A stretch of 53,154 nucleotides of DNA from Chitinophaga pinensis (GTDB lineage: Bacteria; Bacteroidota; Bacteroidia; UBA4408), in NCBI GenBank assembly GCA_945872355.1, contig CAMBZU010000014.1:1-53154 (forward strand). Direction: 5' to 3'. The notes under the pieces were generated by a model. The model was not told where the DNA came from. It did not search any database and was given only the letters and a program-made list of their open reading frames with translations. The translations under genes and the position numbers were made by a program. Below, one piece after another: positions 1 to 53,154 of this stretch; position 1 is the first letter of the stretch; every line of letters begins with the position of its first letter.

Positions 1-1941
1 AAAAGTTTGCTCACCCGTTAAAATATTACCACCCCAACCGGAAATATAAATTCTGCCGCAATTATCAACTAAGAAAGCTGAAGGAGAAATATTAGGCAGG
101 CCATTACCATTCCCAAAGGTGGTTGAAAAGGCCGCAATGCTGAGCGAACTATCAAGTTTAAGAATAAACTGGCCACTGTTTGCATTATGATATACCCCCC
201 CGATATATGGGAACGAAGCACTATTGGTTTGACCATATAGATAAACATTTTGCAAATCATCAATTTGAATAAAGAAAGACTCATCGAAATCTGAAGTTCC
301 AATGTATGAAATTCGTGGGGTGCCTATGCCTAAAGTAGAAATTTTTGCAACCATACCATCAGCCGCACCACCTATAAAAGTAGGGTGATAGCTATCTGCA
401 TTTGCAGGAATGTTTGTACTTAGTGTTCCTCCTGTGGCATAAACATCATTATCAGCAATTGCTATTGCAAAAATAGCATCATCTTGATTGCCTCCAAGAA
501 ATGTGCTATAAAGTAAGTTTTGTAAGTTACTGTCCATTTTAAAAATACAACCATCTTGCAAATTACCTATTGCAGGTTGCATGGCGTTTGTAGTAACCGG
601 AAAGTTCGCAGAATTAGTACTTGAACCAATAATTATATTATCCTGTGCATCCACATTTATTTCTCCTCTGTAAAAATCACCATAATTGAAAGTTAAGCTT
701 GCTGCTGTATTAATGCCATCATTATCTGATCCGCCAATATAGGTACTTGCTAAAAGTTGCGAGCCATCAACACTAAATTTACTCACAAAAATATCGGTGC
801 CATTATCAAAAAAAGTACCATTGCTGGTAGCTTGAAAATCTACACCGCCATTAAAAGAAGTGCTGTAAGCATTGGGGGTAATTGGAAAGTCAATTGAGCT
901 TGTAGAACCATATATACATAGTTGATTCAATGAGTTTACAACCATACTTTGCACTACTTCGGTATTGTTAGCACCTCCAAAATAAGTACTATACAAAAGC
1001 GTAGCGCCGGTGCTATCAAACTTAGTAATTGCAATATCTGTTCGGCCATATTGCGCAACCCCGTTATAAGAATTATCAAAGGCGCCAAGCGTTGTTGGAT
1101 AACCTACATCATAAATTAAACCGCCAGCATACAAATTTCCGAGGCTATCATAGGTAGCAGTTAATCCAAAATTATCTGCTGTAGAACCAGTATAACTTGC
1201 AAATACAAGCACTGGGTCAATTACCAATGCATAATTGGGATTGTAATTATTGGCAAGATCAAATGAAATTGTTGCTCTATTTAAAACATATTTGCAAGCA
1301 ATATCTATTTTTTTTCCACCTATCATTTGCCAAGCAATTGGTGCCTGATCTAACATTTCATTCACACTTGTTTTTATATGTAATTGGTTGTTTTTTAACC
1401 AAATTTTTTCAGCGCCTTCAAAGCTCAATTGTATTTGCCTATAATTTGCATTTGGAGCTACATTAAACTGATATTTGATGCCATTTTGAATACCCTCAGT
1501 TTCCATATCAATGCCATCATAAATATTTTTGGCTAAAATTCTTCCAAAAGAGTTTACGTTACTTGCCCATTTTTTTGATTGATTGCCTATAAAATAATTT
1601 TTATGCGACTTGTTTTTTTCAGACTTACTAAAGACAATATTTTCATTTGCCTTAAAAAAATTCATTTTAAAAGCGTGTGTGTTTACTGGTTGAAACTTGC
1701 CGCTTGGGTTAATATGGTTTTTTTGTAAGGCCGCTTTGTTATAAAAATGATACGTAAAGCAGTTGTTCTCTATAAAAAGTGCTCCTCCATCAAGATCTGC
1801 TTTAAAATTTACCTGATTAAACCATTGCCCTTTGTTTTCTGTAAAATTAACATGCTGTTGATGCGCTTGAACATAGGAAAATTGAAAGCCCAGCAAAAAA
1901 AACAAAAACAAATGATAAATATATTTTGTATTATTGGACAT
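1..1941 (-). CDS. exported SBBP-repeat beta-propeller protein (DUF7948-type N-terminus), partial
   Basis: The minus strand stays open from an ATG at 1939-1941 to the window edge, so the C-terminus lies outside. The product starts with a hydrophobic signal (MSNNTKYIYHLFLFFLLGF) and then NFTENKGQW, the typical opening of the DUF7948 domain found on Bacteroidota exported proteins. From about residue 250 there are repeated propeller-like units with YSTYFGG, ASTYIGG and YSTFLGG motifs (SBBP repeats), each followed by an aspartate-rich turn. Such proteins usually end in a T9SS or gliding-type sorting domain, which would lie beyond position 1. The substrate and role are unknown. It diverges from the sensor-phosphatase gene starting near 2030-2093. 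Confidence 0.85.
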   Translation of the reverse strand, partial: MSNNTKYIYHLFLFFLLGFQFSYVQAHQQHVNFTENKGQWFNQVNFKADLDGGALFIENNCFTYHFYNKAALQKNHINPSGKFQPVNTHAFKMNFFKANENIVFSKSEKNKSHKNYFIGNQSKKWASNVNSFGRILAKNIYDGIDMETEGIQNGIKYQFNVAPNANYRQIQLSFEGAEKIWLKNNQLHIKTSVNEMLDQAPIAWQMIGGKKIDIACKYVLNRATISFDLANNYNPNYALVIDPVLVFASYTGSTADNFGLTATYDSLGNLYAGGLIYDVGYPTTLGAFDNSYNGVAQYGRTDIAITKFDSTGATLLYSTYFGGANNTEVVQSMVVNSLNQLCIYGSTSSIDFPITPNAYSTSFNGGVDFQATSNGTFFDNGTDIFVSKFSVDGSQLLASTYIGGSDNDGINTAASLTFNYGDFYRGEINVDAQDNIIIGSSTNSANFPVTTNAMQPAIGNLQDGCIFKMDSNLQNLLYSTFLGGNQDDAIFAIAIADNDVYATGGTLSTNIPANADSYHPTFIGGAADGMVAKISTLGIGTPRISYIGTSDFDESFFIQIDDLQNVYLYGQTNSASFPYIGGVYHNANSGQFILKLDSSLSIAAFSTTFGNGNGLPNISPSAFLVDNCGRIYISGWGGNILTGEQTF

Positions 1942-2007
1942 TAAAATAATGTTTTAATTTAAAAAAATAAAAATACTATTTTTTCTTTAAAAAAAGATAC
2001 TAATATT

Positions 2008-2015
2008 TAGTTTTG
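2008..2015 (+). promoter_or_regulatory. -7 promoter element (TAGTTTTG)
   Basis: The sequence is an exact match to the Bacteroidota -7 consensus TAnnTTTG. No clear -33 TTTG is seen at the usual spacing. Transcription would start near 2019-2022, only about 10 bases before the open signal-peptide frame of the next gene. Confidence 0.5.
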
Positions 2016-2092
2016 CACGAAAATCATAAATTATTAAAACTTTAGTTTACATAGTTGGCATTGTATTATTCCTGTTTTCCTCATTTGTATCA

Positions 2093-5000
2093 GTGGGGCA
2101 ACAAACTGTAAATAAAGCTATAGGTTACCCTTTAATTCAGAATTTTACAAGTAAGCAATTTACTATTAGCAATTACAATTGGGGCGGAGTTCAAGACCAT
2201 CTTGGAAATATGTATTTCGCAAACAACCAAGGTGTATTGATGTATGATGGCAATCGCTGGGATTGGATTGAAACAAAAAGCACTGTTACCTCTATTTGTT
2301 TTGATTCAATTAATCAAATTGTATTTGTTGGCCTAGAAAATGATTTTGGATACCTGGCCTTTGATACTAAAAATAAATTAAAATTTAAATCATTAGCGCA
2401 AAAATTCAATTTACTAGATAAGGTCTCTATTGTATTTTTTACCATATACACACCTCAAGGAATATACTTTTTAACAGATAAAACACTCTTTAGATTTTCC
2501 GACAATAAAATTAAAACTTGGAATGCTTCAACTGAATTTGCATCAGCAGTGTTTGTTGATAATAAGTTTTTTGTTAGGGAAAAAGAAAAAGGATTACTCA
2601 TCCTTGAAAATGATAATTTAGTATTAATTGAAGGCTCCGACGTTTTTTCAAATGCTTCCTTAAGTATGATGGCTTCCAAAGGCAATAACAACTATTTGGT
2701 TGCTTCAAAACAATTAGGACTGCTCTCCTTTACCTTAGCAAAAAACGGAACTGATTATTCTTGTGATATTAAGTTGCTTAATAACGGCACAGCCGAACTT
2801 TTTAAATCTGCTTCATTGTATTCTGGCAGAATATTAAAGGATGGTAACATAGCCTTAGCTTGTGAAGCAAGTGGACTAATAATTATTGATCAGCAAGGAA
2901 ATATTATCACCAATTTAACTTCCATTTCTGGCATCGTAAGCGACGTAGTTATAAACGTTTTTGAAGATAAATCAGGCAATTTGTGGTTGTGCAGTGAAAG
3001 CGGCATTAGCCTTGTAATGTATAGTTTACCCACCAATCAATTTAAACAATACGGAGGCATAACAGGCACAACAAATTCAATTATTGATTTTAATGGAACC
3101 TTATATGCAGGCACCTCAACAGGTCTTTTTTATTATAACGCAAACAAGAATATTTTTGAACGCGTCAAGAATTTTCCAACCGTTGAAATATGGAAATTAT
3201 CTTCAGTAAATAATCAGCAAGCATCCCTATTAGCAGCAACAACAAAAGGCATTTTCGAAATCACTAAAAACGGGTTCAAGCCATTGTCGGCGCTTGAAAA
3301 TGTCTATTGCGTTCGTCAATCTCAATACAATAAAGATTTGTTTTTTGTTTGTCATCTCAATGGATTATCTGTTTATAATTACAGCAATGGAAATTTTATA
3401 TTACAAAATGAAATAGACAATTGCCCTTATAGTATTAGAGATATAGATGAAGATTTAGCGCACAACCTTTGGCTTTCTACACAAGAAAATGGAATTGTTT
3501 TTTTAGCGTTTTCAAAAGCCAATTTACTTCAGAAAAAACTTCATTTAAATCAAATCATTTTTGACATTGAAAAAGGATTGCCAGATATGGTAGGTAACTT
3601 TGTTCATTTTATGGATGGCCAATTATTAGCAAACACCTATTATGGTTTATATGTATTGAATAAACAGATTGATTTTAGCACGATAAAACTGAACGATTTA
3701 TCAAAGCTTAAATTCATAAAAGACAAAAGCTTAGACCCCAACAATGCGCTTTCAAATTTGCAAATAAGTATAGTTAAAAAAGGCCATAGCAATAGTCTTT
3801 GGTTTGCCTCCTATGATATTGAAAAAGGAAAACATGAAATAGGATTAATTAATAAGATTAATGGAAAACAATATTTTACCCGCACACCATTTAAACTTCA
3901 CTACGGTGAAAAAATTAGCGATATATATCCTGACAATGGTTATACTTGGTTTGGAGGAACTGAAGTTTTATATTGTTATAATAACAGCAAAAAGTACAAC
4001 TTCAAGGGCAACTTTAATACTTTAATTAATAAAGTAACCTATAATAATGATACCCTTTTTAGTGGCTTTTATTATAACAATGTGGTTAAAGGCGACAGTA
4101 TGTTTAAGGTAGTAAGTCTAACGCAACCTGAAGAGTCAATCATTTCCTTGCCATATACTAAAAATGACCTTTCTTTTAATTTTGCTGCTAACGCTTATAT
4201 CGCTAATAACCATCCAAATTTTTCGTGTTATTTAGAAGGAGAAGATAGTAAATGGTCTGATTGGTCAACCGAAACATTTAAAACATATATGAACCTCACT
4301 GAAGGGCCTTATATATTTAAAGTTAAAGCTAAAAATATTTTTGGAATAGAAAGCACCGTGGCCAGCTACAAGTTTACCATTTTGCCTCCTTGGTACAGAA
4401 CAACATTAGCCTATATCATATATATGCTGTTGGCCTTTGGATTTATATACATGGTTGTAAATTTATTTACCAGCAACTTGAACAGAATTATAAAAAAACA
4501 AACTGCAGAATTACATCAACAAAAAGATGAAATTGTACGAAAAAATAAAGAAATAACTGATAGTATTTATTACGCTAAACATATTCAAGACGCCATTATG
4601 CCTAACAATGAATATATTAAAAATATGTTTGCTGATAGCTTTGTTTTATTTAAGCCAAAAGATATTGTTAGTGGAGATTTTTATTGGGCAAATTTAAGCG
4701 AAAATAACGCCATATTAGCTGCGGTAGATTGCACAGGGCACGGTGTTCCTGGTGCTTTTATGAGCATGATGGGCAACGATTACCTCAATGATATTATTTT
4801 AGATTCGAAAATAAATGAACCCGATGAAATATTAAATCTTATGCGTTCTGGCATCATAAAAGCACTTAAGCAAAGAGGCGAAAGTGGCGAATCAAAAGAT
4901 GGAATGGACATGGCATTAGTGAATATAAATAAAGATACGCTTGCGCTAAATTATGCAGGTGCTAATAATCCCATTTACATTGTGCGCGATAAAAATCAAC

Positions 5001-5362
5001 CAATTATTGAAAACGCAGTGCATTTCCCCGACGAAAATGATAAAAAGGTACTCTATGAATTAAAAGGAAACAAATTCCCTGTCGGTATTCATATGGGCAC
5101 AAGATTGCAGCCGTTTTCAAAACATCAAATTCAACTCATCAAAGGTGATGTATTTTATATGTTTTCCGATGGCTATGCTGATCAGTTTGGTGGCCCTTTG
5201 GCTAAAAAACTAAAATACAATCAATTTAAAAAGTTTATTCTTGAGTCGATGTTCCTTACCATGGAAGAACAAAAAATATACTTAGAGCAAAAACTTAATG
5301 AATGGCAAGGTGATATAGAGCAGGTGGATGATGTGTTGGTGATTGGAGTTAGAATAGTATAG
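2093..5362 (+). CDS. two-component-type propeller sensor with Y_Y_Y domain and SpoIIE/PP2C phosphatase output
   Basis: Residues 1 to about 650 are propeller repeats of the two-component-regulator type (for example DKSGNLWLCSESG and DLAHNLWLSTQENG). A Y_Y_Y domain follows (about 690-760), then one membrane helix (LAYIIYMLLAFGFIYMVVNL) and a coiled coil. The C-terminus is a PP2C/SpoIIE serine phosphatase with DCTGHGVPGAFMSMMG and FSDGYADQFGG metal-site motifs. It likely senses an outside signal and dephosphorylates a cytoplasmic partner, such as an anti-sigma antagonist. The listed start is a GTG. The frame is open upstream to 2030 and encodes a clear signal peptide (IVGIVLFLFSSFVSVGQQ) with no ATG, GTG or TTG at its head, so the true start may be an unusual codon such as ATT at 2030/2033. 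The radical SAM gene follows after 3 bases. Confidence 0.85.
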   Translation: MGQQTVNKAIGYPLIQNFTSKQFTISNYNWGGVQDHLGNMYFANNQGVLMYDGNRWDWIETKSTVTSICFDSINQIVFVGLENDFGYLAFDTKNKLKFKSLAQKFNLLDKVSIVFFTIYTPQGIYFLTDKTLFRFSDNKIKTWNASTEFASAVFVDNKFFVREKEKGLLILENDNLVLIEGSDVFSNASLSMMASKGNNNYLVASKQLGLLSFTLAKNGTDYSCDIKLLNNGTAELFKSASLYSGRILKDGNIALACEASGLIIIDQQGNIITNLTSISGIVSDVVINVFEDKSGNLWLCSESGISLVMYSLPTNQFKQYGGITGTTNSIIDFNGTLYAGTSTGLFYYNANKNIFERVKNFPTVEIWKLSSVNNQQASLLAATTKGIFEITKNGFKPLSALENVYCVRQSQYNKDLFFVCHLNGLSVYNYSNGNFILQNEIDNCPYSIRDIDEDLAHNLWLSTQENGIVFLAFSKANLLQKKLHLNQIIFDIEKGLPDMVGNFVHFMDGQLLANTYYGLYVLNKQIDFSTIKLNDLSKLKFIKDKSLDPNNALSNLQISIVKKGHSNSLWFASYDIEKGKHEIGLINKINGKQYFTRTPFKLHYGEKISDIYPDNGYTWFGGTEVLYCYNNSKKYNFKGNFNTLINKVTYNNDTLFSGFYYNNVVKGDSMFKVVSLTQPEESIISLPYTKNDLSFNFAANAYIANNHPNFSCYLEGEDSKWSDWSTETFKTYMNLTEGPYIFKVKAKNIFGIESTVASYKFTILPPWYRTTLAYIIYMLLAFGFIYMVVNLFTSNLNRIIKKQTAELHQQKDEIVRKNKEITDSIYYAKHIQDAIMPNNEYIKNMFADSFVLFKPKDIVSGDFYWANLSENNAILAAVDCTGHGVPGAFMSMMGNDYLNDIILDSKINEPDEILNLMRSGIIKALKQRGESGESKDGMDMALVNINKDTLALNYAGANNPIYIVRDKNQPIIENAVHFPDENDKKVLYELKGNKFPVGIHMGTRLQPFSKHQIQLIKGDVFYMFSDGYADQFGGPLAKKLKYNQFKKFILESMFLTMEEQKIYLEQKLNEWQGDIEQVDDVLVIGVRIV

Positions 5363-5365
5363 CTG

Positions 5366-6385
5366 ATGCCTAACAAAAAAGATCATTTATTGATTCTCAA
5401 AAAAATGACTATAAGTCGTTTTGCAAATGGCTTAAAACTTTATTTTTCATATATCTTTTCTAAAGTTACAAAAAAAGCTTTTCATTTTGGATTGCCCGCC
5501 AGTATTGCCATTGAACCAACTACTTCATGCAATTTAAGATGCCCTGAATGCCCAAGCGGATTGAGATCTTTTACGCGGCCAACAGGCATGTTACAAAATA
5601 AAATGTTCGAAAAATTAATTGATGAATTAAGTAATACACTGTTTTATCTTATCTTTTATTTTCAGGGTGAACCCTACTTAAATACTGCATTTTTAGATAT
5701 GGTTGCCTATGCTACAAAAAAAAATATTTACACAGCAACGAGCACCAACGCGCATTATCTTACTGATGAAAATTGTAAAAAAACAATTGCATCCGGACTC
5801 AATAGATTAATAATTTCCATTGATGGCACCACGCAAGAAACTTATCAATCATACCGCATTGGTGGTAAACTCAACAAAGTAATTGAAGGCACTAAGAATA
5901 TTGTTAAATGGCGTAAAGAAATGAAATCTTCAACACCGCATTTAATATTTCAATTTTTGGTAGTAAGGCCTAATGAACATCAAATTAATGATGTAATTAA
6001 ATTAGCTGATGAACTTGGCGTTGATGAAGTAAGATTTAAAACCGCACAAGTTTATGACTATAAAAATGGAAATGAGCTCATTCCAGAAAATACAGCTTAC
6101 GCCAGATATTCTAAAAATAATGATGGCACTTATTCAATAAAAAATAAAATGCTAAACCACTGCTGGAAAATGTGGCATTCTTGCGTAGTTACATGGGATG
6201 GAAAAGTAGTACCCTGCTGTTTTGATAAAGATGCTGAACATACCTTAGGTGAAGTAAGTGTATCTTCATTCAAAACCATTTGGAAAAGTGCTTCCTATAA
6301 TAAATTTAGAGCTTCTGTTTTAAGAAGCCGTACAGAAATTGAAATGTGTAAAAACTGCACTGAAGGAACAAAAGTTTTTGCCTAA
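5366..6385 (+). CDS. radical SAM/SPASM domain protein
   Basis: The 339-residue protein has the radical SAM CxxxCxxC motif (C55, C59, C62 in SCNLRCPEC) and a C-terminal SPASM-like domain with CWKMWHSCVVTW, VPCCFD and MCKNC, ready to bind auxiliary Fe-S clusters. Family members modify peptides or proteins or build cofactors with S-adenosylmethionine radicals. The substrate is unknown here and no small precursor-peptide gene is visible nearby. It starts 3 bases after the phosphatase gene, so the two are probably co-transcribed. A second possible start is the ATG at 5405 (MTISRF). Confidence 0.85.
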   Translation: MPNKKDHLLILKKMTISRFANGLKLYFSYIFSKVTKKAFHFGLPASIAIEPTTSCNLRCPECPSGLRSFTRPTGMLQNKMFEKLIDELSNTLFYLIFYFQGEPYLNTAFLDMVAYATKKNIYTATSTNAHYLTDENCKKTIASGLNRLIISIDGTTQETYQSYRIGGKLNKVIEGTKNIVKWRKEMKSSTPHLIFQFLVVRPNEHQINDVIKLADELGVDEVRFKTAQVYDYKNGNELIPENTAYARYSKNNDGTYSIKNKMLNHCWKMWHSCVVTWDGKVVPCCFDKDAEHTLGEVSVSSFKTIWKSASYNKFRASVLRSRTEIEMCKNCTEGTKVFA

Positions 6386-6453
6386 TTTTAAATTTTATGA
6401 CAACTTATATTGATATTCAATTTGTTAAAGGAGAAAATATTTTTGCCTAACTA

Positions 6454-6484
6454 TTGTTATTTTTCGATTTATCGTGTAGGTTTG
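6454..6484 (+). promoter_or_regulatory. promoter: TTG (6454-6456), N20, TAGGTTTG (6477-6484)
   Basis: Both Bacteroidota promoter elements are present at good spacing. They lie inside the longest open frame of the next gene, which supports the downstream ATG at 6526 and a leader of about 35 bases. Confidence 0.65.
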
Positions 6485-6525
6485 TCAAGTGTGTATTTAT
6501 GATTTTGTTTAAACTTAAAAAATTT

Positions 6526-6924
6526 ATGGAAGAATTTGACAACAAGGATTTAGAAAAAAAAGACAAGAACTTAGTTTTTGGGCAACAAGTAAAAGCAGGT
6601 AAACGAGTTTATTTTATTGATGTACGTGCTACCAATAAAGGCGATTATTATCTGTCTATTACAGAAAGTAGAAAAAAAATTGCGCTCGATGGTAAAATGA
6701 TTTTCGAAAAAAGTAAAGTCTTTTTGTATAAGGAAGATTTTGAAAAGTTTTTAACCTCTTTAAATGAAGCAGTAGATTACATTAAGAAAGAACAACCTTT
6801 TGACCCTGCTGAATACGCAGAAAGAAGAAAGCAATATATTGAAGAAAGAAACCAAAATAACCCAGGTTATGAAAGTAATAGCGGAGGTAATTTTAAAGAA
6901 GTATCCTTTGATGATTTAGGATAA
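6526..6924 (+). CDS. DUF3276 / PUR-family nucleic-acid-binding protein
   Basis: The 132-residue cytoplasmic protein begins MEEFDNKDLEKKDK and contains the PUR-like core: VKAGKRVYFIDVRATNKGDYYLSITESRK, FEKSKVFLYKEDFEKF and an acidic tail ending VSFDDLG. DUF3276 proteins are conserved in Bacteroidota and related to PUR-alpha single-strand DNA/RNA-binding folds. The cellular role is not established. The start at 6526 is chosen because the promoter at 6454-6484 lies upstream of it, and the longer frame begins with an atypical hydrophobic stretch. A strong terminator follows. Confidence 0.85.
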   Translation: MEEFDNKDLEKKDKNLVFGQQVKAGKRVYFIDVRATNKGDYYLSITESRKKIALDGKMIFEKSKVFLYKEDFEKFLTSLNEAVDYIKKEQPFDPAEYAERRKQYIEERNQNNPGYESNSGGNFKEVSFDDLG

Positions 6925-6943
6925 TACACCTCCCTTAATTTTT

Positions 6944-6980
6944 AAAAAGCCCGTAGCAATTATTGTTACGGGCTTTTTTA
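6944..6980 (+). terminator. intrinsic terminator after the DUF3276 gene
   Basis: A 12-bp stem, GCCCGTAGCAAT (6949-6960) with ATTGTTACGGGC (6962-6973) including one G-T pair, is preceded by A's and followed by six T's. It closes the upstream unit just before the repeat that borders the nos island. Confidence 0.85.
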
Positions 6981-7007
6981 TGTATATAAAATCCTTCGCT
7001 ACCTTAA

Positions 7008-7119
7008 ATTATACCAGTGTGATTTATAAATTATGCCAATAATTTAAAATCTTATATTGGTAAATGCCGATCGGAAAAAAGTTTGGGACAAATGCCTTGA
7101 ACCCAATTTGGGCCATTAC
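7008..7119 (+). repeat. island-border repeat, copy A
   Basis: This stretch matches the reverse complement of 18866-18977 with about 8 mismatches in 112 bases. It has two parts: a hairpin-forming AT-rich arm pair (ATACCAGTGTGATTTATAAA with TTTAAAATCTTATATTGGT) and a block with GGTAAATGCCGATCGG and GTTTGGGACAAATGCC. The short open frames over it look accidental. Confidence 0.85.
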
Positions 7120-7270
7120 ATATTTCTCATCGTTACTAATCAAGAGCAAGAAGCAGCACAACCACTTATTTATTAAGCACCCCCATTCAGCAAATAAATT
7201 CCGAATGCGTAATAGCTCATTTGCGATGATGTTATGGCTATTTAAATCTATGACAACAATCATAAAATTG

Positions 7271-7288
7271 TTATGATTTGAGTCATAA
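7271..7288 (+). promoter_or_regulatory. Crp/Fnr-type operator TTATGA-N6-TCATAA
   Basis: This is a perfect 18-base inverted repeat with spacer tttgag. Its centre (7279.5) is 36.5 bases upstream of the last G of the -7 box, i.e. about -41 to -44 from the expected transcription start, which is the class II activator position of Crp/Fnr proteins. No -33 TTTG is present, as expected for an activator-dependent promoter. The same palindrome lies at 16334-16351. Confidence 0.75.
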
Positions 7289-7308
7289 GTGCCAGTAATT
7301 TAACAATG

Positions 7309-7316
7309 TAGGTTTG
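7309..7316 (+). promoter_or_regulatory. nos operon -7 element (TAGGTTTG)
   Basis: Exact match to TAnnTTTG. Transcription is expected to start near 7320-7323, about 10 bases before the ATG at 7333. Confidence 0.7.
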
Positions 7317-7332
7317 TGTTAAAATTATATCT

Positions 7333-7815
7333 ATGAAAAAACTAGCATTATTATCAGCAGCATTAATTTCGACACTTATTATAAGCTGCGGTGGCGAAAC
7401 AAAAACACAAGAAGAAACTATACAATCACCAATAGCAACCGGACAAGAAAGCAATGCACCCGTTTATGACCCTAAAAGAGGGGAAGGGAAATTTGATGAA
7501 AGCAATGTCAAAATAGGCCCTTTAAACGAAGCTATGGCAGCAAAAGGTGTGGCTATTGCCGGCACCAAATGCACTTCTTGTCATAAATTAACTGATGAAA
7601 AATTAGTTGGGCCAGGATGGAAAGGTGTTACTACTAGGAAAACTCCGCATTGGATTATGAACTTCATTACCAATCCAGACCCTATGATTGACAAAGATCC
7701 AGAAGTTCAAGCACAATTAGAATTGTGTTTAGTGCGCATGCCAAATCAAAGTTTAGCAGATGAAGATGCACGACAAATACTAGAATTTATGCGTAAAAAC
7801 GATAGTTCAAAATAA
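7333..7815 (+). CDS. c-type cytochrome lipoprotein of the nos operon
   Basis: The 160-residue protein has a lipoprotein signal (MKKLALLSAALISTLIISCG) with lipobox cysteine, one haem-binding CTSCH motif (C80, C83, H84) and a likely axial methionine at M136 (RMPNQ) before the final helix. It is probably anchored in the periplasm and passes electrons to NosZ, which lies 12 bases downstream. Cytochromes c are typical partners in clade II nos clusters. It is the first gene of the operon and carries the regulated promoter. Confidence 0.88.
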   Translation: MKKLALLSAALISTLIISCGGETKTQEETIQSPIATGQESNAPVYDPKRGEGKFDESNVKIGPLNEAMAAKGVAIAGTKCTSCHKLTDEKLVGPGWKGVTTRKTPHWIMNFITNPDPMIDKDPEVQAQLELCLVRMPNQSLADEDARQILEFMRKNDSSK

Positions 7816-7827
7816 AAATAATTAATC

Positions 7828-9804
7828 ATGAAAATCTCAAAAAACTCTATTCTAGCAACTTTTGCACTTGCATCATTGCTACTTGCTTGTAAACCCAAAA
7901 ATACAAGTAATGCTGTAAGCGGCGATGCTGCTGCAAAAGCTTATGTAGCCCCAGGTAAATATGACGAATTTTACAATTTTGTTTCAGGTGGCTTTAGTGG
8001 CCAAATGAGTGTTTACGGTTTGCCCAGTGGTCGTTTATTTAGGTACATTCCTGTTTTTTCTGTTGATCCTGAAAAAGGATGGGGATACAATGAAGAAACT
8101 AAGCCTATGTTAAACACCTCACATGGTTTTGTGCCTTGGGACGATTTGCATCATATTGAACTATCTCAAACAAAAGGTGAGCAAAATGGCAAATGGGCCT
8201 TTGCAAATGCAAATAATACACCTCGGTTAGCACGTATCGATTTAAAAACTTTTCGTACAGCAGAAATTATAGAATTACCAAACAGCGGTGGTAATCACAG
8301 CTCGCCATTTGGCACCGAAAACTCTGAATATATTGTTGCTGGCACAAGATTTAGTGTTCCCGGCGACAATGATAACGGAGATGTTCCAATAAACTCCTAC
8401 AAACAAAACTTTAAAGGGCATATCAGTTTTGTTAGCGTTGCTCCCGAAACAGGTGAAATGAAAATTGCATTTCAATTAAGAACACCAGGTGTAAACTTCG
8501 ATTTAGCGCGCGCAGGCAAAGGTAAATCGCATGGCTGGTTTTTCTTTTCATGCTACAATACCGAGCAAGCAAGTACCTTGCTAGAAGTTAATGCTTCGCA
8601 AAGAGACAAAGACTTTATTATGGCAGTAAATTGGAAAAAAGCGGAGGAATATATCAAAGCAGGGAAGGGTAAAAAAACACCTGTTAAATATGCACATAAT
8701 GTATATAATGAAAGCACGCAATCAGCCACATCTAAAATTGAGAAAGAAGTTTTGGTATTAGACATTGCTGAATTTAAAGATATCTGTTATTTTATTCCTT
8801 GCCCTAAATCTCCTCATGGTTGCGATGTTGATCCTACAGGTGAATATATTGTTGGAAGCGGTAAATTAGCTGCACTTATTCCTGTATTCAGTTATGATAA
8901 AATACAAAAAGCGATAGCCAACAAAACTTATGAAGGAGATTACGAAGGTATTCCGGTAATTAAATATGAAGCTGCATTGTATGGCGAAGTTAAAAAACCA
9001 GGCTTAGGCCCACTGCACACAGAGTTTGATGCCAATGGAAATGCTTACACTTCTTTCTTTGTTTCATCAGAAATTGTAAAATGGAATATCAAAGATTTAA
9101 AAGTGTTAGACAGGGCGCCAACTTATTATTCTGTAGGTCACCTTTGCATACCAGGTGGCAACACAGTAAAGCCTTGGGGTAAATATTTAATTGCTTATAA
9201 TAAAATTACTAAAGACAGGTATTTACCTACTGGTCCAGAGCTTACACAGAGTGCACAGATTTTTGATATCAGCGGCGATAAAATGCAAATGATACTCGAC
9301 TTCCCTACCATTGGTGAACCGCATTATGCACAGGCAGCACCTGCAGAATTAATTAGAAACAATGGGCAACTAAAAATTTATAAAATTGCCGAAAATAAAC
9401 ATCCATATAAAACCAATGGCGAAGGTGAGGCCAGGGTTGTACGCGAAGGCAAAAAAGTTCATGTGTATATGACTTCTATTCGTTCTCACTTTGCACCTGA
9501 TAATATTGAAGGTATTAAAATGGGTGATGAGGTATATTTCCATGTTACAAATCTTGAACAAGATTGGGATGTGCCACACGGATTTGCAATTAAAGGCGCT
9601 AACAATGCTGAGTTATTAATTATGCCGGGCGAAACATGTACCTTAAAATGGACACCAGATCGTACAGGTATTTTTCCAATGTACTGTACTGATTTTTGCA
9701 GTGCATTGCATCAAGAAATGCAAGGATATGTGCGCGTGTCCCCTGCAGGAAGTAATGTTCCATTGAGCTTTAGTTTAAACAAACCTGTTGCCGAAAACAA
9801 ATAA
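7828..9804 (+). CDS. nosZ: nitrous-oxide reductase NosZ (clade II-like)
   Basis: Reduces N2O to N2 in the periplasm. The CuA site is complete in the C-terminal cupredoxin domain: H584 (DVPHGF) and C620, C624, H628, M631 in CTDFCSALHQEM. The seven CuZ histidines are found in DDLHHIE (108, 109), GGNHSSPF, SPHGCDV, GPLHTEF, VGHLCIPGG and GEPHYAQ, spread over the seven-bladed propeller. The N-terminus (ILATFALASLLLAC) is a Sec signal with a lipobox and has no twin-arginine motif. That fits clade II enzymes and suggests a lipid anchor. Length 658 is normal. It lies between the cytochrome c and the NosL fusion gene, with a hairpin terminator just downstream. Confidence 0.97.
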   Translation: MKISKNSILATFALASLLLACKPKNTSNAVSGDAAAKAYVAPGKYDEFYNFVSGGFSGQMSVYGLPSGRLFRYIPVFSVDPEKGWGYNEETKPMLNTSHGFVPWDDLHHIELSQTKGEQNGKWAFANANNTPRLARIDLKTFRTAEIIELPNSGGNHSSPFGTENSEYIVAGTRFSVPGDNDNGDVPINSYKQNFKGHISFVSVAPETGEMKIAFQLRTPGVNFDLARAGKGKSHGWFFFSCYNTEQASTLLEVNASQRDKDFIMAVNWKKAEEYIKAGKGKKTPVKYAHNVYNESTQSATSKIEKEVLVLDIAEFKDICYFIPCPKSPHGCDVDPTGEYIVGSGKLAALIPVFSYDKIQKAIANKTYEGDYEGIPVIKYEAALYGEVKKPGLGPLHTEFDANGNAYTSFFVSSEIVKWNIKDLKVLDRAPTYYSVGHLCIPGGNTVKPWGKYLIAYNKITKDRYLPTGPELTQSAQIFDISGDKMQMILDFPTIGEPHYAQAAPAELIRNNGQLKIYKIAENKHPYKTNGEGEARVVREGKKVHVYMTSIRSHFAPDNIEGIKMGDEVYFHVTNLEQDWDVPHGFAIKGANNAELLIMPGETCTLKWTPDRTGIFPMYCTDFCSALHQEMQGYVRVSPAGSNVPLSFSLNKPVAENK

Positions 9805-9822
9805 TCATTAAGATAATTATTG

Positions 9823-9863
9823 AAAGGAGCAGCAAGGTATTACTACCAACTGCTCCTTTTTTT
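9823..9863 (+). terminator. intrinsic terminator/attenuator between nosZ and the nosL fusion gene
   Basis: A 10-bp perfect stem, AAAGGAGCAG (9823-9832) with CTGCTCCTTT (9850-9859), has a small inner stem GGTA/TACC in its loop and a T run reaching 9863. No new promoter is visible before 9882, so it probably lets only part of the transcription through, giving more nosZ than assembly-gene message. Confidence 0.75.
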
Positions 9864-9881
9864 ACCTCCTAAATAAAAATA

Positions 9882-10898
9882 ATGATAACAAGTATTTCAA
9901 TTAAATCGAAGGTTTTACTTGTACTTAGTACAATTGCATTAGTTACTTCAATATTTGTTCCGCTGTGGCGTATTGAGCTGGATGCACCGCAATATCCAGA
10001 GGGTTTAATGATGCAAATTCATGCCAATAAACTAGGTGGCCAAGTGGATATTATTAATGGTTTAAATCATTATATTGGAATGCAAACATTGCATGCCGAA
10101 AACTTTATTGAATTCACTATTTTACCCTATATCATCGCTTGTTTTGCATTGCTATTTTTAATAACAGCATTTGTTGCACGCAAAAAACTATTGTATTTTT
10201 CGTTTTGGGCTTTTGTTAGTTTTGGAGTAATGGCAATGATCGATTTTTGGCGCTGGGAATATAATTATGGCCACAACCTCGACCCCAGTGCTGCTATTAT
10301 TGTGCCGGGCATGTCATATCAACCTCCGCTCATTGGCTTTAAACAATTACTAAACTTTGGCGCCTATTCTATTCCCGATATTGGAGGATGGCTTTTTGTT
10401 ATTGCAGGTTTACTTATACTTATTGCTGTAATATTTGAAACCGATTTATTTAAACAACTTTCCACAAAAAATAATACAACAATTAAAGTGGGTATTTTAA
10501 TGCTGTGTTTTTCACTTGCTTCATGTAATAATTCATCATCACAGCCAATCAAATTAAATGTTGACAAGTGTGATTACTGTGCTATGACAATTGCCGATGT
10601 TAGATTTGGCGCAGAGTTAATAACACAAAAAGGCAGATGCTATAAGTTTGATGATCTTGCATGCTTGCTCAATTACAAAAAAGAAAAAACAAAGCTTGAA
10701 TTCAAAAAGTTCTATTTAAATACCTACATCGCAAACCATCAATTGATAGATGCAAGCAAGGCTTTTTTTGTGCAAAATGAAAATTTTAGAAGCCCAATGG
10801 GCGGTAACTTTGCAGCTTTTTTAAATCAAGATAAAGCCATTGCTTTTGCAAAAAAACAACATGCTTTGGTGCAAACTTGGAATGAAATTACTGAATAA
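9882..10898 (+). CDS. nosL: membrane protein fused to a NosL copper-chaperone domain
   Basis: Residues 1 to about 190 form a membrane part with about four helices and a periplasmic loop (PLWRIELDAPQYPEGLMMQI), like the small membrane proteins in Bacteroidota nos clusters. Residues 216-338 are a NosL domain with the Cys/Met copper-binding motif C230-D-Y-C233-A-M235 and FRSPMGG. NosL delivers Cu(I) to NosZ. The join contains a full lipobox-like sequence (GILMLCFSLASC, C215), as though a separate NosL lipoprotein had lost its own start and become fused. Translation from an internal GTG just before this stretch cannot be ruled out. It follows nosZ after a hairpin and precedes nosD by 3 bases. Confidence 0.85.
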   Translation: MITSISIKSKVLLVLSTIALVTSIFVPLWRIELDAPQYPEGLMMQIHANKLGGQVDIINGLNHYIGMQTLHAENFIEFTILPYIIACFALLFLITAFVARKKLLYFSFWAFVSFGVMAMIDFWRWEYNYGHNLDPSAAIIVPGMSYQPPLIGFKQLLNFGAYSIPDIGGWLFVIAGLLILIAVIFETDLFKQLSTKNNTTIKVGILMLCFSLASCNNSSSQPIKLNVDKCDYCAMTIADVRFGAELITQKGRCYKFDDLACLLNYKKEKTKLEFKKFYLNTYIANHQLIDASKAFFVQNENFRSPMGGNFAAFLNQDKAIAFAKKQHALVQTWNEITE

Positions 10899-10901
10899 TT
10901 A

Positions 10902-12140
10902 ATGATGAGAAATTATTATCTAATATTCATTACAATACTTATTGGGTGCAGCATACAGGCCAAAACAATTTATGTTGGTAAATCAGGCAATTATACACGC
11001 ATAAAATCGGCATTACAAAATGTAAACAATGGCGATACTGTAATTGTATCAAAAGGATTATACAAAGAAGGCAATATTATTATCAATAAATCTATCTGCT
11101 TTTTAGGCAAAGATTTTCCTGTTATAGATGGAGATAAAAAGTATGAAGTGCTTTCCATTAAAGCAAGTCATGTAGTTATAAAGGGGTTTAAAATTCAACA
11201 TTCTAGTTACGCTTCACTCGATGACCCGGGAGGAATAAAAATATATGAAAGCCGCAATGTTACCATTGAAGAAAACTTGTTGAGTGATAATTTTTTTGGC
11301 ATCTATTTACAGTATTGTTCAGCATGTATTATAAAAAACAACAGGGTAATTTCATCAGGTAAACAGGAGCAAGAAATTGGCAATGGCATTCACTGCTGGA
11401 AATGCGATAGCATACAAGTTATCGGGAATAAAATAGCTGGGAATAGAGATGGTATTTATTTTGAATTTGTTACCAACTCGCTTATATGGCGTAATATATC
11501 GTTCGATAATATCAGGTATGGATTGCACTTTATGTTCTCTAATTACGATGCCTATTTTACAAATTGCTTCACAAACAATGGCGCTGGTGTTGCTGTCATG
11601 TTTTCAAATCATATCACCATGATGAATAATACTTTTCGTGAAAATTGGGGCGATGCAGCCTTTGGCATGTTGCTAAAAGAAATTTCAGATTGCTACATGG
11701 CAGGCAATCAATTTAGGAATAATACTTCTGCCATATTTATGGACGGAACAAATAGAATTATAATAGAGAAAAATATTTTTGCCGACAATGGTTGGGGTAT
11801 GAAAATTCAAGCCAACTGTATGGATAATGTGATTAAACATAATAATTTTATGGGTAATACTTTTGATGTAAGCACAAATGGCACACTCACACTAAATGAA
11901 TTTAGAGAAAACTATTGGGACAAATATGAAGGTTATGATTTAGATAAAAATAAGGTTGGTGATATCCCCTATCATCCATTAAGTTTATATGCAGTAATTG
12001 TTGAAGGAAATCCACCTGCAATGCTACTTTACAGAAGTTTTATGGTGAGCCTACTCGATAAATCAGAAAAAGTTTTACCTAGTTTAACTCCCGATAATTT
12101 TATTGATAAACAACCATTGATGCAAGCAATAAAATTATGA
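10902..12140 (+). CDS. nosD: NosD periplasmic copper-site maturation protein
   Basis: The 412-residue protein has a signal peptide (MMRNYYLIFITILIGCSIQA) and a right-handed parallel beta-helix (NosD/CASH) repeat domain. The repeats show as ESRNVTIEENLLSDNFFGIY, SNHITMMNNTFRENWGDA and NRIIIEKNIFADNGWG. NosD works with the NosFY transporter to assemble the CuZ centre of NosZ. The stop overlaps the nosF start by 4 bases (ATGA), so the two are translationally coupled. Confidence 0.93.
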   Translation: MMRNYYLIFITILIGCSIQAKTIYVGKSGNYTRIKSALQNVNNGDTVIVSKGLYKEGNIIINKSICFLGKDFPVIDGDKKYEVLSIKASHVVIKGFKIQHSSYASLDDPGGIKIYESRNVTIEENLLSDNFFGIYLQYCSACIIKNNRVISSGKQEQEIGNGIHCWKCDSIQVIGNKIAGNRDGIYFEFVTNSLIWRNISFDNIRYGLHFMFSNYDAYFTNCFTNNGAGVAVMFSNHITMMNNTFRENWGDAAFGMLLKEISDCYMAGNQFRNNTSAIFMDGTNRIIIEKNIFADNGWGMKIQANCMDNVIKHNNFMGNTFDVSTNGTLTLNEFRENYWDKYEGYDLDKNKVGDIPYHPLSLYAVIVEGNPPAMLLYRSFMVSLLDKSEKVLPSLTPDNFIDKQPLMQAIKL

Positions 12141-12847
12141 TTGAAATAAAAAATATAGCTAAAAAATTCGGAAAACTTAATGTACTAAATGATATTAATT
12201 TACATTTAGCAAAGGGCGAAAGTATTGCCCTTATTGGACCTAATGGCTGTGGTAAAACAACTTTAATCAAGTGTATTTTAGGCATGGTTTTACCAAATAA
12301 AGGAGAAATATTTTTTCAGCAAAAATCAATTTTTAAAGATATTGCTTACAGAAGTAAAATTGGCTACATGCCTCAAATTGGAAGGTATCCAGAAAACATG
12401 AGCATTGGACAAATCATTAAAATGGTAAAAACCATTCGCAACTCAAATGAAACTTTAGACATCGATTTGTACGAGCAATTTGAAATTGAAAAACTGCTTA
12501 ATAAAAACATGAATACGCTCAGTGGCGGTACAACCCAAAAAGTGAGTGCAACTTTGGCCTTTTTATTTAACCCCAATGTATTAATACTTGATGAACCAAC
12601 TGCCGGATTAGATCCTTTAGCGGCAGAGCTATTAAAGGAAAAAATAATTAAAGAACGCAGTAAAGGAAAATTAATTTTAATTACATCGCATTTATTAAGT
12701 GAGTTAGATGATATGGTTAGTGAAATAATATTTATGCAAGAAGGTGCACTTGTTTTTCACAAAAGTGTTGTTGCATTAAAACAAGAAACGCAGGTTGAAA
12801 AAATATCTCAGGCCATTATTCATATCTTAAAGCATAAAACGGTATGA
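12137..12847 (+). CDS. nosF: NosF ABC transporter ATPase
   Basis: The 236-residue cytoplasmic ATPase has Walker A GPNGCGKT (34-41), the signature LSGGTTQK, Walker B LILDEPTAGLD and the switch ITSHL. It powers the NosDFY complex needed for NosZ copper-sulfur cluster maturation. The gene overlaps both nosD and nosY by 4 bases, as usual for this complex. Confidence 0.94.
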   Translation: MIEIKNIAKKFGKLNVLNDINLHLAKGESIALIGPNGCGKTTLIKCILGMVLPNKGEIFFQQKSIFKDIAYRSKIGYMPQIGRYPENMSIGQIIKMVKTIRNSNETLDIDLYEQFEIEKLLNKNMNTLSGGTTQKVSATLAFLFNPNVLILDEPTAGLDPLAAELLKEKIIKERSKGKLILITSHLLSELDDMVSEIIFMQEGALVFHKSVVALKQETQVEKISQAIIHILKHKTV

Positions 12848-13611
12848 ACAGAATTTTAAAATATGTAATACTTGATATCATAAAAAACAAAATTGTAATT
12901 TTTTACACCATACTTATTGCATTGTTTTCATGGAGTTCATTTAGCTTAGAAGACAATGCTGCCAAAGGTTTGCTCACCTTGCTGAACATCATCTTATTAA
13001 CAGTTCCTCTTGTTTCAATTTTATTTTCAACAATCTATATTTATAATAGCAGTGAGTTTATTGAATTGCTAGTAAGCCAACCTATCAAAAGAAGTAAAAT
13101 TTGGTATAGCTTATTTGCAGGTCTTGCTATCAGTTTATCTTTTGCATTTATACTTGGCGCAGGAATTCCAATCATTGTATTTGCAGATTTTTCAAAAGCC
13201 TTCATCATGATTGTGGTTGGCATTTTCATTACCATAATTTTTGTAGCATTGGCTTTTTTAAGCTCCATTTTAAGCCGCGATAAAGCCAAAGGAATTGGCG
13301 CTTCTATTTTATTGTGGCTATACTTTGCATTGCTTTTTGATGGCTTAGTTTTGTTTTTGTTATTTCAATTGAGTGATTACCCAATCGAAAAAATGATGGT
13401 TATTATTACTGCATTAAGTCCAATTGATTTAGCTAGAATATTAATGCTACTTCAATTAGATGTTTCAGCCATGCTGGGCTATACAGGTGCTATTTTTAAA
13501 GATTTTTTTGGCACTCAATTTGGATTACTACTTTCCTTTTTGCTGCTCCTGTTGTGGATAATTATTCCATTTTTTATCTCACTTAAAAAATTTAAAAATA
13601 AAGACTTATGA
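12844..13611 (+). CDS. nosY: NosY ABC transporter permease
   Basis: The 255-residue protein has about six membrane helices and an ABC-2 type layout, for example IVIFYTILIALFSWSSF, LLTLLNIILLTVPLVSILF and GLLLSFLLLLLWIIIPFF. It forms the membrane part of NosDFY. It overlaps nosF at its start and the next gene at its end, both by ATGA. Confidence 0.93.
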   Translation: MNRILKYVILDIIKNKIVIFYTILIALFSWSSFSLEDNAAKGLLTLLNIILLTVPLVSILFSTIYIYNSSEFIELLVSQPIKRSKIWYSLFAGLAISLSFAFILGAGIPIIVFADFSKAFIMIVVGIFITIIFVALAFLSSILSRDKAKGIGASILLWLYFALLFDGLVLFLLFQLSDYPIEKMMVIITALSPIDLARILMLLQLDVSAMLGYTGAIFKDFFGTQFGLLLSFLLLLLWIIIPFFISLKKFKNKDL

Positions 13612-13904
13612 TTATAAATGAAATATTACAAAAATTACAAACAGCTCAAAACCCTGTTGCTAAAGCTATACACAAAGGAGATCATTTTAAAGTATTGGCT
13701 ATTGGTTTCAAAAAAGGCATGCAATTAAAAGCGCATAAAACAAATTTAGCAGCCAAACTTACGGTATTAAGTGGCCAAGTAATTTATATCCAAGGCAATC
13801 TCATTAAAAAGCTTTCTCAATTTGATGAAACAGCTATCCCTGTTGGAATTATACATGAGGTGGCTTGCACAGAAGATGCATTGTGCCTATTAACACAAGG
13901 ATAA
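13608..13904 (+). CDS. small cupin-like protein in the nos operon
   Basis: The 98-residue soluble protein has the pattern of a small cupin barrel: FKVLAIGFKKGMQLKAHK (first motif region), LTVLSGQVIYIQG and PVGIIHEVACTEDALCLLTQ. One histidine of the usual metal set is seen in each half (H42 region and H82 region), so metal binding is uncertain. Its start overlaps nosY (ATGA) and it is 10 bases before the haemoglobin gene, so it belongs to the operon. A role in NO/N2O response is inferred from context only. Confidence 0.7.
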   Translation: MIINEILQKLQTAQNPVAKAIHKGDHFKVLAIGFKKGMQLKAHKTNLAAKLTVLSGQVIYIQGNLIKKLSQFDETAIPVGIIHEVACTEDALCLLTQG

Positions 13905-13914
13905 ACTAAGGACC

Positions 13915-14286
13915 ATGAAAACAGATATCAAAAATAGACAAGACATTGAAACGCTCATCAATACTTTTTATGAGAAAGTTAAAGTAGATGAAACTATCGG
14001 TTACTTTTTTAATGATGTAGTAGCAATTAACTGGGAAAAACACCTTGCAAAAATGTATGACTTTTGGGAAAATGTAATTTTTAATACAGGTACTTATGAG
14101 GGAAATCCCATGCAACAACATCAAAATATTCACAAAAAAAGTGCAATGAGCAAAGCACATTTTAACCATTGGCTAAGGCTATTTAATACCACTGTTGATG
14201 AGCTATTTGAAGGTGAAAAAGCGGAACAAACAAAACAAAGAGCAACAAGCATAGCCACTGTAATGCAAATTAAAATAGTTTATTAA
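13915..14286 (+). CDS. group III truncated haemoglobin
   Basis: The 123-residue protein matches the group III truncated globin pattern: INTFYEKVKVDETIGYFF, YDFWENVIFNTGTYEGNP, HFNHWLRLFNTTVDELF and KAEQTKQRATSIATVM. The haem-binding histidine is expected in the MQQHQNIHKK stretch. Such globins are linked to NO handling in other bacteria, and its place behind nosDFY supports an NO-protection or NO-sensing job. The gap to tnaA is 6 bases. Confidence 0.9.
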   Translation: MKTDIKNRQDIETLINTFYEKVKVDETIGYFFNDVVAINWEKHLAKMYDFWENVIFNTGTYEGNPMQQHQNIHKKSAMSKAHFNHWLRLFNTTVDELFEGEKAEQTKQRATSIATVMQIKIVY

Positions 14287-14292
14287 GCACTT

Positions 14293-15681
14293 ATGTTAGA
14301 TACAAAACAAAAAACACTTTGCGAACCATTTAAAATTAAAATGGTTGAACCACTCAAAATTACAACCGAGTCTTTTAGAGAAGCAGCTTTAAAAAAAGCA
14401 GGCTACAACCCTTTTCTATTATCATCTAATGATGTGTTTATTGATTTACTAACCGATAGTGGCACAGGCGCTATGAGCGATAATCAATGGGCAGCTATAA
14501 TGACAGGTGATGAAAGTTATGCTGGTGCCAGAAGTTGGCAAGCTTTAGAAAAAGTAGTAAAAAAATTAACCGGCATGCCCTATATATTGCCAACACACCA
14601 AGGCAGAGCAGCAGAAAGAATACTTTATGGTATTTTAGGTGGTAAAGGAAAAGTTTTTATTAGCAATACACATTTTGATACAACGCGCGCTAATATAGAA
14701 TTTACAGGTGCTACAGCAATTGATGTAATGCCTAATGAGGCAAAAGAGTTAGAAGTATATTTGCCCTTTAAGGGAAATATTGATCTCGATAAAACAGAAC
14801 AATTGATTCAAAAACATGGCCAAGAAAACATCGCAGCCATTATTATTACTGTTACCAATAACTCCTCTGGCGGGCAACCTGTAAGCATGGCTAATGTAAA
14901 AGCATTAAGAGCCATTTGCAATAAATACAATTTGCTTTTAATAATTGATGGCTGCCGAATAGCTGAAAATAGTTACTTCATCAAACACAGAGAAATTGAA
15001 TACATAAACAAAAGTTATTATGAAATAGCACAAGAAATGCTTTCTCTTGGTGATGCATTTATCATGAGTGCTAAAAAAGATGGATTGGTAAACATTGGCG
15101 GACTGCTTACTTTAAGGGATGAAGCACTAAGTGTTAATTGTAAAAATTTATTAATCATCTCAGAGGGTTTTACTACGTACGGAGGTATGGCTGGTAGAGA
15201 TATGGCTGCACTAGCAGTTGGACTTGAAGAAGTTTTTGATGAAGATTATTTACATTACAGAATCAAAAGCACAACTTATTTAGGAGAAAAATTAAAAGAA
15301 AAAGGAGTGCCTGTTGTTTGGCCTATTGGGGGTCATGCAGTATATATTGATGCTAAAAAATTATACCCTAATATTCCAGTAAATGAATACCCTGGCCAAG
15401 CTTTAGTATGTGATTTATATGTTAAAGGAGGCGTAAGATGTGTAGAGGTAGGTAGTGTAATGTTTGGTAAGTATGATAAAAATGAAAAATTAATTCCCGC
15501 GCAAAATGAATTAGTGCGTCTCGCAATTCCCAGAAGGGTTTATACACAAAGCCATATTGATTATGTATTGGAGGTGTTTGACGAAATTCTAGAAATAAGA
15601 AATCAAAAACATGGTTATAAAATTACCTATGAATCAAAATTTTTAAGGCATTTTACGGCCTTATTTGAAAAGTTGATATAA
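14293..15681 (+). CDS. tnaA: tryptophanase (tryptophan indole-lyase)
   Basis: A PLP-dependent beta-eliminating lyase of 462 residues that splits tryptophan to indole, pyruvate and ammonia. The PLP lysine is the second of SAKKDG (K262), and the aromatic and phosphate motifs LPTHQGRAAE and DGCRIAENSYFIK are present. Two positions separate it from tyrosine phenol-lyase: H453 in LRHFTA (Phe in the phenol-lyase) and V386 in CVEVG (Arg in the phenol-lyase). Both favour tryptophanase. It is the last gene of the nos transcription unit, 6 bases after the globin, and ends at a bidirectional terminator. Its presence there is unusual. Confidence 0.9.
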   Translation: MLDTKQKTLCEPFKIKMVEPLKITTESFREAALKKAGYNPFLLSSNDVFIDLLTDSGTGAMSDNQWAAIMTGDESYAGARSWQALEKVVKKLTGMPYILPTHQGRAAERILYGILGGKGKVFISNTHFDTTRANIEFTGATAIDVMPNEAKELEVYLPFKGNIDLDKTEQLIQKHGQENIAAIIITVTNNSSGGQPVSMANVKALRAICNKYNLLLIIDGCRIAENSYFIKHREIEYINKSYYEIAQEMLSLGDAFIMSAKKDGLVNIGGLLTLRDEALSVNCKNLLIISEGFTTYGGMAGRDMAALAVGLEEVFDEDYLHYRIKSTTYLGEKLKEKGVPVVWPIGGHAVYIDAKKLYPNIPVNEYPGQALVCDLYVKGGVRCVEVGSVMFGKYDKNEKLIPAQNELVRLAIPRRVYTQSHIDYVLEVFDEILEIRNQKHGYKITYESKFLRHFTALFEKLI

Positions 15682-15713
15682 AAAAAAGGCAACTCGTTTG
15701 AGTTGCCTTTTTT
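15681..15713. terminator. bidirectional intrinsic terminator between tnaA and the fasciclin gene
   Basis: A perfect stem GGCAACTC (15688-15695) with GAGTTGCC (15700-15707) and a 4-base loop is flanked by seven A's on one side and six T's on the other. It can therefore stop transcription from both converging genes. Confidence 0.92.
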
Positions 15714-15733
15714 AACATTATACTTAGTTTTAA

Positions 15734-16285
15734 TTACTTAGGCAAAAGTACATCTCCTATAACATGAATAATGCCGTTTGAAGTTGGAATCGACGCAAGT
15801 ATTTCTGAACCGTTCACAAAAGTTTTACCTTCTTTTTTGGTAATTTTTACCTTTCCACCATAAACCATATCATATAGTTGCCCATCATTCATATACGCTG
15901 TTTTTAAACTACCCACATAGGTGTGATAACCTAAAATATTTGCTAAATCCTCTTTCTTTTCGGGCGCTAATAAACCTTCAACGGTTCCGGGAGGTAGTTT
16001 CTCAAAAGCTGCGTTTGTTGGTGCAAAAACAGTGAATGGTCCTGCATTGCTAAGTGCATCAACCAACTCTGCTGCTTTAACTGCTGTAACTAAAGTAGTG
16101 TGATCTTTGCTTCCAACCGCAACTTGCACAATATTTGGGCTTGATGTTTCATCAACAACGCCACTTTGTCCCGGACCAACTTCTGTGTTTGCTACCTCAG
16201 CACTTTCTGCATTTTGTGGGTTATTACTGCAAGATGAAAGGGCAATGCCCAATACTAAAGTAAATAAGAATGCTTTATTTTTCAT
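15734..16285 (-). CDS. fasciclin (FAS1) domain lipoprotein
   Basis: The start is set at the ATG giving MKNKAFLFTLVLGIALSSCS, a lipoprotein signal with lipobox cysteine; the longer frame would run into the promoter. One FAS1 domain of about 135 residues follows: TTLVTAVKAAELVDAL, GPFTVFAPTNAAFEKLPPGTVEGLL, ILGYHTYVG and NGIIHVIGDVLLPK. FAS1 lipoproteins are common beside denitrification genes in Bacteroidota, but their function is unknown. It is probably under the same Crp/Fnr control as the nos operon. Confidence 0.88.
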   Translation of the reverse strand: MKNKAFLFTLVLGIALSSCSNNPQNAESAEVANTEVGPGQSGVVDETSSPNIVQVAVGSKDHTTLVTAVKAAELVDALSNAGPFTVFAPTNAAFEKLPPGTVEGLLAPEKKEDLANILGYHTYVGSLKTAYMNDGQLYDMVYGGKVKITKKEGKTFVNGSEILASIPTSNGIIHVIGDVLLPK

Positions 16286-16305
16286 AATTTTATATTTTAT
16301 ATCAA

Positions 16306-16313
16306 CAAAGGTC
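16306..16313 (-). promoter_or_regulatory. fasciclin gene -7 element (GACCTTTG)
   Basis: One mismatch to TAnnTTTG. It is placed 36.5 bases from the centre of the upstream palindrome, exactly as in the nos promoter. Expected start of transcription is near 16299-16302. Confidence 0.6.
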
Positions 16314-16333
16314 AATCATTAAATACAAATGAT

Positions 16334-16351
16334 TTATGATTAAAATCATAA
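16334..16351 (-). promoter_or_regulatory. Crp/Fnr-type operator TTATGA-N6-TCATAA, second copy
   Basis: A perfect palindrome; the arms extend to TTATGATT/AATCATAA. It shares all twelve arm bases and the exact promoter distance with the site at 7271-7288. Confidence 0.75.
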
Positions 16352-16354
16352 TAC

Positions 16355-17581
16355 TTAAAATTGATTTACTTTCCTTTGTTTTATCATTGAAATATTCAAT
16401 AAAATAAGGCCTGAAAGCATTATCAATGCGAGTAAAAATAATATTTCATTGGCAAAAGGAACCATGGTATAACTTATCGAGAAAATTCCCTGAACGCCTA
16501 AAATGATTTCATTCAAAAAAATTCCTATTACAAAAATAATAAGGCCCAATTGCGCCATTTTTGTTTCAACTATTAATTTATTCATGTACGCATAAACAAT
16601 TAAAAAAACAGTTGTAAATGCTAATAATACCAAATGCAAGTATGCAATTACAATTGGTCTAAATCCGAAAGCAAATTTACTTATTGCTGGAATAGTAGAA
16701 CCTGCTTGTAGCGATACTTTGCATGCAAGTGCTGTACCTACAAAAATCAATAAGATTTTAGATATTAAATGTAAATTAAATTTTTCCCAGCACCTTGATG
16801 CTGCAATTGATTTAAAAAAAATAAATAGGCCCAATAATTGACCTAAAGCAGCAATAACAACAAAAATATAAATCCATAATGGTAGGTTCAACCAAAGTAC
16901 TGATAAGCCATAGGCAGGAATACACGACAAGGCAAACAATTTAAAGGTGAAAGGCTCCTTTATTAATTCAATATTTTTTGAGTATAAAAAATTTACAAAT
17001 AAGCCTGCACAGGCAAAGAAAAACCAACCATTGTACTGAAAGTGCAAATACCAATATACTGAAGCTAAATAAGCATGTTGCTCTAATTGTCTTGTTGCCA
17101 TCATATAACTTAAACACAAGGTGCCAATGGAAGATAATAGATTAAAAAACAAGGCCAAATTCATCCACTTAATTCCTGGTAAATTAAAAGATGATCTTGC
17201 CGTAATATAAAATTGATAACTAAACCAAAATGAAATGATGATTGAAAGCGACGAAAAAGCAATCGAAAAGAAACCATATCCATGCATTGCAAAGGATACA
17301 AGCATGCCATAAGCAGTTATTAAATTTGCATATAATATTGGTTTCATATGCCATAATTGCGCTTTTGATAATTTTTCTTTAACACTATATAGCATCAGCA
17401 CCATAATCATCATCGATATCCAGCCACCAAAAGCAAAATGTGAATGCGCATGCTGTAAATTCTTTTGATTAAGATAAGGAAACGCAAAGCCAATTTTATA
17501 GCGCATCACAACACCCAAAAAAGCAACTATAAGCAAATTAATTAAAGTTAAACGAATCCAAAATTTGAAATTAAAATTCAT
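16355..17581 (-). CDS. 12-TM membrane protein, haem-copper oxidase subunit I-like
   Basis: The 408-residue protein is nearly all membrane helices; I count 12, as in haem-copper oxidase/NO-reductase large subunits. Histidines sit near the ends of helices: H44, H46 and H48 in HAHSHFAFGGW, one in AMHGYGF, one in YLHFQYNGWFF and one in AYLHLVLLAF. The paired histidines that hold CuB or FeB in true oxidases are not seen. It may therefore be a haem-binding relative rather than an active reductase. It is the third gene of the Rrf2/Crp operon, 1 base after the regulator gene. Known families near denitrification genes (NnrS, NorB-like) are alternatives. Confidence 0.6.
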   Translation of the reverse strand: MNFNFKFWIRLTLINLLIVAFLGVVMRYKIGFAFPYLNQKNLQHAHSHFAFGGWISMMIMVLMLYSVKEKLSKAQLWHMKPILYANLITAYGMLVSFAMHGYGFFSIAFSSLSIIISFWFSYQFYITARSSFNLPGIKWMNLALFFNLLSSIGTLCLSYMMATRQLEQHAYLASVYWYLHFQYNGWFFFACAGLFVNFLYSKNIELIKEPFTFKLFALSCIPAYGLSVLWLNLPLWIYIFVVIAALGQLLGLFIFFKSIAASRCWEKFNLHLISKILLIFVGTALACKVSLQAGSTIPAISKFAFGFRPIVIAYLHLVLLAFTTVFLIVYAYMNKLIVETKMAQLGLIIFVIGIFLNEIILGVQGIFSISYTMVPFANEILFLLALIMLSGLILLNISMIKQRKVNQF

Positions 17582-17582
17582 C

Positions 17583-18176
17583 TTAATAGATTAATTTTCT
17601 TTCAATTATATTCACTATATTTTTAACTTTCATTTTGGCCAATGTTCTAATTACTGTCTCCACTCTAAGTCCCGTAAAATTTGCTATTTCTTGCCTTGTA
17701 AATGGAATCTCCATTGGCTTACTAGTGGCATCCAACTTTTTCTTAAACGTATTTAGAAAACATAAAATTCGCGTCTCGGGATTGTTATTTATTACTTCTC
17801 TGGCAGTGCATGCTTTATTGTACAGCCTGCGTGCAAATACATTAATTAAATCAAGTTGCAAGGCAGGATAATCATTTAATATTTCGAAATACTTTTCTTT
17901 ATTAATTTTCATAACTACCGAGTCTTCAGTAGCAACAGCGGCGCATGGATATGTTTCTGCTATAAATAAAGGCGATTCTCCAAAGCTACAACCTTCCTTA
18001 AACTCAGCCTGTGTAAACTCTTTGCCATCTACATTTGTATTAAACATTTTAATTGTACCTTTTATAACTTGAAAATAATTGTTAGGAACATCACCTTCAA
18101 AAAAAATATATTCACCCTTTTTATATTTTTTATTTATTGCTCCCCAAGCTACTAATACATTAATTTCTATTGGCAT
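17583..18176 (-). CDS. Crp/Fnr family transcriptional regulator
   Basis: The 197-residue protein has a cyclic-nucleotide-type beta-barrel (KKGEYIFFEGDVPNNYFQVIKGTIKMF, GCSFGESPLFIAETYPCAAVA), a long dimer helix and a C-terminal winged helix-turn-helix. The recognition helix reads GLRVETVIRTL; V172, E173 and R177 align with the Fnr/Crp contact residues, and I176 replaces the Fnr serine. The N-terminal cysteines of oxygen-sensing Fnr are absent, so it is more like the NO-responsive Dnr group. It is the likely binder of the palindromes at 7271 and 16334. It lies 6 bases after the Rrf2 gene. Confidence 0.9.
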   Translation of the reverse strand: MPIEINVLVAWGAINKKYKKGEYIFFEGDVPNNYFQVIKGTIKMFNTNVDGKEFTQAEFKEGCSFGESPLFIAETYPCAAVATEDSVVMKINKEKYFEILNDYPALQLDLINVFARRLYNKACTAREVINNNPETRILCFLNTFKKKLDATSKPMEIPFTRQEIANFTGLRVETVIRTLAKMKVKNIVNIIERKLIY

Positions 18177-18182
18177 GATATG

Positions 18183-18614
18183 TTATTTTAATATCTGTTT
18201 AAATAAATTATCTGCCTTTCCTAAATCTAAAACATTTTTTTTTAAAAGTAATTTTTCAATTATTTCCCTCGATTTTTTAAACTCTTTATGAAAGGCACAT
18301 GGCTTTTTTTCTGAGCATTTACTAAAACCCATGGCACATTGATTGAATACGAATTTGCCATCAATAGCCTCCACAATTTTTATTACTGGAATTTGTAGTT
18401 GCTTACCTTCAATGTAAAAGCCACCATTAGGACCTTTCAAACTGCTAATTATTCCATGCTTAACTAACAATTGCAATACTTTACCAAGTGTGTGGTCATT
18501 TTCTACTACTACTATTGATAGCTCTTTCGCTGAATATTTTGCTTCAATATTATTTTCAGATGCTAAAAATGCTATTGACTTTAATGCGGCTTGACAAGTT
18601 TTTGTAAAAATCAT
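18183..18614 (-). CDS. Rrf2 family regulator with three-cysteine Fe-S motif (NsrR/IscR-like)
   Basis: The 143-residue protein has an N-terminal winged helix (TCQAALKSIAFLAS, YSAKELSIVV, HTLGKVLQLLVKHGIISSLKG, GPNGGFYI) and the cluster-binding pattern C93-x6-C100-x5-C106 in NQCAMGFSKCSEKKPCAF. Rrf2 proteins with these cysteines carry a [2Fe-2S] or [4Fe-4S] cluster and sense NO or Fe-S status. It is the first gene of a three-gene operon and has a palindrome over its own promoter, suggesting self-repression. The -7 box ends 4 bases before the ATG, so the transcript would be leaderless. Confidence 0.9.
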   Translation of the reverse strand: MIFTKTCQAALKSIAFLASENNIEAKYSAKELSIVVVENDHTLGKVLQLLVKHGIISSLKGPNGGFYIEGKQLQIPVIKIVEAIDGKFVFNQCAMGFSKCSEKKPCAFHKEFKKSREIIEKLLLKKNVLDLGKADNLFKQILK

Positions 18615-18618
18615 ATGG

Positions 18619-18626
18619 CAAATATA
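18619..18626 (-). promoter_or_regulatory. Rrf2 operon -7 element (TATATTTG)
   Basis: Exact TAnnTTTG on the minus strand. Transcription is expected to begin at 18612-18615, on the start codon itself. Confidence 0.65.
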
Positions 18627-18628
18627 TT

Positions 18629-18648
18629 AAAAGTATTTAAATACTTTT
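18629..18648. promoter_or_regulatory. perfect 20-bp palindrome, probable Rrf2 operator
   Basis: AAAAGTATTTAAATACTTTT occupies the spacer directly upstream of the -7 box. Bound protein would block RNA polymerase. The AT-rich arms of about 10 bases resemble NsrR/Rrf2 operators in size and layout. Confidence 0.65.
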
Positions 18649-18865
18649 ATACTTTTATAAGAATAATTTCAACCATTAACAAATTTCAAAAACAACATAT
18701 GAAAATTGTTTATGGTTTAAGTACCTAATTAATTTGCCAGTTTAACCATTCTAACTATCGATTGATCTTTAAACCCAGCTTGCATTAGGAATAGTTTATC
18801 AAAAAAAAATTACAATAATATCATTGCTCACAGACTATTTTTGTTGTAATACCGATGTGAAATTA

Positions 18866-18977
18866 GTAATGGCCCAAACTTGTTTCACGGCATTTGTCCC
18901 AAACTTTTTTCCGATCGGCATTTACCAATGTAAGATTTTAAATTATTGGCCTAATTTATAAATCACATTGGTATAAA
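18866..18977 (-). repeat. island-border repeat, copy B (inverted relative to copy A)
   Basis: The reverse complement matches 7008-7119 with about 8 differences. The element abuts the arfB stop codon. The rest of 18649-18865 is AT-rich and shows no gene. Confidence 0.85.
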
Positions 18978-19400
18978 TTAATCTTCGCCAAACTTTACTT
19001 TTCTATTGGCAATTTTTTGCGCATGTATCTTCTTAGAAATTAAACGCTGAACCTTTGATTTTTTTGGCACTTTAGTAGCTGTTCTTATTTTTTTAGGCGT
19101 AAATGCTTCAACAATTAAATGCATAAATTTAGTTTGCACTTTATGCTTATTTTCTAATTGATTTCTTGCCACTTGCGACATCAATTTTAATTCCCCTTCA
19201 GTACTTATTTTGTGTACATGAAGTTGTTTTAATTTAAACTTTTGTTCATCTGTTAATAAAACAGAATTATTTATACTGAAATAAAGCTCCACTTTAGTTT
19301 CTACTTTATTTACATTTTGTCCGCCTTTACCACCACTGCGCGCAGTTTGATAATAAACTTCTTTTAATAATTCGTTTGCCAATTGTGTGAGGCTTTGCAT
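18978..19400 (-). CDS. arfB: alternative ribosome-rescue factor ArfB (peptidyl-tRNA hydrolase)
   Basis: The 140-residue protein has the catalytic GGQ (26-28) in ARSGGKGGQNVNKVETKVEL, typical of class I release-factor relatives, and a basic tail (PKKSKVQRLISKKIHAQKIANRKVKF) that enters the empty mRNA channel. It frees stalled ribosomes by hydrolysing peptidyl-tRNA. Length is normal. It follows tRNA-Arg by 16 bases, on the same strand, and may be co-transcribed. Confidence 0.95.
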   Translation of the reverse strand: MQSLTQLANELLKEVYYQTARSGGKGGQNVNKVETKVELYFSINNSVLLTDEQKFKLKQLHVHKISTEGELKLMSQVARNQLENKHKVQTKFMHLIVEAFTPKKIRTATKVPKKSKVQRLISKKIHAQKIANRKVKFGED

Positions 19401-19416
19401 GTATTAAAATTTTTAG

Positions 19417-19490
19417 TGCACCCGAAGGGAATCGAACCCCCAACCACCAGAATCGGAATCTGGCATTCTATCCAGTTGAACTACGGGTGC
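19417..19490 (-). tRNA. tRNA-Arg (anticodon CCG)
   Basis: On the minus strand, acceptor arms GCACCCG and CGGGTGC pair fully, the anticodon stem CCAGA/TCTGG holds loop TTCCGAT (anticodon CCG), and the T-arm contains GGTTCGATTCC. The discriminator base is A. The 3' CCA is not encoded. Confidence 0.95.
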
Positions 19491-19607
19491 AATTTTGACT
19501 TTCAATAAAACGTCATCTGTGTGACATCATTTCAAAAAATAAAACCAGTCATTTATGTTTTAAAAGAACTTAAATATTATACAAAACAGCTGCGCCAATT
19601 TAATTTT

Positions 19608-20387
19608 TTACTTTTCATATTTTTCTAGCTGCAATGTTACACCATTAAAAACTCCAAAGTGGGCATTTTTAAACCAATCGCCTAAATTAATGTAGCGAGA
19701 ATTACTTGGCAAAGTAACATCTAAAAGCAAATGGCGGTGACCAAAAATAAAATAATCATAATGCTTTTTCTCTAACACTTCTTTACAATAAATAATCAGC
19801 CATTCTTTCTCTTCACCTAAAAATATTTCATCAATTGGCCCATTGGCAGCTCGGCTTTTGCCCGACCAAAAATTAGCTAATCCTATGCCAAAATTGGGAT
19901 GCAAACGTGCAAACAACCACTGAGAAATGGGTGAAGCAAAAACCTTTTTAATAAACTTATACCCATGATCACCAGGGCCTAAACCATCGCCATGACCAAT
20001 ATAAAATTGTTGATTATTGATACACACTTCAATAGGATTACGATATACTTTTAGACCTAACTCTTCTTCTAAATAGCCAAAAGTCCACATATCATGATTG
20101 CCTGTAAAATAATGAATTTGAATGCCCGCATCGGCTAAAGAAGCAAGTTTACCTAATAGTCTTGTATAACCGCGCGGAACAACCGTTTTATACTCAAACC
20201 AAAAATCAAAAACATCACCAACTAAAAAAATATGTTGCGCATCTTTTTCAATATCAGAAAGCCATTGCACTAACTTTTTTTCGCGCAACAAACTTTGTGC
20301 TTTATTTGGCACTCCTAAATGAAAATCACTAGCAAAATAAACTTTCTTGCCAGGTAACAAATCTAAATTATTGATTGTTTCTAGCAC
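19608..20387 (-). CDS. lpxH: UDP-2,3-diacylglucosamine diphosphatase (LpxH family)
   Basis: The 259-residue metallophosphoesterase has all metal motifs: SDFHLG, GDVFDFWFEY, GNHD, GHGDG and FGHRH. The DFWFEY and GPGDHGYK stretches are typical of LpxH-type enzymes, which make lipid X for lipid A. The gene begins 3 bases after the upstream glycosyltransferase stop, so they form an operon. Confidence 0.88.
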   Translation of the reverse strand: MLETINNLDLLPGKKVYFASDFHLGVPNKAQSLLREKKLVQWLSDIEKDAQHIFLVGDVFDFWFEYKTVVPRGYTRLLGKLASLADAGIQIHYFTGNHDMWTFGYLEEELGLKVYRNPIEVCINNQQFYIGHGDGLGPGDHGYKFIKKVFASPISQWLFARLHPNFGIGLANFWSGKSRAANGPIDEIFLGEEKEWLIIYCKEVLEKKHYDYFIFGHRHLLLDVTLPSNSRYINLGDWFKNAHFGVFNGVTLQLEKYEK

Positions 20388-20390
20388 TGT

Positions 20391-21665
20391 TTAGTAATTT
20401 TTACTGAATTGCACCATATCATAAATAAGCTCTGAATAATTGGCTTCTGCATTAAATTTGTTTTGCCAAGTTAGGTAGGCATTTTTGCGTAAAGTTAAGT
20501 ATTCGTTTTCATCTAAATTATAAAGCTGGGTGAGCCTATTAATAATTTCTGATACCTCAGGATTTGCAGACAGCAAATAACCATTTTTTCCATCTTCAAT
20601 AATTTCAGAAACACCGCCTACATTTGTGCCAATCACAGGAATTGAAAATGACATGGCTTCCATCATACTCACAGGAACACCTTCATAGCTGCTTGTATTG
20701 ATAAGCGCATCAAAATGTTGTTTGTTCAAATATTCATACACTTGCTTCTTTGTAATATCGCCAGACAACACATACTTAATGTTTACTTTATTGAATAATC
20801 TGTTGAAGGCATATTGCTTTAAATCTAAATGGTCGTTTCCTTGTCCAATATGATGCCATTCAATATTAAATCCCTCTAGTTGCTCAAGCGCTGCTACCAC
20901 CAAGTCAATACGTTTAATTTTACCTAAAAAGGCTAAACTTAGTATTTTCAAAGTTTTTCCTTTTTTTTCTAAGTTCATTTCCTTTTCTTTTTCTACTCCC
21001 AAATAACTTACAATTAACTTGCTTTCATCAACATTGGGCACTTTTTTCAAAATATATTGTTTCGTTTGCTCCGATACCGGAAATACCCCATCTAAGCGCT
21101 GAAACATGCGGCTTCTTAAAGGTAAATAATGGTCTGGGGCTCTTTCAAAATATAAATCCCAATTGTGCAGTCGTGTAAACGCACCTGCCATCTTATATCT
21201 TTTTCTAAGTATGCCCATACCCAAAGTATATTCGTTACACCAATAGGTATAACAAGTAGTACGATGAAAAGGAATGCGATTCGATTTTAAAAAATTCTTT
21301 AATTGCAGGGCAAAATGATCGGCTCTAATAAGCGTACTAAACAGTGTTTTAATAATATTTCTGTTCAGTTTTAATTGGTAGTCATTTTTAATAATGCTTA
21401 TTTCTTTCCAAAAAACATAGTTAAAAATATTGTTTAGGCCTTTCAATCGTTCCCAAAATCCAATAGTATATTCAAACTGCGCTACAATTACATTTTTAGG
21501 TAATTGAAAATTAAAACGATGGCTTTGATTTTTTGAGAGTTTAGGAACCAATAAATATATTCTATCAAAATGTATAGCATGATACTTCAATTCTGTTTCC
21601 AGAAAGGGTTCACGAAGTCCGTAAGGAAACGATGCGCTAACAAGTATGAGATATTTTTTTTTCAA
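20391..21665 (-). CDS. glycosyltransferase family 1/4 (GT-B fold)
   Basis: The 424-residue protein has the C-terminal GT-B signature: LAFLGKIKRIDLVVAAL, then YEGVPVSMMEAMSFSIPVIGTNVGGVSEII with the donor-binding glutamate. The sugar and acceptor are unknown, but lpxH next to it points to cell-surface glycan. The start is TTG (21663-21665); no ATG is available and the promoter lies just upstream. Confidence 0.85.
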   Translation of the reverse strand: MKKKYLILVSASFPYGLREPFLETELKYHAIHFDRIYLLVPKLSKNQSHRFNFQLPKNVIVAQFEYTIGFWERLKGLNNIFNYVFWKEISIIKNDYQLKLNRNIIKTLFSTLIRADHFALQLKNFLKSNRIPFHRTTCYTYWCNEYTLGMGILRKRYKMAGAFTRLHNWDLYFERAPDHYLPLRSRMFQRLDGVFPVSEQTKQYILKKVPNVDESKLIVSYLGVEKEKEMNLEKKGKTLKILSLAFLGKIKRIDLVVAALEQLEGFNIEWHHIGQGNDHLDLKQYAFNRLFNKVNIKYVLSGDITKKQVYEYLNKQHFDALINTSSYEGVPVSMMEAMSFSIPVIGTNVGGVSEIIEDGKNGYLLSANPEVSEIINRLTQLYNLDENEYLTLRKNAYLTWQNKFNAEANYSELIYDMVQFSKNY

Positions 21666-21678
21666 GATGTATTTCTTG

Positions 21679-21708
21679 CAAAAATAGCTTAATTGTTAAA
21701 TAAGCAAA
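21679..21708 (-). promoter_or_regulatory. promoter for the glycosyltransferase/lpxH unit
   Basis: On the minus strand, TTTG (21708-21705), 18 bases, TATTTTTG (21686-21679). The predicted transcript starts about 8-10 bases before the TTG start codon. Confidence 0.6.
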
Positions 21709-21739
21709 GGTTTAAAGTTCAAATTGTGTTATTTCAAGT

Positions 21740-21770
21740 TTTGAAGGCAAGATATTTTAACTTAAATTTG
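21740..21770 (+). promoter_or_regulatory. promoter: TTTG (21740-21743), N19, TAAATTTG (21763-21770)
   Basis: Full consensus at ideal spacing, inside the longest open frame of the PIG-L gene. It sets the start at 21789 with a leader of about 12-15 bases. Confidence 0.75.
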
Positions 21771-21788
21771 AGGCTTAAATGCATAAAA

Positions 21789-22421
21789 ATGCTTCTAGAA
21801 GGTAATGTTTTAATATTGGCACCTCATACCGATGATGGGGAGTTAGGATGCGGAGGTACCATTTCGAGGCTCTTAGAGGAAGGAAATGAAGTTTTTTATT
21901 TGGCTTTTTCTATTTGCGAAGAATCTGTTCCTGAGGGGTTTCCAAAAAATGCACTTGAAACTGAGGTTAAGAAAGCTACGGCACACTTAGGTATTCCTGC
22001 TAAAAACCTCATTCTAAAAAATTATCCTGTTAGAAAATTTCAAAGTTTTAGGCAGGAAATACTTGAAGATTTGGTTAAGATCAGAGGAGTCATTAATCCA
22101 ACTACGATTTTTATGCCCTCAAGCAGATCATTACACCAAGACCATCAAACCATTTATGAAGAAGGAATGCGCGCTTTTAAGCACTTTACTTGCTTTGGAT
22201 ATGATTTACCTTGGGATACCATTAACTTTAGCACCACGGCGTTTTATAAATTAGAAGAAAGACATATTCAAAAAAAATGTGAGGCTTTGGCCTTTTATGA
22301 AACTCAAAATTTTAGAACCTATTGCGATGCCGACTTTATAAAGGGTTTGGCTAGGGTAAGAGGAGCACAAATTGCAGTTAAATATGCCGAGTCGTTTGAA
22401 TTATTGCGAAGTGTAAAGTAG
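21789..22421 (+). CDS. PIG-L family deacetylase
   Basis: The protein begins MLLEGNVLILAPHTDDGELGCGG, with the zinc-binding HxDDxxxxxGG motif, and has a later histidine motif in SRSLHQDHQTIYEEGMRA. PIG-L/LmbE enzymes deacetylate N-acetyl sugars. The start is placed at the ATG 21789 because the promoter at 21740-21770 is upstream of it and family members begin close to this motif. It is followed by GNAT and WbqC genes, a combination typical of surface-sugar modification. Confidence 0.88.
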   Translation: MLLEGNVLILAPHTDDGELGCGGTISRLLEEGNEVFYLAFSICEESVPEGFPKNALETEVKKATAHLGIPAKNLILKNYPVRKFQSFRQEILEDLVKIRGVINPTTIFMPSSRSLHQDHQTIYEEGMRAFKHFTCFGYDLPWDTINFSTTAFYKLEERHIQKKCEALAFYETQNFRTYCDADFIKGLARVRGAQIAVKYAESFELLRSVK

Positions 22422-22436
22422 TTTAATAGAAAAAAT

Positions 22437-22949
22437 TTGGTCGAATTAGTTCCATTAGAAAAAAAACATCTCGACATCGTAACCAAATGGAACTACGATA
22501 AAGAAATTAATTTTTATTTTTCGAAGCGTCCTCCGCTAAGTCAAGAGCAGCAAAACGATTGGCTCGAGAAAACACTTAAAGACAGTACTAAAAAGAAATA
22601 TATTATCATTCATCAACTCAACAAAAAACCAGTGGGAATGGTGAGTTTAATGAAAATAGAATTGACATCGCACAAAGCTGAATTTGGCATTACTATTGGC
22701 GAAAAAAATTATTGGGGAACAGGCATCGCAAAAACAGCAAGTGAAATGTTATTGAATTATGCTTTTCAAATTATAAAATTAGAAGAGCTTTATTTGACCG
22801 TTTTTGAAGCCAATATTAGAGCTATTCAGTTTTTTAGCAACTTGGGTTTTGTAAAAACAGGCAAGGCGTTTTCAAATGAAAATGGCACCATAGTTATAGA
22901 AATGAACCTATATAAATCTCATTTTTTAAACCAACATAAATTACATTGA
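22437..22949 (+). CDS. GNAT family N-acetyltransferase
   Basis: The 170-residue protein is of the RimJ/RimL type: VELVPLEKKHLDIVTKWNYD at the start, then FGITIGEKNYWGTGIAKTASEMLLNYAF with the acetyl-CoA binding loop, and VFEANIRAIQFFSNLGFVKTGK. The start is TTG. It overlaps the WbqC gene by 4 bases (TTGA) and probably acetylates an amino sugar or a peptide linked to surface glycan. Confidence 0.85.
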   Translation: MVELVPLEKKHLDIVTKWNYDKEINFYFSKRPPLSQEQQNDWLEKTLKDSTKKKYIIIHQLNKKPVGMVSLMKIELTSHKAEFGITIGEKNYWGTGIAKTASEMLLNYAFQIIKLEELYLTVFEANIRAIQFFSNLGFVKTGKAFSNENGTIVIEMNLYKSHFLNQHKLH

Positions 22950-23635
22950 TTGTTGCTATACATCAACCTAATTATTTGCCTTGGCTAGGCTATTTTCATA
23001 AGATGAAAAAGGCTGATGCATTTATTATACTGGATCATGCTCAACTTCCTGGAAAAGGCCTGCCCAACAGAAATTATATTAAAGGGAAAGATGGCAAGAA
23101 GGTACTTTTAACGGTGCCATTGAGAAAAACAAATGGGGTAAACTCAAGCTACATTGAAGCTATTCCTGACTACAGTAAAGCATGGCAAAAAGAACATTTG
23201 AATAAAATTAAAGATGCCTATATTAAAGCGCCATTTTTTGATGAACGTTATGCGTTAATTGAAGCTGTTTTAATAAAAAAGCATGAAAATCTGAGCAAAC
23301 TAAGTACTGAATTCATAGCAGAAGTTTGTAATTTATTGGAGATAAAAACAAAGATTCATTTAGCATCTTCACTAGTGAATAATCAATTACAAAAAAACGA
23401 GCGCAATATTGATTTGTGCCTGCAAATAGGAGCTACCACATATCTATCAGGACAAGGCGCCAAAAAATACAATGATGAAAGTTTGTACATCAAGCATCAA
23501 TTAAACATTATCTACCAAAACTTTGAAGCACCTGTTTATCGTCAATTAGATGAAGAATTTATGCCTAATTTATCGGTGTTGGATATTTTATTTAATGTGC
23601 CTGTTGATGAAATTAAAAGGATAGTTGAGGCTTAA
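22946..23635 (+). CDS. WbqC family protein
   Basis: The 229-residue protein opens with IVAIHQPNYLPWLGYFHKM, the WbqC hallmark, and later has YLSGQGAKKYNDE. WbqC-like proteins occur in O-antigen and other glycan clusters; the reaction is unproven. The TTG start overlaps the GNAT stop (TTGA). Last gene of the PIG-L/GNAT/WbqC unit. Confidence 0.88.
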   Translation: MIVAIHQPNYLPWLGYFHKMKKADAFIILDHAQLPGKGLPNRNYIKGKDGKKVLLTVPLRKTNGVNSSYIEAIPDYSKAWQKEHLNKIKDAYIKAPFFDERYALIEAVLIKKHENLSKLSTEFIAEVCNLLEIKTKIHLASSLVNNQLQKNERNIDLCLQIGATTYLSGQGAKKYNDESLYIKHQLNIIYQNFEAPVYRQLDEEFMPNLSVLDILFNVPVDEIKRIVEA

Positions 23636-23640
23636 TTAAA

Positions 23641-23707
23641 TTTCTCACAGATAGCACTGATTAACACAGAATATAATTTCTTACAGATAATACTGATTGA
23701 CACAGAA
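23641..23707 (+). repeat. two direct repeats of 31 bases (period 36) before the GxxExxY gene
   Basis: The units at 23641-23671 and 23677-23707 share CACAGATA, ACTGATT and ACACAGAA blocks with 4 mismatches in 31. An inverted relative lies after the gene. Confidence 0.8.
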
Positions 23708-23748
23708 AATTCTTAAAATTGATATCAATTACTTTTAAAACATAAACT

Positions 23749-24126
23749 ATGGACATTAATGAAATAACTTATAAAACCAGAGGTGCAATTTTTGCTGTTT
23801 TTAATGAATTAGGACCAGGTTTGCTTGAAAGTGTGTATGAAGCTGCTTTAACTTATGAGCTTAATACCTTAGGTTTAAAGGTAAGAAATCAAGTACCAGT
23901 GCCTGTTGTTTATAAAGAAGTAAAATTAGATATTGGTTTCAGATTAGATTTAATTGTGGAAGAACAGGTAATTGTTGAGATAAAATCTGTAGAACTCATG
24001 CACAATGTGCACAAAAAGCAATTACTCACTTACCTCAAACTTTCAAATAAAAAACTAGGCTTACTTGTAAATTTTAACTCCGATAAATTAGTTGATAAAG
24101 AAAGTATCTTCCGCATCATTAATTAA
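23749..24126 (+). CDS. GxxExxY family protein
   Basis: The 125-residue protein has the name-giving motif in GPGLLESVYEAALTYEL and a nuclease-like core (KLDIGFRLDLIVEEQVIVEIKSVE), whose D...E.K layout resembles PD-(D/E)XK enzymes. The function is unknown. It stands alone between CACAGA-type repeats in opposite orientations, as often seen for this family, which hints at mobility. Confidence 0.88.
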   Translation: MDINEITYKTRGAIFAVFNELGPGLLESVYEAALTYELNTLGLKVRNQVPVPVVYKEVKLDIGFRLDLIVEEQVIVEIKSVELMHNVHKKQLLTYLKLSNKKLGLLVNFNSDKLVDKESIFRIIN

Positions 24127-24129
24127 AAC

Positions 24130-24160
24130 TATCTGTGTAAATCTGTGTTCTCTGTGAGAA
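24130..24160 (-). repeat. inverted copy of the CACAGA repeat after the GxxExxY gene
   Basis: The minus strand reads TTCTCACAGAGAACACAGAT and continues TTACACAGAT, matching the phase and composition of the units at 23641-23707 in the opposite direction. Confidence 0.7.
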
Positions 24161-24163
24161 GCC

Positions 24164-25531
24164 CTAAACAGTGCTACTAAACAATTTAGTTTGAGGGGCT
24201 TTACGCATGAGGCGCGCATCAAATGCCATGCAGATATTACGTACAAAAGGAATACCCATGTTTGTTAGCTCTAAGCCATGTTTAGTAAATCTTAATAAAC
24301 CATCAACTTCTGCTTCTTTTAATTTATCTAATGCAATTGGAATGTGTTCACAATAGTCTTCTTTTTTAGACCATTCAGTACTGAAGTTACACATTAAATT
24401 TAAGATGTGTTTTCTAAGGATTAAATCTTCCTTATTGAGTTTATGCCCTTTTAAAAATGGCCACTCATTTTCACCTATTAATGCTTCATACGCTTTTACT
24501 GTTTTTACATTTTGTGCAAAGGCATTCCATGAATCGGAAATGGAAGAAACGCCTAAGCCTATCATTAATTTGGTATGTGCTGCAGTATATCCCATAAAGT
24601 TGCGATGCAATTTTTTCTCCTGCATGGCTATATAAAGTGCATCGGATGTTAATGCAAAATGATCCATACCAATTTCAATGTAGCCAGCATTTAAAAGCAA
24701 CGCTTTTCCTGTTTCATATAAGCTTCTTTTTACTTCCGCTTTTGGCAAATCATTTTCATCATAACCACGCTGGCTGGGCTTTAACCAAGGAATGTGTGCA
24801 TAACTATAAAAAGCAATTCTTTCGGGTTTTAATTGTATGGTTTTATTAATGGTGTCAACCATGCTCTCCACTGTTTGAAAGGGCAAGCCATAAATTAAAT
24901 CGTAGTTAACAGCGTCAAAACCAACTTGCCTGGCTTTAATGGTTATATCTTGCGTTTGTTCAAAGCTTTGAAAGCGATGTATCGCCTTTTGCACTATTGG
25001 GTTAAAATCTTGAACACCTAAACTAATTCTTGAAAAACCTAGTTCATATAAAACTTCTAAATGCTTGCTTGTAGTATTTGCAGGATGTGCTTCAAAACTC
25101 AATTCAGCATGGGTTGCTATTGTGGCATTTGAAAGTATATTTTCAATAAAATATCGTAAATTTTCGGCGCTAAAAAAAGTGGGTGTTCCACCACCTAAAT
25201 GCAACTCTTTAATGATTGGTTTTTGCGGCAAAAGCGTTAAATACATTTGCCATTCTTTTAATATAAAATTCAAGTGAGGCCGCTCCACTGCATGGTTTTT
25301 AGTAATGTGTTTATTACATCCACAGTAAGTGCATAAACTTTCGCAAAAAGGCAAATGAATGTAGAGGCTAATTCCTTCTTGGTTATTTGTTAAAGCAAAA
25401 GTTTTTTTAACTGCCTTGCGCCAATGTTTTATATCCAAGTTTTCTTGCCAATAGGGCACCGTAGGATAACTGGTGTAACGTGGGCCTGCCACATTATATT
25501 TTTGAACAAGTTTGTTTGTGCGTGTTTCCAA
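24164..25531 (-). CDS. hemN: oxygen-independent coproporphyrinogen III oxidase
   Basis: Radical SAM enzyme of haem synthesis that works without oxygen. Motifs: QKYNVAGPRYTSYPTVPYW, the cluster site HLPFCESLCTYCGCNK, HLGGGTPTFF and YDLIYGLPFQT. The start is set at TTG 25529-25531 (LETRTNKLVQKYN). The ATG at 25549 would give MYFCCT and overlaps an exact -7 box (25539-25546), so the shorter protein and a leaderless mRNA are more likely. Anaerobic haem synthesis fits a denitrifying lifestyle. Confidence 0.93.
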   Translation of the reverse strand: METRTNKLVQKYNVAGPRYTSYPTVPYWQENLDIKHWRKAVKKTFALTNNQEGISLYIHLPFCESLCTYCGCNKHITKNHAVERPHLNFILKEWQMYLTLLPQKPIIKELHLGGGTPTFFSAENLRYFIENILSNATIATHAELSFEAHPANTTSKHLEVLYELGFSRISLGVQDFNPIVQKAIHRFQSFEQTQDITIKARQVGFDAVNYDLIYGLPFQTVESMVDTINKTIQLKPERIAFYSYAHIPWLKPSQRGYDENDLPKAEVKRSLYETGKALLLNAGYIEIGMDHFALTSDALYIAMQEKKLHRNFMGYTAAHTKLMIGLGVSSISDSWNAFAQNVKTVKAYEALIGENEWPFLKGHKLNKEDLILRKHILNLMCNFSTEWSKKEDYCEHIPIALDKLKEAEVDGLLRFTKHGLELTNMGIPFVRNICMAFDARLMRKAPQTKLFSSTV

Positions 25532-25538
25532 TGTGCAA

Positions 25539-25546
25539 CAAAAATA
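25539..25546 (-). promoter_or_regulatory. hemN -7 element (TATTTTTG)
   Basis: Exact TAnnTTTG on the minus strand. The expected start of transcription (25532-25535) is 1-4 bases from the TTG start codon. Confidence 0.55.
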
Positions 25547-25601
25547 CATTGGGCAATTGAGCTAAAAAATGATATTAATCAGCAAATTAAAACTAAATGA
25601 T

Positions 25602-26798
25602 TTAGGCTAAAAATTTAATTGCTTCTAGCACTAATTCATGAGCTACTTCTTGCTTAGTCATTAATGGCAATGCTTTGCTTTTTTTACTTTTAAAAATGAA
25701 TGTTACCTTATTCGTATCAGTCCCAAAACCTGCACCTTTATCATTTAAAGAATTGAGCACTATCATATCAAGATTTTTGCGTTTAAGCTTGTCTTTGGCA
25801 TGTGCTAATTCATTTTGAGTTTCTAAAGCAAATCCAATGAGCAGTTGTTTAGAAGTCTTTTTCGTTCCTAAATCTTGTAAAATATCTGAATTTTTTACCA
25901 ATTCTAAATTTAAAATATCGCCGTTCTTTTTTATTTTTTGTGTGGCTGATTGTGCAGGTCTGTAATCGGCCACTGCTGCAGACATGATAGTAATATCTGC
26001 TCTTTTAAAATGCTGTATACATGCCTTATGCATTTCTAATGCTGATGTTACATCTATTCTATTGATATGCGTTGAGCTACTCAATTGTGATACGCCAGGC
26101 CCGCAAATTAAAACTACCTCGGCACCTTGTGCTGCAAAAGAATGAGCAATTGCTAAGCCCATTTTTCCTGTGGAGTGGTTTCCTATATAGCGCACTGGGT
26201 CTATTGCTTCGTAGGTTGGACCAGCAGTTACCAGCACTTGCTTTCCTTTTAATTTTTTATCCCCATCAAAATAATTGGCAATGTGTTGCATAATGGTTTC
26301 GGGCTCAGCCATGCGGCCAGTACCCGTTAAACCGCTGGCTAATTCACCATTTTCTGCAGGTATAAGATGATTTCCAAAGCTTATTAATTGTTTAATATTT
26401 TGTTTTACCGAAGGATGCTCATGCATGTCTAAATCCATAGCAGGAGCAAATATTACCGGACATTTGGCACTTAAATAAGTAGCCAGTAACAAATTATCGC
26501 AAAGCCCATTGGCCATTTTACCTATGGTATTGGCTGTAGCTGGCGCAATAATGAACAAATCTGTTTGCAGGGCTATATCTACATGATTATTCCAAACACC
26601 ATCTTTGTTACTAAAGGTAGATAAAACAGGATTTTTTGTTAGAACGGAAAGGGTTAAAGGACTTACAAACGCTGCAGCATCAGGAGTTAAGATTACTTGC
26701 ACATGTGCCCCTGCTTTTACCATTAATCGCACTAATGCACAACATTTATAGGCTGCAATGCCACCACTAATACCTAATAAGATGCGTTTGCCTTTCAT
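25602..26798 (-). CDS. coaBC: bifunctional phosphopantothenoylcysteine decarboxylase / phosphopantothenate-cysteine ligase
   Basis: The 398-residue fusion makes 4'-phosphopantetheine for coenzyme A. The CoaC flavin half has GISGGIAAYKCCALVR, an active-site histidine in NNHVDIAL, and APAMDLDMHEHP. The CoaB half begins near residue 185 with VTAGPTYEAIDPVRYIGNHSTGKMG. Third gene of the bamD / omega-like / coaBC unit, a standard Bacteroidota arrangement. Confidence 0.95.
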   Translation of the reverse strand: MKGKRILLGISGGIAAYKCCALVRLMVKAGAHVQVILTPDAAAFVSPLTLSVLTKNPVLSTFSNKDGVWNNHVDIALQTDLFIIAPATANTIGKMANGLCDNLLLATYLSAKCPVIFAPAMDLDMHEHPSVKQNIKQLISFGNHLIPAENGELASGLTGTGRMAEPETIMQHIANYFDGDKKLKGKQVLVTAGPTYEAIDPVRYIGNHSTGKMGLAIAHSFAAQGAEVVLICGPGVSQLSSSTHINRIDVTSALEMHKACIQHFKRADITIMSAAVADYRPAQSATQKIKKNGDILNLELVKNSDILQDLGTKKTSKQLLIGFALETQNELAHAKDKLKRKNLDMIVLNSLNDKGAGFGTDTNKVTFIFKSKKSKALPLMTKQEVAHELVLEAIKFLA

Positions 26799-26816
26799 TG
26801 GATGCTATTAAACAAC

Positions 26817-26852
26817 AATATCCGAAGACATCTATTTGACACTTCGGATATT
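26817..26852. other. 11-bp hairpin between the omega-like gene and coaBC
   Basis: AATATCCGAAG (26817-26827) pairs with CTTCGGATATT (26842-26852) across a 14-base loop. There is no T run, so an RNA-processing or stability role is more likely than termination. Confidence 0.6.
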
Positions 26853-26871
26853 AAAATTCATTAAAATAAAA

Positions 26872-27192
26872 TTACTCTGCCTCTGGTTTACGGTGGTAAA
26901 TTTTATCTTCCATAAACTCCTGTATCGCAATTAATACAGGCTTAGGCAATTTTTCGTAATGTTTAGAAATTTCAATTTGCTCACGATTTTCGAAAATCTC
27001 TTCTAAATTATCAGAAGTAGAAGCAAACTCGCTTAATTTACTTGATAACTCTTCTTTCATTTCTGCTGCAATTTGGTTAGAACGCTTTGCAATAATGGTT
27101 AAAGACTCATACAAATTACCTGTTTTGGCATCAATATCACGCAAATCGCGGGTGATAGTTGTAGTCTCTGCATTCACTTTTTTGTAGTTCAT
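26872..27192 (-). CDS. RNA polymerase omega-like subunit (Bacteroidota type)
   Basis: The 106-residue protein has the omega-like stretch TGNLYESLTIIAKRSNQIAAEMKEEL and lies between bamD and coaBC, where the Bacteroidota RNA-polymerase omega family protein is regularly found. It would bind the beta' subunit and help assembly. It starts 3 bases after bamD. Confidence 0.85.
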   Translation of the reverse strand: MNYKKVNAETTTITRDLRDIDAKTGNLYESLTIIAKRSNQIAAEMKEELSSKLSEFASTSDNLEEIFENREQIEISKHYEKLPKPVLIAIQEFMEDKIYHRKPEAE

Positions 27193-27195
27193 GTT

Positions 27196-28020
27196 TTAAT
27201 TTATTGATGATTGATTTTTACTATTTTTAGACAGGCGCTTTGAGGATTCTAAAATACTCTCCGTTGCGCTAAAATACTTCCCTTTAGGAAATGTATCTAA
27301 ATATTTTTGACAAAGTTCTTGCGTTGTTTTTAATCGCGCAGGCATTTTAGCTTCAATACTATTGATAGCCAATAAATGTGTCGATTTAATTTGTAAATAG
27401 TTAGCTTCTTCACGGTATTTGCTATCAGGAAAATCTTTTAGAAAATTTTGAAAAGCCACAATTGCAGCCTGGTAATTGGTAGTATTGTAATATAATTTGC
27501 TAATATCAAAAGCTTTGTTCTCTAACTTTAAACGCAATTTATCAATAATTTTATTGCAGTCTTGCAAGTGTGCACTCTGCGGATAAAGATTTATAAATAT
27601 TTGCATTTCCTGAATTGCACTTATTGTATTTGATTGATCTAAACTGTAAGGAGGTGAAGTTAAGTAAAAACAATAAGCACTTAAATAAGTAGCTTCTTCA
27701 ACCCATTGGCTTTGAGGATAAGTTCTAGCGAAATCTTTAAAATGATAACTGGCCAATAAATAATCTTCTACAGCATAATTTGTTTGTGCAAAATAGTAAT
27801 GTATTTTTTCTGCTCTGGCAGTTCCTCTCATTACAGTAACCAACTCTTCTAAAAGCGGCAATGCGCGCGCATAATCCTTCTTCTCATAATACGCTATTGC
27901 CTTATTGTACTTTAGCTCATAATCAGAACTTTTAAGCAGTCGCTGATAACTTCCTTTACAGGAAAAAAGCAAGGTGCTCAAAGTAATAACAATAAAAAAG
28001 TAAATGGCCTTTTTAAACAT
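27196..28020 (-). CDS. bamD: outer-membrane assembly lipoprotein BamD
   Basis: The 274-residue protein has a lipoprotein signal (FIVITLSTLLFSC) and TPR-like helical repeats (YNKAIAYYEKKDYARALPLLEEL, YLLASYHFKDFARTYPQSQWVEEA, YQAAIVAFQNFLKDFPDSKYREEA). BamD joins BamA to insert beta-barrel proteins in the outer membrane. It is first in the operon. Confidence 0.92.
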   Translation of the reverse strand: MFKKAIYFFIVITLSTLLFSCKGSYQRLLKSSDYELKYNKAIAYYEKKDYARALPLLEELVTVMRGTARAEKIHYYFAQTNYAVEDYLLASYHFKDFARTYPQSQWVEEATYLSAYCFYLTSPPYSLDQSNTISAIQEMQIFINLYPQSAHLQDCNKIIDKLRLKLENKAFDISKLYYNTTNYQAAIVAFQNFLKDFPDSKYREEANYLQIKSTHLLAINSIEAKMPARLKTTQELCQKYLDTFPKGKYFSATESILESSKRLSKNSKNQSSIN

Positions 28021-28110
28021 AGCCTGCGAAGATACAAAAAATAGGTTTATAAAATGCTAAAAAGGTTTAATAACCTAATCATTTATCTCGAATTAACCAC
28101 TAGAAAGCAC

Positions 28111-28144
28111 CGCCATCGCTCGCATCCTGCGAGTGATCTTACCT
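28111..28144 (-). repeat. REP-like hairpin upstream of the RAYT relic
   Basis: The hairpin CGCTCGCATCCTGCGAGTG (28117-28135) reads on the minus strand as GGTAAGAT followed by the stem. It is the inverted near-copy (one base different) of 28780-28798. Confidence 0.75.
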
Positions 28145-28203
28145 TTAGGCCTCTGGCCTCTATAAAAATTGTATTTGTTTAACTCATATTTTACCTTTAC
28201 CCC

Positions 28204-28739
28204 ATGTCCGAAAACAGAAAAACGTATCCCGATGGCTTGTATTTTGTAACGCTAATTATTGTGGGGTGGATCAATTTATTTGATCGCGATTGCTACAAAC
28301 AAATTATAGTTGAAAATCTAAAGCATTGCTAGGAATAAGAAGGATTAGAAATTTTTGCCTACGTGGTAATGTCAAATCATTTACATATGATTACAAGAAG
28401 GAATAACGAACAAAATTTAACTGAACTTTTAGGAAGATTTAAAAGTGTAAGTTCTAAAAAATTCATCAAAGAAATAAACAATAACCCTCAAGAAAGTAGA
28501 ATAGATTGGTTGTTATATCAGTTTAATTATTTTGCAAATAAAAATAGCCAAAATATAACGAATATCACCTATGGCAATACACCAATCATCCAACGGAGCT
28601 TTTTAGCAATTATGTAATCCTACAAAAAGTGAATTACACCCATGAAAATCCCTTAAGGGCAGGAATTGTAAATGATGCTGCAACATATATTTATAGTAGT
28701 GCCTGTGCAGATAGTCCTTTAAAAATCTGTGAACTTTGA
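28204..28739 (+). pseudogene. RAYT (REP-associated Y1/IS200-like transposase), dead
   Basis: The frame starts MSENRKTYPDGLYFVT, is broken by TAG (28330-28332) and TAA (28336-28338), resumes with VVMSNHLHMITRR (the HUH-like HLH motif) and then shifts frame near 28570 into NHPTELFSNYVILQ and ENPLRAGIVNDAATYIYSSA, ending at TGA 28737-28739. All domains of a small single-strand transposase are recognisable, but no full protein can be made. Two inverted REP-like hairpins flank it. Confidence 0.88.
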
Positions 28740-28771
28740 ATTGATTTTTATAAAGCGGTCAGAGCCCGCAT

Positions 28772-28800
28772 GGTAGGCTCACTCGCGGGATGCGAGCGAG
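28772..28800 (+). repeat. REP-like hairpin downstream of the RAYT relic
   Basis: GGTAG (28772-28776) precedes the hairpin CACTCGCGGGATGCGAGCG (28780-28798). A GTAG-type tetranucleotide next to a short hairpin is the REP layout recognised by RAYT enzymes. Confidence 0.75.
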
Positions 28801-28854
28801 GGCGAAAGAGTGATGATGTTAAAGAGGTAATTGGTTTTAGATGTAAAATAAAAT

Positions 28855-30006
28855 TTAATAAATCATTAGCTTTTGAGCTGTGCTGCCTTTTTTGTCTTGC
28901 ACTGTGATAAAATATAAACCTTTTTCATTTATATCTAATTCTATTCTTTGATGTGTGCAGTTTTCTCTTTTCACCAATTGACCAAGTGCATTTGTAATTG
29001 AAATAATTCTTGACTCAATGGAAGCAAACTCAATCACAAATTGCTGTTGTGAGGGATTAGGAAAAAGCTTGAAATTAGAGGTATTGAGCGCACTTTTTTG
29101 AATTGAAGTAAAAATATTTCCACTCAACCTGTACTTTCTAAAAAAGCGCCATATTTCTTGATTGGCTTGAAAATCCATATTGGTTGTGTTTAAATTAACT
29201 GGAGCTCCTGGCCAAGAATGACCACCACCAATAATTTTATAAAACTCTACCTCAACACCATTGTCACCATTAGGATACACATAATGTTCGGCTGTGCAAT
29301 TATCTGTTGTTACCACATCTGGAATGGCATTAAAAATGGCATTGGTATCGCAATTGTTAATTTGTACCCAATAATTAATTACACTTTCTATAGGTTGAAA
29401 TAAAATATTACCAGCATAAGGAACTGTTCCATCTATAGTACCATGAATTTGCATTACTGGCATAGGATGTTGGGAATTACAAGCAGCCAAATAGCTTGTT
29501 GCTATTGACCCAGTAACCGAAGCAACAGCAGCAATTCTTTCACTTAACTGGCAAGCCAATTCATAACTCATAAAGCCCCCATTGCTCATGCCTGTGCTAT
29601 AAATGGCAGTGGTATCAATGTTATAAACTTGCTTTAAACTATCAATTAAATTAGCAATAAATCCAACATCGTTTGTGGTAGAATTTCCAAAGGTATTCCA
29701 AGCTAATGTTCCAAAATTATCAGGGGTTCCGTTTGGATGAACTAAAATGAAATTTGCTGTATCTGCAATGGCTCTAAAATCGCCATATTGCTCTTGCTCA
29801 ATAAAATTTGAACCATAGCCATGAAAGTTAAAAACCAAAGAAACGGGCACAGAGCCATCGTACAAAGCAGGTACATATATTTTATAATCTCTAATTAACC
29901 CATCGCTTACAATAGTGCCAAAAAGTGAGGTTTGTGCTTTTACTACGCTCGAAATATTAACTAAAAAAAAGAAAGTAAGAACTTGAATAATTTTAATTTT
30001 CATCAT
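28855..30006 (-). CDS. secreted PHB-depolymerase-family esterase with T9SS sorting domain
   Basis: The 383-residue exported alpha/beta hydrolase has a signal peptide (IIQVLTFFFLVNISSVVKAQ), the nucleophile elbow STGMSNGGFMSY and the catalytic histidine region GGGHSWPG. The LpqC/PHB-depolymerase core ends near residue 300 and is followed by a T9SS type A domain (FKLFPNPSQQQFVIEF ... TAQKLMIY). It probably hydrolyses polyesters or feruloyl/acetyl esters outside the cell; the substrate is not known. The -7 box TACCTTTG (30022-30029) gives a leader of about 9 bases. Confidence 0.88.
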   Translation of the reverse strand: MMKIKIIQVLTFFFLVNISSVVKAQTSLFGTIVSDGLIRDYKIYVPALYDGSVPVSLVFNFHGYGSNFIEQEQYGDFRAIADTANFILVHPNGTPDNFGTLAWNTFGNSTTNDVGFIANLIDSLKQVYNIDTTAIYSTGMSNGGFMSYELACQLSERIAAVASVTGSIATSYLAACNSQHPMPVMQIHGTIDGTVPYAGNILFQPIESVINYWVQINNCDTNAIFNAIPDVVTTDNCTAEHYVYPNGDNGVEVEFYKIIGGGHSWPGAPVNLNTTNMDFQANQEIWRFFRKYRLSGNIFTSIQKSALNTSNFKLFPNPSQQQFVIEFASIESRIISITNALGQLVKRENCTHQRIELDINEKGLYFITVQDKKGSTAQKLMIY

Positions 30007-30021
30007 TTAAAGTTTTGCAAA

Positions 30022-30029
30022 CAAAGGTA
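30022..30029 (-). promoter_or_regulatory. esterase gene -7 element (TACCTTTG)
   Basis: Exact TAnnTTTG on the minus strand, about 16 bases before the start codon. No clear -33 element. Confidence 0.5.
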
Positions 30030-30104
30030 ATTGTAATTATTAAACAAGATAACGCATCAGTATTGATTCCTTTTGAAAAAAAGCTTCTAAGATTATCGTG
30101 ATTA

Positions 30105-30764
30105 CTAATTATGATGAATAATCAGTTTTTCCGATTGTAGAATATTCCCTTTATTATCTATTAGCTGTAGGGTATAATTGCCATTTGAAATTTGAGCTAC
30201 ATTAAGTTTAATTATTTTTTCTGCTCCTGCATTTTGACTTAAAACAATATTGCCTTTTGAACTAATTAAAGTAACTTCACAGGCATTAAAAATCTTATTT
30301 AAATCAATGTTAACTGTGTTACTTACTGGGTTTGGATAAATATTAAATGCTTGTTTATTTCCATTTGATGTAACACCCGAAAAAACACTTACCGAAAAAT
30401 TATTATTTAATGAAGAATCCACACTAATATACGGCCCACAACCAGTTGCCATCAAATTTACTAGATTGTAACTTCCGGCTGCTAATGTACCTATTACAAT
30501 TGTATCTGTTCTACTGCAAATGGTAGCCAACAGTCCTTCACAGTAATAAGTATTTAATTGAATAGTGTTGCCATTTACAGAACTTGATGCATTGTCTAAA
30601 TTACATGGCGAACTGCCCAACATTACCTCAGCCACAGCTTTTATTTGATCAGCATCGGTTGGGTTGGTCGGAATCATCTGAATAGCTGTAATTTGTCCAA
30701 ACTGTGCGAATAGACTGCCACTCATTAAACATAATAACACTAGTAAATTTATTTCTTTTTTCAT
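30105..30764 (-). CDS. small T9SS-sorted exported protein, paralogue 1
   Basis: The 219-residue protein has a signal peptide (INLLVLLCLMSGSLFAQ), a central beta domain of about 120 residues with cysteines in pairs, and a T9SS type A domain (FNIYPNPVSNTVNIDL ... ILQSEKLIIHHN). The N-terminal half is clearly related to the next gene (FGQITAIQMIPTNPTDADQI versus YGQINSVVLFPANPTNTDTI). The function is unknown. Confidence 0.8.
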   Translation of the reverse strand: MKKEINLLVLLCLMSGSLFAQFGQITAIQMIPTNPTDADQIKAVAEVMLGSSPCNLDNASSSVNGNTIQLNTYYCEGLLATICSRTDTIVIGTLAAGSYNLVNLMATGCGPYISVDSSLNNNFSVSVFSGVTSNGNKQAFNIYPNPVSNTVNIDLNKIFNACEVTLISSKGNIVLSQNAGAEKIIKLNVAQISNGNYTLQLIDNKGNILQSEKLIIHHN

Positions 30765-30864
30765 GGTTTTAAATTTATTTGAATATTAAATTCAATCTTA
30801 ATGATTTAATAATTTATTGATGATATTTTTCTTAATTTTATTAATGGATAAAATAAATTTTAAT

Positions 30865-31521
30865 TTAATAATTTACACATTTAAAAGTGCTGTTGAGGCT
30901 TTTTTTATCCGTTATTTTAATAAAATAAATGCCTTTAACTTCAGGTAAATTAATTTTTTGATTGCCTGCTAAATTATTCAATTTAAAAGCCAGCAAGCCC
31001 ATATTATTATAACAAGATATGCTGTATGAGCTGGTATCATTAGCTTTTACATTAACTTCTGAATTGTGGGTTGGGTTTGGAAAAAGGAAGTAATTTCCGC
31101 TGGCTTCGCTTACATTAAAGCTTGTTAATAATCCTATTGTAAGTGTATCAATTGAAACAGTATTGATTGTAACACTTGGCATCTGGCAATTGTTTGGTTT
31201 AACTGCAAGTGAAAAATCTACAATATAATTTCCCACTCCAAAAACACCTAAATTAAAAGTATCAATGGCTGTACAATTAGAAAGTACATTACTTAAACAA
31301 TAATTGGTGTATAGATGTAAACTACCTCCATTTAGTATATTATAATTGTTATTTAAAATACAATTATCATATCCAAAACTAATATCCGCAACAGCATAAA
31401 TTGTATCTGTATTGGTAGGGTTTGCTGGAAATAAAACAACTGAATTAATTTGTCCATACTGCGCAAAAAGACTATGGCTCAATAAACAAATTAGTATTAT
31501 TAACCTTAGACCTTTTTTCAT
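30865..31521 (-). CDS. small T9SS-sorted exported protein, paralogue 2
   Basis: The 218-residue protein has a signal peptide (LRLIILICLLSHSLFAQ), the shared QINSVVLFPANPTNTDTIYAVADI domain with four or more cysteines, and a T9SS domain (YFLFPNPTHNSEVNVKAND ... FKCVNY). Tandem duplicate of the neighbour, well diverged. It starts 12 bases after the DUF151 gene stop and may share its transcript. Confidence 0.8.
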   Translation of the reverse strand: MKKGLRLIILICLLSHSLFAQYGQINSVVLFPANPTNTDTIYAVADISFGYDNCILNNNYNILNGGSLHLYTNYCLSNVLSNCTAIDTFNLGVFGVGNYIVDFSLAVKPNNCQMPSVTINTVSIDTLTIGLLTSFNVSEASGNYFLFPNPTHNSEVNVKANDTSSYSISCYNNMGLLAFKLNNLAGNQKINLPEVKGIYFIKITDKKSLNSTFKCVNY

Positions 31522-31533
31522 TTGCGTTTGTTT

Positions 31534-32136
31534 TTACTGCCTTTCGTTTAACTCATCTCTTATGCGCGAAGCTTTTTCGTAATCCTCTTCTTCAAGTGCA
31601 GTTTGTAAAAGCATTTGCAAGTCTTCGGTATTGATATGGCTAAAATCGTTTAAGCCTAGTAAATCGTTTTTATTTTCTTCAACTTCCAAGGAAGCATCTC
31701 CAATATTTTCTAATTTATTATTGTCATCATCTAATACCACACCATAGGTAGAAAGTATAGACTCGTAAGTATAAATAGGGCAATCAAATCGCAGTGCCAT
31801 AGCAATACCATCAGAAGTGCGGGCATCTATCTCGGTAGTTTGTTGCACATTATTGGCTACTAACTTTGCATAAAAAATACCTTCCACAATTTTATAAATA
31901 ATAACCTCTGTAATCACAATATTAAAACTCTCAGCAAAAGTTTTCATTAAATCGTGGGTGAGTGGCCTGCTGGGCTTCATATTTTCAATCTGAATAGCTA
32001 TGGCTTGCGCTTCGTATCCACCAATTATCACCGGAAGTCTTCTTTTACCATTTGCCTCCCCTAACACCAATGCGTATGCACCGCTCTGGGTTTGGCTGTA
32101 TGATAAAGCTATAATTTCTAATTTTATTTTTTTCAC
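31534..32136 (-). CDS. DUF151 bifunctional nuclease-family protein with UVR motif
   Basis: The 200-residue protein has the DUF151 core (LGEANGKRRLPVIIGGYEAQAIAIQ, RPLTHDLMKTFAESF, ARTSDGIAMALRFDCPIY). Its C-terminal UvrB/UvrC-like helix pair (LQMLLQTALEEEDYEKASRIRDELNE) is the usual Bacteroidota fusion. Plant and bacterial relatives show DNase/RNase activity. The start is GTG at 32134-32136, the only good one. Confidence 0.9.
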   Translation of the reverse strand: MKKIKLEIIALSYSQTQSGAYALVLGEANGKRRLPVIIGGYEAQAIAIQIENMKPSRPLTHDLMKTFAESFNIVITEVIIYKIVEGIFYAKLVANNVQQTTEIDARTSDGIAMALRFDCPIYTYESILSTYGVVLDDDNNKLENIGDASLEVEENKNDLLGLNDFSHINTEDLQMLLQTALEEEDYEKASRIRDELNERQ

Positions 32137-32159
32137 AAATTTGGAGAATACCTTAAACT

Positions 32160-32201
32160 AAAAAAAATCCAACCTTAATACATTAGCATTTTAGGTTGGA
32201 T
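32160..32201 (-). terminator. intrinsic terminator after etfA
   Basis: On the minus strand, ATCCAACCT (32201-32193) pairs with AGGTTGGAT (32175-32167), and a run of T's follows. It separates the etf operon from the DUF151 gene. Confidence 0.85.
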
Positions 32202-32223
32202 AAAATTAAATAAAAAAAATTAA

Positions 32224-33201
32224 TTAATTCTGAGATGCTTTAAATTTTTTAACGGCTTCAATCAATTTTGGAACAACCTCAAAAGCATCACCAACAATAC
32301 CATAATCAGCTGCTTTAAAGAAAGGAGCTTCTGGGTCTTTGTTAATAACTACAATTGTTTTGCTCCCATTTACGCCAGCCAAATGCTGAATGGCACCTGA
32401 AATACCCACAGCAATATATAAATTCGGACGAATAGCAATGCCTGTTTGACCTACATGCTCATGATGTGGTCTCCAGCCAATATCTGAAACCGGGCGAGAA
32501 CAAGCTGTAGCTGCACCTAATTGCTTTGCTAAATCTTCTATCATACCCCAATTTTCAGGTCCTTTCATGCCTCTTCCAGCAGAAACAACCAATTCGGCTT
32601 CTGGCAATGATAATTCATTTGATTCGCGTTTTACTTCTTTTACTTTTATTCTAGATACCAATAAATCGGCTGGTACATCAAAACTGGCTGCTGCAACAGC
32701 TGCGCCATCAGTTGTTACCTGAAAAGAATTAGGCAATAAACTAATCACTTTTTTTGCACTATTAACTTGGTAGGTGGCTACTGCCTTTCCTGAGAATACA
32801 TTTTTATTTACAGAAAATGAACCACCATCTATATTTGGATAATCTACTGCACCTGGCACAAAACCGGCTTTCATGCGCGCTGCTAATCTTGGAGCTACAG
32901 CCTTTGCTGTTAAATCGTTCGAAAATATTACCATTTGCGCACCTTCTGTGTCAGCCACATGGTTTAATATACGCGTTAATACCTGCGAATCGCTAGTATT
33001 TATGGCGCTATTGTTTATATGCAATACTTTGCTAGCTCCAGCTTTTCCTAAATCATCTAATGAGGTTTCACCTGCATTTATAATAATTGCTGTTGCCGAT
33101 GTGCCTGTTTTTGATGCAATGTGAGCAGCATAGTTTACTGCTTCTAACGATGCTTTTTTAATTTTTCCTTTTGAAACTTCGGTATATACTAATATGGACA
33201 T
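32224..33201 (-). CDS. etfA: electron transfer flavoprotein alpha subunit
   Basis: The 325-residue protein has the FAD-binding C-terminal domain: VVSAGRGMKGPENWGMIEDLAKQLGAATACSRPVSD, GQTGIAIRPNLYIAVGISGAIQHLAG and INKDPEAPFFKAADYGIVGD. It pairs with EtfB to carry electrons from acyl-CoA dehydrogenases to the quinone pool. It follows etfB by 27 bases on the same strand. Confidence 0.96.
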   Translation of the reverse strand: MSILVYTEVSKGKIKKASLEAVNYAAHIASKTGTSATAIIINAGETSLDDLGKAGASKVLHINNSAINTSDSQVLTRILNHVADTEGAQMVIFSNDLTAKAVAPRLAARMKAGFVPGAVDYPNIDGGSFSVNKNVFSGKAVATYQVNSAKKVISLLPNSFQVTTDGAAVAAASFDVPADLLVSRIKVKEVKRESNELSLPEAELVVSAGRGMKGPENWGMIEDLAKQLGAATACSRPVSDIGWRPHHEHVGQTGIAIRPNLYIAVGISGAIQHLAGVNGSKTIVVINKDPEAPFFKAADYGIVGDAFEVVPKLIEAVKKFKASQN

Positions 33202-33228
33202 TTTTTCTGAATATTACAGGTTTAAAAA

Positions 33229-33969
33229 TTAAATTACTTTAGCTTCGTTGTGCAGCATCTCGATAAGGCTGGCAGCATTTTCAGCATCAATCATTTTACA
33301 AGTGGTACGACCTTGTGACAAAGTGTATGATTTTACTTCCGTTAATTTGTCTGCAGCTATCACAGGTATCACATTTAAAACTTTGGTGCGAGCCGCCATA
33401 ATTCCTCTCATATTTGGAATTCTTACTTCGGCCATGCCTTTTGCAGCACTTAATACCAATGGAAAATCACATTCAATTACTTCAGTTCCACCATCAATAT
33501 CACATTCAACTGTAGCAGTTGAGCCAGCCACATCTAATTTAGTAGCCATTGAAATATAAGGCATATCAAGCAATTCGGCCAACATACCTCCAAGTGAAGA
33601 ACCATTGTAATTAATGGTTTCCTTGCCTGCTAAAATAATGTCAAAAGCACCTTGTTTAGCATAAGCAGCAATTTGCGCTGCTACAAAGTAGGTATCTGTA
33701 GGTTCTCCATCAATTCTAACACCATCATCAGCACCAATAGCAAAAGCTTTTCTAATAATTGCCTCCATATCAGCACCGCCTACACTTATAGTTGTAACTG
33801 TACCTCCAAGTGTTTCCTTTAATTCCAATGCACGCACTAGGGCATACCACTCGTCATAAGGATTTACAATATACTGCACATTGTTCTCATCAAAGGCTGT
33901 GTTATTATCTTTAAAAGCAATTTTGGCCGTTGTATCAGGCGCTTTGCTTATGCAAACTAATATTTTCAT
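33229..33969 (-). CDS. etfB: electron transfer flavoprotein beta subunit
   Basis: The 246-residue protein has the AMP-binding beta-subunit features: VNPYDEWYALVRALELKE, FDIILAGKETINYNGSSLGGMLAELLDMPYIS and the C-terminal arm. First gene of the etfBA operon; its promoter is at 34004-34035. Confidence 0.96.
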   Translation of the reverse strand: MKILVCISKAPDTTAKIAFKDNNTAFDENNVQYIVNPYDEWYALVRALELKETLGGTVTTISVGGADMEAIIRKAFAIGADDGVRIDGEPTDTYFVAAQIAAYAKQGAFDIILAGKETINYNGSSLGGMLAELLDMPYISMATKLDVAGSTATVECDIDGGTEVIECDFPLVLSAAKGMAEVRIPNMRGIMAARTKVLNVIPVIAADKLTEVKSYTLSQGRTTCKMIDAENAASLIEMLHNEAKVI

Positions 33970-34003
33970 AAGATATTTCTTTTGTATTTTTTAAAAAAGC
34001 ACG

Positions 34004-34035
34004 CAAATTTAGCGAAATCAATACATAAACCCAAA
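34004..34035 (-). promoter_or_regulatory. etfBA promoter: TTTG, N20, TAAATTTG
   Basis: On the minus strand, TTTG lies at 34035-34032 and an exact -7 box at 34011-34004. The leader is about 30 bases. Confidence 0.65.
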
Positions 34036-34207
34036 AGGAAATTTATAGTTTAAGATTTTGATTTATAAATTTTATAAACCCCTTTTTGAGCTTAATTGAT
34101 TGGATCAACAAAAATTAAATACTCCTATTGATAATTTAGTTGAAGAAAAAGTCAAAAAATGCGCTCAAACAATTATTTTTAAAGGGCTTTTTATAACGCT
34201 GCATTGA

Positions 34208-34365
34208 TTATTGAACTGCTATTTTAAAGCTTTTTTTATGATGCATTAAGCGCATAAAATAAATTCCTATGTTAAAGAGTCATTAGAGATTTTTGAGTTC
34301 ATTTCCAAAAGTTGCTCCTAATGCTTGGTTTCCTGCAACATTAATTATTTTTCAAATAGCATCTA
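34208..34365 (-). pseudogene. relic of a T9SS C-terminal sorting domain
   Basis: One minus-strand frame reads KIINVAGNQALGATFGNEL, then two adjacent stops (34283-34285 and the next codon), then GIYFMRLMHHKKSFKIAVQ and a stop at 34208-34210. This is the tail pattern of T9SS type A domains. Further upstream there are more stops, so only the end of a dead secreted-protein gene remains. The rest of 33970-34590 is AT-rich with no gene seen besides the etf promoter. Confidence 0.65.
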
Positions 34366-34590
34366 TTCAATTTTATGTTCAACTATTCATCATTCAAATA
34401 AACTGCACCATTTTTTCATTAAATTGATTTTTTAAGCTAGATAATACATCTGTTGTAAAATTAAAGCTGCTACTCTAAGCCCTTGCTGTTAAACTTATAT
34501 TCTTTCTAAAAATGAATAGTTAAAACTTGTTCTTTAATTTAATAATGATTATATTTAGGTCATTTAAAATGATTATATAAATGTCATACT

Positions 34591-35784
34591 ATGCCTTCAA
34601 CAACTAATTTCAACAGAACAATAGTACATATGGATATGGATTGTTTTTTTGTGTCTGTATCGTGCTTAATGGATTCGCGTTTAAAAGGAAAGCCAGTGTT
34701 AATAGGTGGCAACAGCGATCGAGGTGTGGTGGCAGCTTGCAGTTATGAAGCACGTGCTTATGGCATACATTCAGCCATGCCTATGAAAAATGCAAAACGC
34801 CTTTGCCCCGAAGCATTAATTGTGCGCGGCGATTATGAGCAATACAGCAAATACAGCAATATGGTAACAGATATTGTAAAAGAAAGTGTGCCGCTTTACG
34901 AAAAATCTTCTATTGATGAATTTTACATGGACCTTACAGGAATGGATCGTTTTTTTGGCTGTTACCAAATGGCCATTGAACTAAGGCAACGCATCATTAA
35001 AGAAACAGGACTACCTATTTCTTTTGGCATGTCGCCTAATAAAACGGTAAGCAAAGTAGCCACCGATGAAGCCAAGCCAAACAATCAACTTAAAGTAGAT
35101 GTAGGTTTTGAAAAAAGTTTTTTAGCGCCATTATCTATAAAAAAAATACCCATGATTGGCGAAAAAACCTATCATTTACTGCGTACCATGGGCGTAGAAA
35201 AAGTATATACTTTACAGCAAATGCCTGTTGAACTTATGGCGAAAGCCTTTGGCGAAAATGGCATTAGTATTTGGCACAAAGCCAATGGAAAAGACGACTC
35301 GCCAGTAGTGCCTTACAACGAAAAAAAAAGTTTGAGCAGCGAAGAAACATTCGAAAACGACACCATAGATGTAGCCATGATTAAAAGCTTATTGATTAAA
35401 ATGACCGAAAAGCTGGCCTACCAACTGCGTGTCTCCAACAAGCTTACTGCCTGTGTTACAGTAAAAATAAGATACTCTAATTTTGACACACACACTACAC
35501 AATGTAGGATTTCCTACACCGCTAGCGACCATTTACTTATTCCTAAAGTGAAAGAGCTTTTTGATAAGCTTTACGAACGCAGGATGCTCATACGCTTGGT
35601 TGGCATACGCTTTAGCCATTTGGTAGGCGGCGGGCAGCAAATTAATTTATTTGAAGATAGCGAAGAAATTATTCGTTTATACCAAGCTATGGATAAAATG
35701 AGGCAACGTTTTGGCGCAGATAAAATAGGACGTGCTGTAGCTATGGGAATACGCACTAAGCAATTTAATCCTTTTAAAGGTTAA
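34591..35784 (+). CDS. dinB: DNA polymerase IV (Y-family)
   Basis: The 397-residue lesion-bypass polymerase has catalytic motifs MDMDCFFVSVSCL and SSIDEFYMDLTG, the thumb region (IPMIGEKTYHLLRTMGVEKV) and a little-finger domain ending with a clamp-binding-like peptide (QINLFE). No LexA-like box is recognised upstream. Confidence 0.95.
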   Translation: MPSTTNFNRTIVHMDMDCFFVSVSCLMDSRLKGKPVLIGGNSDRGVVAACSYEARAYGIHSAMPMKNAKRLCPEALIVRGDYEQYSKYSNMVTDIVKESVPLYEKSSIDEFYMDLTGMDRFFGCYQMAIELRQRIIKETGLPISFGMSPNKTVSKVATDEAKPNNQLKVDVGFEKSFLAPLSIKKIPMIGEKTYHLLRTMGVEKVYTLQQMPVELMAKAFGENGISIWHKANGKDDSPVVPYNEKKSLSSEETFENDTIDVAMIKSLLIKMTEKLAYQLRVSNKLTACVTVKIRYSNFDTHTTQCRISYTASDHLLIPKVKELFDKLYERRMLIRLVGIRFSHLVGGGQQINLFEDSEEIIRLYQAMDKMRQRFGADKIGRAVAMGIRTKQFNPFKG

Positions 35785-35899
35785 CTAAACAAACCACGCA
35801 ATTACTTGTTAAATATACAACTAATGTTTTAAGAAAAGTAATGTAAATAAATGTTTATCAAAATTAACATATACTTTACAATAGGGATTTTTTTAGCAC

Positions 35900-35907
35900 T
35901 AGCTTTG
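35900..35907 (+). promoter_or_regulatory. -7 element (TAGCTTTG)
   Basis: Exact TAnnTTTG, 17 bases before the ATG at 35925, predicting a leader of about 11-14 bases. -33 element unclear. Confidence 0.5.
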
Positions 35908-35924
35908 TACCCTTAAGTTACTAA

Positions 35925-38462
35925 ATGAAATTTTTACTGCTATTAGTTAGCCTCTTAGTTTATAATTTAACAAGCATAGCACAGTGCGTGCTTATAAACG
36001 AAGTAATGATTAGGCCAAACGACCCATGTGATGGAAGCTGCGCCCCCAATGCAGCAGAATGGATTGAATTGTATAACTCTTGTTCTAATTCAGTAGATAT
36101 AAGTTGTTTTGTATTAACAGATGGTGATTTTACAGTTACTTTCCCAAGTGGCACAATCATTCCAGCCAATGGCTACTATGTATTAGGAAGCGTTAATTCT
36201 GGCGGCCCTGTTGATTTAAACATGGCCACCTGCGGATGCGCTGCTCCAGCCTTGCAAACGGGTATATTAACAAACCCCAATGAACAAATAATTATAGTAA
36301 ATGACTTAGGGGTACAGCAAGATGCCATTTATTGGGGGGGAGGTCAATTCCCATTAAACATAACCTCTATGACTTTAGGCGCATGTGCCCCATTAAATAT
36401 AAACAAACCCACTAACACAGGATTTACATCAATTCCAGTTCCAACAAGTGGTTGCTCGGTAGGTAGAACTTGCGATGCATCAACTACTTGGCAAGTGAAA
36501 TGTGGCACAAACATTAGTATGGGTGCTACAAATGGACTGCAGGGTGTTCCATCTTTTACCGCATCAAACACCTCGGTTTGCCCAGGCGACTGTATAGGAT
36601 TTACTGATAATAGCCTAGGGAATCCAACGGCTTGGTTCTGGACCTTTTCTGGTGCTGCAACAGGAAATTCAAACAATCAAAATCCAAGTTCAGTATGTTA
36701 CAACAACGCAGGGAATTATACTGTTACCTTACAAATCACCAATTCTTGCGGTACTTTTACAAATACACAAACAGGATATATTCAGGTGGGCGCTGGCGCT
36801 ACGCCAAACATAACAGCGAGTGGTCCCGTAAATTTTTGCGCAGGGACTTCAGTAACTTTAAGTACAAATACTGTTGGAACCTACCAATGGCAACTCAATG
36901 GTACAGCTATTGCTGGAGAAACTAACCCTTCATTAGTTGTTTCACAAACTGGAAATTATTCAGTATTGGTAGGCAGTGGCTCTTGCGCTGGCATATCAAA
37001 TGTTATTCAAGTAACTGTAACACCTGCATCAACAGCTAATATTAATGCGCTATCATCAACAACAATATGCACAGGGCAGAGTGTTATTTTAGAAAGTGTA
37101 GCTACTGCCGATAGCTACCAATGGCAACTCAACGGGACTGCAATAGCAGGAGAAACCAATCAACAAATTACTGTTAACACGGCAGGAAATTACACATTAT
37201 TAGTGAGCAGTGTCAATGGTTGTACAGCTACTTCAGCTCCAACAACAGTAACTCTGCTAACAGCTACAACGCCAAACATTACATCCACAAACGGTATTTT
37301 TAGCTTTTGTCAAGGGCAATCGCTTACACTAGAAGCTACAACAGGACTTTTAAGTTACCAATGGTATTTAAACAATACTATAATTGCCGGTGCAAATGCA
37401 TCAACATTAGTGGTAACACAAACAGGGAGTTACAGTGTTTCGGTAGGCAATGCTAATGGCTGCAATACAAGTTCAACGCCCACAATAATTAACCTATTGC
37501 CTTTACCTACTGCTCAGGTCTCGCCTGCGGGGCCAATACTAATTTGCAATGCAATACCATACATACTGCAAGTAGCAAGTGGTGCGGTGGCTTATCAATG
37601 GTATAATGCTGGTGCAGTTATAGCAGGTGCAACATCAAATACTTTTGCAGCAGGACTCTCTGGAGATTACAGTGTAATGATTACTAACATAAATGGATGC
37701 ACAGCAACTTCAAATACAGTTGCGGTATCTTTTAACACAGCCATATCTGTGAGTATTTACAATGACAATCCACTCCCATGCGAAGGAGATGTGGTATATT
37801 TAAGCACTACCCAAACATACAATCAAATAAATTGGACAAATGGTGAAAGTGGCATTCAAATTAGTGTAACAACAAGTGGAAAATACGGAGTAACTGTTGT
37901 AAATAATGGAGGCTGCACAGCTTCAGATGAAGTTGATATTGTATTTCAACCAAAACCATTAGTAGAAGCTGGCGCTGATGTAACAGGTGATTGCGTAAAT
38001 GGGATCATGTTAAATGGAACTGGAGATGGAGTACCTTATTGGGAGCCAGCCTTGGGCCTTAGCAACACCAATACCTTTGATGTGACTGCTGCACCTGCTT
38101 TTACAACTATTTACTATCTTACAGTAGATAACGGAACTTGCAAAGCTACTGACTCATTGCTTGTGACATCCGAATGCAGTTCTGTTTATATACCATCTGC
38201 TTTTTCGCCAAATAACGATGGTGTAAATGATGTTTTTAAAGCTTTTGGGATGGAAATTAATGATTTTGAATTGATAATTTATAACCGTTGGGGCGAAAAG
38301 ATTTTTCAAACACAAGATATCAATTTAGGGTGGGATGGCACTTACAAAGGCACAGTTTCTCCGCTTGGCACTTATGTTTGGGAACTTGAAGCATCAGATA
38401 AATTTGGCAAGCCATTGCTCAAAGATATTCAGCGCAGAGGTGTTGTAAATTTGATAAGATAA
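35925..38462 (+). CDS. large exported protein: lamin-tail, PKD and Ig-like domains with gliding-type C-terminal domain
   Basis: The 845-residue protein has a signal peptide (MKFLLLLVSLLVYNLTSIAQ), a lamin-tail domain (about 21-165, CVLINEVMIRPND ... AAEWIELYN), a PKD domain (about 205-290, SVCPGDCIGFTDNS ... GNYTVTLQIT) and four or five Ig-like repeats with the recurrent YQWQLNGTAIAGETN-type core (about 295-600). The C-terminus is the gliding-motility-associated type B sorting domain (YIPSAFSPNNDGVNDVFK ... NRWGEKIFQ ... GTYVWELEA). It is probably displayed on the cell surface by T9SS as an adhesin or binder. Confidence 0.9.
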   Translation: MKFLLLLVSLLVYNLTSIAQCVLINEVMIRPNDPCDGSCAPNAAEWIELYNSCSNSVDISCFVLTDGDFTVTFPSGTIIPANGYYVLGSVNSGGPVDLNMATCGCAAPALQTGILTNPNEQIIIVNDLGVQQDAIYWGGGQFPLNITSMTLGACAPLNINKPTNTGFTSIPVPTSGCSVGRTCDASTTWQVKCGTNISMGATNGLQGVPSFTASNTSVCPGDCIGFTDNSLGNPTAWFWTFSGAATGNSNNQNPSSVCYNNAGNYTVTLQITNSCGTFTNTQTGYIQVGAGATPNITASGPVNFCAGTSVTLSTNTVGTYQWQLNGTAIAGETNPSLVVSQTGNYSVLVGSGSCAGISNVIQVTVTPASTANINALSSTTICTGQSVILESVATADSYQWQLNGTAIAGETNQQITVNTAGNYTLLVSSVNGCTATSAPTTVTLLTATTPNITSTNGIFSFCQGQSLTLEATTGLLSYQWYLNNTIIAGANASTLVVTQTGSYSVSVGNANGCNTSSTPTIINLLPLPTAQVSPAGPILICNAIPYILQVASGAVAYQWYNAGAVIAGATSNTFAAGLSGDYSVMITNINGCTATSNTVAVSFNTAISVSIYNDNPLPCEGDVVYLSTTQTYNQINWTNGESGIQISVTTSGKYGVTVVNNGGCTASDEVDIVFQPKPLVEAGADVTGDCVNGIMLNGTGDGVPYWEPALGLSNTNTFDVTAAPAFTTIYYLTVDNGTCKATDSLLVTSECSSVYIPSAFSPNNDGVNDVFKAFGMEINDFELIIYNRWGEKIFQTQDINLGWDGTYKGTVSPLGTYVWELEASDKFGKPLLKDIQRRGVVNLIR

Positions 38463-38513
38463 AAACTTCTTGTAGAAATTATTTATACTATTTTTAAATT
38501 CGATTTATATTAT

Positions 38514-38544
38514 TTTGAAACCATAAGATAAAAAATTACATTTG
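38514..38544 (+). promoter_or_regulatory. promoter: TTTG (38514-38517), N19, TACATTTG (38537-38544)
   Basis: Full consensus at ideal spacing, 11 bases before the first ATG. Confidence 0.75.
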
Positions 38545-38555
38545 AATAACCAATC

Positions 38556-39938
38556 ATGATTCAAATGAAAAATATTTACTCAATTATTGCCTTATTTGTT
38601 TGCCTGATTCACCAGCAAACTTTTTCTCAAAATACCTCTGAATTTGAAATGAGTCTTGTTGCATTTTCAAAGGTAATTAAGCAAAATAATGTAGAAACTA
38701 TTACTGTAAAATTTGATGCTATTGAAAAGGATATTAATAAAACTTTTAATATCAACTTTGCCATTGATGATGTATTGATTTCATCTGAAATTATAGCCTT
38801 AAAAATACTAAAAAAAGAATCTCAAAACTATCAATTGATTTACGATTTTTCTATTAATCCTAAAGCGTATCAGTTAAAAATTTGGATTACTGATCCGCTC
38901 AACAGTGACATATCTAAAGCATTAAATTCAATAGATCAGCATTTTTTTGTAGCAAGAACAACAGTGCCGCAACTGCCATTAATTGAAGAATTTACAAGCA
39001 GCACCTGTAGCCCATGTGCAAGCTTTAACAGTACTTTTGATCCATTTTTAGCATCTATAAATGCAAACGAAAATGGTGGCCAAGTGGCTGCAGTAAAGTA
39101 TCAAATGAACTGGCCTTCACCGGGCAACGACCCGAGTTATAATTCTGATGGCAATGGTAGAAAAACTTCCTATTTAGTTTCGGGTATTCCAAAGTCTTTT
39201 TTAAATGGTGTTGCCACTTCAACTTTCGATCAGTCAGTGATCGATGCAGCATCAGGACAATCAGCATTTGAAATTGTACCTTACTTTTATCTTTCGGGAG
39301 ATTCAGTAATCGCAACTTGCGATGCAACCTCTTACACAAGCATGAGCGGCACACTTAGGTTGCACTTAGCACTTACAGAGGATTTTTATTCCTATACTGG
39401 AGGCAGTACTACTCAAAATACTTTTCATTATGTGCAGCGAAAAATGTTGCCAAACTATGTTGGAACTGTATTAAACAATATACATACAGATACTACCTAT
39501 ACTACCAATAGAACTTATAAAGTAACATACGGGAATGTAACACAAAACAGCTATAATATTTGGGCTACCAGTGCAGGATTTACACTAGTTTCTTGGATTC
39601 AAAACACCAGCACAAAGGAAATATATCAGGCTGCTTTTGCCAATACACCAAGCGCTTTAAACATAAGTGAAAATATTAAACAAAATGCATTTGAAGTTTA
39701 TCCTAACCCTGCTACCGAGAGTTTTATAATTAAACTTGAATTGAGCGAAATGGCTGAAGTGGCCTACTCCATTTCAGATATAACTGGTAAAATTATTCAA
39801 CAAGCAATTGTACAACAATTGCCAAAAGGGAAACACATCATACAAACTTCTACTCAGGATATGTTACCAGGTATTTATTTTTGTAACATAAAAGTGAATG
39901 ATGCAGGTTTTGTACAAAGAATAGTAATCGCAAAATAA
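38556..39938 (+). CDS. Omp28-related / thioredoxin-like exported protein with T9SS sorting domain
   Basis: The 460-residue protein has a signal peptide (IYSIIALFVCLIHQQTFSQ), an N-terminal beta domain, then a thioredoxin-like Omp28-type domain with CxxC (EEFTSSTCSPCASF, about residue 150) and the cis-proline-like SGIPKSFLNG. It ends in a T9SS type A domain (FEVYPNPATESFIIKLEL ... GFVQRIVIAK). The role outside the cell is unknown; a redox or binding function is possible. The start could also be the ATG at 38565 (MKNIYS). Confidence 0.85.
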   Translation: MIQMKNIYSIIALFVCLIHQQTFSQNTSEFEMSLVAFSKVIKQNNVETITVKFDAIEKDINKTFNINFAIDDVLISSEIIALKILKKESQNYQLIYDFSINPKAYQLKIWITDPLNSDISKALNSIDQHFFVARTTVPQLPLIEEFTSSTCSPCASFNSTFDPFLASINANENGGQVAAVKYQMNWPSPGNDPSYNSDGNGRKTSYLVSGIPKSFLNGVATSTFDQSVIDAASGQSAFEIVPYFYLSGDSVIATCDATSYTSMSGTLRLHLALTEDFYSYTGGSTTQNTFHYVQRKMLPNYVGTVLNNIHTDTTYTTNRTYKVTYGNVTQNSYNIWATSAGFTLVSWIQNTSTKEIYQAAFANTPSALNISENIKQNAFEVYPNPATESFIIKLELSEMAEVAYSISDITGKIIQQAIVQQLPKGKHIIQTSTQDMLPGIYFCNIKVNDAGFVQRIVIAK

Positions 39939-40033
39939 ACCGAATTGCTAATTTTATAAATATCAAAAACATTGTATTAACAAACTTGTTACTTAAATAA
40001 TAAAATAAGTCTAAAAAACAACAAATTAGCGCT

Positions 40034-40756
40034 ATGAATTTCAAGCAAGTAAATATCAAAGATGAGTTATTTGAGCAAAAACAAAAATCTTACACCGTAC
40101 TTGATCAAGTTTCATCCATATTAAGTGCCTCGGTAAAGTTAGATGAAGATGTGCTTTACCGCCTGCAACATCAAGCCATTGATCCTGTAATGGATGTTGA
40201 AATTATTGATGAAACAGACAAAGAAAATTTGTTTACTATCAATCAAATAAAAAGCATTTGTTTAAAATACAATTTACGTTTTTTAGATTCTTCTTATTTT
40301 AAATCTGAATTCCCTTACGAAGCTATTTCAAAAATAAAAGCTTTTGAAAACAAGTATGAGGTTAAGATTAAAAACTTTAAAGTGGTTGCTCCAGCTGAGG
40401 TTTTTAAATTGGAAGATTGCAATAAAGATCCTTTATTATTTGCACAACTTGCTGATAATAGGTATTATTTAATACATCAATGGGGCAATGATTTGGCTTG
40501 GTATAGGGCCTTAGTATCATACCCAATTAAAAGCATTTATAGTTACTTTATTTTTTTGTGGTTGCCGGCAGCAATCATTGCTTTTTGTTTACCCTTTAGT
40601 TGGCTTAATGTAGCGCCTGAAAATGAGTTCACATTGCGAATTTGGTTAACGGTGCATTGCTTTATTGCACTGTTCTTTTTTATCATTTTTTTAGGCTCAA
40701 CAGCGCATAAAAACTTTAGCGAAAACAGTTGGGACAGTAAGTATTACAATAGTTAA
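40034..40756 (+). CDS. hypothetical membrane protein with two helices
   Basis: I do not recognise the 240-residue protein. Residues 1-170 are soluble and rich in charged residues (DPVMDVEIIDETDKENLFTI, LAQ-type region FAQLADNRYYLIHQWGNDL). Two membrane helices follow (FIFLWLPAAIIAFCLPFSWL and WLTVHCFIALFFFIIFLGS). No signal peptide. It lies alone between the Omp28-like gene and the acyltransferase gene. Confidence 0.7.
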   Translation: MNFKQVNIKDELFEQKQKSYTVLDQVSSILSASVKLDEDVLYRLQHQAIDPVMDVEIIDETDKENLFTINQIKSICLKYNLRFLDSSYFKSEFPYEAISKIKAFENKYEVKIKNFKVVAPAEVFKLEDCNKDPLLFAQLADNRYYLIHQWGNDLAWYRALVSYPIKSIYSYFIFLWLPAAIIAFCLPFSWLNVAPENEFTLRIWLTVHCFIALFFFIIFLGSTAHKNFSENSWDSKYYNS

Positions 40757-40860
40757 TAGAAGTTTTGTTTGTAAAGAGGCCTCTGGTTTTAGTAGAACAC
40801 ACTTTGAGTCAATTGTAAATAAAAAATACAACTTTAAAACAAATTTATAGCAAAAGGGAT

Positions 40861-40936
40861 GGAAGCAAGGTACCATGTACCGCGGACAGCCCGACAAACA
40901 TGCCAGCAGAGCTTTGCTGGTATTTTTGATTTGCCC
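40861..40936 (+). other. hairpin-rich stretch after the two-helix gene
   Basis: CCAGCA/TGCTGG (around 40912-40930) with a following T-rich tail could act as a terminator. The surrounding GGTACC/GTACC repeats give more folds. No coding frame is convincing here. Confidence 0.5.
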
Positions 40937-40941
40937 TAAAG

Positions 40942-41074
40942 TAATACTAATTGTATTTATTAAATAGCACAAAGCTGTTTAATAAATTTACAATGGTTAA
41001 TGCCGATACAACTTGAAACTAGTACAATAAGGCTTGGCCGCAATTGGACTAAATTGAAAGTGTAATCGGTATAA
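40942..41074 (+). repeat. structured intergenic repeat, copy C
   Basis: Same two-part plan as the island-border repeats but diverged inside. An AT-rich arm pair, ACTAATTGTATTTATTAAA (40946-40964) with TTTAATAAATTTACAATGG (40978-40996), is followed by TAATGCCGAT (40998-41007) and a closing ATCGGTATAA (41065-41074). Confidence 0.6.
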
Positions 41075-41098
41075 TTTCGTTTGATTTGGCATTTATAG

Positions 41099-41129
41099 TT
41101 TGTTACTGCCCTATTGTTTGTTAGTTTTG
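41099..41129 (+). promoter_or_regulatory. promoter: TTTG (41099-41102), N19, TAGTTTTG (41122-41129)
   Basis: Full consensus at ideal spacing. It overlaps the beginning of the longest frame (TTG at 41114), so the gene must start later, at ATG 41135 or 41138; the predicted transcript starts at that codon. Confidence 0.75.
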
Positions 41130-41134
41130 CACTT

Positions 41135-42019
41135 ATGATGGTGCTTAACTATTTACTTTATTACGGCATTATTTTGCCGCTCTCATACATGCCTTTGTTT
41201 ATTTTACATGGCGTAGCGGATTTCTTTTTTATACTGCTTTATTATGTTTTTCCTTACCGCAAAAAAGTAGTGTTAAGCAATTTAAAAAATGCTTTTCCGG
41301 AAAAATCTCAGCAAGAAATTAATACGATTGCCCGCAAGTTTTATCGTCATTTTTGCAGCATAATGGTAGAGAGTATAAAGGCTTTTACCATTAGTAATGA
41401 AAACCTTTTGGCGCATTTTAAGATTAGCAATACCAATATGCTAGAAAAATATTATGCGCAAAACAGAAGTGTAATTTTAGTAACTGGGCATTATGGCAAT
41501 TGGGAATGGGCAGCGCTTTCGCTGGCGTTACAAAGTAAATATCAAGCATCGGGCTTATACCAGCCTATTAGCAACAAGTTTTTTGATAAATTGATGCAAA
41601 AAACAAGAAGTAAAAATGGTTTGATTTTGATTCCACCTAAAGAAACAGGTGAGTATTTTATAAAATTAAAAGACAAATTGGTGGCTTATGGATTTATTGC
41701 AGATCAGTCGCCATCTAATCCTGATAAAGGGTATTGGCTTACGTTTTTAAATCAACCTACAAGTGTTTTATTGGGTGCCGAAAAATATGCAAAGTTGCAC
41801 AATTGTGTGGTGCTTTTTGGGAAAATACAAATGACAAAAAGAGGGCATTATACACTTACTTATATTCCTGTTAGTGATGACGCAATAAATAGCAAAGGAG
41901 GAGAAATTACTACTATTCATACAAAAATATTAGAAGGTATTATACAAGAAAGACCTGAGCTATGGCTATGGACACACCGCAGATGGAAGCACAAGCCTAA
42001 ACAAGCCACTACTAATTAG
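41135..42019 (+). CDS. lysophospholipid/lipid A acyltransferase (LpxL/HtrB family)
   Basis: The inner-membrane-anchored acyltransferase has the family motifs VTGHYGNWEWAAL (HxxxxE type), ADQSPSNPDKGYWLTFLNQPTSVLLG and ELWLWTHRRWKHKP at the end. It adds a secondary acyl chain to lipid A or a related lipid. The start is set at ATG 41135 because the promoter occupies the sequence just upstream; 41138 is equally possible. rarA follows after 9 bases. Confidence 0.88.
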   Translation: MMVLNYLLYYGIILPLSYMPLFILHGVADFFFILLYYVFPYRKKVVLSNLKNAFPEKSQQEINTIARKFYRHFCSIMVESIKAFTISNENLLAHFKISNTNMLEKYYAQNRSVILVTGHYGNWEWAALSLALQSKYQASGLYQPISNKFFDKLMQKTRSKNGLILIPPKETGEYFIKLKDKLVAYGFIADQSPSNPDKGYWLTFLNQPTSVLLGAEKYAKLHNCVVLFGKIQMTKRGHYTLTYIPVSDDAINSKGGEITTIHTKILEGIIQERPELWLWTHRRWKHKPKQATTN

Positions 42020-42028
42020 CGCAGCCGC

Positions 42029-43309
42029 ATGAACAAAGCAAATATGCCATTGGCAGAATACTTGAGGCCAAAAGATTTGACTGACTATATTGGTCAAACA
42101 CATTTGGTGGGTGAAGGCGCTATATTACGCAATGCCATTGAGGGCGGGCAAATGCACTCTATGATTTTGTGGGGACCGCCGGGTGTTGGAAAAACTACTT
42201 TAGCTGGATTATTTGCTCAAAAACAAGCGAGAGATTTTTTTGCGTTAAGCGCCATTAACAGCGGTGTTAAAGATGTGAGAGAAATAATTGATAAGGCACA
42301 AAATCAATTTAATTTTACGGGTAAAAGTCCTATTTTATTTATTGATGAGATTCATCGTTTTAGTAAATCGCAGCAAGATTCTTTATTGAATGCGGTTGAA
42401 AAAGGGATTGTAGTTTTGATTGGGGCTACTACTGAAAATCCATCGTTTGAAGTAATTTCTCCTTTGCTTTCGCGATGCCAATTGTATGTGTTGAAGCATT
42501 TAACTGAAGAGGAATTAATTTCGTTATTGCAACAAGCCATACATTCTGATTATTTTGCGGATAAAAAAATAACTTTATCGGAAACTGAAGCGCTGATAAG
42601 CCTTTCGGGAGGTGACGCCCGTAAGATGTTGGGTGCTTTAGAAATAGTGATTAATAGTGTGATGAACACCGAAGTAAATGTTACCAATGACTTGGTAAAA
42701 AGTAAAATTCAGCAACGCATTTTAGTGTATGACAAGCAGGGTGAAAATCATTATGATATTGTTTCGGCCTTTATAAAATCGATGCGTGGGAGTGATCCGA
42801 ATGCTACTGTATATTGGTTAGCGCGAATGATAGAAGCGGGCGAAGATTTGCTTTTTATTGCACGCAGAATGGTAATTTTAGCTTCAGAAGATATTGGAAA
42901 TGCCAATCCTACTGCGATTATTATGGCCGTAAATTGTTTTGAGGCGGTGAACAAAATTGGTTATCCTGAGAGCAGGATTATCTTGTCGCAAACTGCGGTT
43001 TATTTGGCAACTTCACCTAAAAGCAACTCTACTTATTTGGCCATTGATGATGCCATTGCCCTAGTAAAAGCAACAGGAAATCTGCCTGTACCCTTGCATT
43101 TGCGCAACGCACCCACTAAACTAATGAAGGATTTAGATTACGGAAAAGAATACGATTATGCACACAACCATGCCAACAACTTTGTAAACCTTGAGTTTTT
43201 GCCCGATGCCCTTTCAGGTAAAAAGATTTATGAGCCAGGAATTAATGCGCGTGAAAATGAATTACGCGCTTATTTGAAGCGTTGTTGGGGGGAGAAGTAT
43301 AATTACTGA
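42029..43309 (+). CDS. rarA: replication-associated recombination protein A (RarA/MgsA)
   Basis: The 426-residue AAA+ ATPase has RPKDLTDYIGQTHLVGEGAILRNAIE, Walker A LWGPPGVGKTTLAG, Walker B LFIDEIHRFSKSQQDSLL, sensor 1 LIGATTENPSFEV and the C-terminal MgsA domain (MRGSDPNATVYWLARMIEAGED). It acts at stalled replication forks. Length is typical. Confidence 0.95.
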   Translation: MNKANMPLAEYLRPKDLTDYIGQTHLVGEGAILRNAIEGGQMHSMILWGPPGVGKTTLAGLFAQKQARDFFALSAINSGVKDVREIIDKAQNQFNFTGKSPILFIDEIHRFSKSQQDSLLNAVEKGIVVLIGATTENPSFEVISPLLSRCQLYVLKHLTEEELISLLQQAIHSDYFADKKITLSETEALISLSGGDARKMLGALEIVINSVMNTEVNVTNDLVKSKIQQRILVYDKQGENHYDIVSAFIKSMRGSDPNATVYWLARMIEAGEDLLFIARRMVILASEDIGNANPTAIIMAVNCFEAVNKIGYPESRIILSQTAVYLATSPKSNSTYLAIDDAIALVKATGNLPVPLHLRNAPTKLMKDLDYGKEYDYAHNHANNFVNLEFLPDALSGKKIYEPGINARENELRAYLKRCWGEKYNY

Positions 43310-43354
43310 GTGTGGGAATAAGAGCGAAAGTTTTTTATTACAAAGGTTTGGAAG

Positions 43355-43456
43355 ATTGCGGCTCGTAGGCCGCAATGACGATGATATTCAGGATTGTTTA
43401 AAATTTATGAATAGGTAAATTTATCCATCATTTCATCCACTGCCGAGGCTTCGGCA
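43355..43456. repeat. two perfect hairpins between rarA and the YwqK gene
   Basis: ATTGCGGC-TCGTAG-GCCGCAAT (43355-43376) and TGCCGA-GGCT-TCGGCA (43441-43456). Neither has a T run. They may be repeat elements or mRNA 3' ends. The gap holds no gene. Confidence 0.55.
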
Positions 43457-43517
43457 TTAGCTAACCCGCTATTAAAATTGTCACACTCATCCATTTATTC
43501 ATCAGCTAATTAGCTAA

Positions 43518-45227
43518 TCATTTCTGCAACACCCCTTCCTTAAAAAACGCTACTTTATAAATCTTTCCTTTACGATCATAACTTTCCCATTTCCCATCCT
43601 TTTTGCCATTTTTAAAACCACCTTTATCCATTGTTGAGCCTACATCATAGAAGCTTGAAAAATTACCATCTGGCTTGCCATTCTTGTATTCCATTTCTTC
43701 AAACTTGCCCCCTTTTTCGAAATAGAAAGTCCATTTTCCATTTCTTTCTCCTTTTTTAAATTCACCTTCTTCTTTGATGCTTCCTTTAGGGAAATAGGCT
43801 TTAGACAAACCATCTTCTTCACCTTTAAAGTAGGTAATTTCTTTTTCTTTTTTGCCATCAGCATATGAAAAAATCCATAACTTATCTTTTTTGCCAAGTA
43901 GATAAGTGCCGCTGTATTTAATGGCACCGTTCTCATGCCAGCCTTGCCATTGTTGGTCCATCGCACCTTTGATGTAGGTGCCTTCATCTTTTTTATTGCC
44001 ATTGCTATGAAACGATTTCCATACACCTTCTTCTTTTCCTGCAACAAATTCGCCTTCATAAAATAGTTTCCCGTTTTCGTAAAAGGCTTGCCAATGGCTG
44101 TCTTTTAGGTCGTTTTTAAAATTACCTTTTCGCCAAAGTTCGCCTGTGACGTAATAAAATATCCAGGTGCTATCGCTTAAGCCATTGTTGTAAAAGCCTT
44201 TTGATTCGGGCTTTCCATTATCAAAAAAGTTTGTCCAAGCACCTTGTTGATGATCATTTTCAAAATTACCTTGCATTTCTATGTTCCCACTATTTCGATA
44301 AAAACTCCATAAACCACATTTTTTTCCATCACATAAATTACCTTCTTTTTCGGGTTTTCCATTGGCATACCAATACTTGGCTTTGCCATTCTTTTTTCCC
44401 ATTTCAAATGTAATTTCAAATTCTTTTGCTCCGGCCGAAGCGTAGTATTGCCAAACACTATCCTGCAAGCCATTTTTGTATTTGCCATAAGATTTTTTAG
44501 TGCCATCAGGAAAAGTATAGGTACAATAACCATTGCCGTTTTTCACTAAGGCTTTCCCTTTTTCACTATTGTAGCTCATCAATTGATACAAACTATCGTT
44601 GGAATTCCCTATTTCTTTTTCTGATCCATCAGGATAATATTTGGTCCATTTTCCAGCTTCTTTTCCTTTTTCATAAAAACCAGCGGTGGCCAATTTACCA
44701 TTTTCGTGATATGATTTATAAATACCCACTTGCAAATTATTTTCAAAATTTCCTTCATTTTGCAACACCCCGCTTTCATACCAATATTTCCATATGCATT
44801 GCTTTTTGCTCAGTTTGTAGCTGCCCTCGCTTTTCATTTTTCCATTTTCGTACCAATCTTGCCACAAGCTGTCTGGCAAATCTTTTTTATAATAAGTAGA
44901 TAAGGCCAAGATCCCGCTTTTATAGTAAAATGTAGATTTACCAGATCTTAATCCCGAAAAATAATTTTCTTCGGCCTTTAATTTACCATCTTCATAATAA
45001 CGCTTTAAAGGGCCAAACTCTTTTCCTTCGCGGTAGCTAACTTCTTTGGCTATCTTACCATTTTCGTAGTAATAGGTTTGCTTGCCATGCTGCAAACCAT
45101 TTTTATCATAATTTTCTTCTGACTTAGTATTGCCATTCTGATATTTTTCGATGCGTGGTTGTGCATAAAGCATGCCCATGCACAAGCTGAATGATAGGAA
45201 CAGGTATTTTTTCAAATTAATTTTCAT
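43518..45227 (-). CDS. exported YwqK/MORN-like repeat protein with over 20 repeats
   Basis: The start is set at MKINLKKYLFLSFSLCMGML, a signal peptide; the longer frame adds an unlikely MMYFYTKKNA. The rest is more than 20 repeats of about 23 residues of the form YENGKLxxEGxYxxGKxxGxWxxYY. These are the MORN-2/YwqK-type repeats found in many Bacteroidota. The fold is a long beta-hairpin ladder; the role is unknown, possibly outer-surface or periplasmic. The repeat creates long shadow frames on the same strand, which I leave out. Confidence 0.85.
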   Translation of the reverse strand: MKINLKKYLFLSFSLCMGMLYAQPRIEKYQNGNTKSEENYDKNGLQHGKQTYYYENGKIAKEVSYREGKEFGPLKRYYEDGKLKAEENYFSGLRSGKSTFYYKSGILALSTYYKKDLPDSLWQDWYENGKMKSEGSYKLSKKQCIWKYWYESGVLQNEGNFENNLQVGIYKSYHENGKLATAGFYEKGKEAGKWTKYYPDGSEKEIGNSNDSLYQLMSYNSEKGKALVKNGNGYCTYTFPDGTKKSYGKYKNGLQDSVWQYYASAGAKEFEITFEMGKKNGKAKYWYANGKPEKEGNLCDGKKCGLWSFYRNSGNIEMQGNFENDHQQGAWTNFFDNGKPESKGFYNNGLSDSTWIFYYVTGELWRKGNFKNDLKDSHWQAFYENGKLFYEGEFVAGKEEGVWKSFHSNGNKKDEGTYIKGAMDQQWQGWHENGAIKYSGTYLLGKKDKLWIFSYADGKKEKEITYFKGEEDGLSKAYFPKGSIKEEGEFKKGERNGKWTFYFEKGGKFEEMEYKNGKPDGNFSSFYDVGSTMDKGGFKNGKKDGKWESYDRKGKIYKVAFFKEGVLQK

Positions 45228-45437
45228 TGCATTTTTCTTGGTATAAAAGTACATCATTACACTATTTTATTTTCGATGACTTCAATAACTTTTCAATAAG
45301 GCTATTCACAATTTGTTTAAATCTACTTTTGAATATTTTTGTGCTGATTTTCTTTGATTAATAATAATTCAGAATCGTTTATTCAAAAATTAAAATTTAG
45401 TATATCAATAGCCAATTAGCTAACACATATAGTGTTT

Positions 45438-45468
45438 TTTGAAAAAGCAGTCATTATTACTATATTTG
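45438..45468 (+). promoter_or_regulatory. promoter: TTTG (45438-45441), N19, TATATTTG (45461-45468)
   Basis: Full consensus. It lies inside the longest frame and places the antitoxin start at ATG 45486 with a leader of about 12 bases. 45258-45437 is AT-rich with no gene seen. Confidence 0.75.
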
Positions 45469-45485
45469 CGTTACAATACAAAAGC

Positions 45486-45737
45486 ATGAAAATGAAAGCA
45501 ATTGATATAAATAACACCCTTGTGGATGGTTACTTGCAACTGTTGGAAAACCTAAGTCCTAACAATAAACTAGACCTAATTTCTAAGCTTACATTAAGTA
45601 TTAAAAAAGAGCAAGACCAAAAAAATAAATCATTCTATAAGGCATTTGGCGCATGGGATTCAAAGCAATCTGCTGATGAAATTATCGATAGTATAAGAAG
45701 TAGTAGAACTTTTACTAGAACTATAGAAAAGTTTTGA
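45486..45737 (+). CDS. antitoxin-like protein of a PIN-toxin pair
   Basis: The 83-residue protein (MKMKAIDINNTLVDGYLQLL ... SADEIIDSIRSSRTFTRTIEKF) has a helical body and a C-terminal tail resembling antitoxins that wrap a PIN toxin (ADEIIDSIRSSR). Its stop overlaps a TTG that opens a PIN-type frame (TTGA), the usual antitoxin-toxin coupling. The toxin is truncated, so this antitoxin seems orphaned. Confidence 0.75.
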   Translation: MKMKAIDINNTLVDGYLQLLENLSPNNKLDLISKLTLSIKKEQDQKNKSFYKAFGAWDSKQSADEIIDSIRSSRTFTRTIEKF

Positions 45738-45859
45738 AAAAGTATCTCGTAGACACTAACACTTGCATTTATTATACAAAAAGAAATCTAGACCTTCAAG
45801 ATAAATTAGAGCTTGCTGATTTCGGAAGTTGTGTAGAATTTTTAGCCTTACATGCATAA
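45734..45859 (+). pseudogene. truncated PIN-domain (VapC-like) toxin
   Basis: From TTG 45734 the frame reads KKYLVDTNTCIYYTKRNLDL, with the first catalytic Asp in VDTNTCIYYTK. It continues about 20 residues (KLELADFGSCVEF) and stops at TAA 45857-45859, 41 residues in all versus about 125 for the family. The other catalytic acids are lost. The glycosyltransferase start lies within its last codons. Confidence 0.75.
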
Positions 45860-46607
45860 ACTATCTGTCGTAATTATCACCTTCAACGAAGCTAAAAACA
45901 TTGCAAGATGTTTGCAAGCGGCTTCTCATGTGGCGGATGAGATGATTGTTTATGATTCATTTTCTACTGATGATACTTGCGAAATTGCTACACAATATGG
46001 AGCAAAAGTATTTCAAGGTAAATGGCAGGGCTATTCAGCAAGTAAAAATTTGGCGAATGAAAAAGCAAGTCATGATTGGATTTTATCTTTAGATGCCGAT
46101 GAGGTATTAAGTAATGATTTACAACAAGCTATTTTAAAATTAAAATCGGAAGGTTTAAAAACCGCTTCATTTAAGCGTTTGACAAATTATTGTGGTGCCT
46201 GGATAAAACATGGTGGTTGGTATCCGGATATTAAATTGCGCTTGTTTAATCGCCAGAAAATGCATTGGCAAGGCTTGATACACGAAGAATTAAAGGCGCT
46301 TGATGGCCAAATAATTACACCCATTTTGTTACAAGGAGATTGTTTGCATTATAGTTATGATAGCATTGAATCTCATTACAAACAAACCGATAAATTTAGC
46401 ACCTTATCTGCGCAAAGCTTATTTAACAAAGGGGTAAAGAATACTATTTTAAAATTATATATGGCCCCAATTTTTAAATTTATACAAATGTATTTTTTTA
46501 AGTTGGGAATATTAGATGGTTATTATGGATTTATCGTTTGTAAAATATCTGCACAAGCTACTTACCAGAAGTATGCAAAATTGAAAGCACTTAATTCAAT
46601 CCCATGA
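45852..46607 (+). CDS. glycosyltransferase family 2 (WaaE/KdtX-like)
   Basis: The 251-residue GT-A enzyme has LSVVIITFNEAKNIARCL, the donor-binding DSFSTDDT, the metal DxD in SLDADEVLS and GGWYPDIKLRLFNRQKMHW, typical of the WaaE/KdtX lipopolysaccharide-core group. It overlaps the next glycosyltransferase by 4 bases (ATGA). Confidence 0.9.
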   Translation: MHKLSVVIITFNEAKNIARCLQAASHVADEMIVYDSFSTDDTCEIATQYGAKVFQGKWQGYSASKNLANEKASHDWILSLDADEVLSNDLQQAILKLKSEGLKTASFKRLTNYCGAWIKHGGWYPDIKLRLFNRQKMHWQGLIHEELKALDGQIITPILLQGDCLHYSYDSIESHYKQTDKFSTLSAQSLFNKGVKNTILKLYMAPIFKFIQMYFFKLGILDGYYGFIVCKISAQATYQKYAKLKALNSIP

Positions 46608-47647
46608 GTAAGATAAAAGTGCTCATAGAAATGGAAAAATTGCATAACACCAATAGTGGTTTAGGGCAGTTTTGCTTAGGATTAGGACAAGCATTAACTG
46701 AACAAAGTAAACACACAGCATTACATTTTTTAGTACCCGAAAATAAAAAAGGCATCTTTGGAAATAAGGCCATTTACGAGTTATTAAAAAATTATTTTTC
46801 TTTTTTGTGGAATAAGCCCAAAGGCTTTGATATATGGCATTGCACACATCAGGAATCGAAATATTTGCCGCGTAATAGCAAATTGATTTTAACGATTCAC
46901 GATTTAAATTTTTTATATAAGTATACTGGTCTAAAAAGGCAGTGGAAGCTGAATGCCTTGCAACGAAAGGTAAACAAAGCAAGCGCAATTGTAGCAATAT
47001 CTCAATTTACTGCGAATGAAATAAAGCAACATTTACAAATTGATGAAAAAAAATTGCATGTAATTTATAATGGAGTGAGTTTGAAAAGCGCATCTTCTGT
47101 TGTGCTTCCAGACTTTTTACACAATCAAAAATATTTGTTCAGCATAGGTATTATCAATCCTAAAAAAAACTTTCATGTGTTGTTGCCACTTTTGCAACAT
47201 AAGCCAGATTTAAAATTGGTAATTGCAGGAAATGATAGTCATGCTTATGTTAATTTGATTAAGGAAAAGGCTTTAGCATTGGGTGTTTTATCACAATTGC
47301 ATTTTATGGGTGCAGTGAGTGATGAACTAAAATATACCTTGTATAAAAACTGTTATGCTTTTGTGTTTCCTTCCTTATCAGAAGGTTTTGGCTTGCCAGT
47401 GATAGAAGCCATGTTAATGGGCAAACCCGTTTTTTTAAGTAAACTCACTTGTCTGCCCGAAATTGGCGGCCCTGAAGCTTTTTATTGGGATAATTTTGAA
47501 GCGAATGATATGTGTGCTGCTTTTGAAAAAGGCATGGCAGTTTATGAGCGTGATTCCGGAAAAGCTGAGCGTATGAAGGCGCATGCTATGCAGTTTAGTT
47601 GGGAAAAGGCTGCTAAGGCTTATTTGGAGTTGTATGATCGAATTTAA
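46604..47647 (+). CDS. glycosyltransferase family 4 (GT-B fold)
   Basis: The 347-residue protein has a Rossmann-like second half: LFSIGIINPKKNFHVLLPLL, LVIAGNDSHAYVNLI and the donor site FPSLSEGFGLPVIEAMLMGKPVFLS with its glutamates. It is translationally coupled to the GT2 gene and probably extends lipopolysaccharide core or another surface glycan. Confidence 0.88.
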   Translation: MSKIKVLIEMEKLHNTNSGLGQFCLGLGQALTEQSKHTALHFLVPENKKGIFGNKAIYELLKNYFSFLWNKPKGFDIWHCTHQESKYLPRNSKLILTIHDLNFLYKYTGLKRQWKLNALQRKVNKASAIVAISQFTANEIKQHLQIDEKKLHVIYNGVSLKSASSVVLPDFLHNQKYLFSIGIINPKKNFHVLLPLLQHKPDLKLVIAGNDSHAYVNLIKEKALALGVLSQLHFMGAVSDELKYTLYKNCYAFVFPSLSEGFGLPVIEAMLMGKPVFLSKLTCLPEIGGPEAFYWDNFEANDMCAAFEKGMAVYERDSGKAERMKAHAMQFSWEKAAKAYLELYDRI

Positions 47648-47664
47648 ACCTGATAGGTTTATTT
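47646..47664 (+). terminator. weak hairpin terminator after the glycosyltransferase gene
   Basis: AAACCT-GAT-AGGTTT (47646-47660) followed by ATTTT. Short stem, so probably weak. Confidence 0.4.
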
Positions 47665-47695
47665 TGTGCAATTTGAGATGGATTTCAATAACAAA

Positions 47696-49300
47696 CTAAC
47701 TATTAATATTTCTAACTTTACCATCTTCCAACAAAAACAAACTACTAAAAAACACGGCAAAGCTCAAACCAGCCTGCGTTTCCAGCGTGTCTTCAAACAG
47801 CATCGAAATCAATAAAATAAATAGGAAGGCAAAATAAACAGGATGTAAATTTCCTTTTTTGAAATAAGCTGGGGCAAACAACCAAAACATAAAAAATGCA
47901 ACTCCAAAAACACCAAAAGCCACCATCATGGTGAGGTATTGATTGTGCGCGCGGTGCCGCCAAGGGAGCTCTAAAGGAGAATTAATTTCAACATACTTGG
48001 ATTGAAAGGCATCTTCTAAATCCCCTGTACCAACACCTGTAAAAAAATGATCTTTAATAATAAGTACAGCAGCTTTCCAATAATGCAAACGCATGGTTAA
48101 GCTGTGTCCGCTTGAATTGTAGCCTTCTGTAAAACTTTGATACTCGCAGTACACCTGGTAGGCGCGGCTTTCCAAAGGATTCATTTTTAGTATGCGGTAA
48201 TTAGAAATCCCATTTTCGATTGATTGAATATCATTTTGGGTTAATTGCCAAACACCAAAAGAGTCCTTAGGTAAATCTTTAGAAGTTAAGTAACGCATCA
48301 AGGTAAAATTAACAAGTTGTTCTTTTTCATCCAGCGAATCGTAAGCCAATGTACTGCGTAAGTTCCATGCTTTTTTTAATTCAGGATCGCATTGGTATAA
48401 GCCATAAAAATGACCATTCTCGGTAAATTTTTCATTGATAAAATGCGTATAAATATTTCCATTTTTTGTTGATTTTGGTAGTGTTGAAATATTAACTTCA
48501 TCCTTTACCATCATGGGCTTTATACTGAAATAAACAAGTAGATAGCCTGCGGAAATTGCCAGCAATACAATCAAAGCATATTTTATTTTTTGTGAGAACA
48601 GCCCTTTCTCAATCAATATTTTATATAAACAAAACACAAAAAATCCTGCTATTAAAACAAACAATCCTGTGAGTGATTCCAAAATAATTAAAAATAAAAT
48701 CATCCAAACAACACCAAGTATTAATAGTATTTTAAGCGTTTTAGCCTGAACTTTTAACCAAGGCACCTGACTAATATGATGATAAAAATAAAAAGCAATT
48801 ACTACCGCAACACAAACTAATAAGGCTAAGCGAATATGCGAAATCAAGGGAGAAATCTGACGAATATCTGTAATCATTTTTCCTGTGAATCCTTCATAAA
48901 TGGCCAATGAAATAAGCGTTGAAACTAAGGTAGCCAAGTACAATAAAAATAAAATCTGATTCACTTGCTTTCTGTCCAAAGCCTTGGAAGTGGCCATCAA
49001 AAAAGGAAAAACAAGCAGAGGTACTTTTGTTTTTAAATCATGTAAAGCATAATCAAAATTGCTGGTGTTACAAAGCCCAATCAAGTGTATCGCATATAAC
49101 GACATTAGCAATAAAGCCACTTTATTATGTTTAATTAAATCCCACTTACTTTTAAAATGGCCTTCGAGCACCCAATTGCCTGCAATAATAAATTGTGCCA
49201 GGCTAATGGTAAACTTCGACAAGGGCAATGAAGCCGCAAAAAGCAGCAAGCCAAAAAAGTAAAGTTCCTTTGAAGGGATATATTGTAATAGTTTTTTCAA
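47696..49300 (-). CDS. O-antigen ligase family membrane protein
   Basis: The 534-residue protein has about 10-12 membrane helices and one large periplasmic loop (about 250-430) before HRAHNQYLTMMVAFGVFGV, the O-antigen ligase/Wzy-C signature. It joins or polymerises surface polysaccharide. The start codon is TTG (MKKLLQYIPSKELYFFG); no ATG lies upstream in frame. It converges with the two glycosyltransferase genes. Confidence 0.85.
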   Translation of the reverse strand: MKKLLQYIPSKELYFFGLLLFAASLPLSKFTISLAQFIIAGNWVLEGHFKSKWDLIKHNKVALLLMSLYAIHLIGLCNTSNFDYALHDLKTKVPLLVFPFLMATSKALDRKQVNQILFLLYLATLVSTLISLAIYEGFTGKMITDIRQISPLISHIRLALLVCVAVVIAFYFYHHISQVPWLKVQAKTLKILLILGVVWMILFLIILESLTGLFVLIAGFFVFCLYKILIEKGLFSQKIKYALIVLLAISAGYLLVYFSIKPMMVKDEVNISTLPKSTKNGNIYTHFINEKFTENGHFYGLYQCDPELKKAWNLRSTLAYDSLDEKEQLVNFTLMRYLTSKDLPKDSFGVWQLTQNDIQSIENGISNYRILKMNPLESRAYQVYCEYQSFTEGYNSSGHSLTMRLHYWKAAVLIIKDHFFTGVGTGDLEDAFQSKYVEINSPLELPWRHRAHNQYLTMMVAFGVFGVAFFMFWLFAPAYFKKGNLHPVYFAFLFILLISMLFEDTLETQAGLSFAVFFSSLFLLEDGKVRNINS

Positions 49301-49809
49301 ACGTATGGTATGTGTCCTAATTAACGGATTTTTTTTATTTTTATTTTGTGGTTAATCGAATTTGCAAGTCTTTTATCTGTCTTGGCTTTGGCAACAATAG
49401 TATTTTTGAAAGTTTTAATTTCCTCAGAATAAAATTTGGAACGTGTCGGTAAAACGCAGCAATAGCAGTCGTTATAGCGAATAGAATATAAAACTGATAC
49501 ATTTAGTAGATTGATTTGCGATGCATGCAGGCGAGTTATTGTACAAACTTTCTTTTGAAAACCACATTTAATACCAATTGCATTTATTTTTTAGTCCAAA
49601 AAAAAAGATTCCTCCTAAAAGACAAAAAAATAGTGTCATTCAGGAGGAAACCTTTTAAAAGTAAGCGTTTAGGTTAAAATTTAAGATGTAAAGGTTTATG
49701 CAGGAAGTTTTATAGGCATTTTAGAAAATGATGTTGAGGGAACGAGTCTGAAGACTCGCGCCAGATGAGCCAGATGACTGCTGTTAGCGTTTCGTTGGTT
49801 CTTGTCCTG
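49301..49809. other. 509-base gap without a gene
   Basis: Contains the terminator at 49597-49649 and a perfect hairpin CGAGTCT-GA-AGACTCG (49743-49758) close to the TlpA gene end. No convincing coding frame or known repeat is seen in the rest. Confidence 0.5.
49597..49649 (-). terminator. intrinsic terminator reading leftward
   Basis: On the minus strand, TTCCTCCT (49649-49642) pairs with AGGAGGAA (49616-49609), with an extra inner GAC/GTC pairing, followed by a T run (plus-strand A's at 49597-49606). It can end the DUF4143 ATPase/TlpA transcript. Confidence 0.7.
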
Positions 49810-51201
49810 TTATTTATTTCCCTGCACCAAAACCCAATCCACCCAGGCATCTGTCTGCGCTATTGAATTTGGTCTGAGTATTATTTCTCGCTTATTGTTT
49901 AACAGATAAAAAGTAGGCGTGCCAAACACATAATAATCCTTAACTACTTTGCTTTCCCATTTTTCATAATCGCAGTAAGCAAAAAAGGGATATGTTTTTA
50001 CCGCTTGTTCAAAAGAACTTTTATCAGTATCTAATGTAACATAAACAACCTCAACACCATTTTTTCTCCATTTAGAATAGTTTTGAATGAGCTTGGGCAA
50101 TTCTTCTGAGCATTTTGGACACCAACTAGCTCCAAAAACTACCAATGTGTAAGGTGTATTTAAACTTGAAAGATTACTAAATTGAGATTGTTTAACTCCG
50201 TTTAAAAAACTGTTTCCCGCAAACTGAATTTCAGGAGCAATATTCCCTTTCTTCATGGCACGGTAGCTTTCAAGTTGTTTGGCTAAGTCTGCATTGAGCG
50301 TGCAACTGGTTTCATTGAGCGCTTTAAGGGCCAAATATTCTGATGCCTGAAAAAGGCTATGACGTTCTAATAAATCGAATAAATAATCTGTTACTTCATT
50401 CAGTTTTTTTTCATCTTTAATAAGGTTTACCATCATGGCGTCAATGGATGTTTTCATTTCAATAAAAACAGAATCCAGCGATTTACCGCAATTTTCTAAC
50501 AACCAGAAATGGTTTTCAATGGCATCTTTAAACAATCCACTTTTATACAAACGTTGGTCGGTATAATCTAATGCTCTAAAGGCTGATATTGTTGAGGGAA
50601 TTTCCTTTGGACGGTATTGGGCAATTATTGAAGCCGAGCTCACCAATTTACGTATTGGCAAAAACCAACTAACATAAGCGCTGCTTGGTAGTTTTGCTAA
50701 ATATTCTTCGTCTTCATTTTTAATTCGTTTCTTTTCTAATTGAATGGCCTTGTTTGGCGCTGTTTGGTTTGAAAATAATGAATCCACAGCATAGATTTGC
50801 TCTAAATATATCCAAGCATTAAGTGCTTGCTCTCTTTTAGGATGTTCTTTAGAATATTTCTCAAAACACAAATTTTCATATCCTTTTTTTATGTGAATTG
50901 TTTCTATTGCACTTAATGCATCACCAACAATTTCAATATCCTCTCCACTTAGGATAACAAAAAGAGGTTTTTTATCTTCAGAAATAAGATAGCCAACTCC
51001 GTAATCTGATTTTGTATAAACAAGTTTAAAATTCCCTTTTTCATCGCAAGTAGTGGTTGATATGGGATAGGTTTGCAAGCCTCTGAACCCCTCGATTTTG
51101 ATGGTTTGCTTGGCAAGTTTTGTAAATCTACCAGTTATGGATTGAGCAATACTCAAGTGAGAAATAAGAAGACAAAAAAGGAATGAAACGTATTTAATCA
51201 T
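49810..51201 (-). CDS. TlpA-like thioredoxin-domain protein
   Basis: The 463-residue exported protein has a signal peptide (IKYVSFLFCLLISHLSIAQ), an N-terminal DUF4369-like beta domain (ITGRFTKLAKQTIKIEGF) and a long helical middle. The C-terminal thioredoxin fold has the redox site ASWCPKCSEELPK and cis-proline FGTPTFYLL. It is likely a periplasmic thiol-disulfide oxidoreductase. It overlaps the ATPase gene by 8 bases. Confidence 0.88.
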   Translation of the reverse strand: MIKYVSFLFCLLISHLSIAQSITGRFTKLAKQTIKIEGFRGLQTYPISTTTCDEKGNFKLVYTKSDYGVGYLISEDKKPLFVILSGEDIEIVGDALSAIETIHIKKGYENLCFEKYSKEHPKREQALNAWIYLEQIYAVDSLFSNQTAPNKAIQLEKKRIKNEDEEYLAKLPSSAYVSWFLPIRKLVSSASIIAQYRPKEIPSTISAFRALDYTDQRLYKSGLFKDAIENHFWLLENCGKSLDSVFIEMKTSIDAMMVNLIKDEKKLNEVTDYLFDLLERHSLFQASEYLALKALNETSCTLNADLAKQLESYRAMKKGNIAPEIQFAGNSFLNGVKQSQFSNLSSLNTPYTLVVFGASWCPKCSEELPKLIQNYSKWRKNGVEVVYVTLDTDKSSFEQAVKTYPFFAYCDYEKWESKVVKDYYVFGTPTFYLLNNKREIILRPNSIAQTDAWVDWVLVQGNK

Positions 51202-52510
51202 CTAAAATAAATTTAATAATTTCTTTTGTGTAATCTGACATAAAATGAGGGATATTCAATAAACCATCTTGATAAGAAAGATTTTTTAATGAAAATCGAA
51301 TGCGTAATTTTGGGTTGAATTTTTGATGATACACCTGCAAACTTCGACTTTTAATATTTTCATCACTTTTCACTTCAATGGGTATAATTTCATTTTTGTA
51401 TTGTATCACAAAATCAACTTCAGCTGAATTTCCTGAGGTCCAATAACGCGGAAGATCATCAAATTGTGCAGCTAAACTTTGTAAAATATAATTTTCTATG
51501 ATTGCCCCTTTAAATTCTGTAAATAAACGCGTCCCTTCGGTGTAAGCTGTTGGCGATAGTTTTGCCATTTTACGCATCATTCCTACATCTAAAGCATATA
51601 ATTTAAAAGCACCCACATCATCATAAGCCGCAAGCGGAATACCGGGTTTTGAAATTAATTTGACCTGATAAACCAAACCTGCACGAATTAACCATTGAAT
51701 AGCATCTTCATATTCTCGGGCTCGGGCTCCTTTTCTAACCAATTGATAAACAAATTTTTTGTTTTCTCGAGCAAGTTGACTTGGCAAGGAGTTAAACACT
51801 TGTCCTATTTTTGCTACATCGCTCATTACGGGGTGCTTTGCAAAATCGCCATGATAAGAGAGTATCAAATTTTGTAGCACAGTTTCGCATGCTTCAAACG
51901 AATTTTCTTGTTTAAATGCATTTAGTACTGCTGGCATGCCGCCTGTAATAAGGTATTTTTTAAAATTGTCAACCAGGTCGTTAAAAAAATAATCAGGGAT
52001 AGGTTCAATACTTTTTATTTGATTTAAGAAACGGGATAAATTATCGTTCCAATAAGGTAAAACTTCTTTAAACGATAATGGGTAAAGTGTAACAAATGCC
52101 ACTTTACCAACAGGAAAAGAAATGCCAGAATTTAATATGATTCCTAATAATGAACCAGCACACACAATAGGGATTTCAGGTTTTTTTTCAGCAAAATATT
52201 TTAGTGTATTTAATGCTTCCGGACATTCTTGTATTTCATCAAAAATAAGTAGTGTATTGGCATCAATGGTTTTACCGCTAATTAATGAAAGCGAATTAAT
52301 AATTCTATCAACATCTTTATTGGCAATAAAAAAATCTCTCAGCTCAGGCCGTTCATCAAAATTAAAATAAGCATACTGTTGAAAATGGGTTTGACCAAAC
52401 CATTTCATCAGATAGCTTTTGCCAACTTGCCTTGCACCTTGAATAATTAATGGTAACCTATTGACTTGTTTTTGCCAACTTTGCAGTTCACTTTGCAATG
52501 TCCTTTCCAT
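51194..52510 (-). CDS. AAA ATPase with DUF4143 C-terminal domain
   Basis: The 438-residue protein has Walker A QGARQVGKSYLMKWFG, Walker B LLIFDEIQECPEALNTL, sensor CAGSLLG, and a DUF4143 domain with EFKGAIIENYILQSLAAQ and the nuclease-like YWTSGNSAEVDFVIQY...IPIEVKS. This family is widespread and often found in accessory regions; its role is unproven. A -7 box TATTTTTG lies at 52541-52548. Confidence 0.92.
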   Translation of the reverse strand: MERTLQSELQSWQKQVNRLPLIIQGARQVGKSYLMKWFGQTHFQQYAYFNFDERPELRDFFIANKDVDRIINSLSLISGKTIDANTLLIFDEIQECPEALNTLKYFAEKKPEIPIVCAGSLLGIILNSGISFPVGKVAFVTLYPLSFKEVLPYWNDNLSRFLNQIKSIEPIPDYFFNDLVDNFKKYLITGGMPAVLNAFKQENSFEACETVLQNLILSYHGDFAKHPVMSDVAKIGQVFNSLPSQLARENKKFVYQLVRKGARAREYEDAIQWLIRAGLVYQVKLISKPGIPLAAYDDVGAFKLYALDVGMMRKMAKLSPTAYTEGTRLFTEFKGAIIENYILQSLAAQFDDLPRYWTSGNSAEVDFVIQYKNEIIPIEVKSDENIKSRSLQVYHQKFNPKLRIRFSLKNLSYQDGLLNIPHFMSDYTKEIIKFILDD

Positions 52511-52540
52511 TTATAAGTGTTCATTTTGTGATATTATACA

Positions 52541-52548
52541 CAAAAATA
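52541..52548 (-). promoter_or_regulatory. ATPase gene -7 element (TATTTTTG)
   Basis: Exact TAnnTTTG on the minus strand, about 30 bases before the start codon. No -33 TTTG at the usual spacing. Confidence 0.45.
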
Positions 52549-52615
52549 GTATTTATTTTTAAATATGGGAGCATTCTTTTAACAAAATTGCGCGCATCTG
52601 TTAAAAATCTATTTC

Positions 52616-52682
52616 ATACCGATAATGTTTTCAATAGCATCCAATTATCATTGAAGCATTTTTAAATGATATCGGCATTACC
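52616..52682 (-). repeat. structured intergenic repeat, copy D (short)
   Basis: On the minus strand it begins GGTAATGCCGATATC and ends ATTATCGGTATGA, the same borders as copies B and C. Only the second module is present. Confidence 0.5.
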
Positions 52683-52692
52683 TCAGTAAAAT

Positions 52693-52903
52693 CGAAGCTG
52701 TGCTTCGGTTTATTTTAATTTAGCAAGTTAAACTTGCGTGGATATGGTTTGAAAGCTATTTTTGAAAATAGTAAACTGAATTTATTACATCAAAATTAAT
52801 ACTGTAGTTGTTTTTAAATTGAGTCCTATTAACTTTTAACTTCAATGTTATTAAGCTGAGCGCAGCTCTAACAATTAAAAAACACGAAGTGCAACTTCGT
52901 GTT
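52693..52903. repeat. cluster of four short perfect hairpins
   Basis: CGAAGC-TGT-GCTTCG (52693-52707), GCAAGTT-A-AACTTGC (52723-52737), AGCTG-AGCG-CAGCT (52854-52867) and AACACGAAGT-GCA-ACTTCGTGTT (52881-52903). No gene is seen in 52511-52985. The last hairpin is next to a GC-rich patch (GGGCCCTGCGGCGCGG). Confidence 0.6.
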
Positions 52904-52985
52904 TACCGGGCCCTGCGGCGCGGCATGGTTAATTGTCTCACTCCGGCTATCGCTCAGTATAAAATCAATCAAATCGCTGCGCTAA

Positions 52986-53154
52986 TCAAAGTGGCAGCCC
53001 TTCTACAAGCAATTGATAATAGTAGTCTCTAAAGAGTTCCCAGTCACGGTTTTTGTTTTGATAGCTAATCGTTGATTTGGAAGGCGCCCGTTCAATACCC
53101 ATGTGATTCAAGTTGCCTGTAGCGGAACGCAAACCATTACTAATATCACGAACA
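52986..53154 (-). pseudogene. IS4-type transposase fragment (DUF4372-like), partial
   Basis: The minus-strand frame entering from the window edge reads VRDISNGLRSATGNLNHMGI, then APSKSTISYQNKNRDWELF, RDYYYQLLVEGLPL and stop at 52986-52988. This is the N-terminal DUF4372 part of IS4-family transposases, which normally continues into a DDE domain. The stop here leaves it truncated unless a frameshift restores it; no continuation is seen to the left. Confidence 0.7.

Follow-up and report, generated by a model that had tools for sequence, protein, structure and literature searches.

Introduction

The closest described relatives of the regulator studied here are NsrR, known from Escherichia coli, Streptomyces coelicolor and Neisseria, and IscR. 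NsrR combines the Rrf2 fold with a three-cysteine cluster motif, palindromic operators over promoters and a small regulon. Its operator consensus is gATGyAT-(N5)-ATrCATc (PMC1274295), and Asp8 is a cluster ligand in the S. coelicolor protein (PMC5411485). In the bacteria where they have been studied, RIC genes are induced by NO and repressed by NsrR (PMC9268430). IscR has three cysteines, with a histidine two residues past the last one in the E. coli sequence, and shows negative autoregulation.

Bacteroidota are a major group of consumers of the greenhouse gas N2O, and to our knowledge little has been established about how they regulate clade II nosZ. A gene-cluster survey recorded genes of the Rrf2 and Crp/Fnr families close to nosZ but gave neither a site nor a mechanism (PMC6264515). 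Two-tier nos control is known from Crp/Fnr cascades (PMC6710368, PMC5398030), and regulators of the DNR, NnrR, NssR and HcpR types are Crp/Fnr proteins beside nos genes, with FNR-like dyad boxes at nos promoters.

Here we analyze a 53,154-nt stretch of a Chitinophaga pinensis genome assembly (contig CAMBZU010000014.1; 'the window') that carries an rrf2-crp-oxL operon and a nos cluster (Table 1). Our best explanation, which we consider probable, is a Bacteroidota-specific, NsrR-like Rrf2 protein that represses its own operon, is released by NO and so drives crp-oxL and likely nos and fas. A literature search on Rrf2 with DUF2249, hemerythrin or YtfE in Bacteroidota did not find this regulon described; papers beyond the search could exist.

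The operon and its genes

The first-pass annotation described an Rrf2 protein with C93, C100 and C106, an operon that also encodes a Crp/Fnr regulator and an oxidase-like protein, and a perfect 20-bp palindrome in the promoter spacer of that operon. The cysteines are exactly there in the 143-aa ORF, the three genes share a strand and are separated by 6 and 1 nt, and the palindrome is perfect and slightly longer, at 22 bp.

Table 1. Positions of genes and candidate regulatory elements in the window
Feature	Position	Strand	Description
nos box, upstream	7250..7263	+	Second candidate Crp/Fnr box ATGACAACAATCAT, nos promoter
nos box	7273..7286	+	Candidate Crp/Fnr box ATGATTTGAGTCAT, nos promoter; -7 element TAGGTTTG at 7309-7316, about 29 nt from box centre
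nos cluster	7333..13611	+	Cytochrome c, Sec-type (clade II) nosZ, nosL, nosD, nosF, nosY; presumed tier-two target
fas	15734..16285	-	Fasciclin-domain lipoprotein, PF02469 102.5 bits; final gene of conserved Crp-OxL-Fas set
fas box	16336..16349	-	Candidate Crp/Fnr box ATGATTTTAATCAT, centre 57 nt before ATG; -7-like GACCTTTG at 16313-16306
oxL	16355..17581	-	12-TM protein of heme-copper-oxidase fold; three invariant His only (H46, H180, H316)
crp	17583..18176	-	Crp/Fnr-family regulator, 197 aa, helix RQEIANFTGLRVETVIRTL, no N-terminal Cys cluster
rrf2	18183..18614	-	Rrf2-family regulator, 143 aa, C93-X6-C100-X5-C106-X2-H109, HTH with KGPNGGF wing
rrf2 -7 element	18626-18619	-	Predicted promoter element TATATTTG (TAnnTTTG, Bacteroidota type), 1 nt from operator, 4 nt before ATG
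Operator	18628..18649	.	Perfect 22-bp palindrome TAAAAGTATTTAAATACTTTTA, predicted operator (sequence and comparison with relatives)
Third half-site	18650..18657	.	TAAAAGTAT direct repeat in 8-nt register; possible accessory site

The rrf2 product scores 63.8 bits against PF02082 in a profile search (cut-off 30) and belongs to the Rrf2 family. It also has C7 and H109, and in an alignment of its orthologues C93, C100, C106 and H109 are invariant (44/44). Its AlphaFold2 model (pLDDT 89.4) matches Rrf2-family structures at Z 11–15; DNA-bound [4Fe-4S]-NsrR (7b0c, Z 15.2) comes top, tied with CymR (Z 15.0), and IscR scores Z 12.8. From this ligand set we predict with good confidence that C93, C100, C106 and H109 hold an Fe-S cluster. 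A scan of viral contigs for Rrf2 found no relatives.

Neither NsrR nor IscR is an acceptable identity for this protein. The curated models score it far below their cut-offs (NsrR equivalog NF008240 of NCBIfam, 21.9 bits against 182; IscR TIGR02010, 42 bits against 207.55), and the operators differ. The window operator reads AAGTAT-(N4)-ATACTT, is conserved in relatives and does not fit the NsrR consensus. The protein has Gln8 in place of the Asp8 of S. coelicolor NsrR, plus His109. With NsrR it shares the fold, the three-cysteine motif, a palindrome over the promoter and, through its orthologues, RIC/ytfE as a presumed target in a small regulon; unlike NsrR it would control a Crp/Fnr gene. With IscR it shares the cysteines, the histidine spacing and probable negative autoregulation, but its subfamily has no isc/suf linkage at the loci examined. 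By this comparison it appears NsrR-like in function and a separate Rrf2 subfamily by membership.

The crp product is a Crp/Fnr protein by PF00027 (cNMP_binding, 71.2 bits) and PF13545 (HTH_Crp_2, 34.1 bits); no cysteine precedes residue 63, so it lacks an FNR-type N-terminal cluster. For OxL, sequence searches of Pfam and the PDB gave no match, and the fold search identified the fold: its AlphaFold2 model (pLDDT 89.8) matches cbb3 oxidase (3mk7, Z 35.6) and NO reductase (NOR, 4xyd, Z 34.1). A catalytic heme-copper oxidase subunit has six histidines. OxL keeps three invariant ones across 25 homologues and so may be a heme protein that is no canonical oxidase. OxL and a second type, OxL2 (L144:3357-4649), represent two membrane-protein groups that are linked to nos and RIC operons and match no Pfam family above cut-off. 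OxL-type genes also lie beside or near other Rrf2 genes at five loci, a wider Bacteroidota association.

Between oxL and fas there are 69 nt, with a promoter-like stretch of fas's own. Across Bacteroidota, Crp-OxL(-Fas) is conserved without Rrf2 as a set of genes linked to nos. In the nos cluster, profile matches reach 928 bits (TIGR04246) and 417 bits (TIGR04247); nosF (ATPase) and nosY (permease) were read from sequence and synteny. A tryptophanase gene (14293-15681) adjoins the cluster, and this neighborhood recurs at five other loci.

The predicted operator in the window and in relatives

Since the -7 element begins 1 nt after the palindrome, describing it as filling the promoter spacer is fair, even though we identified no good -33 TTTG for the rrf2 promoter. 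The rrf2 mRNA is predicted to be near-leaderless, with a start at about 18614-18616, which counts against our best explanation. Across the 3.4 Mb genome the 18-bp core of the palindrome has a single exact occurrence; the best other copies have two mismatches and are all inside genes. Half-sites similar to the third one in Table 1 occur at two other loci. Between rrf2 and a release-factor-like gene there is also an imperfect inverted repeat (18668-18720; 21-nt arms at 86%, 11-nt loop), perhaps a terminator or another regulator's site.

The closest relatives of the window Rrf2 (about 42–52% identity) are mostly encoded by the final gene of a conserved operon: DUF2249 and RIC (YtfE/ScdA type), a DUF1858/DUF2249 protein, a second oxidase-like membrane protein, a DUF59/SufT-like gene and rrf2. 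The RIC of these operons scores 228.7 bits against TIGR03652 (cut-off 204.7). Cultured species such as Flavihumibacter petaseus and Ginsengibacter hankyongi have a RIC-rrf2 operon. We scanned 61 complete upstream regions of such operons from named Bacteroidota genomes, with 1098 scans of permuted palindromes of the same composition as a control. The window palindrome TAAAAGTATTnnAATACTTTTA precedes 57 of the 61 at 17 or more of 20 positions, a match level reached by one control scan in 1098.

Seven of the 395 genomes searched from the class hold the exact 20-mer, each a single time (reversed control, 0). An Rrf2 orthologue is present in 33 of the 395, including all seven. RIC/DUF2249 operons follow five of the seven sites; the other two, in the window and in genome G047, stand immediately before rrf2. 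The G047 rrf2 (L110:3404-3880, contig C13) has decayed and contains an in-frame stop, yet its operator still matches at 20/20, which marks it as a relic of this switch. Four distant Bacteroidota Rrf2 genes have other upstream dyads, TAAAGGATAnnnTnTCCTTTA, possibly the operator of a sister subfamily.

Promoter elements differ in placement. In RIC operons the -7 element TAnnTTTG starts 13–16 nt past the site, which places the operator over the -33 region. The distance is 1 nt in the window and at locus L154, where the operator takes up the spacer. Both positions would suit a blocking repressor. The comparative evidence that this Rrf2 subfamily uses the palindrome as its operator is strong. We therefore expect with near certainty that the window Rrf2 binds it, and the position of the site makes repression very likely.

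Own genome and history of the linkage

The window Rrf2 is the only one detected in its genome. We found no DUF2249 gene there and no full-length RIC, only a shorter, sub-cut-off RIC-like gene that lacks the palindrome operator. With the RIC/DUF2249 operon gone, a sole Rrf2 and one good operator at its own promoter, Rrf2 would mainly control the Crp/Fnr and oxidase-like genes. A COX1-family search of the genome returned two genes only (ORFs of 607 and 713 aa). The 713-aa ORF adjoins ccoS and was read as cbb3. We saw no gene of the qNor type and hence no evident NO source or need within the cell.

Rrf2 directly precedes Crp in the window and at three other loci. At L154 (genome G381) Rrf2-Crp is followed by Fas and a DUF2249/RIC gene; at L170 a RIC operon continues into Rrf2-Crp-OxL; and at L208 the order is site-RIC-Rrf2-Crp-OxL, divergent from a nos-type cytochrome gene. 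In the trees, the window Rrf2 groups within the RIC-operon clade, and L154 is its sister (96/90). L170 grouped with the window in one tree, and a second tree gave no resolution (AU p 0.38, not rejected). Since L208 is placed elsewhere, the Rrf2-Crp linkage may have arisen more than once, a weakly supported reading.

Candidate Crp/Fnr boxes

ATGATnnnnATCAT boxes lie in both the nos and the fas promoters, at a spacing that fits an activator. The box centre mostly precedes a recognizable -7 element by 28–30 nt, as for a class II activator. The dyad TGA-N6-TCA occurs in 17 of 20 cytochrome-c/nos promoters of relatives, compared with 7.6% of shuffles, and an FNR-type box precedes fas in 8 of 12 relatives (8.9% shuffled). 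Regular-expression scans of the nos promoters for TTGA-N6-TCAA-type and TGA-N8-TCA patterns gave almost nothing, and TGA-N6-TCA is the right spacing. The system thus resembles DNR, NnrR, NssR and HcpR in its Crp/Fnr protein beside nos genes and its dyad boxes, and differs from them in the box itself and in a crp gene that lies under an Rrf2 operator. Five relatives without Rrf2 have an FNR-type box of crp's own, TATGATnnnnATCATA. Upstream of the window rrf2 there is no such box and the Rrf2 operator stands in its place; beside the Rrf2 operator at four other loci, the stretches read hold no full ATGAY-N4-RTCAT box.

The genome encodes a second Crp/Fnr protein (C7:35662-36201) with an FNR-like N-terminal cysteine set, beside a RIC-like gene. 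A ATGATnnnnATCAT box lies between these FNR-like and RIC-like hemerythrin genes (C7:34996-36201), and nearby are a Usp gene and a gene resembling the start of a heavy-metal ATPase. Similar boxes are also found before ccoS-ccoNO (cbb3), hemA, cytochrome c peroxidase, Usp and other genes, a pattern that resembles an anaerobic FNR regulon. Two adjacent ATGAY-N4-RTCAT boxes (C22:6282-6317) precede a 384-aa homogentisate dioxygenase-like gene, with no Pfam match on the 70 residues tested. With this second regulator and similar boxes elsewhere in the genome, sites alone cannot tell which protein binds at nos and fas.

Discussion

In the mechanism we propose, an Rrf2 dimer on TAAAAGTATTTAAATACTTTTA would cover the core promoter and block rrf2-crp-oxL. 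Damage to the Fe-S cluster, most likely by NO, would release the operator, and the freed operon would yield the Crp/Fnr protein, the oxidase-like membrane protein and additional Rrf2, which would close a negative feedback loop. Crp/Fnr would then most likely join in activating the nos and fasciclin promoters through the ATGATnnnnATCAT boxes. This would be two-tier control of denitrification genes, as in FixK2-NnrR of Bradyrhizobium and FnrL-Dnr of Dinoroseobacter, but with an Rrf2 repressor as the upper tier instead of a FixK/Fnr activator. The arrangement suggests that control was rewired. Relatives would use this Rrf2 and operator for the RIC/DUF2249 Fe-S repair operon, and their crp has its own Crp box; in the window the RIC operon would have been lost and the Rrf2 operator would have replaced crp's own control.

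The self-control claimed in the first-pass annotation is strongly supported by the conservation of the operator with orthologues across Bacteroidota. An origin of the palindrome as a chance AT-rich inverted repeat or a terminator has a negligible probability: the region is AT-rich and holds other imperfect inverted repeats, but the palindrome has no GC stem, is conserved with orthologues and is nearly absent elsewhere in the 395 genomes. That near-absence and the permuted-palindrome control rule out the chance repeat. Activation or dual regulation by Rrf2 at this promoter is improbable. IscR-type proteins can activate, and in RIC operons the palindrome centre would be near -36, where some activators bind; the window site, however, is between -33 and -7 and abuts the -7 element, a blocking position.

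The earlier link to Fe-S damage by NO gains support from the orthologues in RIC/YtfE operons, and from the RIC and nos linkage we judge NO to be the probable main signal. The first-pass annotation mentioned neither RIC nor the occurrence of this operator before RIC operons of relatives. The self-repressor could instead read Fe-S or iron status or oxidants, like IscR or RirA, with the operon answering a general cluster shortage. We think this rather unlikely. H109 has the IscR ligand spacing, IscR, SUF-regulator and RirA models outscore the NsrR model on this protein, and orthologue operons include the DUF59/SufT-like Fe-S assembly gene. Against that, the operon core is RIC, whose response to NO and NsrR was noted above; orthologous rrf2 loci adjoin nos genes at five loci; and the loci read showed no isc/suf operon. 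Because the window's own genome lacks the RIC operon, which is what suggests NO, the signal may have drifted there.

Of the claimed Crp activation of nos and fasciclin genes, the FNR-type boxes stand, at both promoters and at a conserved distance to -7; the identity of the protein that binds them is less firm, because the FNR-like paralogue may do so. The boxes make action of the window Crp there somewhat the likelier outcome. It is quite possible, if less likely, that the paralogue is the second tier, that the nos, fas and ccoNO boxes are oxygen-read FNR sites, and that Crp acts elsewhere or on oxL only. The boxes before ccoS-ccoNO, hemA, cytochrome c peroxidase, Usp and the RIC-like gene beside the paralogue favor this, as does an E-T-x-I-R recognition motif common to both proteins. 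It is countered by the recurrence of the boxes at nos and fas in many relatives beside the same Crp, and at crp's own promoter in the five relatives without Rrf2.

Taking the NO-released Rrf2 and its Crp/Fnr partner together, we tentatively suggest that, with the RIC operon lost and Rrf2 and its operator commanding crp, NO would induce N2O reduction by an Rrf2-to-Crp relay in a non-denitrifying N2O consumer. The NO would be made by neighbors, because no NO reductase of its own was seen. The analysis provides a precise operator, a regulon defined across the phylum and a testable two-step circuit, which could explain when non-denitrifiers turn on N2O reduction.
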